This document shows, piece by piece, positions 1 through 64,000 of a stretch of DNA of 64,000 nt. The DNA lies in the NCBI RefSeq assembly GCF_900182955.1, contig NZ_FXUL01000001.1, positions 434,001-498,000 on the forward strand. Direction: 5' to 3'. Each line of letters starts with the position of its first letter. The first letter of the stretch is position 1. The stretch is from Noviherbaspirillum suwonense. GTDB lineage: Bacteria > Pseudomonadota > Gammaproteobacteria > Burkholderiales > Burkholderiaceae_D. The notes beneath the pieces are model-generated. The model did not search any database. It was not told the DNA's origin and was given only the letters and a program-made list of their open reading frames with translations. A program made the translations under genes and the position numbers.

Positions 1-152
1 TGATTTCGGCCGCGGCGCTGCTGCGCCGCAACCCGGACCCGGATGAGGCCGAGGTGCGGGCCGCGCTGGAACGCAATCTCTGCCGCTGCGGCAGCCACAA
101 CCGCATCGTGCGCGCAGTGCTGCGCGCCGCCGCTGGAAACAAATCCCGATGA
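1..152 (+). CDS. [2Fe-2S] subunit of a molybdenum hydroxylase (C-terminal fragment)
   Basis: Only the last 49 codons are present, read from base 3; the gene begins outside the window. The fragment contains [14 protein letters not shown], the C-terminal cysteine pair (CxC) that binds the second [2Fe-2S] cluster in small subunits of the xanthine dehydrogenase / isoquinoline 1-oxidoreductase family. These subunits carry electrons away from the molybdenum site in the large subunit. The stop overlaps the start of the large-subunit gene as ATGA, so the two are translationally coupled and probably form one enzyme. Substrate cannot be told from the fragment. Confidence 0.85.
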
Positions 153-2305
153 ACATGGCGTACGCGGCGGCCACTGGCGCCGTCCCCCCCGGCCCGGCGC
201 TGCCGGGCAGCCTGCAGCGCAACCGCACGCTGGGCCAATGGCTGCGCTTCGCCAGCGAAGGCCAGGTCGATGTATTTTCGGGCAAGGTCGAGCTGGGGCA
301 GGGCATCCTGACCGCGCTGGCGCAGATCGTCGCCGAGGAACTGGACCTGCGCATCGACCAGGTGCGCATGCATGCCGCCAACACCGACACCAGCCCGGAC
401 GAAGCGGTGACCTCGGGCAGCCTGTCGGTGCAGGAGTCGGGCACGGCGCTGCGCTGGGCCGCGGCCGAGACGCGCCACCTGTTCCTGCAGGCGGCGGCTG
501 CCGCGCTGCATTGCGCGCCGTCCGCGCTGCAGGTCGCCGACGGCGCTTTCCTGCATGCGGACGGCCGCCGTGAAAGCTACTGGACGCTGGCCGGCCGGGT
601 CGTTCTGGACCGCGAGGCCAGCGGCGCCATTGCGCCCAAGGACGCCGGCGCTTACCGCGTCGTCGGCCAGCCGGCGGCGCGGCTCGACCTGCCGGCCAAG
701 GTCTTCGGGCTGCCTGCCTTCATCCATGACATGGTGCTGCCGGGCATGCTGCATGCGCGGATGCTGCGTCCGCCATCGCCGGCCGCGCGGCTGGCGTCGG
801 CGGATGCGGCCGAGGCCGCGCTGGACCAGGCGCGGCTGGTGCGCGACGGCTCGCTGCTGGCGGTAGTGGCGGCCACCCAGTACCTGGCCAACCGCGCCGC
901 CGTCGCCGCCGCAAAGCGCCTGGCATGGGAAACGCCGCTTGCCGCGCCGCTGCCGGACGAGCAGACGCTGCCCGACTGGATCAGGCGCCAGCCCGCCGAC
1001 GCCAGCCTGGTGGCGGCCAGCCCCAGGCAGCAGGACGCCGTCGCCGCGCCGCCGGCCGGCGTGTTCAGCGCCAGTTACAGCAGGCCTTACCTGGCGCATG
1101 CGTCGATTGCGCCGTCATGCGCGTTGGCGCAGTTCAGCGACGGCAGGCTCACCGTCTGGACGCACAGCCAGGGCATCTACAACCTGCGCGCCGACCTGGC
1201 GCTGGCCTTCGGCATGGCGCCCGCGGACATCACGGTCCGGCATGTCGAGAGCGCCGGCTGCTACGGCCACAACGGCGCGGACGATGCCGCGTTCGACGCC
1301 GCGTGGCTGGCCCGCGCATTGCCCGGCCAGCCGGTGCGGGTGCAATGGTCGCGCGCCGACGAACTGGCCTGGGCGCCGTTCGGCCCGGCCGCGGTGGTCG
1401 ACCTGCAGGCCGACGTGGACAGCCTCGGCAATGTGCAGTCCTGGCGGCACAGCGTGCGCAGCAACGGCCACAGCAACCGGCCCGGCCGCGCCGCCACGCC
1501 GGCGCTGCTGGGCAGCTGGCATACCGCCAAGCCGTTTCCACCGCTGCTGGCGCTGAATGCGCCGCTGGCCGCCGGCGGCGGCGCCGAGCGCAATGCGCTG
1601 CCATGCTACGACTTCCCCGTGTGGCAGGCGACCAGCCACCGGCTGCTGTCGATGCCGCTGCGCACGTCGGCGCTGCGGGCGCTGGGCGCGCATGTGAACG
1701 TGTTCGCGGTCGAGAGCTTCATGGACGAACTGGCCGAGGCCGCAGGCCGCGACCCGCTGGAATACCGGCTTGCCCATTGCGGCGACCCGCGCGCCCGCGC
1801 GGTGCTGGAGGACGCGGCCCGGCGCGCCGGCTGGCCCGGCGCGCACCTGGCCGAGGACCGCGGCATGGGCATCGGCTTTGCGCGCTACAAGAACACCGGC
1901 GCCTGGTGCGCGGTGGTGGCCGAGATCGAAGCCGGCGTCGACATCATGGTCAGGCGCCTGACCATCTCGGTCGACGTGGGCGCCGCGATCAACCCGGACG
2001 GCGTGCGCAACCAGATCGAGGGCGGCGCGATCCAGGCATGCAGCTGGACGCTCAAGGAAGCGGTGCGCTTCGACGCCGAACGCGTCACCAGCGACAGCTG
2101 GGACACCTACCCCATCCTGCGCTTCTCGGAGGTGCCGGCGGTCGACGTCGGCATCCTCGACGGCGCCGGCCCGCCGCTGGGCGCGGGCGAAGCGTCGGTC
2201 GGCCCGACCGCCGCGGCCATCGGCAATGCGGTTGCCCGCGCGCTGGGGCTGCGGGTGCGGGCGCTGCCGATCACCGCGGAACGCATACAACAGCTGCTGG
2301 CGTAG
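149..2305 (+). CDS. Molybdopterin-binding large subunit, xanthine dehydrogenase family (IorB/NicB-like)
   Basis: This 718-residue protein matches the large catalytic subunit of aldehyde oxidase/xanthine dehydrogenase-type hydroxylases that act on N-heterocycles or aldehydes. Family features are the [19 protein letters not shown] segment near residue 50, the ESGTALR region, and [18 protein letters not shown] near the C-terminus, which contains the Glu expected to act as catalytic base. It follows its [2Fe-2S] partner by a 4-base overlap. No twin-arginine leader is visible, although many IorB-type subunits have one, so a cytoplasmic location is possible. The natural substrate is not predictable. 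A ModA-like gene lies immediately downstream and moaC is about 6 kb away. Confidence 0.85.
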
Positions 2306-2346
2306 CACCGCGCCGGCGCAAATAACGAATCACCAAAGGAGAAAAC

Positions 2347-3042
2347 ATGGAAGTGCATATTCTGAGCGGCGGCGCGGCGCAGGGCGTTGTCAGGGGACTG
2401 GAGCAGTCCTTCCTGGACGAGACCGGCGCCCGGCTGCAGGCGACGTTCGGCGCGGTCGGCATGATGAAGGAAAAGCTGCTGGGCGGCGCGCCATGCGACG
2501 TGCTGATCCTGACGCAGGCATTGATCGACGAGCTGGAGCAGAGCGGCCGCGTCGAGTCGGGCAGCGCCGCCGCGCTGGGCCGCGTGAAGACCGGCGTCGC
2601 GGTGAAGGCCGGCGAAGCGCAGCCGGATGTGTCCAGCGCGGACGGCCTGCGCGCGGCGCTGCTGGCGGCCCGCGGCATTTACTTCCCGGACCCGCAGAAA
2701 GCCACCGCCGGCATCCACTTCATCAACGTGGTGAAGAAGCTCGGCATCTTTTCCGACATCGAAGCGGCGCTGCGGCCGTTTCCAAACGGCGCCACCGCGA
2801 TGGCGCAGATGGCGCAGGCCGACGAGCCCGGCCTGCTGGGCTGCACCCAGGTCACCGAGATCCTGTACACGCCGGGCGTGAGCCTGGTGGCGCCGCTGCC
2901 GGTCGAGTTCGAACTGGCCACCGTCTATACCGCGGCGCTGTCGACCCGCGCGGACCAGCCCGAGCTGGCGCGGCGGCTCATTGCGGCGCTGTCCGGCGAG
3001 ACATCGAAGGCCCTGCGCGAACAGGGTGGATTCGAGTTATAG
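2347..3042 (+). CDS. ModA-like substrate-binding-fold protein without signal peptide
   Basis: The 231-residue product has the periplasmic-binding-protein type II fold pattern of molybdate-binding ModA proteins (VHILSGGAAQGVV at the N-terminus, PCDVLILTQALIDEL, GIYFPDPQKATAGIHF, LLGCTQVTEILYTPGV). It begins directly at the first beta strand, behind a clear ribosome-binding site (AAAGGAG), so no secretion signal is present and the protein should stay in the cytoplasm. No ModB or ModC permease gene is adjacent. It lies 41 bases after the molybdenum hydroxylase gene, in the same orientation. A role in molybdenum handling or enzyme maturation is inference; it could also bind another oxyanion or small ligand. 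Confidence 0.7.
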   Translation: MEVHILSGGAAQGVVRGLEQSFLDETGARLQATFGAVGMMKEKLLGGAPCDVLILTQALIDELEQSGRVESGSAAALGRVKTGVAVKAGEAQPDVSSADGLRAALLAARGIYFPDPQKATAGIHFINVVKKLGIFSDIEAALRPFPNGATAMAQMAQADEPGLLGCTQVTEILYTPGVSLVAPLPVEFELATVYTAALSTRADQPELARRLIAALSGETSKALREQGGFEL

Positions 3043-3062
3043 AACCCCCGCGTGGCGACGCC

Positions 3063-4094
3063 TCAGATCGGCTTCGCCACGCTGACGCCGAATATCCAGC
3101 TGAAGCGCAGCGGCCTCGACTTCCTGCAGAACCGGTGCAGCGCCATCAGCCCCCAGGTCGTCATCAAGGGAGCGGCGAACCAGTACGCCTCATACGGAAT
3201 GGACTGGTCGACGCGCTTGTACAGTGCGTAGGTCAGGATCAGCACCGGCGCATGCAGCAGGAATATGAAGAAGCTGTGCTTCGCCCGCGCTGCCAGCCAC
3301 CTGCCGGCCTTCGTATCGACCAGCAGGCTCGTCGTGGGCCATAGCAGGAAGGGCGCGACGAAGCGCAGGTAAGTGGTGTTTCCTATCCTGAAGATGACGA
3401 TGCTCGTGCAGATCGCCAGGAAAACGATCAGGCACAGGCCGGCATATTTGTCGAGCCGCTTGATGTCCCATCGCTGCACCGCCGCCATGCCGCCGATATA
3501 GAACATGATGGCCATCTCGTTGCGCAGCACCAGGTCGCCCTCGACGTTAAACCAGAACAGCACGACAGTGAGGAAAAAGCCAGCCAGCGCCGCGCGGCGC
3601 AGCAGCCATCCGAGGAAGGGCGCCAGCAGCATCAACGCCAGCAGGTCGCGCACGAAGTTCAACGGGTAGTTGACCGGCCCCTTGGTGAAGCCGAAGGCGG
3701 CGTCCAGCATCGTGCCGGGATTGAATGGATACAACTGGTAGGAGACCGGCACCCTGTAATGCGACTGCATCAAAAACAGGGCAACGGCCAGCAAGGTATT
3801 GCAAGTGAAAAAAGGCACGAGCAGCGTCCTGAACTTCTTGGAAGCGAGCTTGCTCGCGCTGGTGTCCAGCCCGGAGCCGAAAAGCAGGTAACCCGATACG
3901 CAGGTCAGCACAGGCACGGTGCAGCGGAACACCGCGCTCTGGAAGAATGCCTTGGTGAGGTCGAACCAGCCGGAACCGATGTCGGCGATGTTGACGTATT
4001 CCGGCGTGTGGAGAATCACGATGCCGAAAATCATTGCGAAACGCAGCATATCGATTCGCGTTCTTACTTCATTGTCTATCCAAACCTGATTCAT
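3063..4094 (-). CDS. Acyltransferase family 3 integral membrane protein
   Basis: This 343-residue polytopic protein begins with RIDMLRFAMIFGIVILHTPEY, close to the N-terminal pattern of acyltransferase-3 enzymes (Arg and His in the first membrane helix). About ten hydrophobic segments follow. Such proteins move acyl groups, often acetyl or succinyl, onto exported glycans, lipids or antibiotics at the inner membrane. No glycan biosynthesis genes are adjacent, so the acceptor is unknown. It converges on the ModA-like gene with only 20 bases between the stops. Base composition is visibly less GC-rich than the flanking molybdenum genes. Confidence 0.8.
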   Translation of the reverse strand: MNQVWIDNEVRTRIDMLRFAMIFGIVILHTPEYVNIADIGSGWFDLTKAFFQSAVFRCTVPVLTCVSGYLLFGSGLDTSASKLASKKFRTLLVPFFTCNTLLAVALFLMQSHYRVPVSYQLYPFNPGTMLDAAFGFTKGPVNYPLNFVRDLLALMLLAPFLGWLLRRAALAGFFLTVVLFWFNVEGDLVLRNEMAIMFYIGGMAAVQRWDIKRLDKYAGLCLIVFLAICTSIVIFRIGNTTYLRFVAPFLLWPTTSLLVDTKAGRWLAARAKHSFFIFLLHAPVLILTYALYKRVDQSIPYEAYWFAAPLMTTWGLMALHRFCRKSRPLRFSWIFGVSVAKPI

Positions 4095-4495
4095 TGATGC
4101 CTAAGCCAGAAAACTTGAAACGCTTCCGTATAGCAATGTTAATGCCAGTAAATAAATTTAAATAAAAACAATGGCTTGGCGTCAGGTTTGCGAAACTGAC
4201 ATTACCTTTTGTAAAGTTTGGCGACTCACATGTTTATGGGATGCCAGGGTGCCTGCAACGAAAGCGGGAGATAGCCGGGACGATTCCAGGCAGTGTGCCG
4301 TGTGCTGGAAATCTTATTGCGATGCATGCCGGAATACATAGGGGCCTGTCCGGCGAAATGATTGACAGATAATCTTTCGGGCGGTTAAATGCGAGCGCTT
4401 ATTAAATCTATAACGCTCTGGCATGCCCTTGCTGCTAACGTCTGGCAGCGGCAGCCCGGTCTTTTTCCACCACTAATAATTCGAACAAGGGACAC
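4095..4495. other. 401-base intergenic region between divergent genes
   Basis: No convincing gene. The region is AT-richer than the surrounding genes and separates the divergently transcribed acyltransferase and lipoprotein genes. It holds a plausible sigma70 promoter for the lipoprotein (listed separately). No inverted repeat strong enough to call an operator was seen. Confidence 0.6.
4362..4390 (+). promoter_or_regulatory. Candidate sigma70 promoter for the lipoprotein gene
   Basis: TTGACA at 4362-4367 is a perfect -35 box. Seventeen bases later TTAAAT at 4385-4390 matches four of six positions of the -10 consensus. The lipoprotein start lies about 100 bases downstream, giving a moderately long leader. 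Confidence 0.45.
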
Positions 4496-4954
4496 ATGAA
4501 AACCCAATCAGGCCTATTTATCGCAGCGCTTCTTCTCGCCGGCTGCGCACAAAACCCATTGGCAAAAAACGGCGCCGCGAACACGCAGCCCGCGACATCC
4601 GCCCAGGCCCAGCCTGCCACTGCCGCGTCCTCCGCGGGCAAGCGGGAAGTCAAGGGAATCAACGACTGGAGCGGCTATATCCAGGGTACCCCTGCGGCCA
4701 ACAGCAGGTTCTCGAGCCTGAAGATCGGCATGGGCCAGAAAGAGGCCATGGACATCGCCGGCCAGCCGACCGACCAGGGCTCGCATATCACCGGCAAGGC
4801 CTTCATCCCGTTCTACATGGGCTCGGGTTCGGTTGAAACCTGGCTGCATTACAAGGGCGTCGGGCGCCTGCTGTTCGCGTCGAACGGCGGCTTCTCGACC
4901 AGCACCGGTCTGATCGGGATCGAGCATGATGCGAGCGAGCGCGGATACCGCTAA
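4496..4954 (+). CDS. Small outer-membrane lipoprotein, BamE/SmpA-like
   Basis: A 152-residue precursor with a lipoprotein signal: MKTQSGLFIAALLLAGCAQ, cleavage expected before Cys17 in the LAGC lipobox. A low-complexity Ala/Gln/Thr/Pro linker follows to about residue 50. The C-terminal part has the pattern FSSLKIGMGQKEAMDIAGQP, resembling the start of BamE/OmlA-type domains (K-I-G-M-x-x-x-x-V/A-x-x-x-x-G-x-P). BamE-like folds often mediate protein or peptidoglycan contacts in the envelope, but this is not the canonical BamE and its role is unknown. A strong terminator follows. Confidence 0.75.
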   Translation: MKTQSGLFIAALLLAGCAQNPLAKNGAANTQPATSAQAQPATAASSAGKREVKGINDWSGYIQGTPAANSRFSSLKIGMGQKEAMDIAGQPTDQGSHITGKAFIPFYMGSGSVETWLHYKGVGRLLFASNGGFSTSTGLIGIEHDASERGYR

Positions 4955-5373
4955 AGCGGGATTGTCGCGCGGCGACATCGATGACTGAAAAAGCGGGCCG
5001 GATGGCCCGCTTTTTTAATGTGCACAAAGCTGAGCAGCTAATGTGGATGGCGGATGGCGGATGCTGCGTTCCACCGTCCTTGTTTGCCAGCGGTGCGCCT
5101 TTATGGGTATTGCGGGGCCATGTGGAAGCATCGCAAATACGGCGATGTGCGTGAAAAACTGGAGTTGTTCGGCCTGCGGCTGGCACGCAGAAGCAGGCGC
5201 AGGCCGAGGGAAAAGAATCGCGGACCCGTCTGTTATCCAGGGTTATAAGAAGCCGGAAAAGAAAATCATTTCGTCGTCGCGGGCGGGCAGCAATGTTATA
5301 TAATTTATATTAGTTACCAAAAAGAATCTTTTTGGGGGCTAATTGCAAAAATGTAATATTGAGAAGGGACGCC
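4955..5373. other. 419-base intergenic region upstream of the diguanylate cyclase
   Basis: Contains the terminator at 4988-5016, then no gene I can support. Near the downstream gene there is an AT-rich block with TATAAT at 5299-5304 (possible -10; no good -35 in front). A small hairpin follows, CCAAAAA (5317-5323) / TTTTTGG (5329-5335), which would sit in the 5' leader. No c-di-GMP riboswitch core was recognised although the downstream gene is a GGDEF enzyme. Confidence 0.5.
4988..5016 (+). terminator. Rho-independent terminator after the lipoprotein gene
   Basis: AAGCGGGCC (4991-4999), loop GGAT, GGCCCGCTT (5004-5012), ending in a T tract. A nine-base perfect stem with a four-base loop and T run is a textbook intrinsic terminator, 37 bases after the stop codon. 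Confidence 0.9.
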
Positions 5374-6540
5374 ATGCTGGGAATCGATCCACGTTCTTTT
5401 ATCATTGTTACGACCTGTCTTGGCTTTTTATGTGCTTGCCTGTGCTTTATCCTGCGGCGTAGCTTTCCACGCGACATTGAGGGAATTACCGAATGGGGAA
5501 CGGCTTGCATTGTCCTTGTGGTTGCTTCAGCTCTGTTCGCTTCACGCCAGCATTTGAATATCTTCTTCGGCAGTTATCTGGCGAATGTCCTTTTTGTAGC
5601 CGGCATCGCATTGATGCACCGAAGCATACGTAAATTTACCGCTCAGCCGTATCGTCAACGACTTGAAACTGCCACCGTGCTTGCCATGGCAGCGTTGCTG
5701 GTGTGGCCGACCTTCGTTCATGACGACTATCGATTTCGCATCGTTATCGTAAGCGTGGTGAATGCATGTTTTTTCCTTGCATCGGCATTCGCAATTACAC
5801 GGATGTCGGCGAAAGGCTTCGTCGAGTACTTTACCCAGTTCATATTCGTTGCCACGGCTTTAGTATTGGCCGTGCGATGCGGCGTCACCCTGCTTGCGCC
5901 AAACACGCTGCAGCCTTTGACCAATACGTCATTCATCCACTACGTGTATCTCGCAACAACTTCATTTTCGATCCTGGCGTTAAGCCTTGGTTTCATTATG
6001 ATGATCAACCGCCGCTTGCAGCAGCGGCTGGAAGCGGCAGCCTTCCACGATGGGTTGACCGGTGTGTTTACCCGGACGGCATTTTTCGATTCGGCGAACA
6101 TGGAACTGGCGCGCTGCCATCGGTCCGGCGACAAGGTATCGCTATTGATCATCGATCTCGATGACTTCAAATCGATCAATGATCGTTTCGGCCACCTGGG
6201 CGGCGATGGCGTGCTGATTGATTTTGTAAACAGGACCCGGCAAGTCCTGCGGAGCCATGACTTGTTCGGCCGGTATGGCGGCGAAGAATTCGTGGCCCTT
6301 TTGCCGGTGACCGACCAAAAGCAGGCCCACGAAGTCGCAGGGCGAATATGTGCAATATGCCAGCGATCCGGCGAAGCGGGTGCGACTGCATTTACAGTCA
6401 GCATCGGCGTGGCAACCGTCCAGCCGGGCGGCGAAGACATAGGCGCCATATTGGCGCAGGCCGATGCGGCGCTTTATCGTGCAAAGAGGAATGGAAAGAA
6501 CCGTTACGAATCACATGTCGTGATTTCGACGGCCGCCTAG
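5374..6540 (+). CDS. Membrane-anchored diguanylate cyclase (GGDEF)
   Basis: The 388-residue product has an N-terminal membrane module of roughly six hydrophobic helices (residues ~1-195), followed by a GGDEF domain that makes cyclic di-GMP from two GTP. GGEEF is at residues 302-306, so the active site is intact. RSHD at 293-296, five residues upstream, is a product-inhibition I-site. The ATG at 5374 is preferred over an upstream in-frame TTG at 5332 because GAGAAGGGA lies just before it. The gene stands alone, so its input signal is unknown. Composition is less GC-rich than the core genes. Confidence 0.9.
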   Translation: MLGIDPRSFIIVTTCLGFLCACLCFILRRSFPRDIEGITEWGTACIVLVVASALFASRQHLNIFFGSYLANVLFVAGIALMHRSIRKFTAQPYRQRLETATVLAMAALLVWPTFVHDDYRFRIVIVSVVNACFFLASAFAITRMSAKGFVEYFTQFIFVATALVLAVRCGVTLLAPNTLQPLTNTSFIHYVYLATTSFSILALSLGFIMMINRRLQQRLEAAAFHDGLTGVFTRTAFFDSANMELARCHRSGDKVSLLIIDLDDFKSINDRFGHLGGDGVLIDFVNRTRQVLRSHDLFGRYGGEEFVALLPVTDQKQAHEVAGRICAICQRSGEAGATAFTVSIGVATVQPGGEDIGAILAQADAALYRAKRNGKNRYESHVVISTAA

Positions 6541-6897
6541 AACAGGTTCATGCCGTTGCGCCCGCCTGGCGAACTCGTATGTCCGCATTGCCACGTTTCA
6601 AATCTCCGCCAGGAATTTCAACCTCCACTCACCCCACCGATCATTCTCGCCGCGATGCGTCGACGGCCGGGAGCCATCGCTGCCAGAAAAAATGATCGAT
6701 CAGTGGAATGGGGATGGGACAACACCCATCGTCATAAGGATACGGCGTGTCCCGCATTGGCGGCCAAGCGGCAATTCGACAATGAATCCACTGTTCAGGC
6801 AGCTGATTCGGCAGCTGTCAGGGGTGATGCCGGGTTTTCTTGTACATTAGAACCGTTGCCGAGGGTTGGCAAATAACATCAATAATGAGGGGACAAC
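6541..6897. other. 357-base intergenic region
   Basis: An open frame spans much of this gap, but its predicted protein has no recognisable motif or family-like composition, so I do not call it. Two direct copies of GGCAGCTG lie close together around 6808-6830. No terminator with a T tract was seen. Confidence 0.5.
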
Positions 6898-7947
6898 ATG
6901 AGAAATATTGCAAAGCTGTTATGCGGCATGACATTCGCCGTCGCAAGCTGGTCTTCCGCCGTCGCAGCCGAACCTGCAAAGATCAGGATGCAGGAATTCA
7001 TGGTGCCTGCCGACGAATCGGGCATCCAGTTATATGTGCGGAACAAGCGCCCGGAAGGCGTGGAAAAATTCGGTCCCGACAAGATTCTCCTATTCGTGCA
7101 TGGATCGACCTATCCGGCCGAAACGGCTTTCGATTTGCCCTTGAACGGCATGTCATGGATGGATTACATCGCCCAGCATGGGTATGACGTGTACCTGGTC
7201 GACCTGCGTGGCTATGGGCGCTCCACGCGGCCGCCGGAGATGTCCAAGCCCGCGGAAGACAATTCGCCCATAGTCCGGACAGAGACCGCCGTCCGGGATG
7301 TCGGATCCGCAGTCGACTTCATCACCAAACGAACCGGGTCGCCGAAGCTCAATCTCCTGGGCTGGTCCTGGGGCACCAGCACGATGGGTTGGTACACCGC
7401 CCAGCATAATGACAAGGTGAATAAGCTGGTGCTGTACGCACCGCAATGGATTCGAAACGAAGCTTCGCTGACCGATAGCGGCGGAAAACTTGGCGCATAC
7501 CGTTCGGTGTCGATGTCGTCGGCGAAGGAACGCTGGTTGAAAGGCGTGCCGGAAGACAAGAAGGCAACGTTGATACCGGAAGGCTGGTTCGAGCAATGGT
7601 CACAAGCCACATTGGCGACGGACCCGGAAGGCTCGAAGCAAACGCCACCGGTGCTGCGCGCGCCCAATGGCACGGTGCAGGATTCGCGCGATTACTGGTC
7701 CGTCGGCAAGCCACTGTATGACCCCGGAATGATACGCGTGCCGACATTTCTCGCGCATGCCGAATGGGACGCCGATCTTCCCAGCTACATGCTGCATGCG
7801 TACTTTGCCAGGCTGACGAATGCGCCTTATAAAAGGTATGTAGAAATCGGTGAAGGCACGCACACCGTGATCATGGAAAAGAATCGCATGCAGCTGTTCC
7901 AGGCAGTGCAGCAATTTCTGGATGAAGACATCAAACCTGGAAAGTGA
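6898..7947 (+). CDS. Secreted alpha/beta hydrolase
   Basis: A 349-residue protein with a Sec signal peptide (residues 1-24, ending SSAVAA). Alpha/beta-hydrolase features are the oxyanion loop LLFVHGSTYP, the nucleophile elbow G-W-S-W-G with Ser157, and probable acid and base residues Asp291 (AEWDADLP) and His322 (GEGTHTV). It should act in the periplasm or outside the cell on an ester, lactone or similar substrate, not predictable from sequence. A good ribosome-binding site (GAGGGGACA) precedes the ATG. It is monocistronic and converges on moaC. Confidence 0.85.
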   Translation: MRNIAKLLCGMTFAVASWSSAVAAEPAKIRMQEFMVPADESGIQLYVRNKRPEGVEKFGPDKILLFVHGSTYPAETAFDLPLNGMSWMDYIAQHGYDVYLVDLRGYGRSTRPPEMSKPAEDNSPIVRTETAVRDVGSAVDFITKRTGSPKLNLLGWSWGTSTMGWYTAQHNDKVNKLVLYAPQWIRNEASLTDSGGKLGAYRSVSMSSAKERWLKGVPEDKKATLIPEGWFEQWSQATLATDPEGSKQTPPVLRAPNGTVQDSRDYWSVGKPLYDPGMIRVPTFLAHAEWDADLPSYMLHAYFARLTNAPYKRYVEIGEGTHTVIMEKNRMQLFQAVQQFLDEDIKPGK

Positions 7948-8024
7948 ACGGCTTGCCCTATCCTGCAGGAAGGACATCGCCGTGCCGATGTTCCTTGCTA
8001 TCTGACAGGTAAGGCGTTCTGACG

Positions 8025-8054
8025 CTCTTCCTGCCGCTCCTGCGGCAGGAAGAG
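8025..8054. terminator. Perfect 13-bp hairpin between convergent genes
   Basis: CTCTTCCTGCCGC (8025-8037), loop TCCT, GCGGCAGGAAGAG (8042-8054). The stem is perfect but no T tract follows on either strand. It lies between the convergent hydrolase and moaC genes, so a bidirectional, perhaps Rho-assisted, termination or mRNA-end-protecting structure is likely. Confidence 0.5.
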
Positions 8055-8200
8055 GGCACCAGTGATTCAGCATGATGAAGCTGCGGTATCGGGACACCGC
8101 GGCCAGTGCCTCGGGTTCGACGGTTTTTCCGCCGGCCAGGTCTCTGAAACATGGCCGGAAGGATGAAAGCGATTGCCATGAACGACGATGAACCGTCCGC

Positions 8201-8707
8201 TCAGGAACCCGCTACCCAGTCCCCCGACTTCCCGCCATGCTTCTCCAGCACCTTCACATCCGTCATCACCATCCCGCGGTCCACCGCCTTGCACATGTCG
8301 TAAATGGTCAAGAGGCCGACCTGCACCGCGGTCAGCGCTTCCATCTCCACGCCGGTCTTGCCGCTCGTCTCCACCCGCGCGGTGCAGGTCACCTGGTTCA
8401 GCGCAGCGTCCGGCTCCAGGTCCACGGTGACGCGGGTCAGCGCCAGCGGATGGCACAGGGGAATCAGGTCGCTGGTGCGCTTGGACGCCATGATGGCGGC
8501 GATGCGCGCGATGCCCAGCACGTCGCCTTTCTTTGCGGTGCCGGACAGGATCTGGGCCAGGGTCTCCGGCTTCATCCGGATCACGCCCGATGCAATGGCG
8601 ATGCGATGGGTGTCGGCCTTGGCGCCGACGTCGACCATGTGCGCCTGGCCGGATGCGTCGAAATGCGTGAGAGAGGACGGGGTGTCTGGCTGCTGGTCTG
8701 TGCTCAT
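8201..8707 (-). CDS. moaC: Cyclic pyranopterin monophosphate synthase MoaC
   Basis: MoaC converts the MoaA product to cyclic pyranopterin monophosphate, an early step of molybdenum cofactor synthesis in the cytoplasm. The 168-residue product carries the family signatures [18 protein letters not shown], the [13 protein letters not shown] segment and [22 protein letters not shown], with conserved Lys-rich GGKSGDW near the C-terminus. The ATG at 8707 gives the usual length; an upstream in-frame extension to 8818 has no MoaC character. It is isolated from other moa genes here, but fits the nearby molybdenum hydroxylase. Confidence 0.95.
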
Positions 8708-9014
8708 GAACGGAAGAAGGTGGCTGGATGAATGGGAAATGCCGCGCTGCTGGCACATGGTCTGGCAGCAGGGATCATAGCACCGTGTCCTCGCCGTCAC
8801 GCCCGCCCGATCGCGCACGGATCAGGGATAAGCACCGAATGCAATCCTGCGCAAAACCGGCAGCGCCGGCAGGCGCTGCGTGCCGATAAGGGTCTTCTGC
8901 ATGGACTTGCATGCGGACTGGCTCGCGGATGCGCATGCCTGGAGCGCCGTGCATCATTTTCGTTCGGAGGGCGGACGCCGGCGCTGCATCGCATCGCCAG
9001 ACGGGGCGACGCGC
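8708..9014. other. 307-base intergenic region
   Basis: No gene or clear regulatory element seen. It is downstream of the large RTX gene and upstream of moaC, both on the minus strand, so it should hold the moaC promoter, but I could not pick a convincing one. Confidence 0.5.
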
Positions 9015-12000
9015 TTACGAAAAGAGCGGTTGAGCACCTGAAACATAAAGATTGAATTGTGTCGCCCCGATCCCCTCGTAGTGATAATGATCGTAGCTGA
9101 CGCCGAGGACGGTAAGGCTATCCACCTTGGTCCGGCTAAAACCGTCGTCTGCAACGAAGACCTGGTCGTTTGCATCGGCTTTCAGGAATAACAGGTCGCC
9201 AGAGGTAAAGGCAATGCCGGCACTCGGGGTCAGGCGGAAGATATCGGCCGCGCCGTTGGCGAAGTCGAAGGCATCGACATTGGCATAGGACGTCTTTCCA
9301 CTGGATGCGTTTTCGCTGACGAGAAAGCGCCCCAGGTCCAGGTCCGTCATGCCCGTGATTTTTATGGTGTCGGAGCCGGCGCCGCCGTCGAACGCAATAT
9401 CGTGCAGCTTGCCGGCTGCCGCGTCCTGGTACAGGTCTTTAATCACCAGGGTGTCGTTGCCGATACTGCCCGTCACGGTGAACTGCGTCAGCCGTGCAGT
9501 GGCGCTGGTGCCGGTAAAGCTCTTGTCGAAATAGAAGGTATCGTCGCCGGCGCCGCCGGTCAAGGCGCTGTACGACCCGCCGTCATTGAACAGGCCGGCC
9601 TTGCCGGCAACGATGGTATTGTTTCCATCGCCGGCATTGATGTCGTAGTGCGCTGTTCCTCCGTGCCCGCCAGGTCCACCCGATCCAGGATGCGTGATTC
9701 GTCCAAGGGGCGTTCCATTGATAAACCCGCTGGCATTCGGGTTTGCTGCGCCTCCCAGGCCATCCTGTCCATCGATTCCACCAGCACCGATATCGCCCTG
9801 CAGGATGATGTCCCTGGCAAAGCCGGTCTCTATCTTGTAATTAATCGAGCCGCCAGAGCCGCCACTCCCGCCATCTCCGCCATCCTGCCCGAATTGCGAA
9901 GCAAAAAAACGACTGGTGCCCGGCGTAACCGTGTAATTTCCCGCCGCGCCGTTTCCGCCATTGCCGCCATCTCCTGCATCTGCCTGATCGCCGCCGAACA
10001 GCAGGACACTTCCCGATCCGGTTTCGGCCACGGTGTAATCGATGGTTTCGCCATTGGCGCCGTTGCCGCCCGCCGGCGTTGTCCCGCCGTCCACGCCTGC
10101 AGTGTAGGGACCCGCGGCCCCTCCCTGGCCGCCGTTGCCAACGGCAATAAGCGCCGCGCCGAGAACGAGATGCGGACTGGCATCCTGATACGCAATGCGT
10201 TCGTTAAAAGCGGTAGCAGAGGTCGGGCTGGCGCCGGCGACAGTGGCAGTACCGTCACCGCCAGCGGAACCGTTCTCGCTGCTGTAAGCCGGCTTGTCGG
10301 GTAATGTCACGGTGTAGTCCACGCTGTTTATAAGCATGCTTCCCCCATCTGCCAGCACGACGTTATCAGCCGCAGCGCCGGTGGGTGAGAATGTGCCGTT
10401 GATCACATCCGCGCCACAGAGAAGAATGTCGACGGCGGTCGACGCTGCGACCGTCACAGTCGCCGTCGCTGCATTGCTGCTCGCGCCTTTCGTATCTTGC
10501 GCCACGTAGCTGAAACTGGCTGCGCCGCTGGTTGACGGCGTAAAGGTGACGGTGCCGTCGGTATTGAGCACGGCAGTGCCGCCGGCGCCATCGGTCACGC
10601 TGGATATTTTCAACAGGGCGGCATCGCCGTCGTCTGCATCGGTATCGTTTCCCAGCAGTTGCAGGGCGGTGTAGATAGCCGGCGCGCCCCGGGTGGCTGT
10701 CAAGGCATCGTTTGTCGCAACCGGCGTGTCGTTGACGCCATTGACGGTAATTTGCATCGTCCCGTTGGTCGAGCTCACGCCGTCGCTTACGGAAAAATTC
10801 TGTAGCAGGTCCACGCTGCTGCCCTGCGATAAATGCTGAAACGCTGCGTTTTTCGGATCGAAGCGATAGGCGCCATCCGGGTCGATGTTCAACGCCGTCA
10901 CCAGGATGCCGGTACTGGCGAAGGTCAGGCTTGCGCCGGCATCGACATCGCTGCCATCGAGGCGTCCCGTCAATGCCGGGCCATCTTCCGATACCGTGGC
11001 GCTGGCCGACGTAACGACAGGCGCATCGTTTGCGCCGTTGATACTGATCCTAATCGTCTCCTCGGTGCCATCTTCCGTCGTGACCTGAAAGGTGTCCTGC
11101 AAGGTCTCGGTCGTGTTGAGCTTTTGTACGGTGCCGTTGTGGTTGGTGAGGGTGTAAGTCCACTTGCCGTCAGCGCTTATTGCATAAGTGCCATAGCCAC
11201 CCCGGCTGGGCTGGCCCGGAGTCGCGTCCATGAAGGTATTGGCCGCATTATCCACGTCTGCCGCCGTCACTACGCCGGTCGCTGTGGGCGAGCCAGGCGT
11301 GCCGTTGTCGACGCCGCCCGCTTCCGTCACTTCGCCAGTCAAGCTGCCATCGACGATGGCGTAATCGTTGACGCCGCTGATGGTGACCGTTTCGGACTGG
11401 ACCGATGTACCGCCGTTGCCGTCGTCGACCTGGTAATCGACGCGTATGGTGCTGGTCTGCGCTTCTTTCCGATTGGTCTGACCTGCCAGATGGTCGAACG
11501 CGTCATTGCCCGGGTCGACTGTCAGTGTCCGTCCGGACAGGCTCAGGCCACTCGGCGCGGTCGCCGGCGCAGCGCCGCCGTCGACGCTGTAGGTGACGTT
11601 CGATATGCTCAGGGTGCTGATGTCATTGTCGACATCGCTTGCCCCGGCGAGCAAGTCGATGTCATAGGATTCCGCGTCTTCGCGCGCGGCCGAGACAAGC
11701 GCCGCGCCCACGGTTGGCGCATCGTTTGCGCCCTTGATGCCGATCGTGATCGTTTGCGCCGTGCCGTCGGCCGTCGTGACCTGAAAGCTGTCCTGCAAGG
11801 TCCCGGTCGCGCTGAGCGCTTGCACTGTGCTGTCGGTGTCGTCCAGTGTATAGGTCCATGTGCCGCTAGCGGTCATTGCGTAAGAGCCGTAGCCGCCCGT
11901 GCTTGCCTGGCCTGCAGCCGTCGCCGTGAACGTGTTCGCCGGGTTGTCCGGGTCCGTGGCCGTCAGCAGGCCGGTTGCAGTGGGCGAGCCGGCCGTGCCA

Positions 12001-12935
12001 TTGGCCACGCCGCCGGCTTCCGTCACGTCTCCGCTACGTTGGCCGTTGATGACGGCAGCATCATTGGCGCCGGTGATGTTGATTGTCACGGTGGCAGTTT
12101 TTACATCGCCATTCGCATCCGTCACGGTGTAGGTGAACGTATCCTGGGCGGTCTGGCCGGCGCCGAGTCCCTGATAAATATCGTTGGGCGTATAAACGAA
12201 CTGCGCTGCCTGTCCGGTTGCGGGATGCGTCAGATCGAGATTCGCCAGGGCCACTGTGCCGTGTCGCGTGCCATCGGCGCCTGCCGGCGGCTGCGTGAAT
12301 GTGATGCTTCTAGCGAGATCGGGCACGCTGTCATTGGCCAGCACATTGAACGCGGTGCTTGGCGCATCTTCGCTGCAGGCAATCGTATCTGCCGTCAATG
12401 TGACCGGATCGTTCCTCGGATCGAGCGCGATCCCGTCCACGGTCACTGTCAGGTTTTCCATCCCGAAGGTGGTCAGGCCGAATGCCTTGAACTCGAACAA
12501 TGATGATTGGGCTTTCGTTCCAGCGAGGAATGCCAGGTATTGGGCGACATCGGCCTGCACGCCGGGCGTGAGCCATTGTGCATAAGTAAAGCCGAGCTGG
12601 AGCGTGTCCGTCCCGAAGCCGCCACTATAGCCATCCCGGTAGCCAGCATTTTCGGCCATGCCATAACTCAGGATGTCGCTTCCGGCGCCGCCGTTGAGCA
12701 GGTCATGGCCGGCGCCGCCTTCAAGCCTGTCATTGCCGGCGCCGCCATCGAGCAGATCGTTGCCGGATCCGCCGTCAAGTTTGTCATCACCCAGTCCGCC
12801 ATATAAAAAGTCGTTGCCGGCGCCACCGTTCAACGTATCGTTTCCCGTGTTGCCGAGAATCGTGTCGTTGCCCGAGTTATTGCCTGATGAACCCGGATAA
12901 ACATCGTTGCCGGGTGTGCCGTTGTAGATTGCCAT
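9015..12935 (-). CDS. Giant RTX/VCBS repeat protein, probable type I-secreted adhesin
   Basis: The 1306-residue product opens with nine or so RTX-like nonapeptides of the GGAGNDxLxG type (residues ~5-90), which bind calcium. A middle region (~165-840) holds cadherin/Ig-like and VCBS repeats ending in GANDAP-type motifs; two of them (~300-405 and ~530-640) are near duplicates starting EAGGV. A Gly/Asn-rich region (~840-1130) and a short RTX-like remnant ([11 protein letters not shown]) follow. No signal peptide is present, consistent with type I secretion through a C-terminal signal, but no type I transporter genes are nearby. The RTX block at the N-terminus instead of the C-terminus is unusual. 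Adhesion or biofilm matrix is the likely role. Confidence 0.8.
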
Positions 12936-13354
12936 GGATAACTCCTGGTGTCGTCGAGGCGAGTGGCGTTTGAAAGGACATGCGCTTTATAAGGGCCTTG
13001 GAACAGCACGCAGCCGCAAGCGACGCCAGCTTTACTGACGATTTTTTGCCTTGCCTGGTGCTGTTCGGGCCTGTCGATGCCAGACCGGTTCAATGCTGGC
13101 CGCTTAACTATAAGTGGAAAAATAAAAAATACAAGAAGTAGCGCGGGGCAAGAGGTAAATATCGATAGCTGCCCTCGATGCCATGCTGTTTCGGCGCTGC
13201 CCGTCTGACACCGCATCCTGACTGTCTGCCCGGCGGCTTCAGGCATGCGCTGATGTGCCTGCACCGATATCGACTTGACGAATGCATGGTCGGCACCCGT
13301 TGGCCGGCGACAGGTATCATGGCGCCTTGAACTTGCCTTCGTACCCGATCAGCC
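12936..13354. other. 419-base divergent intergenic region
   Basis: Separates the RTX gene (minus) from the M48 protease gene (plus). The AT-rich block 13104-13140 could hold a minus-strand promoter for the RTX gene: TATAGT (complement of 13107-13112) preceded at 16 bases by TTGTAT (complement of 13129-13134). The match is weak. No gene seen. Confidence 0.4.
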
Positions 13355-14854
13355 ATGCGATTCCGTAGACTTTTCCTGGCCGCCGCAGTGGCGGCATGTC
13401 TAGCCAGCCAGTCCGTGCTGGCGCCCCAGCTGGCAACGGCGCAGAACCTGCCCAACCTCGGCGGCAGCGAACGCGAGGACCTGTCGCCGCTGATGGAGCG
13501 CAAGCTGGGCGAACAGATCATGCGCGACATCCGGCGCGACAACGATTACCTGAACGACGCGCCGACGCTGGAATACCTGAACGGTTTCGGCAACAGCCTG
13601 GTGGAGGCGCGGCCCGAGGTGCGCGGCGAGGCCGGCTTCGACTTCCTCTTCTTCGCGGTGCGCGACCCGGCGCTGAACGCGTTCGCGCTGCCCGGCGGCT
13701 TCATCGGCGTCTACTCCGGCCTGATGCTGGCCGCGCAGAGCGAGTCCGAACTGGCCTCGGTGCTGGCGCATGAAATCGGCCACGTGTCGCAGCGGCACAT
13801 TGCCCGCATGCTGGGCAGCCAGAAGCAGGACATGCTGATCCCGCTGGCGGCCATGGTGCTGGGCGCGCTGGCCGCCCGCAGCAGCCCCGACCTCGGGATG
13901 GCGACGATGATGGGCGGGCAGGGCTATGCGATGCAGCGCCAGCTCAACTTCAGCCGCGACGCCGAGCGCGAGGCCGATCGCGTCGGCCTGCAGATCCTGG
14001 GCGAGGGCGGCTTCGACACGTCGGGCATGGTGGCCTTTTTCGGCAGGCTGCAGACGGCGACCCGCGCCTACAGCGAAAACGCGCCGGCCTACCTGCAGTC
14101 GCATCCGCTGACGACCGAGCGGATCGCCGATATCCAGGCCCGCATCCGCGACCAGCGGTACCGGCAGCGGGCGGACAGCATCGAGTTCCAGTTGATCCGG
14201 GCGCGGGTGCGGGTGCTGCAGGACCCGTCGGCGCAGGGGCTGCGCGAGGCGGCTGCGCTGTTCGAGAGCCAGCTGCAGCAGAAGAGCCGGGTGCAGACCG
14301 CCGCCGCCAAGTACGGGCTGGCCTTCATCGCGCTGAAGCAGGGAAAGAACGAGCAGGCGCAGGCGCTGCTGGAGGAGGCCCGCACCGCCGCGCTGAAGAA
14401 CAGCGCGCCGCTGGCCGCGCTGGGGATCGAGGCGCGGCTGGCGGCCGGGCAGCCGGCGCTGGCGCTGAAGGAGGCGCAGGCTGCGCGCACCGCGTATCCG
14501 TTGTCGCGCGGCTTCGCAATGCAGTATGCGGACGCGCTGACCGCGTCCGGCAAGAGCGACGAGGCGGTGCGTTTCCTGCGCGACCAGTCGCAGCTCTACC
14601 GCTCGGATGTCGAGGTGCAGCAGCACCTGGCCAGCGCCTATGCCGCGCAGGGCAAGCAGGCGCTGCAGCACATGGCGCTGGCCGAGGCCTATGCGCTCAA
14701 TGGCGCGCTGCCGGCGGCGCTGGACCAGCTGGGGATTGCGCGCAAGGCGCCGGATGCGTCGTTCTACGACCAGTCCATCATCGATGCCCGCGAGCGGGAA
14801 TTCCAGGAACGGCGGCGCGAGGAATTAAAGGAAAGCAGGGAAGCGCGGAAGTAG
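13355..14854 (+). CDS. bepA: Periplasmic M48 metalloprotease with TPR domain, BepA-like
   Basis: A 499-residue protein with an N-terminal signal sequence (hydrophobic to about residue 28, ending LATAQ). The M48 peptidase domain contains HEIGH (His139, Glu140, His143), the zinc-binding catalytic motif, and a downstream Glu in DAEREADRVGLQIL as third ligand. From about residue 270 to the end the sequence is Ala/Leu-rich tetratricopeptide-like helices. BepA (YfgC) is a periplasmic quality-control protease and chaperone for the outer-membrane LptD and BAM machinery. Length and domain order match that family. It is monocistronic. Confidence 0.88.
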   Translation: MRFRRLFLAAAVAACLASQSVLAPQLATAQNLPNLGGSEREDLSPLMERKLGEQIMRDIRRDNDYLNDAPTLEYLNGFGNSLVEARPEVRGEAGFDFLFFAVRDPALNAFALPGGFIGVYSGLMLAAQSESELASVLAHEIGHVSQRHIARMLGSQKQDMLIPLAAMVLGALAARSSPDLGMATMMGGQGYAMQRQLNFSRDAEREADRVGLQILGEGGFDTSGMVAFFGRLQTATRAYSENAPAYLQSHPLTTERIADIQARIRDQRYRQRADSIEFQLIRARVRVLQDPSAQGLREAAALFESQLQQKSRVQTAAAKYGLAFIALKQGKNEQAQALLEEARTAALKNSAPLAALGIEARLAAGQPALALKEAQAARTAYPLSRGFAMQYADALTASGKSDEAVRFLRDQSQLYRSDVEVQQHLASAYAAQGKQALQHMALAEAYALNGALPAALDQLGIARKAPDASFYDQSIIDAREREFQERRREELKESREARK

Positions 14855-14949
14855 GCGCGGTTCGCCGGGCGGAGCCGGCGGCGGGGCGCTGCGCCAGCCG
14901 GCCGGCAGAATCCGCCGGACGCGGCTGGGCACATTCCGGCCCGGCAGCC

Positions 14950-15543
14950 TTACTCCCCGCGCGGCTGCAGCACGAAGCCGAAGCGCTCCGCCAGCCCGGC
15001 GCTGTCTATCCGCTGCACCGGCAGCGCGCGGCCTCCGTGCTGCATCGTCATCGGCGCCGGGGCCGATTCCTCCAGCCATGCCATCAGCCTTTCGTCCGAC
15101 GCTGCCGCGCCGCCGACCGACAGCGCGCCGGTGCATTGCGCGAGGTCGCGGTCGTCGAGCTGCGCGAGCTTGCCGCCGCCTTCCAGGATCAGCTGGCCGC
15201 GCTCGGTCATGTAGACCTGGTCTACCTGCGCCAGCGTGTCGCCGGTTTGCAGCAGGAAGCCCTGGGCGGGGTCGGTGCGGGCGATGTAGGGCGTCGCCTC
15301 GAGGTCCACGTAGACCCGCTGCGGCCCGTTCTGGAAGTACCAGCGGCCGCCGTCGTCGCAGGCGTAGTTGCGGTTGATGAAGCCCAGCAGCGTTGCGTTG
15401 GCGATGCGGTCGCCGGCCTGGCCGGCCTGCTGCGCGGCTTCGTCGCGCATGCGCCAGCCGCCGCGCGCGTCGAGCGCCAGCCAGCCGTAGCAGTGCGGAA
15501 CATTGGGCCATTTGGCCATGGCCTGTCGGACGCTGTCATCCAT
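14950..15543 (-). CDS. Conserved hypothetical protein, about 200 residues
   Basis: The 197-residue product (beginning MDDSVRQAMAKWPNVPHCYGWL) looks like a DUF2946/DUF2944-type conserved protein common in Burkholderiales; the exact family number is from memory and uncertain. Tryptophan- and tyrosine-rich blocks (YGWLALDARGGW, RWYFQNGPQRVYVDLE) suggest a compact globular cytoplasmic domain without signal peptide or membrane helix. Function is unknown. It follows the YheT hydrolase gene after 53 bases on the same strand and may be cotranscribed with it. Confidence 0.75.
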   Translation of the reverse strand: MDDSVRQAMAKWPNVPHCYGWLALDARGGWRMRDEAAQQAGQAGDRIANATLLGFINRNYACDDGGRWYFQNGPQRVYVDLEATPYIARTDPAQGFLLQTGDTLAQVDQVYMTERGQLILEGGGKLAQLDDRDLAQCTGALSVGGAAASDERLMAWLEESAPAPMTMQHGGRALPVQRIDSAGLAERFGFVLQPRGE

Positions 15544-15596
15544 GATCGCTGCCTCGTCGAATTGAAAGATGCGTCCAATACTAGCGCCGTCCGCGC

Positions 15597-16562
15597 TCAG
15601 GCGGCTTGCGTGCCGTCACCTTCGAGGAAGCGCACGATGCGGCGCGGCAACCAGGTGTTGGCGCCGGGCGCGGCGCCGGTGGCAAAACCGACATGGCCGC
15701 CCTCCGCCGGGTATTCCAGCGTGACGAAGGGCGCGGCCTTCTGCGGCAGGTGGCGCGCCGGCAGGAAGGGATCGTTCTGCGCATTGAGCACCAGCGTCGG
15801 CACCGTGATGTCGCCCAGCACATGGCGGGCGCTGGCGCGGTCCCAGTAGTCGTCGGCGTCGCGGTAGCCGTGCAGCGGCGCGGTGACCACGTTGTCGAAC
15901 TCGTGAAGGTTGCGCGCGGCCAGCATCCGGTCGCGGTCGAACAGGTCGGGGAACTGGTCCAGCTTCAGCAGGCATTTCGGCTTCAGCGTCTTCAGGAAGA
16001 CGCGGGTGTAGATCATGTTCAGTCCGGACGACAGCGCCGCGCCGCCGCCGGCCAGGTCCAGCGGGGCCGAAACGGCGACGGCCGCATCGATGAAATCCGC
16101 CGCATGCTGCGATTCGCCCAGCCAGCGCAGCAGCGCATTGCCGCCCAGCGAAACGCCGACCGCGTGCAGCCTGCCGGCGGCCAGCCGCGCCGGCGATGTC
16201 TTCATGCGCTGCATGATCCAGCCCACTTCCTCGGCGTCGCCGGAATGATAGAAGCGCGGTCCGAGGTTGATCTCGCCGGAGCAGCCGCGGAAATGCGGGA
16301 TCGCGCCGGACCAGCCCAGCGCCTTCGCATGCGCCATCAGCTCGCGCGCATAGTGGCTGTCGGACGAGCCTTCGAGGCCGTGGAACAGCACCACCAGCGG
16401 CTTGCCGGGCGCGCCGTCGAGGAAGTCGATGTCGATGAAGTCCCCGTCCGGCGTCGGCCAGCGCTCGCGCCGCATGGCGACGGCGGGCTTGGCGATCATG
16501 GTGGCGGGGTAGATGGTTTGCAGGTGGCCGCCGGGCAGCCACCGCGGTGCGCGGTAGTCCAT
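15597..16562 (-). CDS. YheT-family alpha/beta hydrolase
   Basis: This 321-residue protein begins with the family hallmark APRWLPGGHLQTIYP and has the oxyanion loop LVVLFHGLEGSSDSHYA, the HFRGCSGE motif and the nucleophile elbow GVSLGGNALLR. YheT/UPF0017 proteins are esterase-like hydrolases related to eukaryotic ABHD1/3; a physiological substrate in bacteria is not established. The start overlaps the stop of the upstream NTF2-like gene as ATGA, so the pair is translationally coupled. Confidence 0.88.
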   Translation of the reverse strand: MDYRAPRWLPGGHLQTIYPATMIAKPAVAMRRERWPTPDGDFIDIDFLDGAPGKPLVVLFHGLEGSSDSHYARELMAHAKALGWSGAIPHFRGCSGEINLGPRFYHSGDAEEVGWIMQRMKTSPARLAAGRLHAVGVSLGGNALLRWLGESQHAADFIDAAVAVSAPLDLAGGGAALSSGLNMIYTRVFLKTLKPKCLLKLDQFPDLFDRDRMLAARNLHEFDNVVTAPLHGYRDADDYWDRASARHVLGDITVPTLVLNAQNDPFLPARHLPQKAAPFVTLEYPAEGGHVGFATGAAPGANTWLPRRIVRFLEGDGTQAA

Positions 16563-16993
16563 CAGTGCAGCACGGTTCCCGGAGGCTGGTGCGACGGCGC
16601 CGGACCGGGCGCGACCGACGCATGGTGGATCACGATGCGCCAGCCCTGCGCGGTCTTGAGGAACACGTTGGTGGCGATGACATGCAGGTCGGGCTGGCGG
16701 TTTTCGCCCCGGTGCACTTCCTCGACGATGCTGTGGACCGCGGTCATCATGTTGTGGGTCTCGTGCAGGCGCGACACGCCGATGTGGACGCCGCCGCGCT
16801 CGAAGATCTGTTCCCAGGACGCGCGGATCTCGGCATGGCCGGCCAGCCTTCCGCCGCCCGGATGGACGCAGACGATCTCGTCATCCTCCGCCCACAGCGC
16901 CATCAATGCATTGATGTCGGCGCGGGCGATGGCGTCGTAGAACGCCGCCTCCGCATCGACCGCGGTGCCCATGCTCTTGCTCGACTTTGCCAT
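16562..16993 (-). CDS. SnoaL/NTF2-like fold protein
   Basis: A 143-residue protein starting at MAKSSKSMG, chosen because an upstream extension to 17056 lacks family similarity and runs into the next gene. The pattern AEAAFYDAIARADINALMALWAEDDEIVCVHPGG, with a central HxxI/SWEQIF region and a C-terminal RIVIHHASVAP strand, is typical of the NTF2-like SnoaL_3/DUF4440 group. Members include small enzymes and ligand-binding proteins; the exact role is unknown. It is coupled to the YheT gene. Confidence 0.8.
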   Translation of the reverse strand: MAKSSKSMGTAVDAEAAFYDAIARADINALMALWAEDDEIVCVHPGGGRLAGHAEIRASWEQIFERGGVHIGVSRLHETHNMMTAVHSIVEEVHRGENRQPDLHVIATNVFLKTAQGWRIVIHHASVAPGPAPSHQPPGTVLH

Positions 16994-16995
16994 GC

Positions 16996-17196
16996 CTAGT
17001 GGCCCGTATGCACCGCGCCGGGTTTCAGGCGATACACCGTGCCGCAGTAAGGGCACTTGCCCTCGCCGTGGTTGCCGAGGTCGATGAAGACCCTGGGATG
17101 GGACGACCAGATCGGCATCGTCGGGTTGGGACAGAAAGCAGGCAGGTCCTTGCCGTCCAGCTCCACGTAACTCATTTTCTGATTGTTATCGCTCAT
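16996..17196 (-). CDS. Small zinc-finger (CHCC type) protein
   Basis: The 66-residue product, read from MSDNNQ, has an ordered C-H-C-C set: Cys in AFCPNP, His in SSHPRV, and the pair in KCPYCGTVY. This matches the zf-CHCC family related to the NDUFS6 subunit of respiratory complex I. In Burkholderiales the gene often sits beside ilvE, as here (20 bases downstream of it). An alternative start nine bases upstream is possible. Zinc binding is expected; the biological role is unknown. Confidence 0.82.
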   Translation of the reverse strand: MSDNNQKMSYVELDGKDLPAFCPNPTMPIWSSHPRVFIDLGNHGEGKCPYCGTVYRLKPGAVHTGH

Positions 17197-17215
17197 TGCT
17201 TGCATTCCAACGTTG

Positions 17216-18136
17216 TTAAACCAGGGTAAGCCACTGCTTGTACTGCGGCGCCTTGCCGGCCACCACGTCGAAGAACAGGGACTGCAGTTTTTCCGTGATC
17301 GGGCCGCGGTGGCCGGGGCCGATCTGGCGGTTGTCGAGTTCGCGGATCGGCGTGATTTCCGCCGCGGTGCCGGTGAAGAAGGCTTCGTCGCAGCAGTACA
17401 CCTCGTCGCGGGTGATGCGCTTTTCGACGACCGGGATGCCCAGGTCGCGCGCCATCGTCAGCACCGCGTCGCGGGTGATGCCGTCCAGGCAGGACGCGAG
17501 GTCGGGCGTGTACAGCGTGCCGTTGCGGATCACGAACACGTTCTCGCCCGAGCCTTCGGACACATAGCCGTCGGTGTCGAGCAGCAGCGCCTCGTCATAG
17601 CCGTCGGCCAGCGCTTCCTGGTTGGCGAGGATGGAGTTGACGTAGTAGCCGACCGCCTTGGCCCGCACCAGCGACACGTTCACATGGTGCCGCGCGAACG
17701 AGGAAGTCTTCACCCGGATGCCCTTGGAAATGCCTTCCTCGCCGAGGTAGGCGCCCCACGGCCAGGCGGCGATGGCGACATGGATGGTGTTGCCGCGGGC
17801 CGAAACGCCCATCTTTTCCGAACCGATCCAGACGAGCGGCCGCAGGTAGCACGACTCCAGCTGGTTGGCGCGCACCACGTCCCGCTGCGCCGCCATCAGG
17901 GTTTCCATGTCGTAGGGAATGGCCATCTGGAAGATCTTGGCCGAATTGAACAGGCGCTGCGTATGTTCCCTGAGCCGGAAGATCGCCGTGCCTTCCGGGG
18001 TCTTGTACGCGCGCACGCCTTCGAATACGCCCATGCCGTAATGCAGGGTATGCGTCAGCACGTGCACGGTGGCGTCGCGCCATTCCACCATTGCGCCGTC
18101 CTTCCAGATTTTCCCGTCGCGGTCTGCCATGGACAT
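17216..18136 (-). CDS. ilvE: Branched-chain amino acid aminotransferase
   Basis: IlvE transfers the amino group between glutamate and the 2-oxo acids of leucine, isoleucine and valine, using pyridoxal phosphate. The 306-residue product is the normal length and shows the class IV pattern: HYGMGVFEGVRAY near the N-terminus, RAKAVGYYVNS containing the probable Schiff-base lysine, and EGSGENVFV. It heads a minus-strand run with the CHCC zinc finger, NTF2-like and YheT genes. Its start is preceded by a purine-rich GGAGAAC segment. Confidence 0.95.
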   Translation of the reverse strand: MSMADRDGKIWKDGAMVEWRDATVHVLTHTLHYGMGVFEGVRAYKTPEGTAIFRLREHTQRLFNSAKIFQMAIPYDMETLMAAQRDVVRANQLESCYLRPLVWIGSEKMGVSARGNTIHVAIAAWPWGAYLGEEGISKGIRVKTSSFARHHVNVSLVRAKAVGYYVNSILANQEALADGYDEALLLDTDGYVSEGSGENVFVIRNGTLYTPDLASCLDGITRDAVLTMARDLGIPVVEKRITRDEVYCCDEAFFTGTAAEITPIRELDNRQIGPGHRGPITEKLQSLFFDVVAGKAPQYKQWLTLV

Positions 18137-18264
18137 GTCGTGTTCTCCAGATTGTTAATGAGAGGGGGAAGATTTTAACGGATTCGGCCGGGTTTAACGG
18201 CGCGCCGTGCAGGCGACGGCTTTGGCGCTGCGTCGATGTGGTTTTAAAAAGGCCTCTGGACGGC

Positions 18265-18290
18265 AAAAAGGCCCGCTGGAAGCGGGCCTT
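18265..18290 (-). terminator. Rho-independent terminator of the PEP-CTERM gene
   Basis: AAGGCCCGCT (18268-18277), loop GGA, AGCGGGCCTT (18281-18290). Read on the minus strand the hairpin runs into a T tract (the A run at 18265-18269), 30 bases beyond the stop of the PEP-CTERM gene. Confidence 0.85.
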
Positions 18291-18321
18291 GCGCTGCGGC
18301 GGACCGCCGTGGCTCGAACGC

Positions 18322-19122
18322 TTACTTCGCCTGCTTGCGACGGGCAAGGCCGAGGCCGAGCGCGCCGAGGCCGAGCAGGGCCAGCATGCCGGGTTCAGGC
18401 ACCGCGGCTGCGGCGGTTTCGAAGTTGTAGGTCGTCGCCACGCCGCCGATGCTCAGCGTCACATTGTCCGCGAATGCGCGGTAGCCGGCGCCTGCGCTGG
18501 AGCCGACGCCGATGCTGATTGCCGACACGTAGGCGGCGTCAGTGTAATAGCTGCTGGCTGCCCACGACGTGATCGACTGGTTTACCTGGGAGCCGCTGGA
18601 CAGCGTCACGCCTGAACCGGAGACATTGCGGTAAAACACGTCATCCTGGCCCGATGTGTAGAACGTGCCTTGCTGCGTATGGCCGTAGGTGTTGTTGTAC
18701 ACGCCTTCCCAGATCAGTTCGCTGCGGCTCGTGCCGTCGAAGATATGCAGGCGCAGCGCCGGGGTGTAGTCGGGATTCAGCGTGGCGATGCTGCCATTTG
18801 CGATGGCCCAGCTGAAGGTCAGCGAACGGACGGCGTCGAGCAGCCCGATGTTGCTGCTCGGGCTATATGGATTGTTCAGGCCAAACAGGCGTGTGCGGTC
18901 TCCAGTCATTTCGACTGAGCCGTTGCCGTTAAAGGGCATCGTGGAAGTGATCTGGCTTGAGCCGCCGCCTTTGTTTTCATCACTCGGAGAAACCCAGCTC
19001 GGATCGCCAGGCAACACGATCACTTCCGCGGCCGAAGCCGCGTTCGATGCGAAGCCGAAGGTGGCTGCGAGCACCAATGCTCCCAGGATGGATTTGTTGA
19101 ACTGCTTGTTCTTGATAGTCAT
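18322..19122 (-). CDS. PEP-CTERM sorting-domain exported protein
   Basis: A 266-residue protein with a Sec signal peptide (about residues 1-31, ending ASAAE). The C-terminal sorting signal from residue 241 starts VPEPGMLALLGLG and ends in a Leu/Gly-rich helix with a basic tail (ARRKQAK). This is the PEP-CTERM signal recognised by exosortase EpsH/XrtA in exopolysaccharide-producing Gram-negatives. The body is a Ser/Thr/Asn-rich beta protein with no recognised catalytic domain. No exosortase or polysaccharide locus is in the window, so sorting would depend on genes elsewhere. Confidence 0.88.
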   Translation of the reverse strand: MTIKNKQFNKSILGALVLAATFGFASNAASAAEVIVLPGDPSWVSPSDENKGGGSSQITSTMPFNGNGSVEMTGDRTRLFGLNNPYSPSSNIGLLDAVRSLTFSWAIANGSIATLNPDYTPALRLHIFDGTSRSELIWEGVYNNTYGHTQQGTFYTSGQDDVFYRNVSGSGVTLSSGSQVNQSITSWAASSYYTDAAYVSAISIGVGSSAGAGYRAFADNVTLSIGGVATTYNFETAAAAVPEPGMLALLGLGALGLGLARRKQAK

Positions 19123-19364
19123 TTGCTTTGGGCCGTGGTTTGTTGAAATCGGTTGCTAAGTTCGTTTATGCACGGCAAGTAATGCACGTTGCGTGCCAGA
19201 AAATATTTACTTTCAGAATCATGTATTTAGGAAATTTAGTTTCCATTTCGATCATGGAATGTAAAAATCCCCGACATGAGATGTTGGTTTTCACTAATAC
19301 CGCTGCCGGCAGGAATTATGCATATCCGCTATCATTCCGGCCTGTCCGCAGTCCACGCCGCTAA

Positions 19365-20153
19365 ATGACTTCCCCGCATCCCGGTCCTTCCCTCGATTCC
19401 TCCCGCGATCCGTCCAGTTTTCCGCAGGATCCCGAAAAAGCCGCCTTTCACGAAGCCATGCGCACGAGTGCGCCGGCCATGCCCGGCATCTTTGCCTGGG
19501 GCGTGGTCGCCGGCATGGCGATGATGCAGTCCGGCCTCACGCTCTGGCAGGCGCTGGGGATGACGCTGGTGGTGTTCGCCGGCTCGGCGCAGCTGGCCGC
19601 GCTGCCGCTGATGGCGGCGAATGCGCCGGCCATGGTGGTGTTCCTGACCGGGCTGGTGGTCAACCTGCGCTTCGTGATCTTCGCCGCCAGCATGGGGCCG
19701 CATTTCGCGCACCTGCCCTGGCACCGGCGTCTCTGGTACGGCTACCTGAACAACGACATCATGATGGGCTTCTTCCCGCAGCGTTTTCCCGGCCACACGC
19801 TGGGCCATACCAGCGGCAAGGCCGGCTATTTCGCCGGCATCTGCTATATGAACTGGCTGGCCTGGCAGGGCGGCTCGGTGCTCGGCATCCTGGTCGCCAG
19901 CCAGGTGCCGGCCGCCTGGGGCGTCGGCTTCGCCGGCACGCTGGCGCTGCTGGCGGTGATGATCCCGCTGGTCGCCAACGCGGCGGCGCTGGTCGCCGTG
20001 GCGGTCGCCGGCGCGGTGGCTGTCGCCGCCTACAGCCTGCCGTACAAGCTGGGCCTGCTGCTGGCTCTGCTGGCCGGCATGGCGGCGGCCACGCTGGTCG
20101 ACCTGTTCAAGGCCAGGACGCGGACGCAGCCCGGCGCCGGGGAGGGCGCATGA
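19365..20153 (+). CDS. azlC: AzlC-family branched-chain amino acid exporter subunit
   Basis: AzlC and AzlD together form an inner-membrane exporter of branched-chain amino acids or analogues. The 262-residue product has the family motifs PGIFAWGVVAGMAM, LVVFAGSAQLAALPLM and NLRFVIFAASMGPHF, with several hydrophobic helices. The N-terminal 30 residues are polar and Ser/Pro-rich; a shorter start at Met33 is possible. The stop overlaps the azlD start as ATGA. It lies near ilvE, but across the PEP-CTERM gene and on the opposite strand. Confidence 0.9.
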   Translation: MTSPHPGPSLDSSRDPSSFPQDPEKAAFHEAMRTSAPAMPGIFAWGVVAGMAMMQSGLTLWQALGMTLVVFAGSAQLAALPLMAANAPAMVVFLTGLVVNLRFVIFAASMGPHFAHLPWHRRLWYGYLNNDIMMGFFPQRFPGHTLGHTSGKAGYFAGICYMNWLAWQGGSVLGILVASQVPAAWGVGFAGTLALLAVMIPLVANAAALVAVAVAGAVAVAAYSLPYKLGLLLALLAGMAAATLVDLFKARTRTQPGAGEGA

Positions 20154-20488
20154 GCAGCGCCGACATCTGGCTGACGATTGCGCTGCTGACCTTCGCCACC
20201 GTCGTCACCCGCACCTCGTTCTTCCTGCTGGCGTCGGCCCGGCTGCCAGCCCGGGTGCAGCAGGCGCTGCGCTATGCGCCGCCGGCGGCGCTGGCGGCCA
20301 TCGTCATCCCGGACCTGCTGCTCAACGGCGGCGCGGGCGGCGCGGCAGGCATTACGGGCATCGACTGGACCAACCCGCGCCTGCTGGCCGGCATCGGCGC
20401 GACCCTGTTTTTCCTGGCGACCCGGCACCTGCTGGGCACCATCGTCGCCGGCATGGCGCTGTTTTCGGCATTCCGGCTCCTGCTTTAA
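20150..20488 (+). CDS. azlD: AzlD-family transporter subunit
   Basis: The 112-residue partner of AzlC has three to four hydrophobic segments and the typical N-terminal pattern LTFATVVTRTSFFLL followed by RYAPPAALAAIVIPDLLL. Length is normal for AzlD. It is translationally coupled to azlC by a 4-base overlap. Confidence 0.9.
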   Translation: MSSADIWLTIALLTFATVVTRTSFFLLASARLPARVQQALRYAPPAALAAIVIPDLLLNGGAGGAAGITGIDWTNPRLLAGIGATLFFLATRHLLGTIVAGMALFSAFRLLL

Positions 20489-20602
20489 AAGGTGTTGGCA
20501 GAAAAATAAGAAAGAACGCCGCAATGCTTGCCCAAAACGGCGTTTCACCAGTTTGCCGTGGGGTAGAATACGGCTCTTTCCATTTCACCATCCCCGTCTA
20601 AC

Positions 20603-21796
20603 ATGCAATTCATTCGCTTCGCCGACCTGGCCCAGCAGGGTAAGCTCCAGGGCAAGCGCGTGTTCATACGCGCCGATCTCAATGTGCCGCAGGACGATGC
20701 CGGCAATATCACCGAAGACACCCGGATCCGGGCCTCGGTGCCGGCCATCCGCCAGGCGCTCGACGCCGGCGCGGCCGTGATGGTGACTTCCCACCTTGGC
20801 CGTCCGACCGAAGGCGCGTTCAAGCCGCAGGACTCGCTGGCGCCGGTCGCGCGCCGCCTGTCCGAGCTGCTGGGCCAGCCGGTGGCGCTGAAGCAGGACT
20901 GGGTCGACGGCGTCGACGTGATTCCCGGCCAGGTGGTGCTGCTGGAAAACTGCCGGGTCAACCCGGGCGAGAAAAAGAATAGCGACGCGCTGGCGCAGAA
21001 GATGGCAAAGCTGTGCGACGTCTATGTGAATGACGCATTCGGCACCGCCCACCGCGCCGAGGCCACCACCCACGGCATTGCCAAGTTCGCGCCCGTCGCC
21101 TGCGCCGGCCCGCTGCTGAGCGCCGAGCTCGACGCGCTGGGCCGTGCGCTGCACCAGCCGGCGCATCCGCTGGTGGCCATCGTCGCCGGCTCGAAAGTGT
21201 CGACCAAGCTGACGATACTGAAAACCCTGGCCGACAAGGTCGACAACCTGATCGTCGGCGGCGGCATCGCCAACACCTTCATGCTGGCCGCCGGCCTGAA
21301 GATCGGCAAGTCGCTGGCCGAGCCCGACCTGGTCGAGGGCGCAAAGGAAATCATCGCGAAGATGTCCGCGCGCGGCGCTTCGGTGCCCATTCCCGTCGAC
21401 GTGGTCTGCGCGACCGAGTTCGCGGCGACCGCGAAAGCCACGGTCAAGGACGTGGCCGACGTCACCGACGAGGACATGATCCTCGACATCGGCCCGAAGA
21501 CCGCCGCGATGCTGGCCCAGCAGATCGCCAGCGCCGGCACCGTGGTCTGGAACGGACCGGTCGGCGTGTTCGAGTTCGACCAGTTCGCCGAAGGCACGAA
21601 GACGCTGGCCAAGGCCATCGCCGAATCGAAGGCGTTCTCGATCGCCGGCGGCGGCGACACGCTGGCGGCGATCGCCAAGTACGACATCGCCGACAGGATT
21701 GGCTATATTTCAACGGGCGGCGGCGCGTTCCTCGAGTTCCTGGAAGGGAAGACCCTGCCGGCGGTCGAGATCCTGCAGCAGCGCGCGGCAGCTTGA
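20603..21796 (+). CDS. pgk: Phosphoglycerate kinase
   Basis: Pgk makes ATP and 3-phosphoglycerate from 1,3-bisphosphoglycerate in glycolysis, reversibly. The 397-residue product has [13 protein letters not shown] near the N-terminus, TSHLGRP, the [12 protein letters not shown] region, VAGSKVSTK, and the nucleotide-binding end with GGGDTLAAI and [20 protein letters not shown] at 20564-20569 may be its -10 box. It opens a glycolysis block with pyk and fba downstream. Confidence 0.97.
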
Positions 21797-21879
21797 GCAC
21801 GTCGCCCGCCTATGGCCGGCGGAGCCCGCGTCCGCCGTCGCAAAGTAGAGGGCCAGCGCCCGTCATCCAGGAAGGCAAG

Positions 21880-23313
21880 ATGCAAAGAGCCACCAAGATC
21901 GTCGCCACCATCGGCCCCGCTTCCAGCGATGTCGACACCCTGACACGTATGATCCATGCCGGGGTGGACGTGGTGCGGCTGAACTTCTCCCATGGCAAGG
22001 CACAGGACCATATCGACCGCGCCGAGCTGGTGCGCAGCATCGCCGCCGACCTTGGTCGCGAGATCGCCATCATGGCGGACCTGCAGGGTCCGAAGATCCG
22101 CGTCGGCAAGTTCGAGAACGGCCGCGTGCAGCTGGTGCGCGGCGCGCAGTTCGTGCTGGACGCCGCCTGCGAGCTCGGCAACGAGCAGCAGGTCGGCCTC
22201 GACTACAAGGACCTGCCGCGCGATGTGCGCAGCGGCGACATCCTGCTGCTCAACGACGGCCTGATCGTGCTGGTGGTGGACAAGGTCACCGGCACCCAGG
22301 TGCATACCACCGTGCGCACCGGCGGCGAGCTGTCGAACAACAAGGGCATCAACCGGATGGGCGGCGGCCTGACCGCGGCCGCGCTGACGTCCAAGGACAT
22401 GGAGGACATCAAGACCGCGATGCGCTTCCAGGCCGATTACATCGCGGTGTCCTTCCCGAAGAACGCGACCGACATGATGATGGCGCGCCAGCTGGCCAAC
22501 ATCGCCGGCGAGGAGTTCCAGCACAAGCCGCAGATGATCGCCAAGATCGAGCGCGCCGAGGCCATTCCGGCGCTGCAGGAAATCCTCGATGCGTCCGACG
22601 GCATCATGGTCGCCCGCGGCGACCTGGCGGTGGAAGTCGGCAATGCCGCAGTCCCGGCGCTGCAGAAGCGCATGATCCGGATGGCGCGCACGTCCAACAA
22701 GCTGGCCATCACTGCGACGCAGATGATGGAGTCCATGATCCAGAACCCGGTGCCGACCCGCGCCGAAGTGTCCGACGTCGCCAACGCGGTGCTCGACGGC
22801 ACCGACGCGGTGATGACCTCGGCCGAGACCGCTTCGGGCCGTTACCCGGTCGAAACCGTCGAGGCGATGGCCGCCATCTGCATCGAGGCCGAGCATTCGG
22901 AAGACTTCCGGCTCGACGCCGACTTCCTCAACGTGACCTTCAGCCGCATCGACCAGTCGATCGCCTACGGCGCGCTGTTTACCGCCTACCACCTGCGGGT
23001 CAAGGCCATCGTCGCGCTGACCGAGTCCGGTTCGACCGCGCTGTGGATGAGCCGGCACAATATCGACGTGCCGATCTACGCGATGACGCCCAGCCGCGCG
23101 ACCCAGCGCAAGGCGGTGCTTTACCGCAATGTGACGACCATGGAGCTGCCGCATTCCACCGACCGGGAAGCGGTGCTCAAGATGGCCCAGGACTTGTTGC
23201 TGGCCAAGGGCGCGGTGCAGCGCGGTGACATGATCGTCATCACCTGGGGGGAGCCCATGGGGCAGGTCGGCGGCACCAACGCGCTCAATATCATGAAGGT
23301 CGGCGAGTACTAA
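21880..23313 (+). CDS. pyk: Pyruvate kinase
   Basis: Pyk converts phosphoenolpyruvate and ADP to pyruvate and ATP. The 477-residue product starts at [17 protein letters not shown], preceded by AGGAAGG; an upstream in-frame extension to 21793 has no homology pattern and overlaps the pgk stop. Signatures are [19 protein letters not shown], the active-site segment [25 protein letters not shown] and [13 protein letters not shown]. It lies 83 bases after pgk in the same direction. Confidence 0.97.
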
Positions 23314-23335
23314 TTTTTATACCAGGAGAATCAAC

Positions 23336-24400
23336 ATGCCTCTCGTATCCATGCGTCAACTGCTGGACCATGCTGCTGAAAACGGCTACGGTCTGCCCGC
23401 ATTCAATGTCAACAACCTCGAGCAGGTCAGCGCGATCATGCAGGCTGCCGATGAAACCGGCGCGCCGGTGATCATGCAGGCGTCGGCCGGCGCCCGGAAA
23501 TATGCCGGCGAAGCCTTCCTGCGTCACCTGATCTCGGCCGCGGTCGAAGCCTATCCGCACATCCCGGTCGTGATGCACCAGGACCACGGCCAGTCGCCGG
23601 CGGTCTGCATGTCGGCCATCAAGTCCGGCTTCACCTCGGTGATGATGGACGGCTCGCTCAATGAAGACGGCAAGTCGGTCGCCAGCTACGAGTACAACGT
23701 CGAAGTGTCGAAAAAGGTCGTGGAATTCGCGCACTACATCGGCGTGACCGTCGAAGCCGAACTCGGCGTGCTCGGCTCGCTCGAGACCATGATGGGCGAC
23801 AAGGAAGACGGCCACGGCGCGGACGGCAAGATGACCCGCGAGCAGCTGCTGACCGACGTCGCGCAGGCCGCCGACTTCGTGCGCCAGACCCAGTGCGACG
23901 CGCTGGCGATCGCCATCGGCACCTCGCACGGCGCGTACAAGTTCTCGCGCAAGCCGACCGGCGACATCCTCGCCATCGAGCGCATCCGCGAAATCCACAC
24001 CCGCATCCCGAACACCCACCTGGTGATGCACGGTTCGTCGTCGGTGCCGCAGGAACTGCTGGCCGAGATCCGCGAATTCGGCGGCGACATGAAGGAAACC
24101 TACGGCGTGCCGGTCGAGGAAATCCAGGAAGGCATCAAGAACGGCGTCCGCAAGATCAACATCGACACCGACATCCGCCTGGCCATGACCGGCGCGATCC
24201 GCCGCTACTTCGCCGAGAACCCGGGCAAGTTCGACCCGCGCGACTACCTGAAGCCTGCCCGCCAGGCCGCGATGGAAGTCTGCAAGGCGCGCTACCTGGC
24301 ATTCGGCTGCGAAGGCCAGGCCGGCAAGATCAAGCCGATGTCGCTGGAAAAAATGGCCGAGCGCTACAAAAAAGGCGAACTTTCGCAGATCGTGCAGTAA
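23336..24400 (+). CDS. fba: Class II fructose-bisphosphate aldolase
   Basis: This zinc enzyme interconverts fructose 1,6-bisphosphate with two triose phosphates. The 354-residue product has [12 protein letters not shown], the zinc-site segment [18 protein letters not shown] and [23 protein letters not shown], and HGSSSVPQ, all typical of the class IIB (CbbA-type) aldolases of proteobacteria. It is 22 bases after pyk with a good ribosome-binding site (CAGGAGAA), so pgk, pyk and fba probably share a transcript. Confidence 0.96.
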
Positions 24401-24422
24401 ACTCCCTCCCTGCAATACATGT

Positions 24423-24443
24423 CCGCGCCCATTCCGGGCGCGG
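24423..24443 (+). other. Hairpin between fba and purC
   Basis: CCGCGCCC (24423-24430), loop ATTCC, GGGCGCGG (24436-24443): an eight-base perfect GC stem with no T tract. It sits in the 102-base gap between fba and purC and could weaken read-through from the glycolytic genes into the purine genes. Confidence 0.4.
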
Positions 24444-24502
24444 GCCTTCCGCAAGCCACAGCGCCGGCAGCCCTGCCGCCGGTGCGCATTCCAGAGATTT
24501 CC

Positions 24503-25402
24503 ATGACCACCAGTCTTTACGAAACCAGCATCGCCTCGTTGCCGCTGCTGGGGCGCGGCAAGGTCCGCGACAATTACGCCGTCGGCGATGACAAGATCCT
24601 CATCGTCACCAGCGACCGCCTGTCCGCCTTCGACGTGGTGATGCAGGAACCGATACCCGGCAAGGGCAGGGTGCTGAACCAGATGTCCGACTTCTGGTTC
24701 GACAAGCTCGCCGGCATCGTGCCCAACCACCTGACCGGCATCGCGCCGGAGTCGGTGGTGGCGGCGGACGAAGTCGAGCAGGTGCGCGGCCGCGCGGTGG
24801 TCGCCAAGAAGCTCAGGCCCATCCTGGTCGAAGCGGTGGTGCGCGGCTACCTGATCGGCTCCGGTTGGAAGGATTACCAGGAAACCGGCGCGGTCTGCGG
24901 CATCACGCTGCCGGTCGGCCTGCGCCAGGCGGAAAAACTGGCCGAGCCGATCTTCACGCCCGCGGCCAAGGCGGAGCTGGGCCATCACGACGAGAATATC
25001 AGCTATGCCGAGATGGAACAGCGCATCGGCGCGGACCTGGCCCGGCAGATGAAGGAGATCAGCATCCGGCTGTACCAGGCGGCGGCCGATTATGCGGCGA
25101 CCCGCGGCATCATCATCGCCGACACCAAGTTCGAGTTCGGCCTCGACGACAACGGCGTGCTGCACCTGATGGATGAAGTGCTGACCGCCGACTCGTCCCG
25201 CTTCTGGCCGGCCGACTCCTACCGGCCCGGCATGTCGCCGCCGTCGTTCGACAAGCAGTTCGTCCGCGATTACCTGGAAACGGTGACCGAATGGAAGAAG
25301 GCGCCGCCGGCGCCGCCGCTGCCTGCCGACGTGATCGAAAAGACGGGCGCCAAATACCGCGAGGCGCTGCAGCGCCTGACCGGCGAACAACTCAAGGATT
25401 AA
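24503..25402 (+). CDS. purC: Phosphoribosylaminoimidazole-succinocarboxamide synthase
   Basis: PurC joins CAIR and aspartate using ATP to give SAICAR in purine synthesis. The 299-residue product, read from MTTSLYET, has [38 protein letters not shown], the [17 protein letters not shown] segment and [11 protein letters not shown] followed by [13 protein letters not shown]. Its length fits the long-type PurC found in beta- and gammaproteobacteria and yeast Ade1. purE follows after 11 bases. Confidence 0.96.
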
Positions 25403-25413
25403 GGGAGCCACGC

Positions 25414-25920
25414 ATGAATGCTGACGTTTCAGCCGCAGCCCCGCTGGTCGGCGTGGTCATGGGCTCGTCGTCCGACTGGGAAGTAATGCAGCACGCGGTC
25501 GCGATGCTGAAGGAGTTCGGCGTGCCCCACGAGGCCAGCGTGGTGTCCGCGCACCGGATGCCGGACCAGATGTTCGCCTATGCCGAGGCCGCCCGCGGCC
25601 GCGGCCTGCGCGCCATCATCGCCGGCGCCGGCGGCGCGGCCCACCTGCCGGGCATGATCGCGGCCAAGACCATCGTGCCGGTGCTGGGCGTGCCGGTGCC
25701 GTCGAAATACCTGCGCGGCGAGGACTCGCTGCTGTCCATCGTGCAGATGCCCAAGGGCGTGCCGGTCGCCACCTTCGCCATCGGCGAGGCCGGCGCGGCG
25801 AACGCGGCGCTGACCGCCATCGCCATCCTGGCGGCCGGCGACGAGGCGCTGGCCACGAAGCTGCTCGCGTTCCGCGAACGCCAGACCCAGGCGGCGCTGG
25901 ACATGACGCTGCCGGCATGA
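25414..25920 (+). CDS. purE: N5-carboxyaminoimidazole ribonucleotide mutase
   Basis: PurE converts N5-CAIR to CAIR. The 168-residue product contains the class I PurE signatures [29 protein letters not shown] and the [11 protein letters not shown] loop. The ATG at 25414 follows GGGAGCC. It sits between purC and purK, and its stop overlaps the purK start as ATGA. Confidence 0.96.
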
Positions 25921-27110
25921 GCGCGCCGCATCATCCCGGTCCCGCCATGCCGTCGGCCTCGCCCGCCACCTGGCTGGGCGTGATGGGCGGCGGCCAGCTG
26001 GGCCGCATGTTCGCCCACGCGGCGCAGGCGATGGGCTACAAGGTCGCGGTGCTGGAGCCGGCGCCCGACTGCCCGGCCGGCCATGCGGCCGACCACCTGC
26101 TGTCGGCCGGCTACGAAGACCCGGCGGCGCTGGCAGAACTGGCCGCGCAGTGCAGCGCGGTCACCACCGAATTCGAGAACGTGCCGGCCAACAGCCTGGC
26201 CCGGCTGGCGCAGGACACCTTCGTCGCGCCGTCCGCCGCCTGCGTGTCGGTGGCGCAGGACCGGATGGTCGAGAAGCGTTTCTTCACCGGCTGCGCCGCG
26301 CAGTCCGGCGTGCTGCCGGCGCCGCACCAGCTCATCACCGGCGACGCCGACATTGCCGCGCTGCCCGATGCGCTGTTTCCCGGCATCCTGAAAACCGTGC
26401 GCATGGGCTACGACGGCAAGGGCCAGGTGCGGGTGAAAAGCCGCGACGACGTGCGCGCCGCCTTCGCCGGCATGGACGGCGTGCCCTGCGTGCTGGAAAA
26501 GATGCTGCCGCTGGCCTACGAGATCTCGGTGCTGGCCGCGCGCGGCGCCGACGGCGCGTCGGTGGTCTACCCGATCGCCGAGAACGTGCATCGCGACGGC
26601 ATCCTGTTCTCGACCACCGTGCCCGGCCCCAACGTATCGGCCGCCTGCGCCGCGCAGGCCCAGGCGGCGGCGCTGGCCATCATCGAGCGGCTCGACTATG
26701 TCGGCGTCCTGTGCATCGAGTTCTTCGTGCTCGACGACGGCGCGCTGGTGGTCAATGAAATGGCGCCGCGGCCGCACAACAGCGGCCATTACACGATAGA
26801 CGCCTGCATCACCAGCCAGTTCGCGCAGCAGGTGAGGGCGATGGCGCGGCTGCCGCTGGGCGACGTGCGGCAGCATTCGCCGGTCGTCATGCTGAACCTG
26901 CTGGGCGACCTCTGGTTCGACGGCGACGCGTGCGCCGAGCCGGCCTGGGACCGGGTGCTGGCGCTGCCGGGCGCCAACCTGCACCTGTACGGCAAGGAAG
27001 AAGCGCGGCCCGGCCGCAAGATGGGGCACGTGACCTTCGTTGCGCCGACGCTGGAACAGGCGCAGCAGCAGTTCCAGGCGGCCTGCGGGATCCTGCGGAT
27101 AGACGCATGA
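25917..27110 (+). CDS. purK: N5-carboxyaminoimidazole ribonucleotide synthase
   Basis: PurK uses ATP and bicarbonate to carboxylate AIR to N5-CAIR, the substrate of PurE. The 397-residue ATP-grasp protein has [18 protein letters not shown] at the N-terminus, [21 protein letters not shown] and the metal-binding [17 protein letters not shown] second possible start is Met11. It overlaps purE by four bases and is itself overlapped by the sua5 start. Confidence 0.96.
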
Positions 27111-28147
27111 GCGCGGCCATGCCGGACCAGGCCGCGATCGACGCGGCCGCGCGAGCGCTGGAGGCGGGCCGGCTGGTCGCCTTCCCGACCGAGACCGTGT
27201 ACGGCCTGGGCGCGGATGCCGAAAACCCGGCCGCCGTCGCCGCCATCTACGCGGCCAAGGGACGGCCGTCGAACCATCCGGTGATCGTGCATCTCGCGCC
27301 CGGCGCCGACATCGGCCGCTGGGCAAGCGACATTCCCGACGCGGCCCACAAGCTGATCGCGGCCTTCTGGCCCGGTCCGCTGACGCTGATCCTGAAGCGC
27401 TCGCCGGGCGTGCCGGCAGCGGTCTCGGGCGGCCAGGACAGCATCGGCCTGCGCTGCCCGTCGCACCCGGTCGCGCAGGCATTGCTGCGCGCATTCCGCG
27501 GCGGCCAGGGCGGCGTCGCCGCACCATCGGCCAACCGCTTCGGCCATGTCAGCCCGACCACTGCCCGGCACGTGCAGGACGAGTTCGGCAGCGGCCCGGA
27601 CTCGCCGCTGGCCGCGGTGCTGGATGGCGGCGCGAGCGAGGTCGGCATCGAATCGACCATCGTCGACCTGTCGCGGATGGACAGCAGCGGCCCGGCGCTG
27701 CTGCGGCCGGGGCAGATCAGCGCGGCGCAGATCGCCGCGGTGATCGGCGCCTGGCCGGGCGCCGGCGGCACGGATGCGCCGCGGGTGTCCGGCGCGCTGG
27801 CGTCGCATTACGCGCCGCGCACGCCTGTAGTGATGCTGGAAGGGGATGCGCTGCCGGCGGCGCTGCGGCAATTGCAGCAAGCGCGGCCCGCACGGCGCGC
27901 AGCGCTGATCGTGACCGAGGCGGCGCTGGCGGCGGACCATCCGCACGCGCTGCTGCCGGCGCAGACCGACGGCTATGCGCAGGGACTGTATGCGGCGCTG
28001 CGGGAGATGGATGCGGCGCAGGCAGACGTGATCATCGTCCAGCAGCCGCCGCAGGATGCGGCCTGGGCAGGTATCAACGACAGGCTGCGCCGCGCCGCGC
28101 ACGGGTCGGAGCAGGCGCTGGAGCGCCTGACCGGCGCGATGCCTTAG
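27107..28147 (+). CDS. sua5: L-threonylcarbamoyladenylate synthase, Sua5 type
   Basis: This enzyme makes threonylcarbamoyl-AMP, the first intermediate for the t6A modification at position 37 of ANN-decoding tRNAs. The 346-residue product has an N-terminal YrdC/TsaC domain ([53 protein letters not shown]) and a C-terminal Sua5 domain from about residue 225 ([13 protein letters not shown]). The start overlaps the purK stop. TcdA at 33.6 kb works later on the same modification. Confidence 0.94.
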
Positions 28148-28161
28148 GGTGTCGCGGCTAG

Positions 28162-28181
28162 GGCGAATGACGCCATTCGCC
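28162..28181. terminator. Hairpin between convergent sua5 and flavin reductase genes
   Basis: GGCGAATG (28162-28169), loop ACGC, CATTCGCC (28174-28181). The stem is perfect, with no T tract on either strand, and it sits exactly between the two convergent stops. Confidence 0.45.
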
Positions 28182-28206
28182 GCACGTCAGGGCTGCAACA
28201 CGCCTG

Positions 28207-28716
28207 CTACCTGCCGCCGCTCTCCATCAACCTGCCGCCGTGGAAGATCAGCCCCGGCTGCGGGTTGAACGCGCATTGCTCGACCTCGCCGACGAAAATC
28301 ACGTGGTCGCCCTCGGGGTAGCGGCTGCGGTTATGGCATTCGAACCAGGCGGAGACGCCGTCCAGCACCGGCAGCCCGGTGCGGGAAAGCGTATAGGCCA
28401 CGCCGTCGAAGCGGTTGGCCCCGCGCCGAGCGAACTGCTCGGCCAGGTGCGCCTGGCGCGCGGACAGCACGTTGATCACGTAGTGGGAATTGTCGGTGAA
28501 CACCGGCAGCGTGCTGGCCTCGTTCGACAGGCTCCACAGCACCAGCGGCGGCGACAGCGACACCGAATTGAAGGAACTGGCGGTCAGCCCGACGAACGTG
28601 CCGTTTTCGAGCCGGGTGGTGATGACGGTGACGCCGGTGGCGAACTGGGCGAGCGCATTGCGGAAGTGGGCGGTATCGAACTCGGGTTCGAGCGCGCCGG
28701 ATGAAATAGTTTGCAT
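28207..28716 (-). CDS. Flavin reductase-like domain protein
   Basis: A 169-residue member of the FMN-binding flavin reductase family (HpaC/NtaB type). Visible features are FRNALAQFATGVTVITT, the FMN-contacting GLTASSFNSVSLSPPLVLWSL and the C-terminal GDHVIFVGEVE region ending in FHGG. Such proteins use NAD(P)H to supply reduced FMN to a partner monooxygenase, often of aromatic compounds. No monooxygenase gene is adjacent. Confidence 0.9.
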   Translation of the reverse strand: MQTISSGALEPEFDTAHFRNALAQFATGVTVITTRLENGTFVGLTASSFNSVSLSPPLVLWSLSNEASTLPVFTDNSHYVINVLSARQAHLAEQFARRGANRFDGVAYTLSRTGLPVLDGVSAWFECHNRSRYPEGDHVIFVGEVEQCAFNPQPGLIFHGGRLMESGGR

Positions 28717-28828
28717 TGCGAGCCTGGAAGCATTGAACAGGAAGGATTATGCCGAAAATCGGCCCGGCATGAGGTTGGCGCGGGTTTTTTACGTAAAATC
28801 GGCAGGTTTGATCAATTGCCTGCCGTCC

Positions 28829-29476
28829 ATGATCCCATTGCCGTCATCCCGCCCCATGCCGGAAAGCCTGTTCCAGGCGCTGGCGCGCCACGCCCGCCTG
28901 CAGCCCGACGCGATCGCCTGCGCATCGCGCTTCCGGCTCGCCAGCTACCGCAAGCTCTGGTCGCGCGTCGAGCGCGCCACCGCCCGGCTGCAGGGCGAAT
29001 GGCGTATCCGCCCGGGCGACATCGTCGCCTACCAGGGCCGTGGCCATCCGGATGCGATCGTGCTTTTCGTCGCGCTGGCGCGCTGCGGCGCGGTCCTGCT
29101 GCCGCTCGAACATCCGGCAAGCCGCGCGGCATTTGCCGGCCTTGCCGAAAGACCTGGGCTGGCGCTGGCGTTGTTCGACGACGAACTCGACCCTGGCCCC
29201 GATGCGTCGCGCATCGCGCCGGCGGCGTTTCCCCTGTCGACGCTGATCGGCCAGCCCTGTCCGTACCGGGCGACGGTGGCGCCGCCGGACACCGCCGCCT
29301 GCAGCCTGCTGCGCCTGGCCGGCGACGGCAGCCTGCGCCCGCTGAGCCTGGACCAGCTTGGCGAGGAAACGGCGGGCGAAGGACGCGAGGTGCATGGCGC
29401 GCTGTTCGACGCCAATGTCTTCGGCCCCGTGGTGCTGTCCGCGCTGCATGCCGGCGACACGCTGACCTGGCGCTGA
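28829..29476 (+). CDS. Short AMP-binding-like protein (N-terminal part of an adenylating enzyme)
   Basis: The 215-residue product resembles only the first part of acyl-CoA synthetase/adenylation enzymes: LFQALARHARLQPDAIACASRF, a YRKLWSRVERATARL helix, and the segment RIRPGDIVAYQGRGHPDAIVLFVALARCGAVLLPLEHP. The ATP-binding P-loop (usual T-S-G-T-T-G-x-P-K-G) and the C-terminal lid domain are missing. A stop follows and no remnant is seen before the next gene. It is either a degraded synthetase or a small stand-alone derivative. A start at 28856 is also possible. Confidence 0.6.
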   Translation: MIPLPSSRPMPESLFQALARHARLQPDAIACASRFRLASYRKLWSRVERATARLQGEWRIRPGDIVAYQGRGHPDAIVLFVALARCGAVLLPLEHPASRAAFAGLAERPGLALALFDDELDPGPDASRIAPAAFPLSTLIGQPCPYRATVAPPDTAACSLLRLAGDGSLRPLSLDQLGEETAGEGREVHGALFDANVFGPVVLSALHAGDTLTWR

Positions 29477-29507
29477 TTCTTGCGTGATTCCTGCTTGAGT
29501 CCGGCCT

Positions 29508-30164
29508 TCAGCCGCTGACGGCGCTGGCGGCTATATTAATGGATAGGCCCAGTATCGCGGCATTGAAGAAGAAGCTCAGGATGGACTGCGCCAGCACCGC
29601 CTTGCGCATCGAGCGCGACAGCACGGTCACATCGGACGTCTGCGCGGCGACCGAGATCGTGAAGGCAAAATAGAGGAAGTCCCAGTAGTCCGGCGCCGCT
29701 TCATGGTCCGGGAAACCGAGGGCGCGCGACGCTGGCGGCGACTTGTAGAAGATCACCGCGTAATGGAAGGTGAACAACACCCCGACCAGGCACCACGAGC
29801 CGGCAATGGTCGCGCCGGTCAGCAGGTAATGGAAGACGCGCTCGCTGACGGCAAGCGAGCGGGCGCTGCTGAGTTCGAGCACGATGGCGGCGATGCTGGC
29901 GACCGCGGCGGTGGACATGATGGCCAGCACGGCCAGCGCGGTCCGGTCTTCCTGCTGGACCATCGTGCGCACCGTCTCGTGATCGACCCGCGACATCAGC
30001 CATCCCACGCTGGCGAGGTAACTCCAGATCATCACGTTCCAGCCGATCAGCACGCGCGATACCGGGCCGAGGCTGTCGGGCAGCAGCAGCGCGGTGGCGA
30101 CCCCGCCCAGCAGCGCGACCACCAGGCGCGGACGTGAGACGATCAGGTGGCGCAGCAGCTGCAT
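29508..30164 (-). CDS. DUF1345 family membrane protein
   Basis: A 218-residue protein with about five hydrophobic helices and the family-like C-terminal block DYWDFLYFAFTISVAAQTSDV. This last motif resembles the pore region of potassium channels only superficially. The ATG at 30164 gives the normal DUF1345 length. An upstream TTG start at 30269 would add a His-rich leader (see the repeat at 30212-30236). Function of the family is unknown. It is divergent from msrA. Confidence 0.8.
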   Translation of the reverse strand: MQLLRHLIVSRPRLVVALLGGVATALLLPDSLGPVSRVLIGWNVMIWSYLASVGWLMSRVDHETVRTMVQQEDRTALAVLAIMSTAAVASIAAIVLELSSARSLAVSERVFHYLLTGATIAGSWCLVGVLFTFHYAVIFYKSPPASRALGFPDHEAAPDYWDFLYFAFTISVAAQTSDVTVLSRSMRKAVLAQSILSFFFNAAILGLSINIAASAVSG

Positions 30165-30211
30165 GGCCAGGTCTTCGAACGGTGCGGGGAAGGGGAGAGA
30201 GTGGTCGGCAT

Positions 30212-30236
30212 GGTGCGGGTGGTGCGGGTGGTGCGG
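30212..30236. repeat. Nonamer tandem repeat, 2.8 copies
   Basis: GGTGCGGGT occurs twice in tandem, followed by GGTGCGG. Read on the minus strand in the frame upstream of the DUF1345 gene it would encode a His/Pro-rich run. Nine-base units would not shift the frame. Confidence 0.7.
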
Positions 30237-30376
30237 TCCGTCCGTTAATTTTTGATTGTCCAGCGTCAACAGGACGCGATTGTAGTCCGATCAGCGCACG
30301 GCCGGATGCAGCGGGCAGGAAAATTTTACGCTAGAGTAGGATGGTTAAATAACAGTTCACCCTGGAGGAAAACAAT

Positions 30377-30907
30377 ATGGCGATCGAAACGGCGACGCTG
30401 GGCGGCGGATGCTTCTGGTGCCTCGAAGCGGTTTACCAGGAATTGAAGGGCGTGCAGCACGTGGAGTCCGGCTATGCGGGCGGGCAGGTCGTCAACCCGC
30501 GCTACGAACAGGTCTGCGAGGGCACTACCGGCCATGCCGAAGTGGTGCAGGTGCAGTTCGACACCAGCGTCGTCAGCTACCGCGAGATCCTGGAAATCTT
30601 CTTCACCATCCACGACCCGACCACGTTGAACCGGCAGGGCAACGACATCGGCACGCAGTACCGTTCCGTCATCTATTACCATGACGATGCGCAGCGCGAG
30701 ACCGCCGCGCATGTGATCGCCGAGATGGCCAACGTGTGGGACGCGCCCATCGTCACCGAGCTCAAGCCGCTGCCCGACTACTACAAGGCCGAGGCCTACC
30801 ACCAGAACTACTTCCGGCAGAACCCGATGCAGGGCTATTGCGCCTACATCGTCGCGCCCAAGGTCGCGAAATTCCGCAAGACCTACTCGGACCGGCTCAA
30901 TCACTGA
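30377..30907 (+). CDS. msrA: Peptide methionine (S)-S-oxide reductase
   Basis: MsrA repairs methionine-S-sulfoxide in proteins and free methionine. The 176-residue cytoplasmic product carries the active-site motif GGCFWCLEAVY (Cys near residue 12), GYAGG, YEQVCEGTTGHAEVV and the DIGTQYRS motif, all standard. A strong ribosome-binding site (CTGGAGGAAAA) precedes the ATG. Confidence 0.96.
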   Translation: MAIETATLGGGCFWCLEAVYQELKGVQHVESGYAGGQVVNPRYEQVCEGTTGHAEVVQVQFDTSVVSYREILEIFFTIHDPTTLNRQGNDIGTQYRSVIYYHDDAQRETAAHVIAEMANVWDAPIVTELKPLPDYYKAEAYHQNYFRQNPMQGYCAYIVAPKVAKFRKTYSDRLNH

Positions 30908-30924
30908 CCGATCAATTGAGCGCA

Positions 30925-30947
30925 GCGGGACGGGCACGCCGTCCCGC
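30925..30947. terminator. Hairpin between convergent msrA and methyltransferase genes
   Basis: GCGGGACGG (30925-30933), loop GCACG, CCGTCCCGC (30939-30947): nine perfect GC-rich pairs, no T tract on either side, between two convergent stops. Confidence 0.5.
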
Positions 30948-30964
30948 CACCGTGCGGCGGGCGC

Positions 30965-32167
30965 CTAGCGGTACATGTAGCGGCGCGACCAGGGCAGCGC
31001 GCCGGCCTCGCGCCCGGCCTTGCCGCAGACGATCTGGTTCAGCGAGATCCAGTCCTTGTTGAACGCATAGGCGCAGCCGGCGAGATAGACGCGCCAGATG
31101 CGGAAACGCTTCTCGTCCACGGTCTGCAGGATCTCGTCGGCCCGCGCCTCGAAATTGTCGGCCCAGATGCTGCAGGTCCTGGCGTAATGCCGGCGCAGGT
31201 TCTCGACGTCCAGCGGCTCCAGCCCGCCTTCCTGCATCGCCTTCAGCACCAGGCTCACGTGCGGCAGTTCGCCCTGCGGGAACACGTAGGTGTCGATGAA
31301 CTCGCCGCCGCCGTAGGGCGTTTCCCCGTTGCCGACGTCGGTGGTGGTGATGCCGTGGTTCATCGCCAGCCCGTCCGGCTTCAGCAGCGCATTGATCTTG
31401 CCGAAGTACTGCGCCAGGTTGCGGATGCCCACATGCTCGAACATGCCGACGCTGGTGATGCGGTCGAACTCGCCCTCGACATCCCGGTAGTCCTGCAGCC
31501 TGATCTCGACCCGCCCGTCCAGCCCGGCCTCCCGCACCCGCTCGGTCGCCAGCGCATGCTGGTTGGCCGACAGCGTGACCCCCGTCACCCGCGCGCTGTA
31601 TTCCTGCGCGGCCCGGATCGCCAGCGCGCCCCAGCCGCAGCCGATGTCGAGCAGGGTGTCGCCGGGACGCACCTGTATCTTGTTCAGGATGTGGTCGATC
31701 TTCGCGACCTGGGCCGTGGCCAGGTCTTCCTCGCCGGTCTCGAAGTACGCACAGGAGTAGACCATGTTGGGGTCCAGCCACAGCTGGTAGAACGCGTTGG
31801 ACACGTCGTAGTGGTACTGGATCGCATCGGCGTCTCTCCTGCGCGTGTGGCTGAACGGATTGCCGATGAATCCGGGCCGGGTCTCGCGCTTGAGGGTATG
31901 GGCCGCCAGCGCATTGGCCACCGCGATCACTTCCTTGGCGCGGCCTTCCACCAGCAGCTTGCCTTCGACATAGGCCCGGCCCAGGTTGGCCAGCGTGGGC
32001 TTGAGCAGGAAGGGCAGCGACGACACGTGCGGCACCGTGACCGTGACTTTCGGCGCCTGCTTGCCGAAGTCGAAGCGCTGGCCGTTCCAGAGCTGGAGCC
32101 GCAAGGGCAGCGCCGCATTCTCCCTGATATGGTCAACCCAGTTTTCCAGCTTCCTTTCCCAAAACAT
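30965..32167 (-). CDS. Cyclopropane-fatty-acyl-phospholipid synthase-like methyltransferase
   Basis: A 400-residue SAM-dependent methyltransferase of the CFA synthase family. The N-terminal domain is followed by AIQYHYDVSNAFYQLWLDPNMVYSCAYF, the SAM-binding VRPGDTLLDIGCGWGALAIRAA, and EHVGIRNLAQYFGKI. The conserved C-terminal tyrosine-rich part (RLRIWRVYLAG-like) is present. CFA synthases add a methylene bridge to unsaturated acyl chains in membrane lipids; close relatives methylate other lipids, so exact chemistry is open. pdxH lies 63 bases upstream on the same strand. Confidence 0.9.
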   Translation of the reverse strand: MFWERKLENWVDHIRENAALPLRLQLWNGQRFDFGKQAPKVTVTVPHVSSLPFLLKPTLANLGRAYVEGKLLVEGRAKEVIAVANALAAHTLKRETRPGFIGNPFSHTRRRDADAIQYHYDVSNAFYQLWLDPNMVYSCAYFETGEEDLATAQVAKIDHILNKIQVRPGDTLLDIGCGWGALAIRAAQEYSARVTGVTLSANQHALATERVREAGLDGRVEIRLQDYRDVEGEFDRITSVGMFEHVGIRNLAQYFGKINALLKPDGLAMNHGITTTDVGNGETPYGGGEFIDTYVFPQGELPHVSLVLKAMQEGGLEPLDVENLRRHYARTCSIWADNFEARADEILQTVDEKRFRIWRVYLAGCAYAFNKDWISLNQIVCGKAGREAGALPWSRRYMYR

Positions 32168-32230
32168 GAAATCCTCCGTAAGGTGGCGTCACTATCCTGG
32201 TCATGCGGCGATGTACCGTGCTGTGCGGCC

Positions 32231-32866
32231 CTAGGGTTGCAGCCGCTCCCGGCGCCAGGCGCCGTCTTCCTGGCGGGTATAGAGGATGCGGTCGTGCAGC
32301 CGCGACGGCCGGCCCTGCCAGAACTCGACCCGGTCCGGCACCAGGCGGTAGCCGCCCCAATGGGATGGCCGCACCGGGTGGTCGCCGTATTCCGCTTCCG
32401 TGTCCGCATATTGCCGTTCCAGCGCGTCCCGGCTGGCGATCGGTTCGCTCTGCGCGGAGGCGAGGGCGCCGAGCCGGCTTTTCAGCGGGCGGCTCTGGAA
32501 ATAGGCGTCGCTTTGCGCATCCGGCAGCTTCTCGACGCGGCCCTCGATGCGCACCTGCCGCTCCAGTTCGACCCAGTGGAACAGCAGCGCCGCATGCGGG
32601 TGGATGGCAAGTTCGCGGCCCTTGCGGCTGGCGTAGTTGGTGAACCAGGTGAAACCGTCGGCATCGACATCCTTGATCAGCAGGATGCGCGAGGACGGCC
32701 GGTTGTCCGCGCCCACGGTGGCCACGCTCATCGCATTGGCTTCCGGGATGCCGGCGTCCAGCGCCTGCCGGAACCAGACGGAAAACTGGCGGACCGGGTC
32801 CGGGTCGACGTCAGCCTCGGTCAGGCTGGCGCGGCTGTAGTCCTTGCGCAGATCGGCGATCGACAT
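32231..32866 (-). CDS. pdxH: Pyridoxamine 5'-phosphate oxidase
   Basis: PdxH is the FMN enzyme that oxidises pyridoxine or pyridoxamine 5'-phosphate to pyridoxal 5'-phosphate. The 211-residue product is the usual length, with [55 protein letters not shown] and the C-terminal signature [13 protein letters not shown]. It directly follows the hemerythrin gene (three bases between them). Confidence 0.96.
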
Positions 32867-32869
32867 CGT

Positions 32870-33418
32870 TCAGCTTTCTTCGGGGAGGGCAATGCCGCGC
32901 CGGCTGCGCATCGCATTGCCGAGGCGCTGCATCTGCGAGGGGGAAAACAGGCGCTTCGCCATCGGAGCGATATGGCTTTCTTCCTTGTCCATGTGGCGCA
33001 GGTAGAGTTCGCCGAACGCGGCGGCGTCGGTGCCGTCGAGCGTCGACGACTGGCCGGCCGCAATCGCCGCCAGCTGCGGCTGCAGCCGTTGCCACAGCTG
33101 CTCCATCTGGTGATGCTCGTCCAGCACTTCGGGCGTGAGCCGGGCCAGCAGCGCGGCATCCTCGCCGCGGGCGGTGTCGGCAAGCATCGGCAGCAGGTCG
33201 TGTTCCTCGTCCTCGTGATGCTGCGGCGCGGCCTTCTCGAAATAACGCAGCACCGCGGCGGCGGCCTGGCGCACTTCGTCGGGCGTGGCCGCCAGCACGG
33301 CCGGGCTGGCAAGCATGTCCATGGTTTTCAGTTGCTTGCGGATGCGGTCGTGGCAGTGCTTGAGCACGGCCACCGGCTGGTCGAAATCGGGCGCGGTGTC
33401 AAACAGCGTAGTTGTCAT
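32870..33418 (-). CDS. Hemerythrin HHE-domain protein
   Basis: A 182-residue helical protein with the iron-ligand pattern of hemerythrin-like domains: LKHCHDRIRKQLKTM, HHEDEEHDLLPML, DEHHQMEQLW and LRHMDKEESHIAP. Bacterial HHE proteins bind a diiron centre and take part in oxygen, nitric oxide or iron-stress sensing and repair. The C-terminal 30 residues (FSPSQMQRLGNAMRSRRGI) are typical of this subgroup. Likely operon with pdxH and perhaps the CFA-like gene. Confidence 0.9.
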   Translation of the reverse strand: MTTTLFDTAPDFDQPVAVLKHCHDRIRKQLKTMDMLASPAVLAATPDEVRQAAAAVLRYFEKAAPQHHEDEEHDLLPMLADTARGEDAALLARLTPEVLDEHHQMEQLWQRLQPQLAAIAAGQSSTLDGTDAAAFGELYLRHMDKEESHIAPMAKRLFSPSQMQRLGNAMRSRRGIALPEES

Positions 33419-33618
33419 TGCATGCCTGTTGAAGCGGTGGGCCTTCCGGCATTCGCCGGATTGTGTCCGGGAAACGAAACTAGAGACGAAACGGCGTGAT
33501 GGTCAGGCCATAAAATGTTAGCGTTTTGTTATTGTAGACGTAAATTCATCGCAGGTGGGGCGGGCTGTCTCGCGCAGGCCACGCCATTGCCGCGATAGCT
33601 GTCCGGTAAAATACCGAC

Positions 33619-34500
33619 ATGAAACAACTTGATGCAATCGCCGATATTTCCACGGCGCCGCTGTCCGTGCCGTCCGAGGTCGCCGATATCGATTTCGAAC
33701 GCCGCTTCGGCGGCATCGCCCGGCTCTACGGCGCGCCGGCGCTGGCCCGCTTCCGCGCCGCCCATGTCTGCGTGATCGGGGTCGGCGGCGTCGGTTCCTG
33801 GGTGGCCGAAGCGCTTGCGCGCAGCGCCATCGGGCAGATCACGATGATCGACCTCGACAACGTGGCCGAGTCCAACGTCAACCGCCAGATCCATGCGCTG
33901 ACCGACACCATAGGCCAGGCCAAGGTGACGGCGCTGGCCGAGCGCATCGCCCAGATCAACCCGTTCTGCCGGGTTACGCAGATCGAGGATTTCATCACGC
34001 CCGACAATCTCGACGAGATGGTCGGACTGCGCGGCTACGACTACGTGATCGACGCGATCGACGATGTGCGCGCCAAGACTGCGCTGGTCGCCTACTGCCG
34101 GGCGAATGCAATCCCGCTGATCACGATAGGCGGCGCCGGTGGCCAGGTCGACCCGACGAAGATCGAGGTGCGCGACCTGTGCCGCACCGAGCAGGAGCCG
34201 CTGCTGGCCAAGGTGCGCAAGCGCCTGCGCGCCGAACACGGTTTCCCGCGCGGCACCAAGAACAAGTTCGGCGTCGACGCGGTGTTTTCCACCGAGCCGC
34301 TGCGGCAGCCCGATACCGGCGAGGGCGGCGACGCCTGCGAGGTCGATCCCCAGGGCGTCACCGGCCTCAATTGCGCCGGCTTCGGTTCGGCGATGGTGGT
34401 GACGGCCAGTTTCGGGCTGGTGGCGGCGGCGCAGGTGCTGCGCCGCCTTGCCGAGAAGGGAAGCGGGCGGAAGCCGCAGCCCGGCAGCGAACCGGAATGA
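33619..34500 (+). CDS. tcdA: tRNA threonylcarbamoyladenosine dehydratase
   Basis: TcdA (CsdL/YgdL) is an E1-like, ATP-dependent enzyme that cyclises t6A in tRNA to ct6A. The 293-residue product has DFERRFGGIARLYG near the N-terminus, the nucleotide-binding VCVIGVGGVGSWVAEALARS, DLDNVAESNVNRQIHA, VIDAIDDVRAKTAL and GGAGGQVDPTKIEVRDL. It converges on thpR with only ten bases between stops. Sua5, needed to make t6A first, is encoded at 27.1 kb. Confidence 0.95.
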   Translation: MKQLDAIADISTAPLSVPSEVADIDFERRFGGIARLYGAPALARFRAAHVCVIGVGGVGSWVAEALARSAIGQITMIDLDNVAESNVNRQIHALTDTIGQAKVTALAERIAQINPFCRVTQIEDFITPDNLDEMVGLRGYDYVIDAIDDVRAKTALVAYCRANAIPLITIGGAGGQVDPTKIEVRDLCRTEQEPLLAKVRKRLRAEHGFPRGTKNKFGVDAVFSTEPLRQPDTGEGGDACEVDPQGVTGLNCAGFGSAMVVTASFGLVAAAQVLRRLAEKGSGRKPQPGSEPE

Positions 34501-34510
34501 ACGCAGCGCC

Positions 34511-35065
34511 TTAATTTGCGGAGTCGGTGCCCGCCTGCGGCGCACGCTCCGCCAGCACCCGGTAGACCGGCCCGGCCGGCATCGTGGTCGACTGCACCAG
34601 CGCCAGGCGCGGCCCATGCCAGCAAAACGGCTCGGCCGCCGGGCCGTTGTCGCAGACCGCGTTGCGCAGCAGCGTCACATGCGGCCGGAACGCCGACGCC
34701 TTGTCATGGCCTATGCCGCATTGCCTCAACGCCTCCATCAGCGCCTCGTGCAGCGCGGCGAGCGCCGGCGGCGGCTGGCGCATCCCGGCCCAGGCAATCC
34801 GGGCGCGCGGGAAACAACCATAGCAATCGAGGTCCAGCCGCAGTTCCGGCACAGCCACCCGGTCCAGGATGGCCTCGATCTCCGGCAGCAGCGCCGCCTG
34901 CTGCATGCCGAGGAAAGCCATGGTCAGGTGCAGGTTTTCCGGCGCCACCGGCCGGGCGCCGGCCGGGATGCCGAGGCCGCGCTGCAGCCGGTGCAGCGCC
35001 GCGCGGGCCGCATCATCCGGCCACAGCGCGAAGAACAGCCTCAGCGCGGGCGCGGCGTCCGCCAT
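34511..35065 (-). CDS. thpR: RNA 2',3'-cyclic phosphodiesterase (2H family)
   Basis: A 184-residue protein of the two-histidine (2H) superfamily, with both HxTx motifs: HLTMAFLG and HVTLLRNAV. The N-terminal LRLFFALWPDDAARAAL is typical of bacterial ThpR/LigT. ThpR opens 2',3'-cyclic phosphates on RNA and can ligate tRNA halves 2'-5' in vitro; its role in vivo is unclear. It follows guaC after seven bases on the same strand. Confidence 0.93.
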   Translation of the reverse strand: MADAAPALRLFFALWPDDAARAALHRLQRGLGIPAGARPVAPENLHLTMAFLGMQQAALLPEIEAILDRVAVPELRLDLDCYGCFPRARIAWAGMRQPPPALAALHEALMEALRQCGIGHDKASAFRPHVTLLRNAVCDNGPAAEPFCWHGPRLALVQSTTMPAGPVYRVLAERAPQAGTDSAN

Positions 35066-35072
35066 CGCCGGC

Positions 35073-36125
35073 TCAGGACTTGCCGAAAACTTCGTTCAGC
35101 TGCTGCGTCACGCGGATGAAGGTGGTGCGCTTGGTCAGTTCCTTCAGCTTGTGCGCGCCGACATAGGTGCAGGCCGAACGCACGCCGCCGAGGACGTCCT
35201 GCAGCGTGTCCGCCACCGGCCCACGCGACGGCACCAGCACTTCCTTGCCCTCGCTGGCGCGGTAGCGCGCGACGCCGCCGGCGTATTTTTCCATCGCCAC
35301 GCGGCTGCTCATGCCATAGAACTGCTTGAACTTCTTGCCGTCGCGCTCGACCAGGTCGCCCGCGCATTCGTCATGGCCGGCCAGCATGCCGCCCAGCATG
35401 ATGAAGTCGGCGCCCGCGCCGAAGGCCTTGGCCAGGTCGCCCGGCACCACGCAGCCGCCGTCCGCGCAGATCTGGCCGCCGAGGCCGTGCGCCGCGTCCG
35501 CGCATTCGATCACGGCCGACAGCTGCGGATAGCCGACGCCGGTCATCTTGCGCGTGGTGCAGACCGAGCCGGGGCCGATGCCGACCTTGACGATGTCGGC
35601 GCCCGCCAGGATCAGCTCCTCGGTCATGTCGCCGGTGACGACATTGCCGGCCATGATGGTCAGGTGCGGGTAGTTGCCGCGCACGCGCTTGACGAAGTTG
35701 ATGAAATGCTCGGTGTAGCCGTTGGCGACGTCGATGCAGACATAGGCGATCGCCGAGCCGCTCTGCGCCATCACCGCCTCGAATTTTTCATAGTCGGACT
35801 TGCCGATGCCCATCGAGTAGAACGCGGTCGACTCGGCGCGGCCCTCGTCCTGCAGTCCCTTGAAGAACCGCACCAGCTCGTCTTCCGGATAATGCTTGTG
35901 CAAGGCCGCCGACAGGTCATGGTCACCCAGCGCGCGGGCCATTTCCATGGTGCCGGTGCTGTCCATGTTGGCGGCGATGATGGGAATGCCGCGGTAGGTG
36001 CGGCGCGAGTGGTGGAAGGTGAACTCGCGGTGGATGTCGACGTCCGAGCGCGACGTGAGGGTCGAGCGCTTCGGGCGTATCAGTACATCCTTGAAATCGA
36101 GCTTGACTGATTCTTCGATATGCAT
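35073..36125 (-). CDS. guaC: GMP reductase
   Basis: GuaC converts GMP to IMP with NADPH, returning guanine nucleotides to the purine pool. The 350-residue product matches GuaC and not IMP dehydrogenase: there is no CBS insert, and [23 protein letters not shown] and [13 protein letters not shown] are present, with the catalytic Cys loop [32 protein letters not shown] and GGMLAGHDE follow. It is one operon with thpR. No guanine or other purine riboswitch was recognised upstream. Confidence 0.95.
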
Positions 36126-36186
36126 GCTGGTAGTCCTGGTAGTGTCGTAAGGTTATGCGTCATGCCGGGCGAGGCGGGCGGCGCGG

Positions 36187-37143
36187 TCAGTGGCAGGGCG
36201 TGGCGCCGCGGTCGGTATAGGCGGCGACGCCGGGGTCGGTTTCGCTGGCGACGGCCAGAAATTCCCATGTATAGCCATTGTCGAATAAATCCAGCCGCAG
36301 CACGCCGAGGCTGAAATTGTTCCGCGCCTCGCTGTTGTCCGCCGCGAAGCGCATCGGCGTCAGCCAGGCGCCGCCGGTGCCGACCACGAACTGCCGCATG
36401 CCGCGGGCGTCGTCGCGCACGCCGTGCGCATCCTGCGGCGCGAAACGCTCGTAATCATGGTCGTGCCCGGCCAGCGCAAGATCCACGCCGCCGTCCGCCA
36501 GCGCCTGCCATAACGGCGCCATGAAAGCGTTGCCCGCATGGCCGCCGGAACTGTACCGTGGATGGTGCCAGAATGCCAGCGTGCACAGGGCCGGATGGCG
36601 CGCCAGGTCGTCTTTCAGCCACGCCAGCTGGGCATCGGCCCTGGCCCCGCGCAGCGTGCTGTTGAGCGAAATGACATGCCATTTTCCCAATTGGACGCTG
36701 TAATAACCGTCTTGTTCCGGCACGGCCGTTGCGCCGAAATAAGCGTAGTAGCCGGGTGCGCCGGGGGTGTAGTACTCGTGGTTGCCGGGGGTGGGCAGGG
36801 TGCGCTCGCGAAACCTGCCCCAGGTGGGCTCGTAGCAGTCGCTGAATTCGGCCGGCGTGCCGACCGGATAGGTATGGTCGCCCAGCGTGAGCACGCGGGC
36901 GCCGGGATGGGCGGCGAGACCGGCCTCGACCAGCCAGGCCGTGGCCGCCGCGCCGCTGGACTCCGGCATCCGGTAGCGGCAGTCGGCGATGTCGCCGGCC
37001 GCATAGACCGTCAGCGGCGCGCCGCGAAAGCCGTGCGGCGCAGGCGGCGCCGCGCAGCCGGCGAGGGCGGCGATCAGGGTGGCGATCAGGGCGGCGCCGG
37101 CGAGGCGGCGAACGGTCAGGGCAATTCGGAAGCGCTGGGGCAT
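36187..37143 (-). CDS. Metallophosphoesterase lipoprotein
   Basis: The 318-residue precursor starts at 37143, behind GGAGAACCCCC. An N-terminal helix ends in IAALAGC, a lipobox, so the mature protein is probably lipid-anchored in the periplasm. Calcineurin-type metallophosphoesterase motifs are in order: AAGDIADC (GDxxD), LGDHTYPVG (GDxxx), PGNHEY (GNHE), FWHHPRYSSGGH and LAGHDHDYERFAPQ. The closest family is the purple acid phosphatase-like group. The substrate, probably a phosphomonoester, is unknown. It is divergent from gspA. Confidence 0.88.
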   Translation of the reverse strand: MPQRFRIALTVRRLAGAALIATLIAALAGCAAPPAPHGFRGAPLTVYAAGDIADCRYRMPESSGAAATAWLVEAGLAAHPGARVLTLGDHTYPVGTPAEFSDCYEPTWGRFRERTLPTPGNHEYYTPGAPGYYAYFGATAVPEQDGYYSVQLGKWHVISLNSTLRGARADAQLAWLKDDLARHPALCTLAFWHHPRYSSGGHAGNAFMAPLWQALADGGVDLALAGHDHDYERFAPQDAHGVRDDARGMRQFVVGTGGAWLTPMRFAADNSEARNNFSLGVLRLDLFDNGYTWEFLAVASETDPGVAAYTDRGATPCH

Positions 37144-37264
37144 GGGGGTTCTCCGTCGGGAGCCAGAGCGTAGCGCCCGGACCGCCGCCGGGGCAAGGCC
37201 GCACATGATGCGTCGCCAGCGCGCCGGTTCATGTTAGCCTTGCCGCTTCATTCGCAAAGAGACC

Positions 37265-39073
37265 ATGTACAAGCAATTTTTCCAGCTCAGGCACGCGCCG
37301 TTTTCGATTGCCCCGGACCCGCATTACCTGTTCATGAGCGAGCGCCATCGCGAGGCGCTCGCGCATCTGCTGTTCGGCGTCGACGCCGGTGGCGGCTTCG
37401 TGCTGCTGACCGGGGAGATCGGCGCCGGCAAGACCACGGTCTGCCGCTGTTTCCTGGAGCAGGTGCCGCGCAACTGCAATGTCGCCTACATCTTCAATCC
37501 GCGGCTGACCGCGGTCGAACTGCTGCGCACCATCTGCGAGGAATTCCGCCTGCCGCCGCCAGCGTCCGACAGCTCGGTCAAGGACCTGGTCGACCGGCTC
37601 AATGCGCACCTGCTGGCCGCCCACGCGGAAGGGCGCAACAATGTGCTGATCATCGACGAGGCGCAGAACCTGTCGCTGAGCGTGCTGGAACAGCTGCGGC
37701 TGCTGACCAACCTGGAGACCAGCGAGCGCAAGCTGCTGCAGATCATCCTGATCGGCCAGCCGGAACTGCGCGACATGCTGGCCCGTCCCGAACTGGAGCA
37801 GCTGGCGCAGCGCGTGATCGCCCGCTATCACCTCGACGCCCTGTCCGCGCCGGAAACCGGGGCCTATATCAACCACCGGCTGGCGGTCGCCGGCCTGCCC
37901 GGCGACTCGCCGTTTCCGCCGCGGCTGACCCGGCTGATACACCGGATCACCCGCGGCGTGCCGCGCCGGATCAACCTGCTGTGCGACCGGGCGCTGCTCG
38001 GCGCCTACGCGGGGGGCATGCGCCGGGTCGACCGCGGCATACTGCGCGCCGCGGCAGCCGAAGTGTTCGGCGCCCAGCCTGGCGCGCAGCCCTACCGTCC
38101 GTATGCGATTGCCGGGGTGCTGGCGCTGCTGGCGGGCGGCGCGCTGCTGGCAGGCGGATGGAACTGGCGGGATGTCGCCAGCCTGGTGCATGCGCCCGTC
38201 GCCGAGACCGCAACCGTGGCTGCGACCGCGCCGGCGACGCCTGCCGCCGCCGTGCCGGCGAAGGCGGCGGATGCGCCCGTGCCCCCAAGTCCGGACGCAT
38301 CGCCGGTGCCGTCAGCGCCTGCAGCGCCCGTGGCCTCGGCATCCGCAGCCGCTTCGCCTGCGCCGCCGGCCGATCCGGCGCCGGGACCCGGCCCCGCCAG
38401 CGTCACCGCGGCGCTCGGGCTGGAACCGGTCGTGCGGGCGACGGGGCTGTCCGAAATCGGCAGCCTGCTCAATGGCGCGCCTGCCGACGAGCAGGCGCAG
38501 CTTGCCGGGTTGGCGCGATTCTGGAAGTCCACGCTGGGCGAGGGGGAGCCGTGCAAGGCGGCGCTGGCGGCCGGCCTGCATTGCTTCCAGTCCGCCGGCG
38601 GACTGGCCGAACTGCGGCAACTGGGACGCCCGGCCATCATCGCGGTCAGGGACGACGCCGGGATCCAGCGGCATATGCTGCTGGTGGCGCTGGGCACCGC
38701 CGGCGCCGGCCTGCAGGTCGGCGACCAGGTGCGCATGGTCAGCCTGGTGACGCTGGGCCGCCGGATGCCGGGCCGCTTCCTGACCCTGTGGCGCGCGCCG
38801 CAGGACTTCCGCGCCAATCTCAAGCCCGGCGACCGCGGCGCCGATGTCGACTGGGTCGCTGCGCGCCTGGCCGTCATCAACAACTATGCCGAACCGGAGC
38901 CGGGCCGCCAGTACGATGCCGCGCTGGCCCGCGAAGTGCGCACCTTCCAGGCGGCCCAGGGCTTGCCGGCCGATGGCATCGTGGGGCCGAAAACCATGAT
39001 GGCCCTGAACGGGGCCGCCGGCGTGCCCGAACCGCAACTGGCCGAGCCGCAGCTCGGCGCGCAGGGGAAATAA
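37265..39073 (+). CDS. gspA: General secretion pathway protein A (ExeA-type AAA ATPase)
   Basis: The 602-residue protein begins MYKQFFQLRHAPFSIAPDP, the ExeA/GspA signature. It has Walker A GEIGAGKTT (residues 50-58, Lys56), Walker B VLIIDEAQ (127-134), then a membrane helix near residues 278-298, an Ala/Pro-rich periplasmic linker, a cysteine-peptidase-like segment (QLGRPAIIAV) and a C-terminal peptidoglycan-binding domain (VRTFQAAQGLPADGIVGPKT). With GspB it remodels peptidoglycan so that the type II secretin can be assembled. The other gsp genes are not in the window. Confidence 0.9.
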   Translation: MYKQFFQLRHAPFSIAPDPHYLFMSERHREALAHLLFGVDAGGGFVLLTGEIGAGKTTVCRCFLEQVPRNCNVAYIFNPRLTAVELLRTICEEFRLPPPASDSSVKDLVDRLNAHLLAAHAEGRNNVLIIDEAQNLSLSVLEQLRLLTNLETSERKLLQIILIGQPELRDMLARPELEQLAQRVIARYHLDALSAPETGAYINHRLAVAGLPGDSPFPPRLTRLIHRITRGVPRRINLLCDRALLGAYAGGMRRVDRGILRAAAAEVFGAQPGAQPYRPYAIAGVLALLAGGALLAGGWNWRDVASLVHAPVAETATVAATAPATPAAAVPAKAADAPVPPSPDASPVPSAPAAPVASASAAASPAPPADPAPGPGPASVTAALGLEPVVRATGLSEIGSLLNGAPADEQAQLAGLARFWKSTLGEGEPCKAALAAGLHCFQSAGGLAELRQLGRPAIIAVRDDAGIQRHMLLVALGTAGAGLQVGDQVRMVSLVTLGRRMPGRFLTLWRAPQDFRANLKPGDRGADVDWVAARLAVINNYAEPEPGRQYDAALAREVRTFQAAQGLPADGIVGPKTMMALNGAAGVPEPQLAEPQLGAQGK

Positions 39074-39075
39074 CC

Positions 39076-39723
39076 ATGTCCTACATATTGGAAGCGCTGA
39101 AGAAAGCCCAGGCCGAACGGGCGCGCGGCGACGTTCCCGGCGTCAACGCACAACCGGTCCCGACCATCGCCGCCCGTGCTCCCAGCCCCTTGCGTCCGTG
39201 GATGTTGGTCTTGCTGGCGGCGCTGGTCGCCTGCGCGGTTCTGTTCTGGCAATGGCCATGGACCCGCCCGGAGCCGGCCGCGCCGGCGCCCGTGGCCCAG
39301 GCGCCCGCAGCGGTCGTCGCGCCGGCGCCGAAGGCGGTCCCCGTGCCTGAGGCTGCGCCTGCCCCGGCGCCTGCCCCGGCGGCCGTGCCGGCAGCAACGC
39401 CGGCGCCGGCCAAGCCCCTGCGCAAGCTGGGCGAACGCGCGCCCGGGGAGGCAAGCGCCGTCGCGCCCACCCCGGCGCCCGTCCCGGCGCCCGAGAGGAT
39501 TGCCTCCCTGCAAGACCTTCCCGCGCAGATACAGCGCGAAATTCCCGCGCTGGCGATCAATGGCTATATTTACGCAAGCAATCCGGCGGATCGTTCGGTG
39601 CTGATCAACAACCGCCTGCGTCGCGAGGGCGATGCGCTGGGGGACGGTTTCGTGCTCGAGAAACTGCTGCCAAGGGAGATGGTGCTGAATTACCGCGGGT
39701 ACCGCTACCGGATCAGCTACTAG
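39076..39723 (+). CDS. gspB: General secretion pathway protein B
   Basis: A 215-residue single-pass inner-membrane protein starting MSYILEALKKAQAERARG, the conserved cytoplasmic start of GspB. A hydrophobic helix (~residues 38-56) is followed by a long Ala/Pro linker and a C-terminal domain (LAINGYIYASNPADRSVLINNRLRREGD-type pattern, split here by gaps in conservation). Two bases separate it from gspA, so they form an operon and presumably the GspAB complex that helps the secretin reach the outer membrane. Confidence 0.9.
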   Translation: MSYILEALKKAQAERARGDVPGVNAQPVPTIAARAPSPLRPWMLVLLAALVACAVLFWQWPWTRPEPAAPAPVAQAPAAVVAPAPKAVPVPEAAPAPAPAPAAVPAATPAPAKPLRKLGERAPGEASAVAPTPAPVPAPERIASLQDLPAQIQREIPALAINGYIYASNPADRSVLINNRLRREGDALGDGFVLEKLLPREMVLNYRGYRYRISY

Positions 39724-39868
39724 CCACGCGTCATTAAGCGCATCCCGATGTTCGTTGGCGCACCGATGACGATCCGTCGTCGGGCGTATGCTCAGGATTG
39801 GACAGCAGTGCCGGCTGCCTGCACGCAGGACAGGCCGGCTATTTCAATCAATCAGCAAGGATATCGAG

Positions 39869-40399
39869 ATGACCGCAGAAAACACCGTAGGCAAATTGGA
39901 CAAGAACGCAATCCGCGCCGCCGCAACCAGCACCGAAGAGGGCGCAGTCAGCTCGGGCTACAAGGGCGACCGCGAAGGCATCATCGCCATGTTGAACGAA
40001 GCACTGGCGACCGAACTGGTCTGCATCATGCGCTACAAGCGCCACTATTACACCGCGACCGGCCTGGAAAACACGTCGATCAAGGAAGAGTTCCTGGAGC
40101 ACGCGAAAGAAGAAGAAGCGCACGCCGACATGATCGCCGAGCGCATCGTCCAACTCAATGGCGACCCGGACTTCAATCCCCGCACGCTGAGCGAGCGCAG
40201 CCATGCAGAATACGACGATTCGAGCGACATCCGCGCGATGATCAAGGCCAACCTGATCGAGGAGCGGGTCGCGATCGAGGCATACAGGCAGATGATCGAG
40301 CGGATCGGCGATAGCGATCCGACGACCAAGCACATGCTGGTGCAGATCATGGCGCAGGAAGAGGAACATGCAGATGATATGAGCGATCTGCTCCAGTGA
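39869..40399 (+). CDS. Ferritin-like / bacterioferritin-related protein
   Basis: The 176-residue product, read from MTAENTVGKLD, has the ferritin-like four-helix diiron pattern: LNEALATELVCIMRYKRHYY (Glu ligand in helix 1), EEFLEHAKEEEAHADMIAERI (E-x-x-H), and IEERVAIEAYRQM with the C-terminal MAQEEEHADDMSDLL (second E-x-x-H). It probably stores or detoxifies iron, but the heme-binding Met of true bacterioferritin cannot be confirmed. The region immediately downstream is the unusual repeat block. Confidence 0.85.
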   Translation: MTAENTVGKLDKNAIRAAATSTEEGAVSSGYKGDREGIIAMLNEALATELVCIMRYKRHYYTATGLENTSIKEEFLEHAKEEEAHADMIAERIVQLNGDPDFNPRTLSERSHAEYDDSSDIRAMIKANLIEERVAIEAYRQMIERIGDSDPTTKHMLVQIMAQEEEHADDMSDLLQ

Positions 40400-40620
40400 G
40401 ATGGAGGATGTTCTGGTCAGCTGGGCTTGCTTGATTATGCTTGGCAGCTGACCGGCTGACCGATTCGGTGGTCGACTGCTCGACTTGTTGACTTGTTGAG
40501 TGGCCGGCTGCCTGGCTGGGTTGGTGCAATTGAGTTTTCAAGTGGGCTAGTATGTGGTGGGCCTGGCACTATCCTGGCCTATATTTCTGCTCCCCCATGT
40601 TTTCCTCTTCGCCGTGAGTC

Positions 40621-40882
40621 GGCTGCGCAGCAGCTGTATCGAAGGGTTGCCCCAGCTTCAGCATGTCTTTGCTGTTGCAGTTGTAGTTGCAGTACCGCAC
40701 AGCGACCGTTGCTGTTGCTGTTGCTGTTGCGCGCGCAGCGACAGTTGCAGTTGCAGTATTTCGCTGTACTCCCACCTCCATTTCCCCTAAATGCTCTCGC
40801 AGTGAGTGTATCGAACGGTTCCTCACACCTGTGGCATGTCGTTGCAGTTGCCGTTGCAGTGGCCGTTGCCGTTGCCGCTGCA
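40621..40882. repeat. Left hexamer blocks (GTTGCN type)
   Basis: Two blocks. The inner block 40841-40882 is seven in-phase hexamers of the type GTTGCA/GTTGCC directly touching the left element arm. The outer block, around 40671-40768, has runs of GTTGCT and GTTGCA. Both blocks are introduced by a related segment (TGTATCGAA followed by GGTT, then CATGTC), around 40634-40669 and 40807-40840, so the outer block looks like a diverged direct duplicate of the inner one. Confidence 0.8.
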
Positions 40883-41097
40883 GTGAATCCCCGTCGATGG
40901 CAACACGTCGCCAGTGCCGAAATCGGATAAAGAAGCGTCCGCTGTCTGAGCGAAGCGAGTTTCGGACGTTTCCCGATTTCGGTGCTGGCGGCGTGTGCAC
41001 CCCGCGCAGCGGGGCGCCATCATCGGGCTCGCCTTCTCTTGCCTACTTCTCTTGGCGAAGCAAGAGAAGTAGGTCGGCTGCCGGGCCGAAACCCGGC
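40883..41097 (+). repeat. Multi-hairpin repeat element, left copy
   Basis: Read left to right: an outer stem 40909-40926 pairing with 40973-40990 (18 positions, two G.U), continued after a five-base bulge by an inner stem 40932-40941 / 40963-40972 (ten positions, one G.U). A second hairpin is CCCCGC (41000-41005), loop GCA, GCGGGG (41009-41014). A third is a 12-bp stem 41043-41054 / 41061-41072 with loop GCGAAG. A fourth is GCCGGG (41080-41085) / CCCGGC (41092-41097). An inverted copy lies at 41272-41488. Confidence 0.9.
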
Positions 41098-41271
41098 TAG
41101 GTCGTCCGGCAGGCCAGCCGGTATTGCTTCATCCGCCAGCAGGCGCACCGTCGCGAAGCCGCTTCTGCAGTTTGCGACGGCTGCACGTTACGAGAACTCG
41201 CCACAGCGCAAGGCGCCGATGCTGCGTCTGCTGACGGGTGAAACGTTGAGGATTCACTGCCGTGGGGAGTA

Positions 41272-41488
41272 GCCGGGAGTCCGTCCCGGCGGCCGGGTCA
41301 CTTCTTTTGCTTCGCCAAAAGAAGTAACCAAGAAAAGGCGACCCCTACGATGGCGGTCCGCTGCGCGGACTGCACGCGCCGCCAGCACCTGAAACGGGAA
41401 GCGTCCGAAACTCGCTTCGCTCAGACAGCGGACGCTTCTTTATCCGTTTCAGGCGCTGGCGACGCGTCGCCATCTAACGGGGATTCAC
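41272..41488 (-). repeat. Multi-hairpin repeat element, right (inverted) copy
   Basis: Reverse-complement relative of the element at 40883-41097. Stems are at 41444-41461 / 41380-41397 (outer), 41429-41438 / 41398-41407 (inner, perfect), 41365-41370 / 41356-41361 (second), 41316-41325 / 41300-41309 (third, loop again GCGAAG on the minus strand) and 41285-41290 / 41272-41277 (fourth). Differences from the left copy fall mostly outside stems or change both partners of a pair. Confidence 0.9.
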
Positions 41489-41489
41489 T

Positions 41490-41867
41490 GCAACGGCAAC
41501 CGCAACGACAACTGCAGCGGCAGCGGCAGCGGCAACCGCAAAGGCAACGGCAACCGCAAAGGCAACGGCAACCGCAAAGGCAACGGCAACCGCAAAGGCA
41601 ACGGCAACCGCAACCGCAACCGCAACCGCAAAGGCAAAGGCAAAGGCAACGGCAACCGCAAAGGCAACGGCAACCGCAAAGGCAACGGCAACGGCAACGG
41701 CAACGGCAACCGCAACCGCAACCGCAAAGGCAAAGGCAACGGCAACCGCAACCGCAAAGGCAAAGGCAAAGGCAACGGCAACCGCAAAGGCAACGGCAAC
41801 GGCAACCGCAACCGCAAAGGCAACGGCAATGGCAACCGCAAAGGCAACGGCAATCGCAACCGCAACG
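41490..41867. repeat. Hexamer array, 63 in-phase units
   Basis: Immediately after the right element, 63 hexamers run without a phase break. The first seven are variable. The remaining 56 (41532-41867) are almost all one of three words: GCAACG, GCAACC, GCAAAG, with two GCAAT variants near the end. The words follow a fixed cyclic order (ACG, then ACC, then AAG) with same-word runs of up to four, so the ancestral unit was probably 18 bases. Three more units occur at 41880-41897 after a 12-base interruption. Confidence 0.95.
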
Positions 41868-42118
41868 GCCGTTTCCCAAGCAACGGCAACGGCAACTGTC
41901 GCTACGCGGAACTCCAGCTGTCGCTGCACGGGCAACGACTTCCTGCAGTCGCTGCGCGAAACTTCCTTGTACTAGGATCGTCTTGCGTTAGCCACCCCAT
42001 CCATCCAGCGATCGTCGAAGCCAGTGGCCGACCAACCACTGTCAGATCGCTTCCTGCATCCTCGCCGCGCATCGACAGCACCGCCGGCACGTCCCGCGGC
42101 ACCACGCCGCCGCCCCCT

Positions 42119-42961
42119 TTACGGTAGCAGGACCGACAACTCCTGCGCCCCACGCAAAAGGGATGGCAGGAATTCCTCTTCCATCTGCCGCGTCGACACG
42201 CGCGTCGCCTGCGCGCCGATGTTCAGCGCGGCATGCACGACGCCCGACGCGCCGCGAACCGGGACTGCGATGGAACGCAGGCCGACTTCCAGTTCTTCTT
42301 CGACGACCGAATAGCCCGACACGCGTACCTCGCTCAGGATCTCGCGCAGCCGGGCGACGGAGACGACGGTGCGCTCGGTGTAGGCGCGCAGCTTCACGGT
42401 GTCGAAATAGCGTTGCAGCGCTTCATCCGACAGGTTCGCCAGCAGCACGCGGCCAAGGGACGTGCAGTAGGCGGGGAGGCGGCTGCCGGTGTTGAGGGCG
42501 ATGGACATCACGCGGGAGGTGGCTGAACGGGCGACATATAAGACCTCGTCATTGTCGAGGACCGCGAGCGAGCAGGACTCGTTGAGCGCGCGGCTGATGC
42601 CGTTCAGGCAGGGCTGGGCGGATACGGTGAGCGGGGTGGAGGACAGGTAGGAATAGCCGAGCGACAGGATCTTGGGCTTCAGGAAGAAGTTGTTGGCCTC
42701 GGAATCGGCGTAGCCGAGACGCTTCAGCGTATACAGGCAGCGCCGGACTGCGGCGCGCGGGATGCCGGTCTTGTGGCTGATCTGGGCGATGGTGAGGCTG
42801 CGGCGCTGGTCGCTGAAGGCGCGGACCACGGCAAGGCCGCGTGCGAGCGATGTCATGAAGCTTGGGTCAGTCATCGCTTCGATTTCCTGCGCGATGGTCA
42901 ATAGCTTATCGGAGTGAAAAGACTGGTTGTCCAGGACAATCGGCTCTTGGAATGCTTGCAT
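42119..42961 (-). CDS. pcaR: IclR-family regulator of the beta-ketoadipate pathway (PcaR/PcaU/PobR type)
   Basis: A 280-residue IclR-type regulator with an N-terminal winged helix (FMTSLARGLAVVRAF, LTIAQISHKTGIPRAAVRRC, LYTLKRLGYAD) and a C-terminal effector domain. The N-terminal wording is that of PcaR/PcaU/PobR proteins, which bind beta-ketoadipate or protocatechuate-type effectors and control pca genes. It is divergent from the pcaIJFHGBDC operon, and two matching operators lie in the shared promoter region. A shorter start at Met30 (MTDPSF) is possible. Confidence 0.9.
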   Translation of the reverse strand: MQAFQEPIVLDNQSFHSDKLLTIAQEIEAMTDPSFMTSLARGLAVVRAFSDQRRSLTIAQISHKTGIPRAAVRRCLYTLKRLGYADSEANNFFLKPKILSLGYSYLSSTPLTVSAQPCLNGISRALNESCSLAVLDNDEVLYVARSATSRVMSIALNTGSRLPAYCTSLGRVLLANLSDEALQRYFDTVKLRAYTERTVVSVARLREILSEVRVSGYSVVEEELEVGLRSIAVPVRGASGVVHAALNIGAQATRVSTRQMEEEFLPSLLRGAQELSVLLP

Positions 42962-42999
42962 GGGGGTCCTCGCCTTGGTGAGTATTGTTGGTCATTACT

Positions 43000-43015
43000 G
43001 TTCGGCGATCGCACA
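43000..43015. promoter_or_regulatory. PcaR-like operator 1
   Basis: GTTCGGCGATCGCACA closely resembles, from memory, the GTTCGAT-ATCGCACA operator type of PcaU, PobR and PcaR. It lies 39 bases upstream of the pcaR start, a position suited to autoregulation. Confidence 0.65.
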
Positions 43016-43088
43016 CTATCGCGGGCATCGCCTTGACGATTGCTGTTCTCGTATGAAAAACTCAGAGTTCGTTCTATTAGCAGACATT

Positions 43089-43105
43089 TGTTCGATAAAC
43101 GAACA
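43089..43105. promoter_or_regulatory. PcaR-like operator 2 (perfect palindrome)
   Basis: TGTTCG, centre ATAAA, CGAACA: six-base perfect half-sites containing GTTCGAT. It lies about 215 bases upstream of the pcaI start, so it would serve either a distal activator position or a pcaI promoter with a long leader. Confidence 0.65.
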
Positions 43106-43318
43106 TTTAAGCACGTTAAGCTTAAAGGTGTAATGGTTGCAGAACAGGTTTGCAGAACAATCGGAGCAATTCGTTACAAAATAGCAAGTTTCGGATTTAC
43201 GTTCTTTAACCAATAGTCACGATTTTTGTTAAATATCGGTCAATATGTTGGCGTTGCAATCCGCAGTTGAATTAACATCGGCGCAGCAAGTGTTCCGTCC
43301 ACAGAGAAAGAGTGTCTT

Positions 43319-43987
43319 GTGATCAACAAAATATCTGCCACGCTGGAGGACGCTGTCGCCGACGTGCATGACGGCGCGACCGTGATGATCGGCGGCTTCG
43401 GCAACGCCGGCATGCCGGCCGAACTGATCGATGCGCTGATTGCGCAGGGCGCGCGTGAACTCACCATCGTCAACAACAACGCCGGCAATGGCGACACCGG
43501 CCTGGCCGCGCTCCTGAAGGCGAAACGGGTGCGCAAGATCATCTGCTCGTTCCCGCGCCAGACCGACTCGCATGTGTTCGATGCGCTGTACCGCGCCGGT
43601 GAAATCGAGCTGGAGCTGACGCCGCAGGGCAACCTTGCAGAACGCATCCGCGCCGCCGGCGCCGGCATCGGCGGGTTTTTCACGCCCACCGGCTACGGCA
43701 CGCTGCTGGCAGAAGGCAAGGAGACCCGGCTCATCGATGGCCGCCACTATGTGCTCGAATCGCCGATCCATGCGGACTTTGCGCTGATCAAGGCGCTGAA
43801 AGGCGACCGCTGGGGCAATCTCGTCTACCGCAAGACCGCGCGCAATTTCGGGCCGATCATGGCGATGGCGGCGAAGTGCGCAATCGCCCAGGTGTCCGAG
43901 GTCGTCGAACTCGGCGAACTCGACCCCGAAGCGATCGTCACCCCCGGCATATTCGTCCAGCGCATCGTCAAACAGGAGGCTCCATGA
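43319..43987 (+). CDS. pcaI: 3-oxoadipate CoA-transferase subunit A
   Basis: PcaI and PcaJ form the enzyme that moves CoA from succinyl-CoA to 3-oxoadipate. The 222-residue product starts at GTG (INKISATLEDAVADVHDGA) and has the glycine-rich MIGGFGNAGMPAELIDAL motif of the alpha subunit and the NNNAGNGDTGLAALL segment. It opens the pca operon, and its stop overlaps the pcaJ start as ATGA. Confidence 0.95.
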   Translation: MINKISATLEDAVADVHDGATVMIGGFGNAGMPAELIDALIAQGARELTIVNNNAGNGDTGLAALLKAKRVRKIICSFPRQTDSHVFDALYRAGEIELELTPQGNLAERIRAAGAGIGGFFTPTGYGTLLAEGKETRLIDGRHYVLESPIHADFALIKALKGDRWGNLVYRKTARNFGPIMAMAAKCAIAQVSEVVELGELDPEAIVTPGIFVQRIVKQEAP

Positions 43988-44625
43988 AACGCCTGACCCG
44001 GGACCAGATGGCCGCCCGCGTCGCCCGCGACATTCCCGAGGGCGCTTACGTGAACCTTGGCATCGGCCTGCCGACCATGGTGGGCAACCACCTGCCGCGC
44101 GACCGCGAGATTTTCCTGCACAGCGAAAACGGCCTGCTCGGCATGGGGCCGGCGCCTGCGCCCGGCGAAGAGGACGAGGACCTGATCAATGCCGGCAAGC
44201 AGCCGGTGACGCTGCTGCCCGGCGGCGCCTACTTCCACCATGCCGACTCGTTTGCGATGATGCGCGGCGGCCATCTCGACATCTGCGTGCTCGGCGCCTT
44301 CCAGGTGTCGACCTCCGGCGACCTTGCCAACTGGCATACCGGCGCGCCGGACGCGATACCCGCGGTCGGCGGCGCGATGGACCTGGCGCTGGGCGCGAGG
44401 GACGTCTTTGTGATGATGGAGCACCTGACCAAAAGCGGCGAGAGCAAGGTGGTCGCGCAATGCACCTATCCGCTGACCGGCATCGGCTGCGTCTCGCGCA
44501 TCTATACCGACCTGGCCGTGCTCGACGTGACGCCGGCCGGGCTGTCGGTGCGGGAAATCCTGTCCGACATCAGTTTCGAAGAACTGCAGCAACTGACCGG
44601 CGTGCCCCTGACGCGCGCCGTTTGA
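43984..44625 (+). CDS. pcaJ: 3-oxoadipate CoA-transferase subunit B
   Basis: The 213-residue beta subunit contains the catalytic-glutamate motif HSENGLLGMG and GAYVNLGIGLPTMV, both diagnostic. It begins at ATG behind AGGAGGCTCC, inside the end of pcaI. It works with PcaI in the penultimate step of protocatechuate catabolism. Confidence 0.95.
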   Translation: MKRLTRDQMAARVARDIPEGAYVNLGIGLPTMVGNHLPRDREIFLHSENGLLGMGPAPAPGEEDEDLINAGKQPVTLLPGGAYFHHADSFAMMRGGHLDICVLGAFQVSTSGDLANWHTGAPDAIPAVGGAMDLALGARDVFVMMEHLTKSGESKVVAQCTYPLTGIGCVSRIYTDLAVLDVTPAGLSVREILSDISFEELQQLTGVPLTRAV

Positions 44626-44652
44626 ACAATCAATAACCAAAGAGACCAGACC

Positions 44653-45855
<1,203 letters not shown>

Positions 45856-45885
45856 TCGGTCCAGGCAGTAACCACGGAGACAAGC

Positions 45886-46590
45886 ATGGCCAACCAGGCA
45901 CAATACCGGCGCCCCTTCCACGGCACGCAGCCGGACTATCTTTACCCGCCTTACCGTTCGACCGTGAAGCGCGCGCCCAGCCAGCCGCTGATCATCTTGC
46001 CGCAGACGCTGACCGAAGTGACCGGCCCGGTGTTCGGGCATGATGATGTGAAGGCCGGCGACAACGACCTGACGCACCAGCATGCCGGCGAGCCGATCGG
46101 CGAGCGCATCGTGGTCAGCGGCCGGGTGCTCGACGAAAACGGCAGGCCGGTGCGGCATTCGCTGGTGGAAATCTGGCAGGCCAATGCGGCCGGCCGCTAT
46201 CCACACAAGAACGACAACCATGACGCGCCGATCGACCCCAACTTCACCGGGGGCGGCCGCACCATGACCGACGAGCATGGACGCTACCAGTTCCTGACCA
46301 TCAAGCCGGGCGCCTACCCGTGGGGCAACCACTTCAATGCCTGGCGGCCCGCGCACATCCATTTCTCCCTGTTCGGCAATGCGTTTGCGCAGCGCCTGGT
46401 CACGCAGATGTACTTCCCCGGCGACCCGCTGCTGCCGTTCGACCCGATGTACACCAGCATCCCGGACGAGCGCGCCCGCGACCGCCTGGTGTCCACCTTC
46501 GACTGGGAAAACACCACGCCCGAGTACGCGCTCGGGTACCGCTTCGATATCATCCTGCGCGGCCGCGATGCGACGCCGATGGAGAAATAG
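45886..46590 (+). CDS. pcaH: Protocatechuate 3,4-dioxygenase beta subunit
   Basis: PcaH carries the non-heme iron(III) of the intradiol dioxygenase that opens the protocatechuate ring to 3-carboxy-cis,cis-muconate. The 234-residue product has RVLDENGRPVRHSLVEIWQANAAG, a Tyr-rich stretch with KNDNHDAPIDPNF, and the metal-ligand segment WRPAHIHFSLFGNAF (two His) preceded by TIKPGAYPW (Tyr). One base separates it from pcaG. Confidence 0.96.
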   Translation: MANQAQYRRPFHGTQPDYLYPPYRSTVKRAPSQPLIILPQTLTEVTGPVFGHDDVKAGDNDLTHQHAGEPIGERIVVSGRVLDENGRPVRHSLVEIWQANAAGRYPHKNDNHDAPIDPNFTGGGRTMTDEHGRYQFLTIKPGAYPWGNHFNAWRPAHIHFSLFGNAFAQRLVTQMYFPGDPLLPFDPMYTSIPDERARDRLVSTFDWENTTPEYALGYRFDIILRGRDATPMEK

Positions 46591-46591
46591 C

Positions 46592-47188
46592 ATGAGCCTG
46601 CAGATGTCTTCCTCGCAGACCATCGGTCCTTACCTGCATATCGGGACCGACTGGCTGATCACCACCGAGCTGGCCGGCGCCGACACCGCCGGCGAGCGCA
46701 TCAGCATCGAAGGCCGGGTCTACGACGGCAACGGCGCGCCCGTCACCGATGCGCTGGTCGAGTTGTGGCAGGCCGATGCCGATGGCAATTACGCCGGCAA
46801 TTCCGCCGGCGCCGAAGCAGGCGCCGGGCAGCCAGCGTCCGCGCATGCCGGCTTCCGCGGCTTCGGCCGCACGCCGACCGACAGCACCGGCCATTTCCGA
46901 TTCAGCACCATCATGCCGGGCAGGTTGCCGGGGCCGGGCGACATGCTGCAGGCGCCGCATATCGCGGTCACCGTGTTTGCCCGCGGCCTGCTGAAGCACC
47001 TGGTCACGCGCATCTATTTCCCCGATGCCGCCGGCAATGCCGAAGACCCGCTGCTCAATGCCGTGCCAGCCGACCGGCGCGGCACGCTGATTGCGCAGCC
47101 CTCGTCCGCGAAGGGAAGCTACCAGTTCGACATCGTGCTTCAGGCCAGCCCCGGCGGCCGGCCCGAAACCGTATTCCTCGATGTCTGA
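46592..47188 (+). CDS. pcaG: Protocatechuate 3,4-dioxygenase alpha subunit
   Basis: The 198-residue non-catalytic partner of PcaH, beginning MSLQMSSSQTIGPYLHIGTDW and showing the same fold (GRVYDGNGAPVTDALVELWQ) without the iron ligands. The C-terminal half retains TIMPGRLPGPG and APHIAVTVFARGLLKHLVTRIYF. Its last eight bases overlap the start of pcaB. Confidence 0.95.
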   Translation: MSLQMSSSQTIGPYLHIGTDWLITTELAGADTAGERISIEGRVYDGNGAPVTDALVELWQADADGNYAGNSAGAEAGAGQPASAHAGFRGFGRTPTDSTGHFRFSTIMPGRLPGPGDMLQAPHIAVTVFARGLLKHLVTRIYFPDAAGNAEDPLLNAVPADRRGTLIAQPSSAKGSYQFDIVLQASPGGRPETVFLDV

Positions 47189-48584
47189 CGGCGTGGCCGC
47201 GCGCGGCTTCACGCTGACGGGGCCGATGCTGGCCAGCGCCGACATGCTGTCGCTGTTTTCCGACCAGGCGGCCGTGCAGCGCATGCTGGACTTCGAAGCC
47301 GCGCTGGCGCGTGCTGAGGCGGCGCACGGCGTCATCCCGGCCGATGCGGTCGCTGCCATCGTCGACTGCTGCGATGCCGCACGGATCGACCTGCCGGCGC
47401 TGGCGCAGGCGGCGGCAGCCGCCGGCAACCTCGCCATTCCGCTGGTCAAGCAACTGACGGCCGCGGTGCTGCGCGACGATGCCGAGGCCGGCAAGTACGT
47501 GCACTGGGGCGCAACCAGCCAGGACGCGATCGACACCGGCCTCGTTCTTCAGCTGCGCGACGCGCTGTCCCTGGTCGCTGCCGACCTCGCGGCGCTGGCC
47601 GGCGCACTCGCCAGCCTTGCCCGCGTACACCGGGACACCACGATGGTCGGTCGCACCTGGATGCAGCATGCGCTGCCGACCAGCCTGGGATTGAAAGCCG
47701 CGGGCTTCCTGGACGCCGTGCTGCGCCACCGCCAGCGGCTGCAGCAGGTGCGCGGTCGCGCGCTGGCCCTGCAGTTCGGCGGCGCCGCCGGCACGCTGGC
47801 CAGCCTCGGCGACAAGGGCCTGGCGGTGGCGGCGACGCTGGCGCAGGACCTGGGCCTGTCGCTGCCCGACCTGCCGTGGCACACGCAGCGGGACCGCGTC
47901 GCCGAAGTGGCGACCGTGCTGGGCCTGCTGACCGGCACGCTGGGCAAGATGGCCCGCGATATATCGCTGATGATGCAGACCGACGTCGCCGAGGCGGCCG
48001 AGCCGTCCGCACCCGGACGCGGCGGTTCGTCGACCATGCCGCACAAGCGCAACCCGGTCGGCTGCGCCGCCGCGCTGACGGCGGCGGCGCGGGTTCCGGC
48101 GCTGGTCTCGACCATGCTGTCGGGCATGGTGCAGGAACATGAAAGGGCGCTCGGCGGCTGGCAGGCCGAGTGGGACACCTTGCCCGACATCGTGCTGCTG
48201 ACCTCGGGCGCCTTGCGGCAGATGCGCGACGTGGCCGCCGGCCTGCAGGTGGATGCCGCGCGCATGCGCGCCAACCTCGAACTGACGCACGGACTCATCA
48301 TGGGAGAATCGGTCATGCTGGCGCTGGGCGCGGCGATCGGCAGGATGGCGGCGCACAAGCTGGTCGAGCAGGCCAGCCAGGAAGCGGCGGCGAGCGGCCG
48401 TCACCTGCGCGAGGTGCTGGGCGAGAATGCCGACATCGGCCGCCACCTGTCGCCCGAAGCGCTGGACCGCCTGTTCGACCCGGCCAACTACCGCGGCGAG
48501 GCCGGCGCCTTCGTCGACCGCGTGCTGTCCCGCTACGAACAAAGCGAACACGAAAACAAACCTGGAACGGAGACAAGACCATGA
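47181..48584 (+). CDS. pcaB: 3-carboxy-cis,cis-muconate cycloisomerase
   Basis: PcaB lactonises 3-carboxymuconate to 4-carboxymuconolactone. The 467-residue product belongs to the fumarase/aspartase superfamily: the signature GGSSTMPHKRNPVG is present, as are the earlier TSQDAIDTG and TWMQHALPT segments. The start MSDGVAARG at 47181 overlaps the end of pcaG, and its stop overlaps the pcaD start as ATGA. Confidence 0.95.
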   Translation: MSDGVAARGFTLTGPMLASADMLSLFSDQAAVQRMLDFEAALARAEAAHGVIPADAVAAIVDCCDAARIDLPALAQAAAAAGNLAIPLVKQLTAAVLRDDAEAGKYVHWGATSQDAIDTGLVLQLRDALSLVAADLAALAGALASLARVHRDTTMVGRTWMQHALPTSLGLKAAGFLDAVLRHRQRLQQVRGRALALQFGGAAGTLASLGDKGLAVAATLAQDLGLSLPDLPWHTQRDRVAEVATVLGLLTGTLGKMARDISLMMQTDVAEAAEPSAPGRGGSSTMPHKRNPVGCAAALTAAARVPALVSTMLSGMVQEHERALGGWQAEWDTLPDIVLLTSGALRQMRDVAAGLQVDAARMRANLELTHGLIMGESVMLALGAAIGRMAAHKLVEQASQEAAASGRHLREVLGENADIGRHLSPEALDRLFDPANYRGEAGAFVDRVLSRYEQSEHENKPGTETRP

Positions 48585-49360
48585 GCTACCTCGACCACGA
48601 AGGCGTGCGCCTCCATTACGAACTCGAAGGCCGCGAGGATGCGCCGGTGCTGGTGCTGTCCAATTCGCTGGGCACCACGCTGGAGATGTGGGCGCCGCAG
48701 ATGCCCGCGCTGCTGCAGCATTTCCGGGTGCTGCGGCACGACGCCCGCGGCCACGGCCGGTCGGATGTGCCGCCCGGGCCTTACAGCACCGCGCAGCTGG
48801 GCGCCGACGTGCTGGCGCTGATGGACCACCTTGGCATCGCCCGTGCGCATTTCTGCGGCCTGTCCATGGGCGGCATGATAGGGATGTGGCTGGGCACCCA
48901 TCATGCCGGCCGCCTCGACCGGCTGGCGCTGTGCAATACCGCGGCAAAGATCGGCACGCCGGAAACATGGAATCCGCGCATCGCGAAGGTGGAGGCCGAG
49001 GGCATGGCTTCCATCGTCGATACCGTGCTAGAGCGCTGGTTCACCGACCGCTTCCGGGCGCGCGCGCCGGAGCAGGTGGCTGTGGTGCGGGACATGCTCC
49101 TCAATACCGCGCCGGCCGGGTACAGCGCCAATTGCGCGGCCGTGCGCGACATGGACCAGCGCGCCGACCTCGCGTCCATCCGGGTGCCGACCCTGGTCAT
49201 TGCCGGCACCCACGACGGCTCGACGCCGGCGGCGGACGGCCGCGCAGTGGCCGATGCAATACCCGGCGCGCGCTATGTCGAACTGGACGCGGCCCATTTG
49301 TCGAACTGGGAGCAGAGCGAGCAGTTCACCCAGGCGCTGGTCGCCTTCCTGACCGCCTGA
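48581..49360 (+). CDS. pcaD: 3-oxoadipate enol-lactonase
   Basis: PcaD hydrolyses 3-oxoadipate enol-lactone to 3-oxoadipate. The 259-residue alpha/beta hydrolase has LVLSNSLGTTLEMWAPQ, HDARGHGRSD, the nucleophile motif FCGLSMGGMIG and a C-terminal GTHDGSTP (acid) and DAAHLSNWEQ (His). The gene is separate from pcaC, unlike the fused PcaL of actinobacteria. Confidence 0.95.
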   Translation: MSYLDHEGVRLHYELEGREDAPVLVLSNSLGTTLEMWAPQMPALLQHFRVLRHDARGHGRSDVPPGPYSTAQLGADVLALMDHLGIARAHFCGLSMGGMIGMWLGTHHAGRLDRLALCNTAAKIGTPETWNPRIAKVEAEGMASIVDTVLERWFTDRFRARAPEQVAVVRDMLLNTAPAGYSANCAAVRDMDQRADLASIRVPTLVIAGTHDGSTPAADGRAVADAIPGARYVELDAAHLSNWEQSEQFTQALVAFLTA

Positions 49361-49376
49361 TCGAAAGGGAACAGAC

Positions 49377-49769
49377 ATGGATGAACAGGACCGCCACGAC
49401 GCCGGCATGAAAGTGCGGCGGGAAGTGCTGGGCGATGCGCACGTCGACCGCGCGCAAGCGAAAAAGAACGAGCTCACAACCGAGTTCCAGGACATGATCA
49501 CCCGCTATGCGTGGGGCGAGATCTGGACCCGGCCCGGCCTGCCGCGGCATACCCGCAGCCTGATGACCATCTGCATGATGGTGGCGCTGAACCGCGAGGA
49601 AGAACTGAAGCTGCACCTGCGGGCCGCGTCGAACAACGGCGTCAGCCGCGACGAGATCAAGGAAGCGCTGCTGCAGGCGGCGATTTACTGCGGCGTGCCG
49701 GCGGCCAACTCCGCCTTTGCGCTGGCGCAGCAGGTGTTTCGCGAGATGGATGCGCCCGGGTCCGCCTGA
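49377..49769 (+). CDS. pcaC: 4-carboxymuconolactone decarboxylase
   Basis: PcaC decarboxylates 4-carboxymuconolactone to 3-oxoadipate enol-lactone. The 130-residue product has the family core WTRPGLPRHTRSLMTICMMVALNREEELKLHLRAA (shown in part: TRPGLPRHTRSL, HLRAASNNGVSRDEIKEAL) and QAAIYCGVPAANSAF. It ends the catabolic operon, 16 bases after pcaD. Confidence 0.95.
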   Translation: MDEQDRHDAGMKVRREVLGDAHVDRAQAKKNELTTEFQDMITRYAWGEIWTRPGLPRHTRSLMTICMMVALNREEELKLHLRAASNNGVSRDEIKEALLQAAIYCGVPAANSAFALAQQVFREMDAPGSA

Positions 49770-49926
49770 GGCTGCATGACGGCCGCATGACGAGTGCATG
49801 AAGTCCTAAAAACAAGAACGACAGCAATGACAGCAAAGGGAGTGGAGCCAGCATGTATCTCAGATCGAGCGGACGCGCCATGGCGGGCGTGACCCGGGCA
49901 TCGGCCGGGCAAGCGGGAGGCGAGCC

Positions 49927-50790
49927 GTGGGCAACCTGATCGGCGTGCTGTTCGACGGCGTCGCCTATGGCAGCCTGCTGTTCCTGATCAGCGTCGGCCT
50001 GTCGGTCACGATGGGCCTGATGAACTTCATCAACCTCGCGCACGGCGCCTTCGCCATGCTCGGCGGCTTCGTCTGCGTGACGCTGCTGTCGCGGCTGGGC
50101 GTGCCCTTTTTGCTGACGCTGCCGCTGGCCTTCCTCGCCAGCGCCGCCGCCGGCTTCGTGCTGGAACGCCTGCTGTACCGCCGGCTGTACAAGGCGCCGC
50201 ACCTCGACCAGGTGCTGTTCTCGATCGGGCTGACCTTCATGGCCGTGGCAGGCGCCACCTATATCTTCGGCCCGTCGCAGCAGCCTGTGGAATTGCCGGC
50301 CTGGCTGCGCGGCCAGGTGGGCATTGCCGGTCTGGATGTCGGCCGCTACCGCCTGTTCCTGATCGGCGTGGTCGTGCTGGTCACGCTGGCGCTGGGCTAC
50401 CTGATCGAGCGCACCCGCTTCGGCGCGCAGATCCGCGCGTCGGTCGACAACCAGGTGGCGTCCGCGGGGCTGGGCATCAATGTCAGCCGCGTGTTCAGCC
50501 TGACATTCGCGCTCGGGTCGGGCCTGGCCGGCCTAGGCGGCGGCCTCGGCATCGACGTGCTCGGCCTGGACCCGACCTTCCCGATCAAGTACATGGTGTA
50601 CTTTTTGCTGGTCGTCGCGGTCGGCGGGGCGGGCACCATCAAGGGCCCGCTGCTGGCGGCCATCGTGCTGGGCATCTTCGACGTCGCCGGCAAGTACTAC
50701 GTGCCCGAGGTCGGCGCTTTCGTGATCTATGCGCTGATGGTGGTCCTGCTGCTGCTGTTCCCCAACGGCCTGCTCGGGAGGCGCACATGA
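49927..50790 (+). CDS. livH: Branched-chain-type ABC transporter permease (LivH family)
   Basis: A 287-residue inner-membrane permease with about eight hydrophobic helices and typical LivH wording (GVAYGSLLFLISVGLSVTMGLMNFINLAHGAFAMLGG). The GTG start follows GGGAGGCGAGCC. It lies 157 bases after pcaC in the same direction, so the transporter may share control with the pca genes and import an aromatic acid, as several Liv-like systems do; that substrate is inference. Confidence 0.92.
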   Translation: MGNLIGVLFDGVAYGSLLFLISVGLSVTMGLMNFINLAHGAFAMLGGFVCVTLLSRLGVPFLLTLPLAFLASAAAGFVLERLLYRRLYKAPHLDQVLFSIGLTFMAVAGATYIFGPSQQPVELPAWLRGQVGIAGLDVGRYRLFLIGVVVLVTLALGYLIERTRFGAQIRASVDNQVASAGLGINVSRVFSLTFALGSGLAGLGGGLGIDVLGLDPTFPIKYMVYFLLVVAVGGAGTIKGPLLAAIVLGIFDVAGKYYVPEVGAFVIYALMVVLLLLFPNGLLGRRT

Positions 50791-51785
50791 CGCCCCCGGA
50801 AATCGTCCGGCATGGACTGGCCGACGGCCGCTGGAAGCCGCTCGAGATCCTGTTCTGGCTGCTCCCGGTCGCCGCCTATTTCCTGGCGCCGGGCTACCTG
50901 GTGCTGATCAGCCAGATCATGATCGTCGGACTGTTCGCGCTGTCGCTCGACCTGATCCTCGGCTATGCGGGCATCGTCTCGCTCGGCCACGCCGCCTTCT
51001 TCGGCCTGGGCGCCTACACGGCCGGCCTGCTGGCCGCGCATGGCTGGGGCGAACCCATCAGCGGCCTGTTCGCGGCCGCCGCGGTGGCGGCGCTGGCCGG
51101 CTACCTGGTGAGCTTCCTGATCGTGCGCGGGCAGGACCTGACCCGCCTGATGGTCACGCTGGGCATTGGCCTGATGCTGTTCGAGGCCGCGAACAAGGCT
51201 GCCTTCATCACCGGCGGCGTCGACGGCCTGTCCGGCATGATGGTCGGCAAGCTGCTGGGCGTGTTCGAATTCGACCTCTACGGCAAGACCGCCTACATCT
51301 ACAGCCTGGTCGTGCTCTTTATCCTTTTCGTGGCCTTGCGCCGGCTGGTCAATTCGCCTTTCGGCCTGTCGTTGAAGGGCATACGCGAAGGCGGCCGGCG
51401 GATGCCGGCGATCGGCGCGGACGTCAGCCGCCGCCTGTCGGCCATTTTCACCGTCGGCGCCGCGGTCGCCGGCGTGGCCGGTGCGCTGCTGGCGCAGACC
51501 ACGCAGTTCGTCGGCCTCGACTCGCTGGGATTTGCGCGTTCAGCCGAGCTGCTGATCATCCTGGTGCTGGGCGGCACCGGCCGGCTGTACGGCGCGCTGG
51601 TCGGCGCCATCGTCTTCATGGTCGCGCAGGACACGATCGCCGGCCTGAACCCGGCCTACTGGCAATTCTGGATCGGACTGCTGCTCATCGTCATCGTGCT
51701 GTTCGCGCGGGGCGGCATCCTCGGCGGCCTCGAGCGGCTGGCCGCTCCATTGCTGCAAGAGAAGCGGAACGGAGACCAGCCATGA
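50787..51785 (+). CDS. livM: Branched-chain-type ABC transporter permease (LivM family)
   Basis: The 332-residue second permease, with about nine hydrophobic helices and the LivM signature region LDLILGYAGIVSLGHAAFFGLGAY. It overlaps livH and livG by four bases at each end (ATGA), so the four cytoplasmic-side genes are one translationally coupled unit. Confidence 0.92.
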   Translation: MTPPEIVRHGLADGRWKPLEILFWLLPVAAYFLAPGYLVLISQIMIVGLFALSLDLILGYAGIVSLGHAAFFGLGAYTAGLLAAHGWGEPISGLFAAAAVAALAGYLVSFLIVRGQDLTRLMVTLGIGLMLFEAANKAAFITGGVDGLSGMMVGKLLGVFEFDLYGKTAYIYSLVVLFILFVALRRLVNSPFGLSLKGIREGGRRMPAIGADVSRRLSAIFTVGAAVAGVAGALLAQTTQFVGLDSLGFARSAELLIILVLGGTGRLYGALVGAIVFMVAQDTIAGLNPAYWQFWIGLLLIVIVLFARGGILGGLERLAAPLLQEKRNGDQP

Positions 51786-52537
51786 GCGGCATCGGATTGC
51801 GCACCGAAGGCCTGTCCAAGCAGTGGGGTGCGTTCAAGGCCAACAGCGACATCAGCCTCACGTTCGCGCCGGGCGCGCGGCATGCGCTGATCGGGCCCAA
51901 CGGCGCCGGCAAGACCACCTTCATCAACCTGCTGACCGGCGCGTTCGCGCCGAGCGCCGGCCGCGTCTTCCTCGGCGACGAAGACATCACCGGCCTGCCG
52001 CAGCACATGCGGGTGAAGCGCGGCATGACGCGCACCTTCCAGATCAACACGCTTTTCCCCGGACTCACGGTGCTGGAGTCGGTGATGCTGGCGCTGTGCG
52101 AACGCGATGGCCGGCACCGCGTCTGGCACCAGACCGTGGCGCAGCAGAAGCGCCAGGCCGACGAGGCGATGGCGCTGCTGGCCTCGCTGAAACTGGAGCG
52201 CGACGCCGGCACGCTGACGCGCAGCCTGGCCTATGGCCGCCAGCGCCTGGTCGAGATCGCGCTGGGCCTCGCCACCCGGCCGCGCGTGCTGCTGCTCGAC
52301 GAGCCGGCGGCCGGCATCCCTTCGGGCGAGAGCGCGGAGCTGTTCGAGGTGCTGTCGGCATTGCCGCGCGATGTCACGGTGCTGTTCATCGAGCATGACA
52401 TGGGGCTGGTGTTCCGGTTTGCCGACCGCATTACGGTGCTGGTGGGCGGCAAGGTGCTGTGCGAGGGCACGCCGGACGAAATCTCGAAGGACCAGCGGGT
52501 CAGGGAAGTGTATCTGGGAGAAGCCGAGCATGACTGA
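51782..52537 (+). CDS. livG: Branched-chain-type ABC transporter ATPase (LivG family)
   Basis: A 251-residue ATPase with Walker A GPNGAGKTTFINLLTG and Walker B RVLLLDEPAAGIP. The usual LSGG-type signature motif is replaced by LAYGRQRLVEIALGLA, which is normal for LivG. It is coupled to livM and overlaps livF by eight bases. Confidence 0.93.
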   Translation: MSGIGLRTEGLSKQWGAFKANSDISLTFAPGARHALIGPNGAGKTTFINLLTGAFAPSAGRVFLGDEDITGLPQHMRVKRGMTRTFQINTLFPGLTVLESVMLALCERDGRHRVWHQTVAQQKRQADEAMALLASLKLERDAGTLTRSLAYGRQRLVEIALGLATRPRVLLLDEPAAGIPSGESAELFEVLSALPRDVTVLFIEHDMGLVFRFADRITVLVGGKVLCEGTPDEISKDQRVREVYLGEAEHD

Positions 52538-53231
52538 ATTGCTGGCGCTGGAAAAAATCACGGCCGGCTACGGCGACTCGGTCGTGCTGGAAGACGTCAG
52601 CCTGTCCATGGACGAGGGCGACAGCCTTGCGCTGCTGGGCCGCAATGGCGTCGGCAAGACCACGCTGCTGGTGACGCTGATGGGCCTGACGCGCCTGCAT
52701 GGCGGCGCCATCCGATGGCGCGGCGACAGCCTGGCCCGCGTCGCCACGCACCGGCGCGCGCAGGCCGGGCTGGGCTGGGTGCCGCAGGAGCGCTACATGT
52801 TTCCGTCGCTAACCGTCGAGGAGCATCTGACCGTGGTGGCCCGGCCCGGTCCCTGGAACCTGAAGCGGATCTACGAACTGTTCCCGCGGCTGGAGGAGCG
52901 GCGCGCCAACATGGGCAACCAGCTCTCCGGCGGCGAGCAGCAGATGCTGGCGATCGCGCGGGCGCTGATGACCAATCCGCAGCTGCTGCTGCTCGACGAG
53001 CCGATGGAAGGCCTGGCGCCCATCATCGTGCAGGAACTGGTGCGCGTGATTCGAAGGCTGATCAGCGAGGAAGGGCTGGCGGTGATCGTGGTTGAACAGC
53101 ATGCGCGGCTGGCGCTGTCGATGACGAAGCATGCGATCGTGCTGGACCGCGGCCGCATCGTGCACCAGGGCAGCAGCACGAGCCTGCTGGACGACAGGGC
53201 GACCCTGGACCGGCTTGTGGCGGTGGCCTAG
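52530..53231 (+). CDS. livF: Branched-chain-type ABC transporter ATPase (LivF family)
   Basis: A 233-residue ATPase with Walker A GRNGVGKTTLLVTLMG, signature NQLSGGEQQMLAIARALM and Walker B LLLLDEPMEGLAP. It begins inside the end of livG at MTELLALEKITAGYG. It ends the coupled transporter unit; the binding-protein gene follows after a 185-base gap. Confidence 0.93.
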   Translation: MTELLALEKITAGYGDSVVLEDVSLSMDEGDSLALLGRNGVGKTTLLVTLMGLTRLHGGAIRWRGDSLARVATHRRAQAGLGWVPQERYMFPSLTVEEHLTVVARPGPWNLKRIYELFPRLEERRANMGNQLSGGEQQMLAIARALMTNPQLLLLDEPMEGLAPIIVQELVRVIRRLISEEGLAVIVVEQHARLALSMTKHAIVLDRGRIVHQGSSTSLLDDRATLDRLVAVA

Positions 53232-53293
53232 CGGGCGGTGTCCTCGCCGTTAGCATCGTCATCTTTGCGCGCGCCAGGTGCGCCTGGCCAGCG

Positions 53294-53316
53294 CCCAGCA
53301 TGCCCGCTGGGTCTTA
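53294..53316 (+). terminator. Possible weak terminator after livF
   Basis: CCCAGC (53294-53299), loop ATGCCC, GCTGGG (53306-53311), then TCTT. A second small hairpin, GCCAGG / CCTGGC, is just upstream at 53273-53288. The T tract is poor, so partial termination at best. Confidence 0.3.
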
Positions 53317-53416
53317 ACCTTGGCCTAATCTCGGGTGGCGATCCGGGCACACTGGTTTACAGTGGCGCCCGCCGTACCGGGTTAAATGTCCACCAAACCA
53401 TCAGGGAGAAATATCC

Positions 53417-54574
53417 ATGATCATCAGGCTGATAACTGCGGCCGTCGCAATGGCCCTGGCCGCGAACTGCGCGATCGCGCAGGAAAAAATCAGGATCGGC
53501 CTCGTCCTTCCGCTCAGCGGCCCGTATGCCGACTATGGCAACCAGATCAGCAACGGCGCCAGGCTATACATTGCCCGCCATGGCGACACCATCGCCGGCC
53601 GCAAGGTCGAACTGATCATCCGCGACGATACCGGCATCGCCCCTGAACTGACCAAGCGACTCGCGCAGGAACTGGTCACCAACCAGCATGTCGACGTGCT
53701 GGCCGGCTTCGGCCTGAGTCCCGGCGCGCTCGCCGCCGCCGCGGTCGCTACCCAGTCCGGCAAGCCCATGGTCGTGATGAATGCCGCCGCCTCGGTCCTG
53801 ACGAGCAAGTCGCCGAACATCGTGCGGGTCTCGCACACCCTGCCGCAGCTTTCGCAGCCGATGGCGAAATGGGCCCTGCAGAATCAGGTCGGCGAAGTCT
53901 ATACGCTGGTTGCCGACTTTGCGCCGGGGCTCGATGCCCAGGGCGCGTTCAAGGCGGCCTATGAGGCAGGCGGCAGGAAGCTGCTTGGCGAGATGAAGGT
54001 CCCGGTCGGCAACGTCGACTTCAGCGCGGCGGTGCAGCGCATCAAGGATGCCGGGCCAAGCGCCGTATTCCTGTTCCTGCCCCCCGGCGAAGCCACCATC
54101 GCTTTCATGAAGACCTGGGTCGAGCGGGGCATGGACAAGGCCGGCGTGCGGCTGCTGGGAACGGTCGACCTGGTCGACGACAGCATCGTCGAGGCCATTG
54201 GCAAGCCGGCGCTGGGCGCCATTACCGCCGGCCATTATTCCACCGCGCATGATTCCGTCCTCAACCGCGAATATGTCGCCGCCTACGGCAAGGCCTATGG
54301 CACGCGGATGCGGCCGAACTACATGTCGGTTGCCGGCTATGACGGCATGGCGGCGATCTACACGGCCCTGAACAAGACCGGCGGCGACAGCGATGCCGTC
54401 AAATTTACTGGCGCATTGAAAGGCGCAAGCTGGGAAAGCCCGCGCGGCACCGTGAAGATCGATGCGGACACCAGGGATGTCGTGCAGACCGTTTATATCC
54501 GTCGCACCGAACAACGCAATGGCGGCATCTACAGCATCGAGTTCGACAAGTTCACCGAGCAAAAGGCCTTTTAG
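53417..54574 (+). CDS. ABC transporter substrate-binding protein (LivK-like)
   Basis: A 385-residue periplasmic binding protein with a Sec signal peptide (about residues 1-21, MIIRLITAAVAMALAANCAIAQ). The mature part starts EKIRIGLVLPLSGPYADYGNQISNGARLY, the usual opening of type I (LivK/AmiC) ligand-binding domains. It presumably delivers ligand to LivHMGF. Its place beside the pca operon favours an aromatic acid over leucine, as inference. A separate leader of 185 bases suggests its own transcript end. Confidence 0.9.
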   Translation: MIIRLITAAVAMALAANCAIAQEKIRIGLVLPLSGPYADYGNQISNGARLYIARHGDTIAGRKVELIIRDDTGIAPELTKRLAQELVTNQHVDVLAGFGLSPGALAAAAVATQSGKPMVVMNAAASVLTSKSPNIVRVSHTLPQLSQPMAKWALQNQVGEVYTLVADFAPGLDAQGAFKAAYEAGGRKLLGEMKVPVGNVDFSAAVQRIKDAGPSAVFLFLPPGEATIAFMKTWVERGMDKAGVRLLGTVDLVDDSIVEAIGKPALGAITAGHYSTAHDSVLNREYVAAYGKAYGTRMRPNYMSVAGYDGMAAIYTALNKTGGDSDAVKFTGALKGASWESPRGTVKIDADTRDVVQTVYIRRTEQRNGGIYSIEFDKFTEQKAF

Positions 54575-54581
54575 CCCGAGC

Positions 54582-54613
54582 CACGGGCCTGGTGCGCTGC
54601 CATCCGGCCCGTG
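54582..54613. terminator. Hairpin between convergent binding-protein and T3SS chaperone genes
   Basis: CACGGGCC (54582-54589) pairs with GGCCCGTG (54606-54613) across a 16-base loop. There is no T tract. It marks the border between the pca/liv block and the type III secretion block. Confidence 0.4.
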
Positions 54614-54618
54614 CCGCG

Positions 54619-55002
54619 CTAGCCTGCGGCGCTGGCCTCATGCTGCCGTTCGACAAGACGCCAGACCGCTTCATCCAGCGCCGGCAGATCGAATTCCCGC
54701 GCATCCAGCCGTAGCGCCAGCACCAGCCGGGCGTTGATCACCGCTGCGCGCAGGTAGGGCGCGTTACCGTAGCGCGCGTTGCCCAGCCTCAGCGCGAATT
54801 CCATCTGGGGCAAGGGGTCGAATGCGAGCGCCGCGCTGACATAGACCAGCATCTCCCGGGAAGCCAGCGCGGGCGTGCAGGCGATGCCGACGATTTCACC
54901 GGAGTCCAGCGCCAGTTCGACGCCCTCGTCGGCGTCGAACTGGAGATTGTCGATGCCGAGGGTGTCCCCGAACTCCCTGACTGCCTGTTGTATCCAGTCC
55001 AT
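54619..55002 (-). CDS. Probable type III secretion chaperone (CesT/SycN class)
   Basis: A 127-residue acidic protein beginning MDWIQQAVREFGDTLGIDNLQFDADEG. The pattern of an N-terminal amphipathic helix, FGxxLGI, then alternating strands (VELALDSGEIVGIA, LVYVSAALAF) matches the class I CesT-type T3SS chaperone fold. Chaperones of this shape often bind the SctW gatekeeper or an effector. It is six bases downstream of sctW on the same strand, so SctW is a likely partner. Assignment rests on pattern and context. Confidence 0.6.
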   Translation of the reverse strand: MDWIQQAVREFGDTLGIDNLQFDADEGVELALDSGEIVGIACTPALASREMLVYVSAALAFDPLPQMEFALRLGNARYGNAPYLRAAVINARLVLALRLDAREFDLPALDEAVWRLVERQHEASAAG

Positions 55003-55008
55003 CGTAGG

Positions 55009-56565
55009 TCAGGGCGCCGGCGCTGCCGCTTCTTCCCGCAGGATGGCGGCTTCCAGCACGGTTTGCGCAGCTTCCTGCAACTTTCCCAGCCCCCGGATGC
55101 TGTCATAAATACGGTCGGGCATGGTGCGGAGGATTTCCTTGATGCCCTGCAGCGTGAAGATCTCGGTCCATGCATCGCAGTCGAGTCCAAGCTTGGCCAG
55201 CAGTGTCTCGAACTGCGAGGGCTGCGAGCTTCCTGAGTCAATCACATCAAGCAGTCCCAGCACCATCATGGTTCCATTCACCGGTGGAACCTCCACCTTC
55301 GCCCTGGCAGCTGCGCCGGCCAGTTTTTCCTCGAACTCATCCACCATCATCAGGAAAGAAGTGGAAAGGTGCATGCTGGAAAGGCTGTCGAGGATCTCGG
55401 ATAAATGTGCCTTGTCGCTGGAAGACCGTTCGGCCCGGAGATCGTCTCCCAGCGCCTTCTTCGTCCTGTCGATCTGCACATTAATATCGTCCAGCGCATA
55501 AAACTTCAGCATGTTGCGCAGCACAGCGGTGAATTTCGTACTTTTTTCGGAAGTGATTTCGCCATAGGCATCGAGGAAACGCGCCGGTTCGGGGCCGTCG
55601 ATCGCCGCATCCAGGGCGTTGTAGCTGCCACGGATCTGGTCGCCGTCCAGCAGTTCCAGTTCCTTGATCGCCGCCTGCACCTCGCAACGCAATTCATCCC
55701 GTTCTGCGCTCGCAGCGCCGGCGGCTTGGTGCGCACGCAGCCACAGCTTGGACAGCTTGCGGCCATCGCCGCGCACCGACTTCAGCATCTGCGCCATTTG
55801 AGGCGCATTGCCGTCGAGCCCTTCGAGCGATTCCGCGAGCGCGCCCAGCAGTTCGGGATTTTCGCCGCAGGCGAGGATGTCACGCGCCAATTGTTCCGGG
55901 TCGACATTCCTGCGCCGGAATGCCTGGACGGCATTCAGGCCCAGCGCCTGCCGCAGCACCGCGCCCAGCAGCCTCGGGTTGCGCCGTGCGGCAAAAAGCA
56001 TCTTGCGCAAGCGCTCCGGCTCCCCGCTGGATTCCAGCGCCGGCGCAAACATGGCCTCAAAACTGCTTTCGTCGGTTTCCCCATGTTCAAGCTGGCGCAG
56101 CAAGGCCTTGCGGCTGCCAGGCGGGCGGCCCTTCATCGACGCGGCGATCAGCAGCCAGTCAGATTGGTCCGCATCCACGTCGAGCAGGCCGGCGGCAAGA
56201 TGCAAGGCCAGGTGCTTGCGCACCAGCCGGTTCCGGACGCCGCCAGGCTCGGGCATCTTCCGCTCCAGCACGATCTGCCGGACCATTTCCATGACTTCAG
56301 CCTGTCCTTCGATCGCATTCAGGGCCTTGGCGGTCTGGTCGGGCGCCATCGTTTGAAAGCCGGATTCCAGCGCGAGCGTACGGGCTGCGAGCGGCCGGTT
56401 GATGCCAAACGCATCCCGACCCAGCGAATGCGTTCTGTCGGACCGGGCAACCAGCACGCCTTTTGCCGCAGTGCCATTGATCTGTGCGCGCCGGAGCAGG
56501 TACTTCCTCTGCTGCGAAGCAGTCCTGACGCCTGTCAGGTTGCGAGCCTTGCCAGTTGCATCCAT
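55009..56565 (-). CDS. sctW: Type III secretion gatekeeper, SctW (InvE/YopN-TyeA type)
   Basis: A 518-residue soluble helical protein. Order of regions: polar, probably disordered residues 1-75; a helical middle with the HrpJ/InvE-type pattern (~170-330); and a C-terminal TyeA-like part (~330-510, for example STKFTAVLRNMLKFYALDDI and EIFTLQGIKEILRTMPDRIYD). SctW holds back effectors until translocators are secreted. A fused TyeA domain is the InvE/MxiC layout. It is divergent from the main operon; the orientation is unlike the usual layouts. Identification is moderate. Confidence 0.65.
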   Translation of the reverse strand: MDATGKARNLTGVRTASQQRKYLLRRAQINGTAAKGVLVARSDRTHSLGRDAFGINRPLAARTLALESGFQTMAPDQTAKALNAIEGQAEVMEMVRQIVLERKMPEPGGVRNRLVRKHLALHLAAGLLDVDADQSDWLLIAASMKGRPPGSRKALLRQLEHGETDESSFEAMFAPALESSGEPERLRKMLFAARRNPRLLGAVLRQALGLNAVQAFRRRNVDPEQLARDILACGENPELLGALAESLEGLDGNAPQMAQMLKSVRGDGRKLSKLWLRAHQAAGAASAERDELRCEVQAAIKELELLDGDQIRGSYNALDAAIDGPEPARFLDAYGEITSEKSTKFTAVLRNMLKFYALDDINVQIDRTKKALGDDLRAERSSSDKAHLSEILDSLSSMHLSTSFLMMVDEFEEKLAGAAARAKVEVPPVNGTMMVLGLLDVIDSGSSQPSQFETLLAKLGLDCDAWTEIFTLQGIKEILRTMPDRIYDSIRGLGKLQEAAQTVLEAAILREEAAAPAP

Positions 56566-56768
56566 GAGATTTCAACCCAGGGTGGAAAAAGATTTGGTCC
56601 TTCGTAACCTGACTCGGCCATCTGTTCAGGATGGTCCGCCGGCAGACTTGCCAGCCGGTGAACCGCCAGCGTTGCCCAGTTACTCAGCGAAGAGCCAAAA
56701 GACCGAGCCGCACAAAGCCTGGTTAAAGCCTGCACAAAGCAGCGACATTCAACCCGTGGGGCATTGAT

Positions 56769-57083
56769 ATGAACGAACCCGATGTCAGCATCCGCAAGAC
56801 CCAAGAATTTATCGAGGATGCCCAGGAAATCATCGCAAGGACAAGAGACCTGATGGCCGCCCTGAACAAGCTGGCCGGCAAAACCGGCGACCACGATGAA
56901 GCAGACCCGAAAAAACTGGCCCAGCAGGCACGCCTGGAAGAGGAGCTGGAGTCGCTGGTCCAGCGTTACTTCACCCCGCTGGCGGCACCATCCGACGGAA
57001 CGGGCCAATCGAACAACAGCCGCACACCTGCACCAGGCGGCAGCGCGGCCATTCCGCCAGGCCGCTTCCGGCCACGCATCTGA
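56769..57083 (+). CDS. Small unassigned protein at the head of the T3SS operon
   Basis: A 104-residue protein with a helical, charged N-terminal two-thirds (SIRKTQEFIEDAQEIIARTRD; EELESLVQRYF) and a Pro/Ser/Gly-rich C-terminal tail. It has no signal peptide or membrane segment. Size and coiled-coil character would suit a T3SS chaperone, a needle regulator or a small secreted component, but no family was recognised. It is the first plus-strand gene after the divergent sctW promoter region. Confidence 0.55.
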   Translation: MNEPDVSIRKTQEFIEDAQEIIARTRDLMAALNKLAGKTGDHDEADPKKLAQQARLEEELESLVQRYFTPLAAPSDGTGQSNNSRTPAPGGSAAIPPGRFRPRI

Positions 57084-57211
57084 CGCGCCCCGTGGAGCCG
57101 CAATGGCAATCACATCCTTCCGTTTTCATCGGCAAGACATTGCCGTAACTATGCGCAGCATGGCACGTGCTGCCGCCGCTCCTTTTGGATGAACCAGCTA
57201 CAGGAATTGGA

Positions 57212-58129
57212 ATGGAAAAAGAAATCAGCGTCACGACACGAAACGCACAGGCCGCTCCGCAAGGCATCATGGGCAGTCCAGCCGGAACGCCGGCGGTAAG
57301 CGATGGCCCGCCAGTGAAAGACATCACGCGCGCACTCCATGACGCATTCCGCGTCCTTTATGCGCGAATAGGCGCCGCTGCGGAAGTCGTGAACCTGAGC
57401 CTGAAACAGAAAACCAAAGACATTGCGGACTGTACCGATCTGCTGAACGGCCTGAAAGCATGGAATACACCGCCCATCATTGCCAAGACGCCGCCCGACC
57501 CACTGAATCCCGCGAATCAGGACCGTATAAACAAAACCGATGCGCTTTACCTCAACGGCATAAGCATTCCAGATAATAATTATGATGCCGTCCGGTACGC
57601 CTACGGCAGTCCGCCTTCGATAGGCTATTCCAGGCTGCCAATTCCTACGCCGCCTTTGAAAGCCATGGAATCCGTTCCCGGCCAGGTTTACGATTTTGGG
57701 ACCGCCCAGGCAAACGGCAGATATCAGGTTTGTTCAAACGTTCCACCATTGGGTTATGTGTTCGATCCTGTCATACCGCCCATATCGTCGAAGACGCAGA
57801 AGGGAACCGATTTCAGCAGCTGTACGCCTGGAGACCTGGTCCAGGATCTCGACACCGGGCGATACTATCGGGTGTCCAATGCCAAAACAGGCGTCGAGGT
57901 CACCGGATATCCGCTGCAAAAATTCATTCAGTCGCCGAACGATGATGTGATTTCCAGCCTGATCGCCCAGATTAATCAGAAAATCAGCGCCTCCTCCGAT
58001 CTTTCGAAAGGGGACTCCCTGGAAGTGCAAAAGCTGAGCGGCCAACTGAATACCGTCGTTACCACGTTCGTCGCGATACTCGAAAAAATCACGGCGGCAT
58101 GTAACGCGATCATATCGAACAGCAAGTAG
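57212..58129 (+). CDS. Unassigned T3SS-linked protein, possible tip or filament protein
   Basis: A 305-residue soluble protein. After a disordered Ala/Pro/Thr leader (1-50) comes a helix (~52-95), a central Pro/Tyr/Gly-rich region (100-245) with several Cys, and a hydrophobic-patterned C-terminal helix (~255-305, ending [14 protein letters not shown]). Helix, mixed core, helix is the layout of T3SS tip or EspA-like filament proteins, but sequence similarity is not visible. ATG 57212 (behind CAGGAATTGG) is chosen over a GTG at 57167. It lies 22 bases before sctN. Composition is strikingly AT-rich for the window. Confidence 0.5.
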
Positions 58130-58151
58130 CCATCGTTTGAAAGCGTCGACC

Positions 58152-59504
58152 ATGCCTGAGTCTGAAGCGCGTAGCAAGATACGCCATTTCGACCACGTTG
58201 TTCCCATGCTGCGCAAGGCAGTCCTTCGCACGACATCGGTGAAACTCCGGGGTCGCGTCATACAGGTAACCGGGACCGTGATCAAGGCAGTTGTTCCTAC
58301 GGTAAAAATAGGGGAGATCTGCATCCTTCGCAATCCTGGCGATGCGTCCGATATGAAAGCGGAAGTGGTCGGCTTTTCCAAAGGCACCGCATTGCTGATG
58401 CCCACCGGCGACACCCACGGTATTTCCGCCGAGACGGAAGTCATTCCGACCGGGCGGGTTCACATGGTGGCCGTCGGCACGGAATTATTAGGCCGGGTGC
58501 TGGACGGTCTTGGCAAGCCGCTGGACATGGATACCTACGGGACACTTTCCACCGCGCGCAGCTATCCGGTATTTGCCGACGCGCCCGATCCCTTGCGTCG
58601 CAAAATTATCTCGACGCCGATCGCGCTCGGCGTACGCGCGATTGACGCTCTGCTTACCTGTGGCGAAGGTCAGCGAATGGGAATATTCGCTGCCGCCGGC
58701 GGCGGCAAGTCAACGCTGATCGCAATGCTCGTCAGAAATGCGGATGTGGATGTCACGGTTGTCGCGTTGATCGGAGAGCGCGGTCGGGAAGTCCGCGAAT
58801 TCATCGAAAATGATCTTGGTGACGAAGGCAGGGCTAAAGCAGTAATCGTCTGTGCCACGTCCGACCGCTCGGCGATGGAACGTTCGCATGCCGCCTACAC
58901 GGCGACCGCCATCGCGGAATACTTCCGGGACCAGGGGAAGAGGGTGCTCCTTCTAATGGACTCGGTGACGCGATTCGCACGTGCGCAACGGGAAATCGGC
59001 CTTGCCGCCGGCGAGCCGCCGACGCGGCGCGGCTTTCCGCCTAGCGTATTCGCCACGCTCCCCAAGTTGATGGAGCGTTCCGGCATGAATGACAAGGGAT
59101 CCATTACCGCGCTCTATACGGTGCTTGTCGAGGGCGACGACATGACCGAACCCATCGCCGACGAAACGCGTTCGATACTTGATGGTCACATTATTCTTTC
59201 CCGCAAGCTTGCATCGGGTAACCATTACCCCGCCATCGACGTATTGGCTTCCGTCTCGCGTGTGATGAATGCAATTGTCAGCGATGAACATAGAAATGCG
59301 GGACTTAAAGTGCGCGAATTGCTCGCAAAATTTCAGGACATCGAATTACTCGTGAAAGTAGGCGAGTACGAGGAGGGAAGCGATCCGATCGCTGACGAGG
59401 CAATCGAAAAAATTGACTCGATCAACCGTTTCCTTCGACAGGACATCAATGAGCATGTCTCGTTCGACGACATGCTGGATGACCTGACCATGCTTGCAAA
59501 CTGA
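58152..59504 (+). CDS. sctN: Type III secretion ATPase SctN
   Basis: A 450-residue F1-type ATPase that unfolds and releases T3SS substrates at the export gate. The P-loop is AAGGGKST (Lys186). Other motifs are [56 protein letters not shown] and [30 protein letters not shown] (given in parts). The ATG at 58152 gives the expected length; an upstream TTG at 58137 is less likely. A 260-base gap separates it from sctO. Confidence 0.95.
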
Positions 59505-59764
59505 TGCAGAGACGCAGTTTCTGTTGTGCGGAACTGTTCTTCATAAACGTTACTAACAAAGTTAATGCCGCCATTTCAGACAAAAAGCTTTTGCACCGGG
59601 TCATAAGTTACATGTTGCCAGTTTCAGGATTATTCAGTTGCCGTAGCAAATCCGGCAGTCGTAACCGTAAGCTCCGTCGCCATGTGCGGTCAGTTGAAAG
59701 ATGCTGCTTGAGAGCCGGATGAATACCGGACGGGAGTTCACCATGTCAGGCTACCGGGGCGATC

Positions 59765-60274
59765 ATGAAAATTATTGAAGATCTTCTGCGAATCAAGACG
59801 CATCGCGAAAATCAGGCTGAATTGCAATTATCGCAGGCGAGCAAACTATTGCAGTCAGCGATAGAAGCGAGGATAGAGGCCAAAGTTGCTCTCGACCAGG
59901 CACATGGCGCCCATGGCGCCCGAAAGGCCGCACTCTACGCAGATCTTTTTTCACGGCTTGTGCAACGGAGTGACATCGACATCGCACACGCCGAACTCGA
60001 AAAAATGCACGTGGTAATCAAGGAGTGCGAAGTGGCCCTCGAATCGGCCAGGCAGAAACAATCCGACGCAGAAAAAAACCGCGAGCAGATGCGGATTGCG
60101 TACAGAAATGCATGCAGGGCACGCGAAAAATACACCGAGCTTTCGAAGCAGGCAAGTATCGAAAATACACGGATCGAGTTGCACAAGGAGGATATGGAAC
60201 TGGAAGAACTATCTCCCAAGCGATCCGATGAAAACGCCGCTACCTTGACCACGCATCCAGAATTCGCCCCATGA
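59765..60274 (+). CDS. sctO: Type III secretion stalk protein SctO (YscO/InvI type)
   Basis: A 169-residue protein that is almost wholly charged coiled coil (heptads from ~5 to 150), beginning MKIIEDLLRIKTHRENQAE. Size, coiled coil and position between sctN and sctP identify the FliJ-like stalk that links the ATPase to the SctV export gate. Its stop overlaps the start of sctP (ATGA). Confidence 0.85.
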   Translation: MKIIEDLLRIKTHRENQAELQLSQASKLLQSAIEARIEAKVALDQAHGAHGARKAALYADLFSRLVQRSDIDIAHAELEKMHVVIKECEVALESARQKQSDAEKNREQMRIAYRNACRAREKYTELSKQASIENTRIELHKEDMELEELSPKRSDENAATLTTHPEFAP

Positions 60275-60816
60275 GCTCCGCAAGAAGTCGTGTCGACTAT
60301 GGACCAATAGCCCTGGCAGTTGGCCCGGTGCAGGAAGCCAGCGTCAACCAGGAATCCAGCAGCCATATCGGCCGCGATTCAATCCGGCTTCGCAGCCTGC
60401 TTGGGCGTTCGGACCCGAAAAAAAACAGGCCCGAATTCGACTGCCATTCTGCAATGGAAGCTGCCGATTGCGACGGGACATTTGAAGGAATGCCGGATGA
60501 GACGGCACTGATGCTGGAACTTCAGCAACTCTGGACAAGTAATGGAAAGGAGGGTGTTCGAGAGGTGCGATTGCGATTGCCGGAAGCGATCTTGCCGCAG
60601 ACATGGGTCCGCATATACGAGAACATCGGCGCGCTGCAGATAGAGCTTACCCCCGCGCTGGAAGGAACCAGGCAATGGCTTGACCGGTGTGCATCCAGAC
60701 TTGCCGAAGAGATCGCAGATCGATTGCAACGCTCCGTTTCCGTATCCATTCGAAATGCTAACGGCCTGGAAATAAGCCGCGCCCAGTTCCAATGGGAAGA
60801 CGGAATAAGCTCATGA
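60271..60816 (+). CDS. sctP: Type III secretion needle-length/substrate-switch protein SctP
   Basis: A 181-residue protein with a disordered N-terminal half and a C-terminal segment (VREVRLRLPEAILPQTWVRIYE, ALQIELTP) like the substrate-specificity switch (T3S4) domain of YscP/InvJ/HpaP proteins. Assignment depends mainly on position between sctO and sctQ; the protein is shorter than Ysc-type rulers. The sctQ start overlaps its stop (ATGA). Confidence 0.7.
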   Translation: MSSARSRVDYGPIALAVGPVQEASVNQESSSHIGRDSIRLRSLLGRSDPKKNRPEFDCHSAMEAADCDGTFEGMPDETALMLELQQLWTSNGKEGVREVRLRLPEAILPQTWVRIYENIGALQIELTPALEGTRQWLDRCASRLAEEIADRLQRSVSVSIRNANGLEISRAQFQWEDGISS

Positions 60817-61838
60817 CCGGAGCATTGCATCTCAGACGTACATCTGTAGCAGAAATCGCTGTCCGCAATAGCTTGTTTCAGGGTGGCTTGCATATCGCCT
60901 TTACCTGGCTGGGCCGCGAATGGGAATGCAGCATGTGGCATTCTCGTGCAGCCCGGGAACGAGATGTGCGAATACAAATTGATTGGGGCGGGTCGGAAGC
61001 CGTACTGCATGCGGATCTGCAATTGCTCGAAATGGCCACAAGAACACTACTCCAGGAATCCGACGTGTCGGCGCTGCCACCTCAACTGCGGCTGGCGCTT
61101 CTGGAAACCGCATTTGACGAACTGGCGGATCAACTGCAGGCGGCAAGCAAGAAACATGTTTGCATCAAGGATGTGCAGGTGGTCGAAGGCCGGGTCGATT
61201 CGGATGTCCATTTCGCCGAACCCGACCGCATGCGCTGGACTGTCGCATGTGACGATTACGAATTCGATGGAGAGTTGGTGCTAGACGCACTTGGGATGTC
61301 GATCGCATCGGCGACCAGGAGAGCGCGTGAATACGACCCTCGCACCAGGCTAGCGCTTCCCGAATTGCCTGTCACGATGCAGTTCATTGTAGGAAATACG
61401 ACCGTATCCCTGTCAGCCTTCTCATCGATACAAGTACGCGATGTGATCGTTCTGGATGAAAGCTGGATGCGGCAGGATACGTTGACTGTCATGGTTGCAA
61501 ATAACGCTATTTTTCGTGTTCGGATATCAGGTGCGCGGCTGGTAGTGACAGAAGGGCTGACAAAGACAATGGATGATTCTTTCGATGATATCGAGTACAG
61601 CACGGGCGAGATTGTCAATGATCTTCCGATCAAGCTGACGTTCGATCTGGGTGAACGGACGCTTCCCCTCGGAGAACTGCAGACTATCGCTCCCGGCTAT
61701 GTGTTCGACCTGGGGCGCGACTTTCGTCAGGCGGTGACGATAAGGGCGAATGGAATGCGTATTGGAGAGGGTGAACTGGTCGATATCGAAGGGCGTACCG
61801 GTGTAGCGGTGTTGTTCGTATCAGGTCGGCCAGAGTGA
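60813..61838 (+). CDS. sctQ: Type III secretion C-ring/sorting platform protein SctQ
   Basis: A 341-residue protein with a C-terminal SpoA domain (~270-341; LPIKLTFDLGERTLPLGEL, DIEGRTGVAVLFV). SpoA domains of SctQ build the cytoplasmic sorting platform that loads substrates. ATG 60813 is chosen because it overlaps the sctP stop and the seven residues upstream look unrelated. An internal translation start for a short SctQ-C form is common in the family, but no clear ribosome-binding site was picked here. Confidence 0.88.
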   Translation: MTGALHLRRTSVAEIAVRNSLFQGGLHIAFTWLGREWECSMWHSRAARERDVRIQIDWGGSEAVLHADLQLLEMATRTLLQESDVSALPPQLRLALLETAFDELADQLQAASKKHVCIKDVQVVEGRVDSDVHFAEPDRMRWTVACDDYEFDGELVLDALGMSIASATRRAREYDPRTRLALPELPVTMQFIVGNTTVSLSAFSSIQVRDVIVLDESWMRQDTLTVMVANNAIFRVRISGARLVVTEGLTKTMDDSFDDIEYSTGEIVNDLPIKLTFDLGERTLPLGELQTIAPGYVFDLGRDFRQAVTIRANGMRIGEGELVDIEGRTGVAVLFVSGRPE

Positions 61839-61886
61839 TGCGCGAGCCATGCGCTTGCACTTGCAGCGCGGCAGGAAGAGCCAGGC

Positions 61887-62543
61887 ATGCGCTCGATTGA
61901 TCCGATTGCGCTGTCACTTGCGCTAGCGCTGTTTTCCCTGGTGCCGATCCTGATAGTAACGATGACCTCGTTTCTCAAGATATCCATCGTCCTGTCGCTG
62001 GTGCGCAATGCGCTTGGGGTGCAACAGGCGCCTCCGAATCTTGCTATCTATTCATTGGCCTTGCTATTGACCGTGTATGTCATGGCGCCGGTGGGCAATG
62101 AGATTTCAAAGCTGATCTCGCTTGACAAGGTGTCGCAGGAAAGTATGGGAATTCCCGTTTTGATCCAGGAAGTCCGAAAGGGAGCCGAGCCGCTAAGGAA
62201 ATTTTTAGTGGCAAATAGCAGTCGTGACCAGCGCAATTTTTTCCTGGATCGCGCGCGCCAGATGTGGCCGGCCGAACTAGTGGCTGACGCGCAGCCCGAG
62301 GATTTTCTCATTGTGACGCCGGCATTCATGGTTTCCGAACTTACGTCTGCGTTTCAGATCGGATTTTTGCTCTACATGCCATTTATTGTCATCGATCTCA
62401 TCATTTCGAACATATTGATGGCAATGGGAATGATGATGGTTTCACCGGTAACCATTTCACTCCCGCTCAAGCTATTTCTGTTCGTAATGGTGGACGGGTG
62501 GTCCAGGCTGATCCACGGCCTTGTTCAGACTTATCTCCCTTAG
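61887..62543 (+). CDS. sctR: Type III secretion export apparatus protein SctR
   Basis: A 218-residue inner-membrane protein of the FliP/SctR family: SLVPILIVTMTSFLKISIVLSLVRNALG, and near the C-terminus TPAFMVSELTSAFQIGFLLYMPF followed by GMMMVSPVTISLPLKL. SctR pentamers with SctS and SctT form the export gate. The gene stop is five bases before sctS. Confidence 0.95.
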   Translation: MRSIDPIALSLALALFSLVPILIVTMTSFLKISIVLSLVRNALGVQQAPPNLAIYSLALLLTVYVMAPVGNEISKLISLDKVSQESMGIPVLIQEVRKGAEPLRKFLVANSSRDQRNFFLDRARQMWPAELVADAQPEDFLIVTPAFMVSELTSAFQIGFLLYMPFIVIDLIISNILMAMGMMMVSPVTISLPLKLFLFVMVDGWSRLIHGLVQTYLP

Positions 62544-62547
62544 CGGC

Positions 62548-62817
62548 ATGGACATACCAGACCTCACCGCCGTCGTGATCAAGGCATTGCTGCTGACCCT
62601 GTGGCTTTCGATGCCCGCCATTCTGGTTGCATCGGTCGTCGGCGTCGTCTTTAGTCTGATCCAGGCATTAACCCAGATTCAGGAGCAAACCCTTTCCTTC
62701 GGCGTCAAGCTCATATCCGTAGGCGTCACGATATTTCTAACCGCCCGGTGGATGGGAGGTGAAATCTTTAATTACACCGTGTTCCTGTTCGACACCTTTC
62801 CGGCCATGGTCCGCTGA
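62548..62817 (+). CDS. sctS: Type III secretion export apparatus protein SctS
   Basis: An 89-residue protein with two membrane helices and the family loop SLIQALTQIQEQTLSFGVKL. It belongs to the FliQ/SctS family and joins SctR and SctT in the export gate. The ATG at 62548 is just after the sctR stop; an in-frame extension to 62521 overlaps sctR and is unlikely. Confidence 0.94.
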   Translation: MDIPDLTAVVIKALLLTLWLSMPAILVASVVGVVFSLIQALTQIQEQTLSFGVKLISVGVTIFLTARWMGGEIFNYTVFLFDTFPAMVR

Positions 62818-62818
62818 A

Positions 62819-63613
62819 ATGCCGCTTTCATGGATCGTATGGCCTTTTCCTGAGTTGATGGCCTTCGGATTTGCGCTGCCGCGCATGTTGGCAATTTTTT
62901 CTGTTCTGCCAATGTTCAATCGCCAGGCATTGCCGGGAATGCTGCGCATCGGCGTCGCAGGGGGCCTTGCGTTATTTTTAGTGCCTGGTCTGATCGATCC
63001 CGCAATGGCAGTAGAACGCGGAACCGGCGAAATCATCGCTATATGCTTCAAGGAAGCGCTGATCGGATTTTTGCTGGGATTTATCATTGCGATGCCGATA
63101 TGGGCGTTCGAGGTAATGGGCGCATTCGTGGACAACCAGCGCGGCGCCAGCATTGCCCAGACGCTGAATCCCCTTACCGGTCACGAGAGCTCGCCGTTGG
63201 GCGACCTGTTCAGCCAGACGATCGTCGTCCTGTTGTTCATCACCGGCGGCTTCACACTGATACTCGCCGCCATCCAGGACAGCTACCGACTGTGGCCCGT
63301 GCTCTCGTTCTTCCCCGACCTGGATGCCAGTACGCCTGCTTTTCTCCTGTCGCAACTCGACCGGATGATGAGGTTGGCGATCGTCATGAGCGCACCCATC
63401 ATGTTCGCGATGTTGCTGGCCGAAATCGGTTTGGCCATTGTCAGCCGGTTCGTGCCACAGTTGCAGGTGTTTTTTCTGGCGATGCCGATAAAGAGCGGAA
63501 TTGCGATTTTCATGTTCTCGATCTACGTGGCCGTGCTATTCGACTATTCAATCGACGCGGTCAGGAATATCGGCGCGCTTACCCTGCAGCAGTTGACAAC
63601 GATATTCAGGTGA
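62819..63613 (+). CDS. sctT: Type III secretion export apparatus protein SctT
   Basis: A 264-residue polytopic protein of the FliR/SctT family, with ALPRMLAIFSVLPMF near the start and the signature VDNQRGASIAQTLNPLTGHESSPLG (given in part: DNQRGASIAQTLNPLTG). It completes the R-S-T gate. ATG 62819 lies one base past the sctS stop. Confidence 0.95.
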   Translation: MPLSWIVWPFPELMAFGFALPRMLAIFSVLPMFNRQALPGMLRIGVAGGLALFLVPGLIDPAMAVERGTGEIIAICFKEALIGFLLGFIIAMPIWAFEVMGAFVDNQRGASIAQTLNPLTGHESSPLGDLFSQTIVVLLFITGGFTLILAAIQDSYRLWPVLSFFPDLDASTPAFLLSQLDRMMRLAIVMSAPIMFAMLLAEIGLAIVSRFVPQLQVFFLAMPIKSGIAIFMFSIYVAVLFDYSIDAVRNIGALTLQQLTTIFR

Positions 63614-63616
63614 GCC

Positions 63617-64000
63617 ATGAGCAGCGAAAAAACCGAACAGCCTACTCCCCATAAACTGCGCGAAGCCAGGAAAAATGGACAGGTGGCCAAGAGCAAGGAC
63701 TTCACCCAAACGCTGCTCGTCGGCGCCTTGTTTGTTTATACGCTGATGGATTCAGAACGACTTCTCGGGCGCATGATCAAGCTCATCGAATTGCCTGCCG
63801 ACCTTGGCTATGCAGAATTCAATGCCTCCTTATCTTCCGTCGTGACCGCGATGACGGTGGAAATGGTTTTCATCCTGCTCCCCTATATCCTCATCGTGAT
63901 CATCGTCGGCATTTTCGCAGAGACGATCCAGATCGGATTGCTGGTCTCGTTCAAGGTTCTCATGCCCAAGGGAGAGCGGCTGAATCCAGTCAGTAATTTG
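63617..64000 (+). CDS. sctU: Type III secretion switch protein SctU (N-terminal part)
   Basis: The first 128 codons of SctU/FlhB, cut by the window end. The start MSSEKTEQPTPHKLREARKN is diagnostic, followed by GQVAKSKDFTQTLLVGALF and two membrane helices. The autocleavage NPTH site would lie beyond the window. It is three bases after sctT. Confidence 0.95.
   Translation, partial: MSSEKTEQPTPHKLREARKNGQVAKSKDFTQTLLVGALFVYTLMDSERLLGRMIKLIELPADLGYAEFNASLSSVVTAMTVEMVFILLPYILIVIIVGIFAETIQIGLLVSFKVLMPKGERLNPVSNL

Follow-up and report, generated by a model that had tools for sequence, protein, structure and literature searches.

A dispersed bacterial dyad repeat with a predicted triple-helix pseudoknot in its arms

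The intergenic element found in the 64,000-nt stretch of the Noviherbaspirillum suwonense genome analysed in this work (hereafter the window) is a multi-copy chromosomal repeat, which in this genome takes the form of an inverted dyad located mostly between convergent genes. Each arm of the dyad specifies a single fold, about 220 nt long, on one of the strands, read from the side of a bordering repeat array inward, and substitutions among homologues give good support to a predicted structure with pseudoknots and a triple helix. The object is larger than the pair of inverted multi-hairpin copies described in an earlier, sequence-only reading of the window, as it comprises a multi-copy dyad, bordering hexamer arrays and a pseudoknot with a triple helix. 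With a probability of roughly 0.55, we regard it as a non-autonomous dispersed element, REPIN- or SINE-like, which is recognised through its folded sense strand by a putative host or trans-acting factor.

The dyad and the common fold of its arms

The dyad lies in a 1.7-kb gap between a ferritin-like gene (39788-40399, plus strand) and a gene of an IclR-type regulator (42119-42961, minus strand). The gap contains, in this order, a left hexamer array, arm A, a spacer, the inverted arm B and a right hexamer array, the two arms forming a single dyad of about 604 bp flanked on both sides by (GTTGNN)n arrays. The left array (40668-40882, limits approximate, plus strand), recognised from sequence and as a direct-repeat family, consists of degenerate GTTGNN units 5' of arm A, and the right one (41489-41905, limits approximate, minus strand), detected by direct repeats, reads NNCAAC on the plus and GTTGNN on the minus strand and lies 5' of arm B. 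Arm A occupies positions 40883-41097 of the plus strand; arm B, its inverted second copy as delimited by the fold and by double changes, occupies 41272-41488 of the minus strand, and the spacer between them (41098-41271) recurs in other dyads. Both arms have the single apical tip UCUGAGCGAAGCGAGUUU, and GTAG at 41269-41272 adjoins the terminal palindrome of arm B, the arm unit being about 217 nt. Elsewhere in the window, at 11020-12015, there is a 300-nt direct repeat with 75% identity.

In an inverted-repeat search of the window the arms were aligned over 200 nt with 84% complementarity. The predicted folding energies were -129.4 kcal/mol for arm A (z -8.8) and -134.8 kcal/mol for arm B (z -10.1), none of 200 shuffles being as good in either case, and the arms fold into one common structure with 74 pairs common to both folds. 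Nine pairs differ between the arms on both sides with pairing kept, among them all six stem-preserving double changes reported in the sequence-only reading. The same reading saw no stem-breaking difference, which agrees with the absence of broken pairs among the 74 common ones (six rows scored as broken are pairs predicted in just one fold); of one-sided, pair-keeping differences it listed two, and the pairwise comparison gives five, including one pair predicted in the fold of arm A only. The pseudoknot with the triple helix is invisible to such a comparison of arms A and B. Since each arm retains its own identity across dyads, the A-B difference is not repeated evidence, and independent evidence is supplied by other genomes.

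Read from the array inward, the arm specifies first a closing stem, then a long hairpin that has an internal loop of conserved sequence and ends in the tip UCUGA..CGAGUU, then a short hairpin, a triple-helix pseudoknot (PK1) and a second pseudoknot (PK2), an organisation resembling that of structured RNAs. In arm A the model of the 3' module, R1, matches positions 41000-41103 of the plus strand (1229-1332 of locus L001). Here the 5' strand of the PK1 stem S1 (UCGCC, 41029-41033) is predicted to pair with 41054-41058, all five pairs covarying, and the loop L1 (UUCUCUU, 41034-41040) to be a third strand parallel to AAGAGAA at 41062-41068. The P4 hairpin (41041-41074) includes GGCGA, the S1 3' strand at 41054-41058, in its loop and the purine tract in its 3' strand, and in PK2 (41074-41097) UCGGC would pair with the loop GCCGA and CCGG with CCGG. 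On the minus strand, the letters of arm B allow the same arrangement, with the S1 5' strand UCGCC at 41337-41341, its partner at 41312-41316, and L1 UUUUCUU (41330-41336) parallel to AAAAGAA at 41302-41308.

Two- and three-way covariation across homologues

The covariance model R1 was built from 27 arms. Of its 191 matches, 160 were parsed, the weaker and repeated ones being left out, which gave 136 distinct arms from 66 genomes; arms with a purine tract in the two main geometries, numbering 51 and 46, were aligned. The 3' half of each arm is read as an H-type pseudoknot, in which a loop of pyrimidines runs parallel to a purine strand and would form U.A-U and C.G-C triples with it, matching a major-groove triple helix. 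Complementarity exists between the segment 5' of P4 (e.g., UCGCC, UGUCC, UGCCC, CGGCC and GUGGC) and the P4 loop (GGCGA, GGACA, GGGCA, GGCCG and GCCAC, respectively).

In the 51-arm alignment (29 genomes, with a gapped column preceding the last two pairs), 96.4% of 918 cells are paired, compared with 80.2% in shuffled and 50-60% in slid alignments, these counts and shuffles being made without a tree, with the relatedness of arms outside the null. The covariation score is 0.471 versus 0.166 for shuffles, none of 500 of which reaches it, and double-sided changes occur in 14 of 18 pairs versus 9.0 in shuffles. The selection on folded structure proposed from the two arms of the window is thus supported at the level of homologues. 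All five S1 pseudoknot pairs are altered on both sides, and 91.8% of the S1 cells are paired. In the second geometry class (46 arms, 31 genomes), S1 is paired in 204 of 230 cells (shuffle maximum 173) and P4 in 548 of 552 (shuffle maximum 473). Moreover, 5-bp helices with exclusively Watson-Crick pairs are found in 26 of 62 unique linker/loop combinations, against 3.4 by permutation with a maximum of 8.

The triples fit in 402 of 408 cells of the 51 arms, compared with 243-244 when slid by one and with a mean of 339 and a maximum of 354 in shuffles; L1 was made to start at the best 6-nt match, a choice that favours matching, and the slides and the count of completely fitting rows guard against this only in part. 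All eight triple positions fit in 46 of 51 rows in the parallel register and in none in the antiparallel one, where 292 of 408 cells fit. The second class gave 320 of 322 cells (shuffle mean 261, maximum 274), the antiparallel register with 264 of 322 being at about the shuffle level. At variable positions U.A-U and C.G-C are swapped in the three strands together. When L1 was permuted among arms and the whole tract was required to match, with one arm of locus L043 (L043+) dropped for a misparsed hairpin, 102 of 125 matched (mean 35.7, maximum 48); with a fixed 7-nt tract the count was 100 of 132 (mean 37.9, maximum 50), and a less specific core-6 form 117 of 123 (mean 65.8, maximum 79, antiparallel 68). 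Both L043 arms were dropped from later sets. At least two tract types, some of them plain A-runs, coexist in 20 of 65 genomes, and all types match in 17 of these 20.

The second H-type pseudoknot, required as interleaved helices, was found in 66 of 125 unique tails versus 1.2 in shuffles (maximum 4), and was absent from the other 59 under the limits used; an earlier test by single stems, superseded by this one, had given a weak enrichment (47 of 111 versus 27.9, maximum 43).

Single non-Watson-Crick pairs between good pairs were counted by a rule which scores all mismatches equally. In 150 arms, those of one genome not being independent, there were 102 G-U, 26 A-C and 125 other mismatches, and in the 51-arm alignment 31, 7 and 26, respectively. 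By region, the G-U/A-C ratio was 59/16 in P2 and 42/6 in P4, with the asymmetry absent elsewhere (1/4). A double-stranded or cruciform element would give symmetric counts, and hence the asymmetry, together with the two- and three-way substitutions that preserve both pseudoknots and triple helix, points to the array-inward strand as the probable object of selection, either as RNA or as single-stranded DNA, both of which fit the mismatch count.

Copying of one arm from the other was considered as the source of covariation and rejected, because it cannot yield a parallel third-strand match; the G-U/A-C counts likewise exclude it. The same evidence bears on a repeat structured only as DNA, cruciform or H-DNA-like, whose complementarity would be kept by template-switch correction and not by selection on one strand. 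Copying can indeed correct inverted arms and hairpins, and bacterial repeats with an intrastrand DNA triplex have been described (PMC4666352), but copying can neither make nor keep a parallel (mirror) third strand, nor hold the pseudoknot helices in step, and with the G-U over A-C asymmetry observed we consider such a repeat very unlikely. The known repeats of this kind, BoxC, PIT and TM-ECO, resemble the element in being dispersed in bacterial genomes and having a potential intrastrand triplex (PMC4666352). That source details another motif and catalogues potential triplexes generally; it describes TM-ECO as a G/C-rich purine-motif DNA triplex, with a C-rich and then two G-rich stems, and does not contain the word 'pseudoknot'. 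The arms differ from TM-ECO in the predicted pyrimidine-motif parallel third strand within a pseudoknot and in the three-way covariation.

The topology of PK1 is that of the telomerase RNA pseudoknot, for instance in Kluyveromyces lactis, which has the order S1-L1-S2 and whose U-rich L1 lies in the S2 groove, forming U.A-U and C.G-C triples there. The likeness is limited to fold topology, and we know of no common sequence or protein partner of telomerase RNA and the arms.

Copies, placement and spread

The host genome (6.45 Mb, 78 contigs) yielded 42 matches with the arm B query and 53 with the arm A query (E <= 1e-3), each query also matching the other arm. A motif search of the loci around these matches revealed 24 distinct complete dyads of 586-608 bp, defined by the outer ends of arms A and B, their arrangement being partly by construction. 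GTTGNN-like arrays were present outside the complete dyads wherever flank sequence was included; the arrays vary greatly among copies, the dyad itself being nearly constant. Four consecutive GTTGCN units were found at 137 places on one strand and 118 on the other, versus 33 and 43 for a control which is not independent of the array, and the matches listed (contigs C1, C3, C4 and C5) lie, as judged by eye, at element flanks or contig ends. In other genomes, other units (GTTGAC, GGTTTT, GCAAGA) were seen 5' of the arms, and in other families there are loci where no array was visible.

Twenty-two dyads of the host genome were examined for placement by a simple reading-frame rule, and convergent frames flank 17 of the 21 with a frame on both sides, or 12 of 16 after exclusion of five whose frame enters an array, both counts standing without a base rate. 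Arrangements elsewhere include single arms, 5'-to-5' pairs and 3'-to-3' pairs. Among 34 single arms with frames on both sides, 12 were convergent, 4 divergent and 18 co-directional, the last being divided equally between sense-sense (9) and antisense-antisense (9); frames overlapping an arm were removed as spurious, and an intergenic position was assumed.

Such placement can be read as that of a 3'-end element, in which the triple-helix knot in read-through transcripts would block exonucleases and the dyad would end or insulate convergent transcripts. Protection of RNA 3' ends by triple helices is known from other systems. In the host dyads between convergent genes each arm lies in the sense of the adjoining gene, and the corresponding unoccupied site of a congener (G001, see below) has, by eye, a short hairpin with a T tail. 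Against this, single arms show no orientation preference among co-directional genes, and many pairs are arranged 5'-to-5', so that the first arm is read antisense. Terminator-like sites in the window gap numbered 5 versus 2.8 expected (sd 1.7), in a scan which missed the G001 hairpin. We therefore hold a 3'-end role to be doubtful; for a dispersed element of the kind preferred here, convergent 3' ends would be the places where it is tolerated.

By nucleotide search, matches were found in 21 of 60 genomes, and of 369 genomes of the class searched with R1, 72 had a match (E <= 1e-3), the host being counted in both results; the 72 represent 45 families by database codes. The exact module pattern occurs in at least 120 stretches from named genomes, the 80 matches listed including Lysobacter, Dyella, Frateuria, Luteimonas, Silvimonas, Rhodoferax, Halopseudomonas, Pseudomonas abyssi and several Pasteurellaceae, Aggregatibacter and Mannheimia among them. 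The recurrence in Burkholderiales and Xanthomonadales, which the sequence-only reading had mentioned, therefore holds and extends to a wider range of bacteria. The tip motif lies upstream of the module in 12 of 21 listed stretches inspected by eye, the others having different apical hairpins or none visible (L230, L232, L246, L294). In Pasteurellaceae, e.g., Mannheimia and Aggregatibacter, the architecture is retained with a different, A+T-rich long stem. The module pattern was also seen in contigs of metagenome-assembled genomes labelled Desulfobulbus, Desulfobacterales and Bacteroidales (L225, L264, L294), representing either real spread or binning error. The letter strings of the motifs had no match in the literature searched, a body with subscription papers mostly outside it.

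Relation to described elements, mobility and meaning

No match to Rfam was obtained for the window at the gathering score, and a search of 40600-41950 with E up to 1 gave only sub-threshold miRNA-, VA- and isrG-like matches, with RF01731 (TwoAYGGAY) absent; RF01731 was not found in the host genome either (E <= 1e-3). In other genomes this motif meets the element. At the gathering score it was detected in 5 of 26 loci scanned (L109, L111, L112, L166 and L193, the last overlapping the place of L112), where it covers a part of the arm, or of one beside it, directly 5' of the module. RF01731 was found in 23 of 369 genomes (15 above the cut-off), 13 of which are also among the 72 with the module, and R1 follows within about 100 nt 3' of RF01731 at 19 of 30 loci in 14 of 23 genomes (17 loci at E below 1e-3). 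At other TwoAYGGAY loci, e.g., L350, L351 and L355-L357, no module was seen by eye. In some families, TwoAYGGAY thus takes up the apical, 5' position within the arm, ahead of the common pseudoknot/triplex module; it differs in that, where matched, the Rfam model stops before the pseudoknots, that some of its loci have no module, and that the host arms lack the two AYGGAY-loop hairpins and give no match to the model. By their sequence, the arms of the window are not TwoAYGGAY members. Consequently, a match to an already described element, which the sequence-only reading had named as a possible refutation, exists for the apical part of relatives in other families, but not for the copies in the window. 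TwoAYGGAY was judged by its discoverers to be a probable RNA, not cis-regulatory, from human gut, gamma-proteobacteria and Clostridiales (PMC2864571, 2010), and its typing as Cis-reg in Rfam stands against the discoverers' table.

This kinship is one of the points in favour of reading the arms as trans-acting small RNA genes which serve a host function and, like rRNA, form an amplified and homogenised family. The deep conservation of the complex fold, the homogenised copies and the presence of arm B in no phage and only one plasmid record are in line with such a family as well, but its patchy presence (72 of 369 genomes) and the many copies per genome make it rather improbable. The lack of a promoter-like site in the window gap also counts against it, although this says little with only 0.2 expected by chance.

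Evidence on gain and loss of the element comes from three further genomes. Congener G001 keeps the same two genes adjacent, with a short gap having no match to five element queries, and therefore the site differs by presence or absence of the element; the direction of change is left either way, and the difference at this single site could be a loss. With regard to MITEs, outer inverted ends are present, and alignment to the unoccupied G001 site gave no junction; because the arrays border the dyad and mask any duplication, termini and target duplication are not definable. In the sister pair of species G002 and G003 the genes next to the ferritin gene are different ones, and the stretch examined contains no adjoining element. 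Five sites are occupied in both of these genomes, with long flank matches 82-93% identical (at two of the five, one flank only was checked), which suggests that the element moves little at this scale. Distances between orthologous arms of the pair are 0.031-0.128, those to the nearest paralogue being 0.022-0.046, and one dyad (L208 versus L217) is reversed at the same site in the sister species, by inversion between arms or arrays. As orthologous arms are no closer than paralogues, copies are homogenised between loci, and the reversed dyad indicates that they can flip. In several loci a cut at or near the P4 loop (GCTTCGCC) leaves only the last ~56 nt of the second arm, namely L033, L054/L214, L204 and L213 in G003, and L053/L219 and L218 in G002. 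In L033 and L054 a transposase-like gene, which we take to be IS66-like, follows the trimmed arm, which would fit a preference of insertions for the hairpin.

With respect to vehicles of transfer, the arm B query had no match in phage records and only one in plasmids, a 2.5-Mb Variovorax replicon covering 34% of the query, and neither of two exact patterns matched viral contigs; phage carriage was rejected on the phage and viral-contig results. Among 22 carriers, 17 have the Y1 transposase domain and 12 reverse transcriptase (RVT_1), the numbers among 20 other genomes being 17 and 10, and these similar counts rule out a RAYT or a reverse transcriptase as a required partner. Mobilisation of a REP/REPIN by a REP-associated tyrosine transposase would agree with the palindromic and dispersed nature of the element, its convergent placement and the GTAG beside the terminal palindrome of arm B. 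The element is like REP and REPIN sequences in being palindromic, chromosomal and arranged in inverted pairs; it is unlike them in the pseudoknots and in the size of the arm, which is several times longer than a REP palindrome of 20-40 nt. As Y1_Tnp (PF01797) was not found in the host genome (G000; E <= 1e-5) in spite of full-length copies 88-100% identical to arm B, nor in 4 other carriers, we consider such mobilisation hardly credible. By description only, the element may be likened to the intergenic dyad sequences of Haemophilus influenzae, a Pasteurellaceae species, which are thought to be important for gene-locus mobility (PMC4144887).

The reading of the element as non-autonomous and dispersed is drawn from its multiplicity, patchiness and homogenisation and from the absence of a gene. 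The folded sense strand would be recognised by the putative factor, and copies would thereby spread or be homogenised. Standing against it, neither of the two mobility proteins searched tracks the element, and a selfish element does not obviously need a triple-helix pseudoknot kept over 45 families.

At somewhat less than even odds, the arms could represent a new, widespread class of complex non-coding RNA, combining the triple-helix pseudoknot and the second pseudoknot with exchangeable apical domains, and spreading and homogenised in bacterial chromosomes without a phage, a plasmid or a protein of its own, that is, a bacterial SINE-like RNA. The apical domain would then be TwoAYGGAY in some lineages and a UCUGA/CGAGUU-capped hairpin in others. 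A triple helix within a pseudoknot was read here from sequence alone, through three-way covariation across many bacterial families, and to our knowledge few triple helices have such support. The orphan TwoAYGGAY motif gains a larger body, and the puzzles posed by complex orphan RNAs and by dispersed bacterial repeats come together in one testable object.
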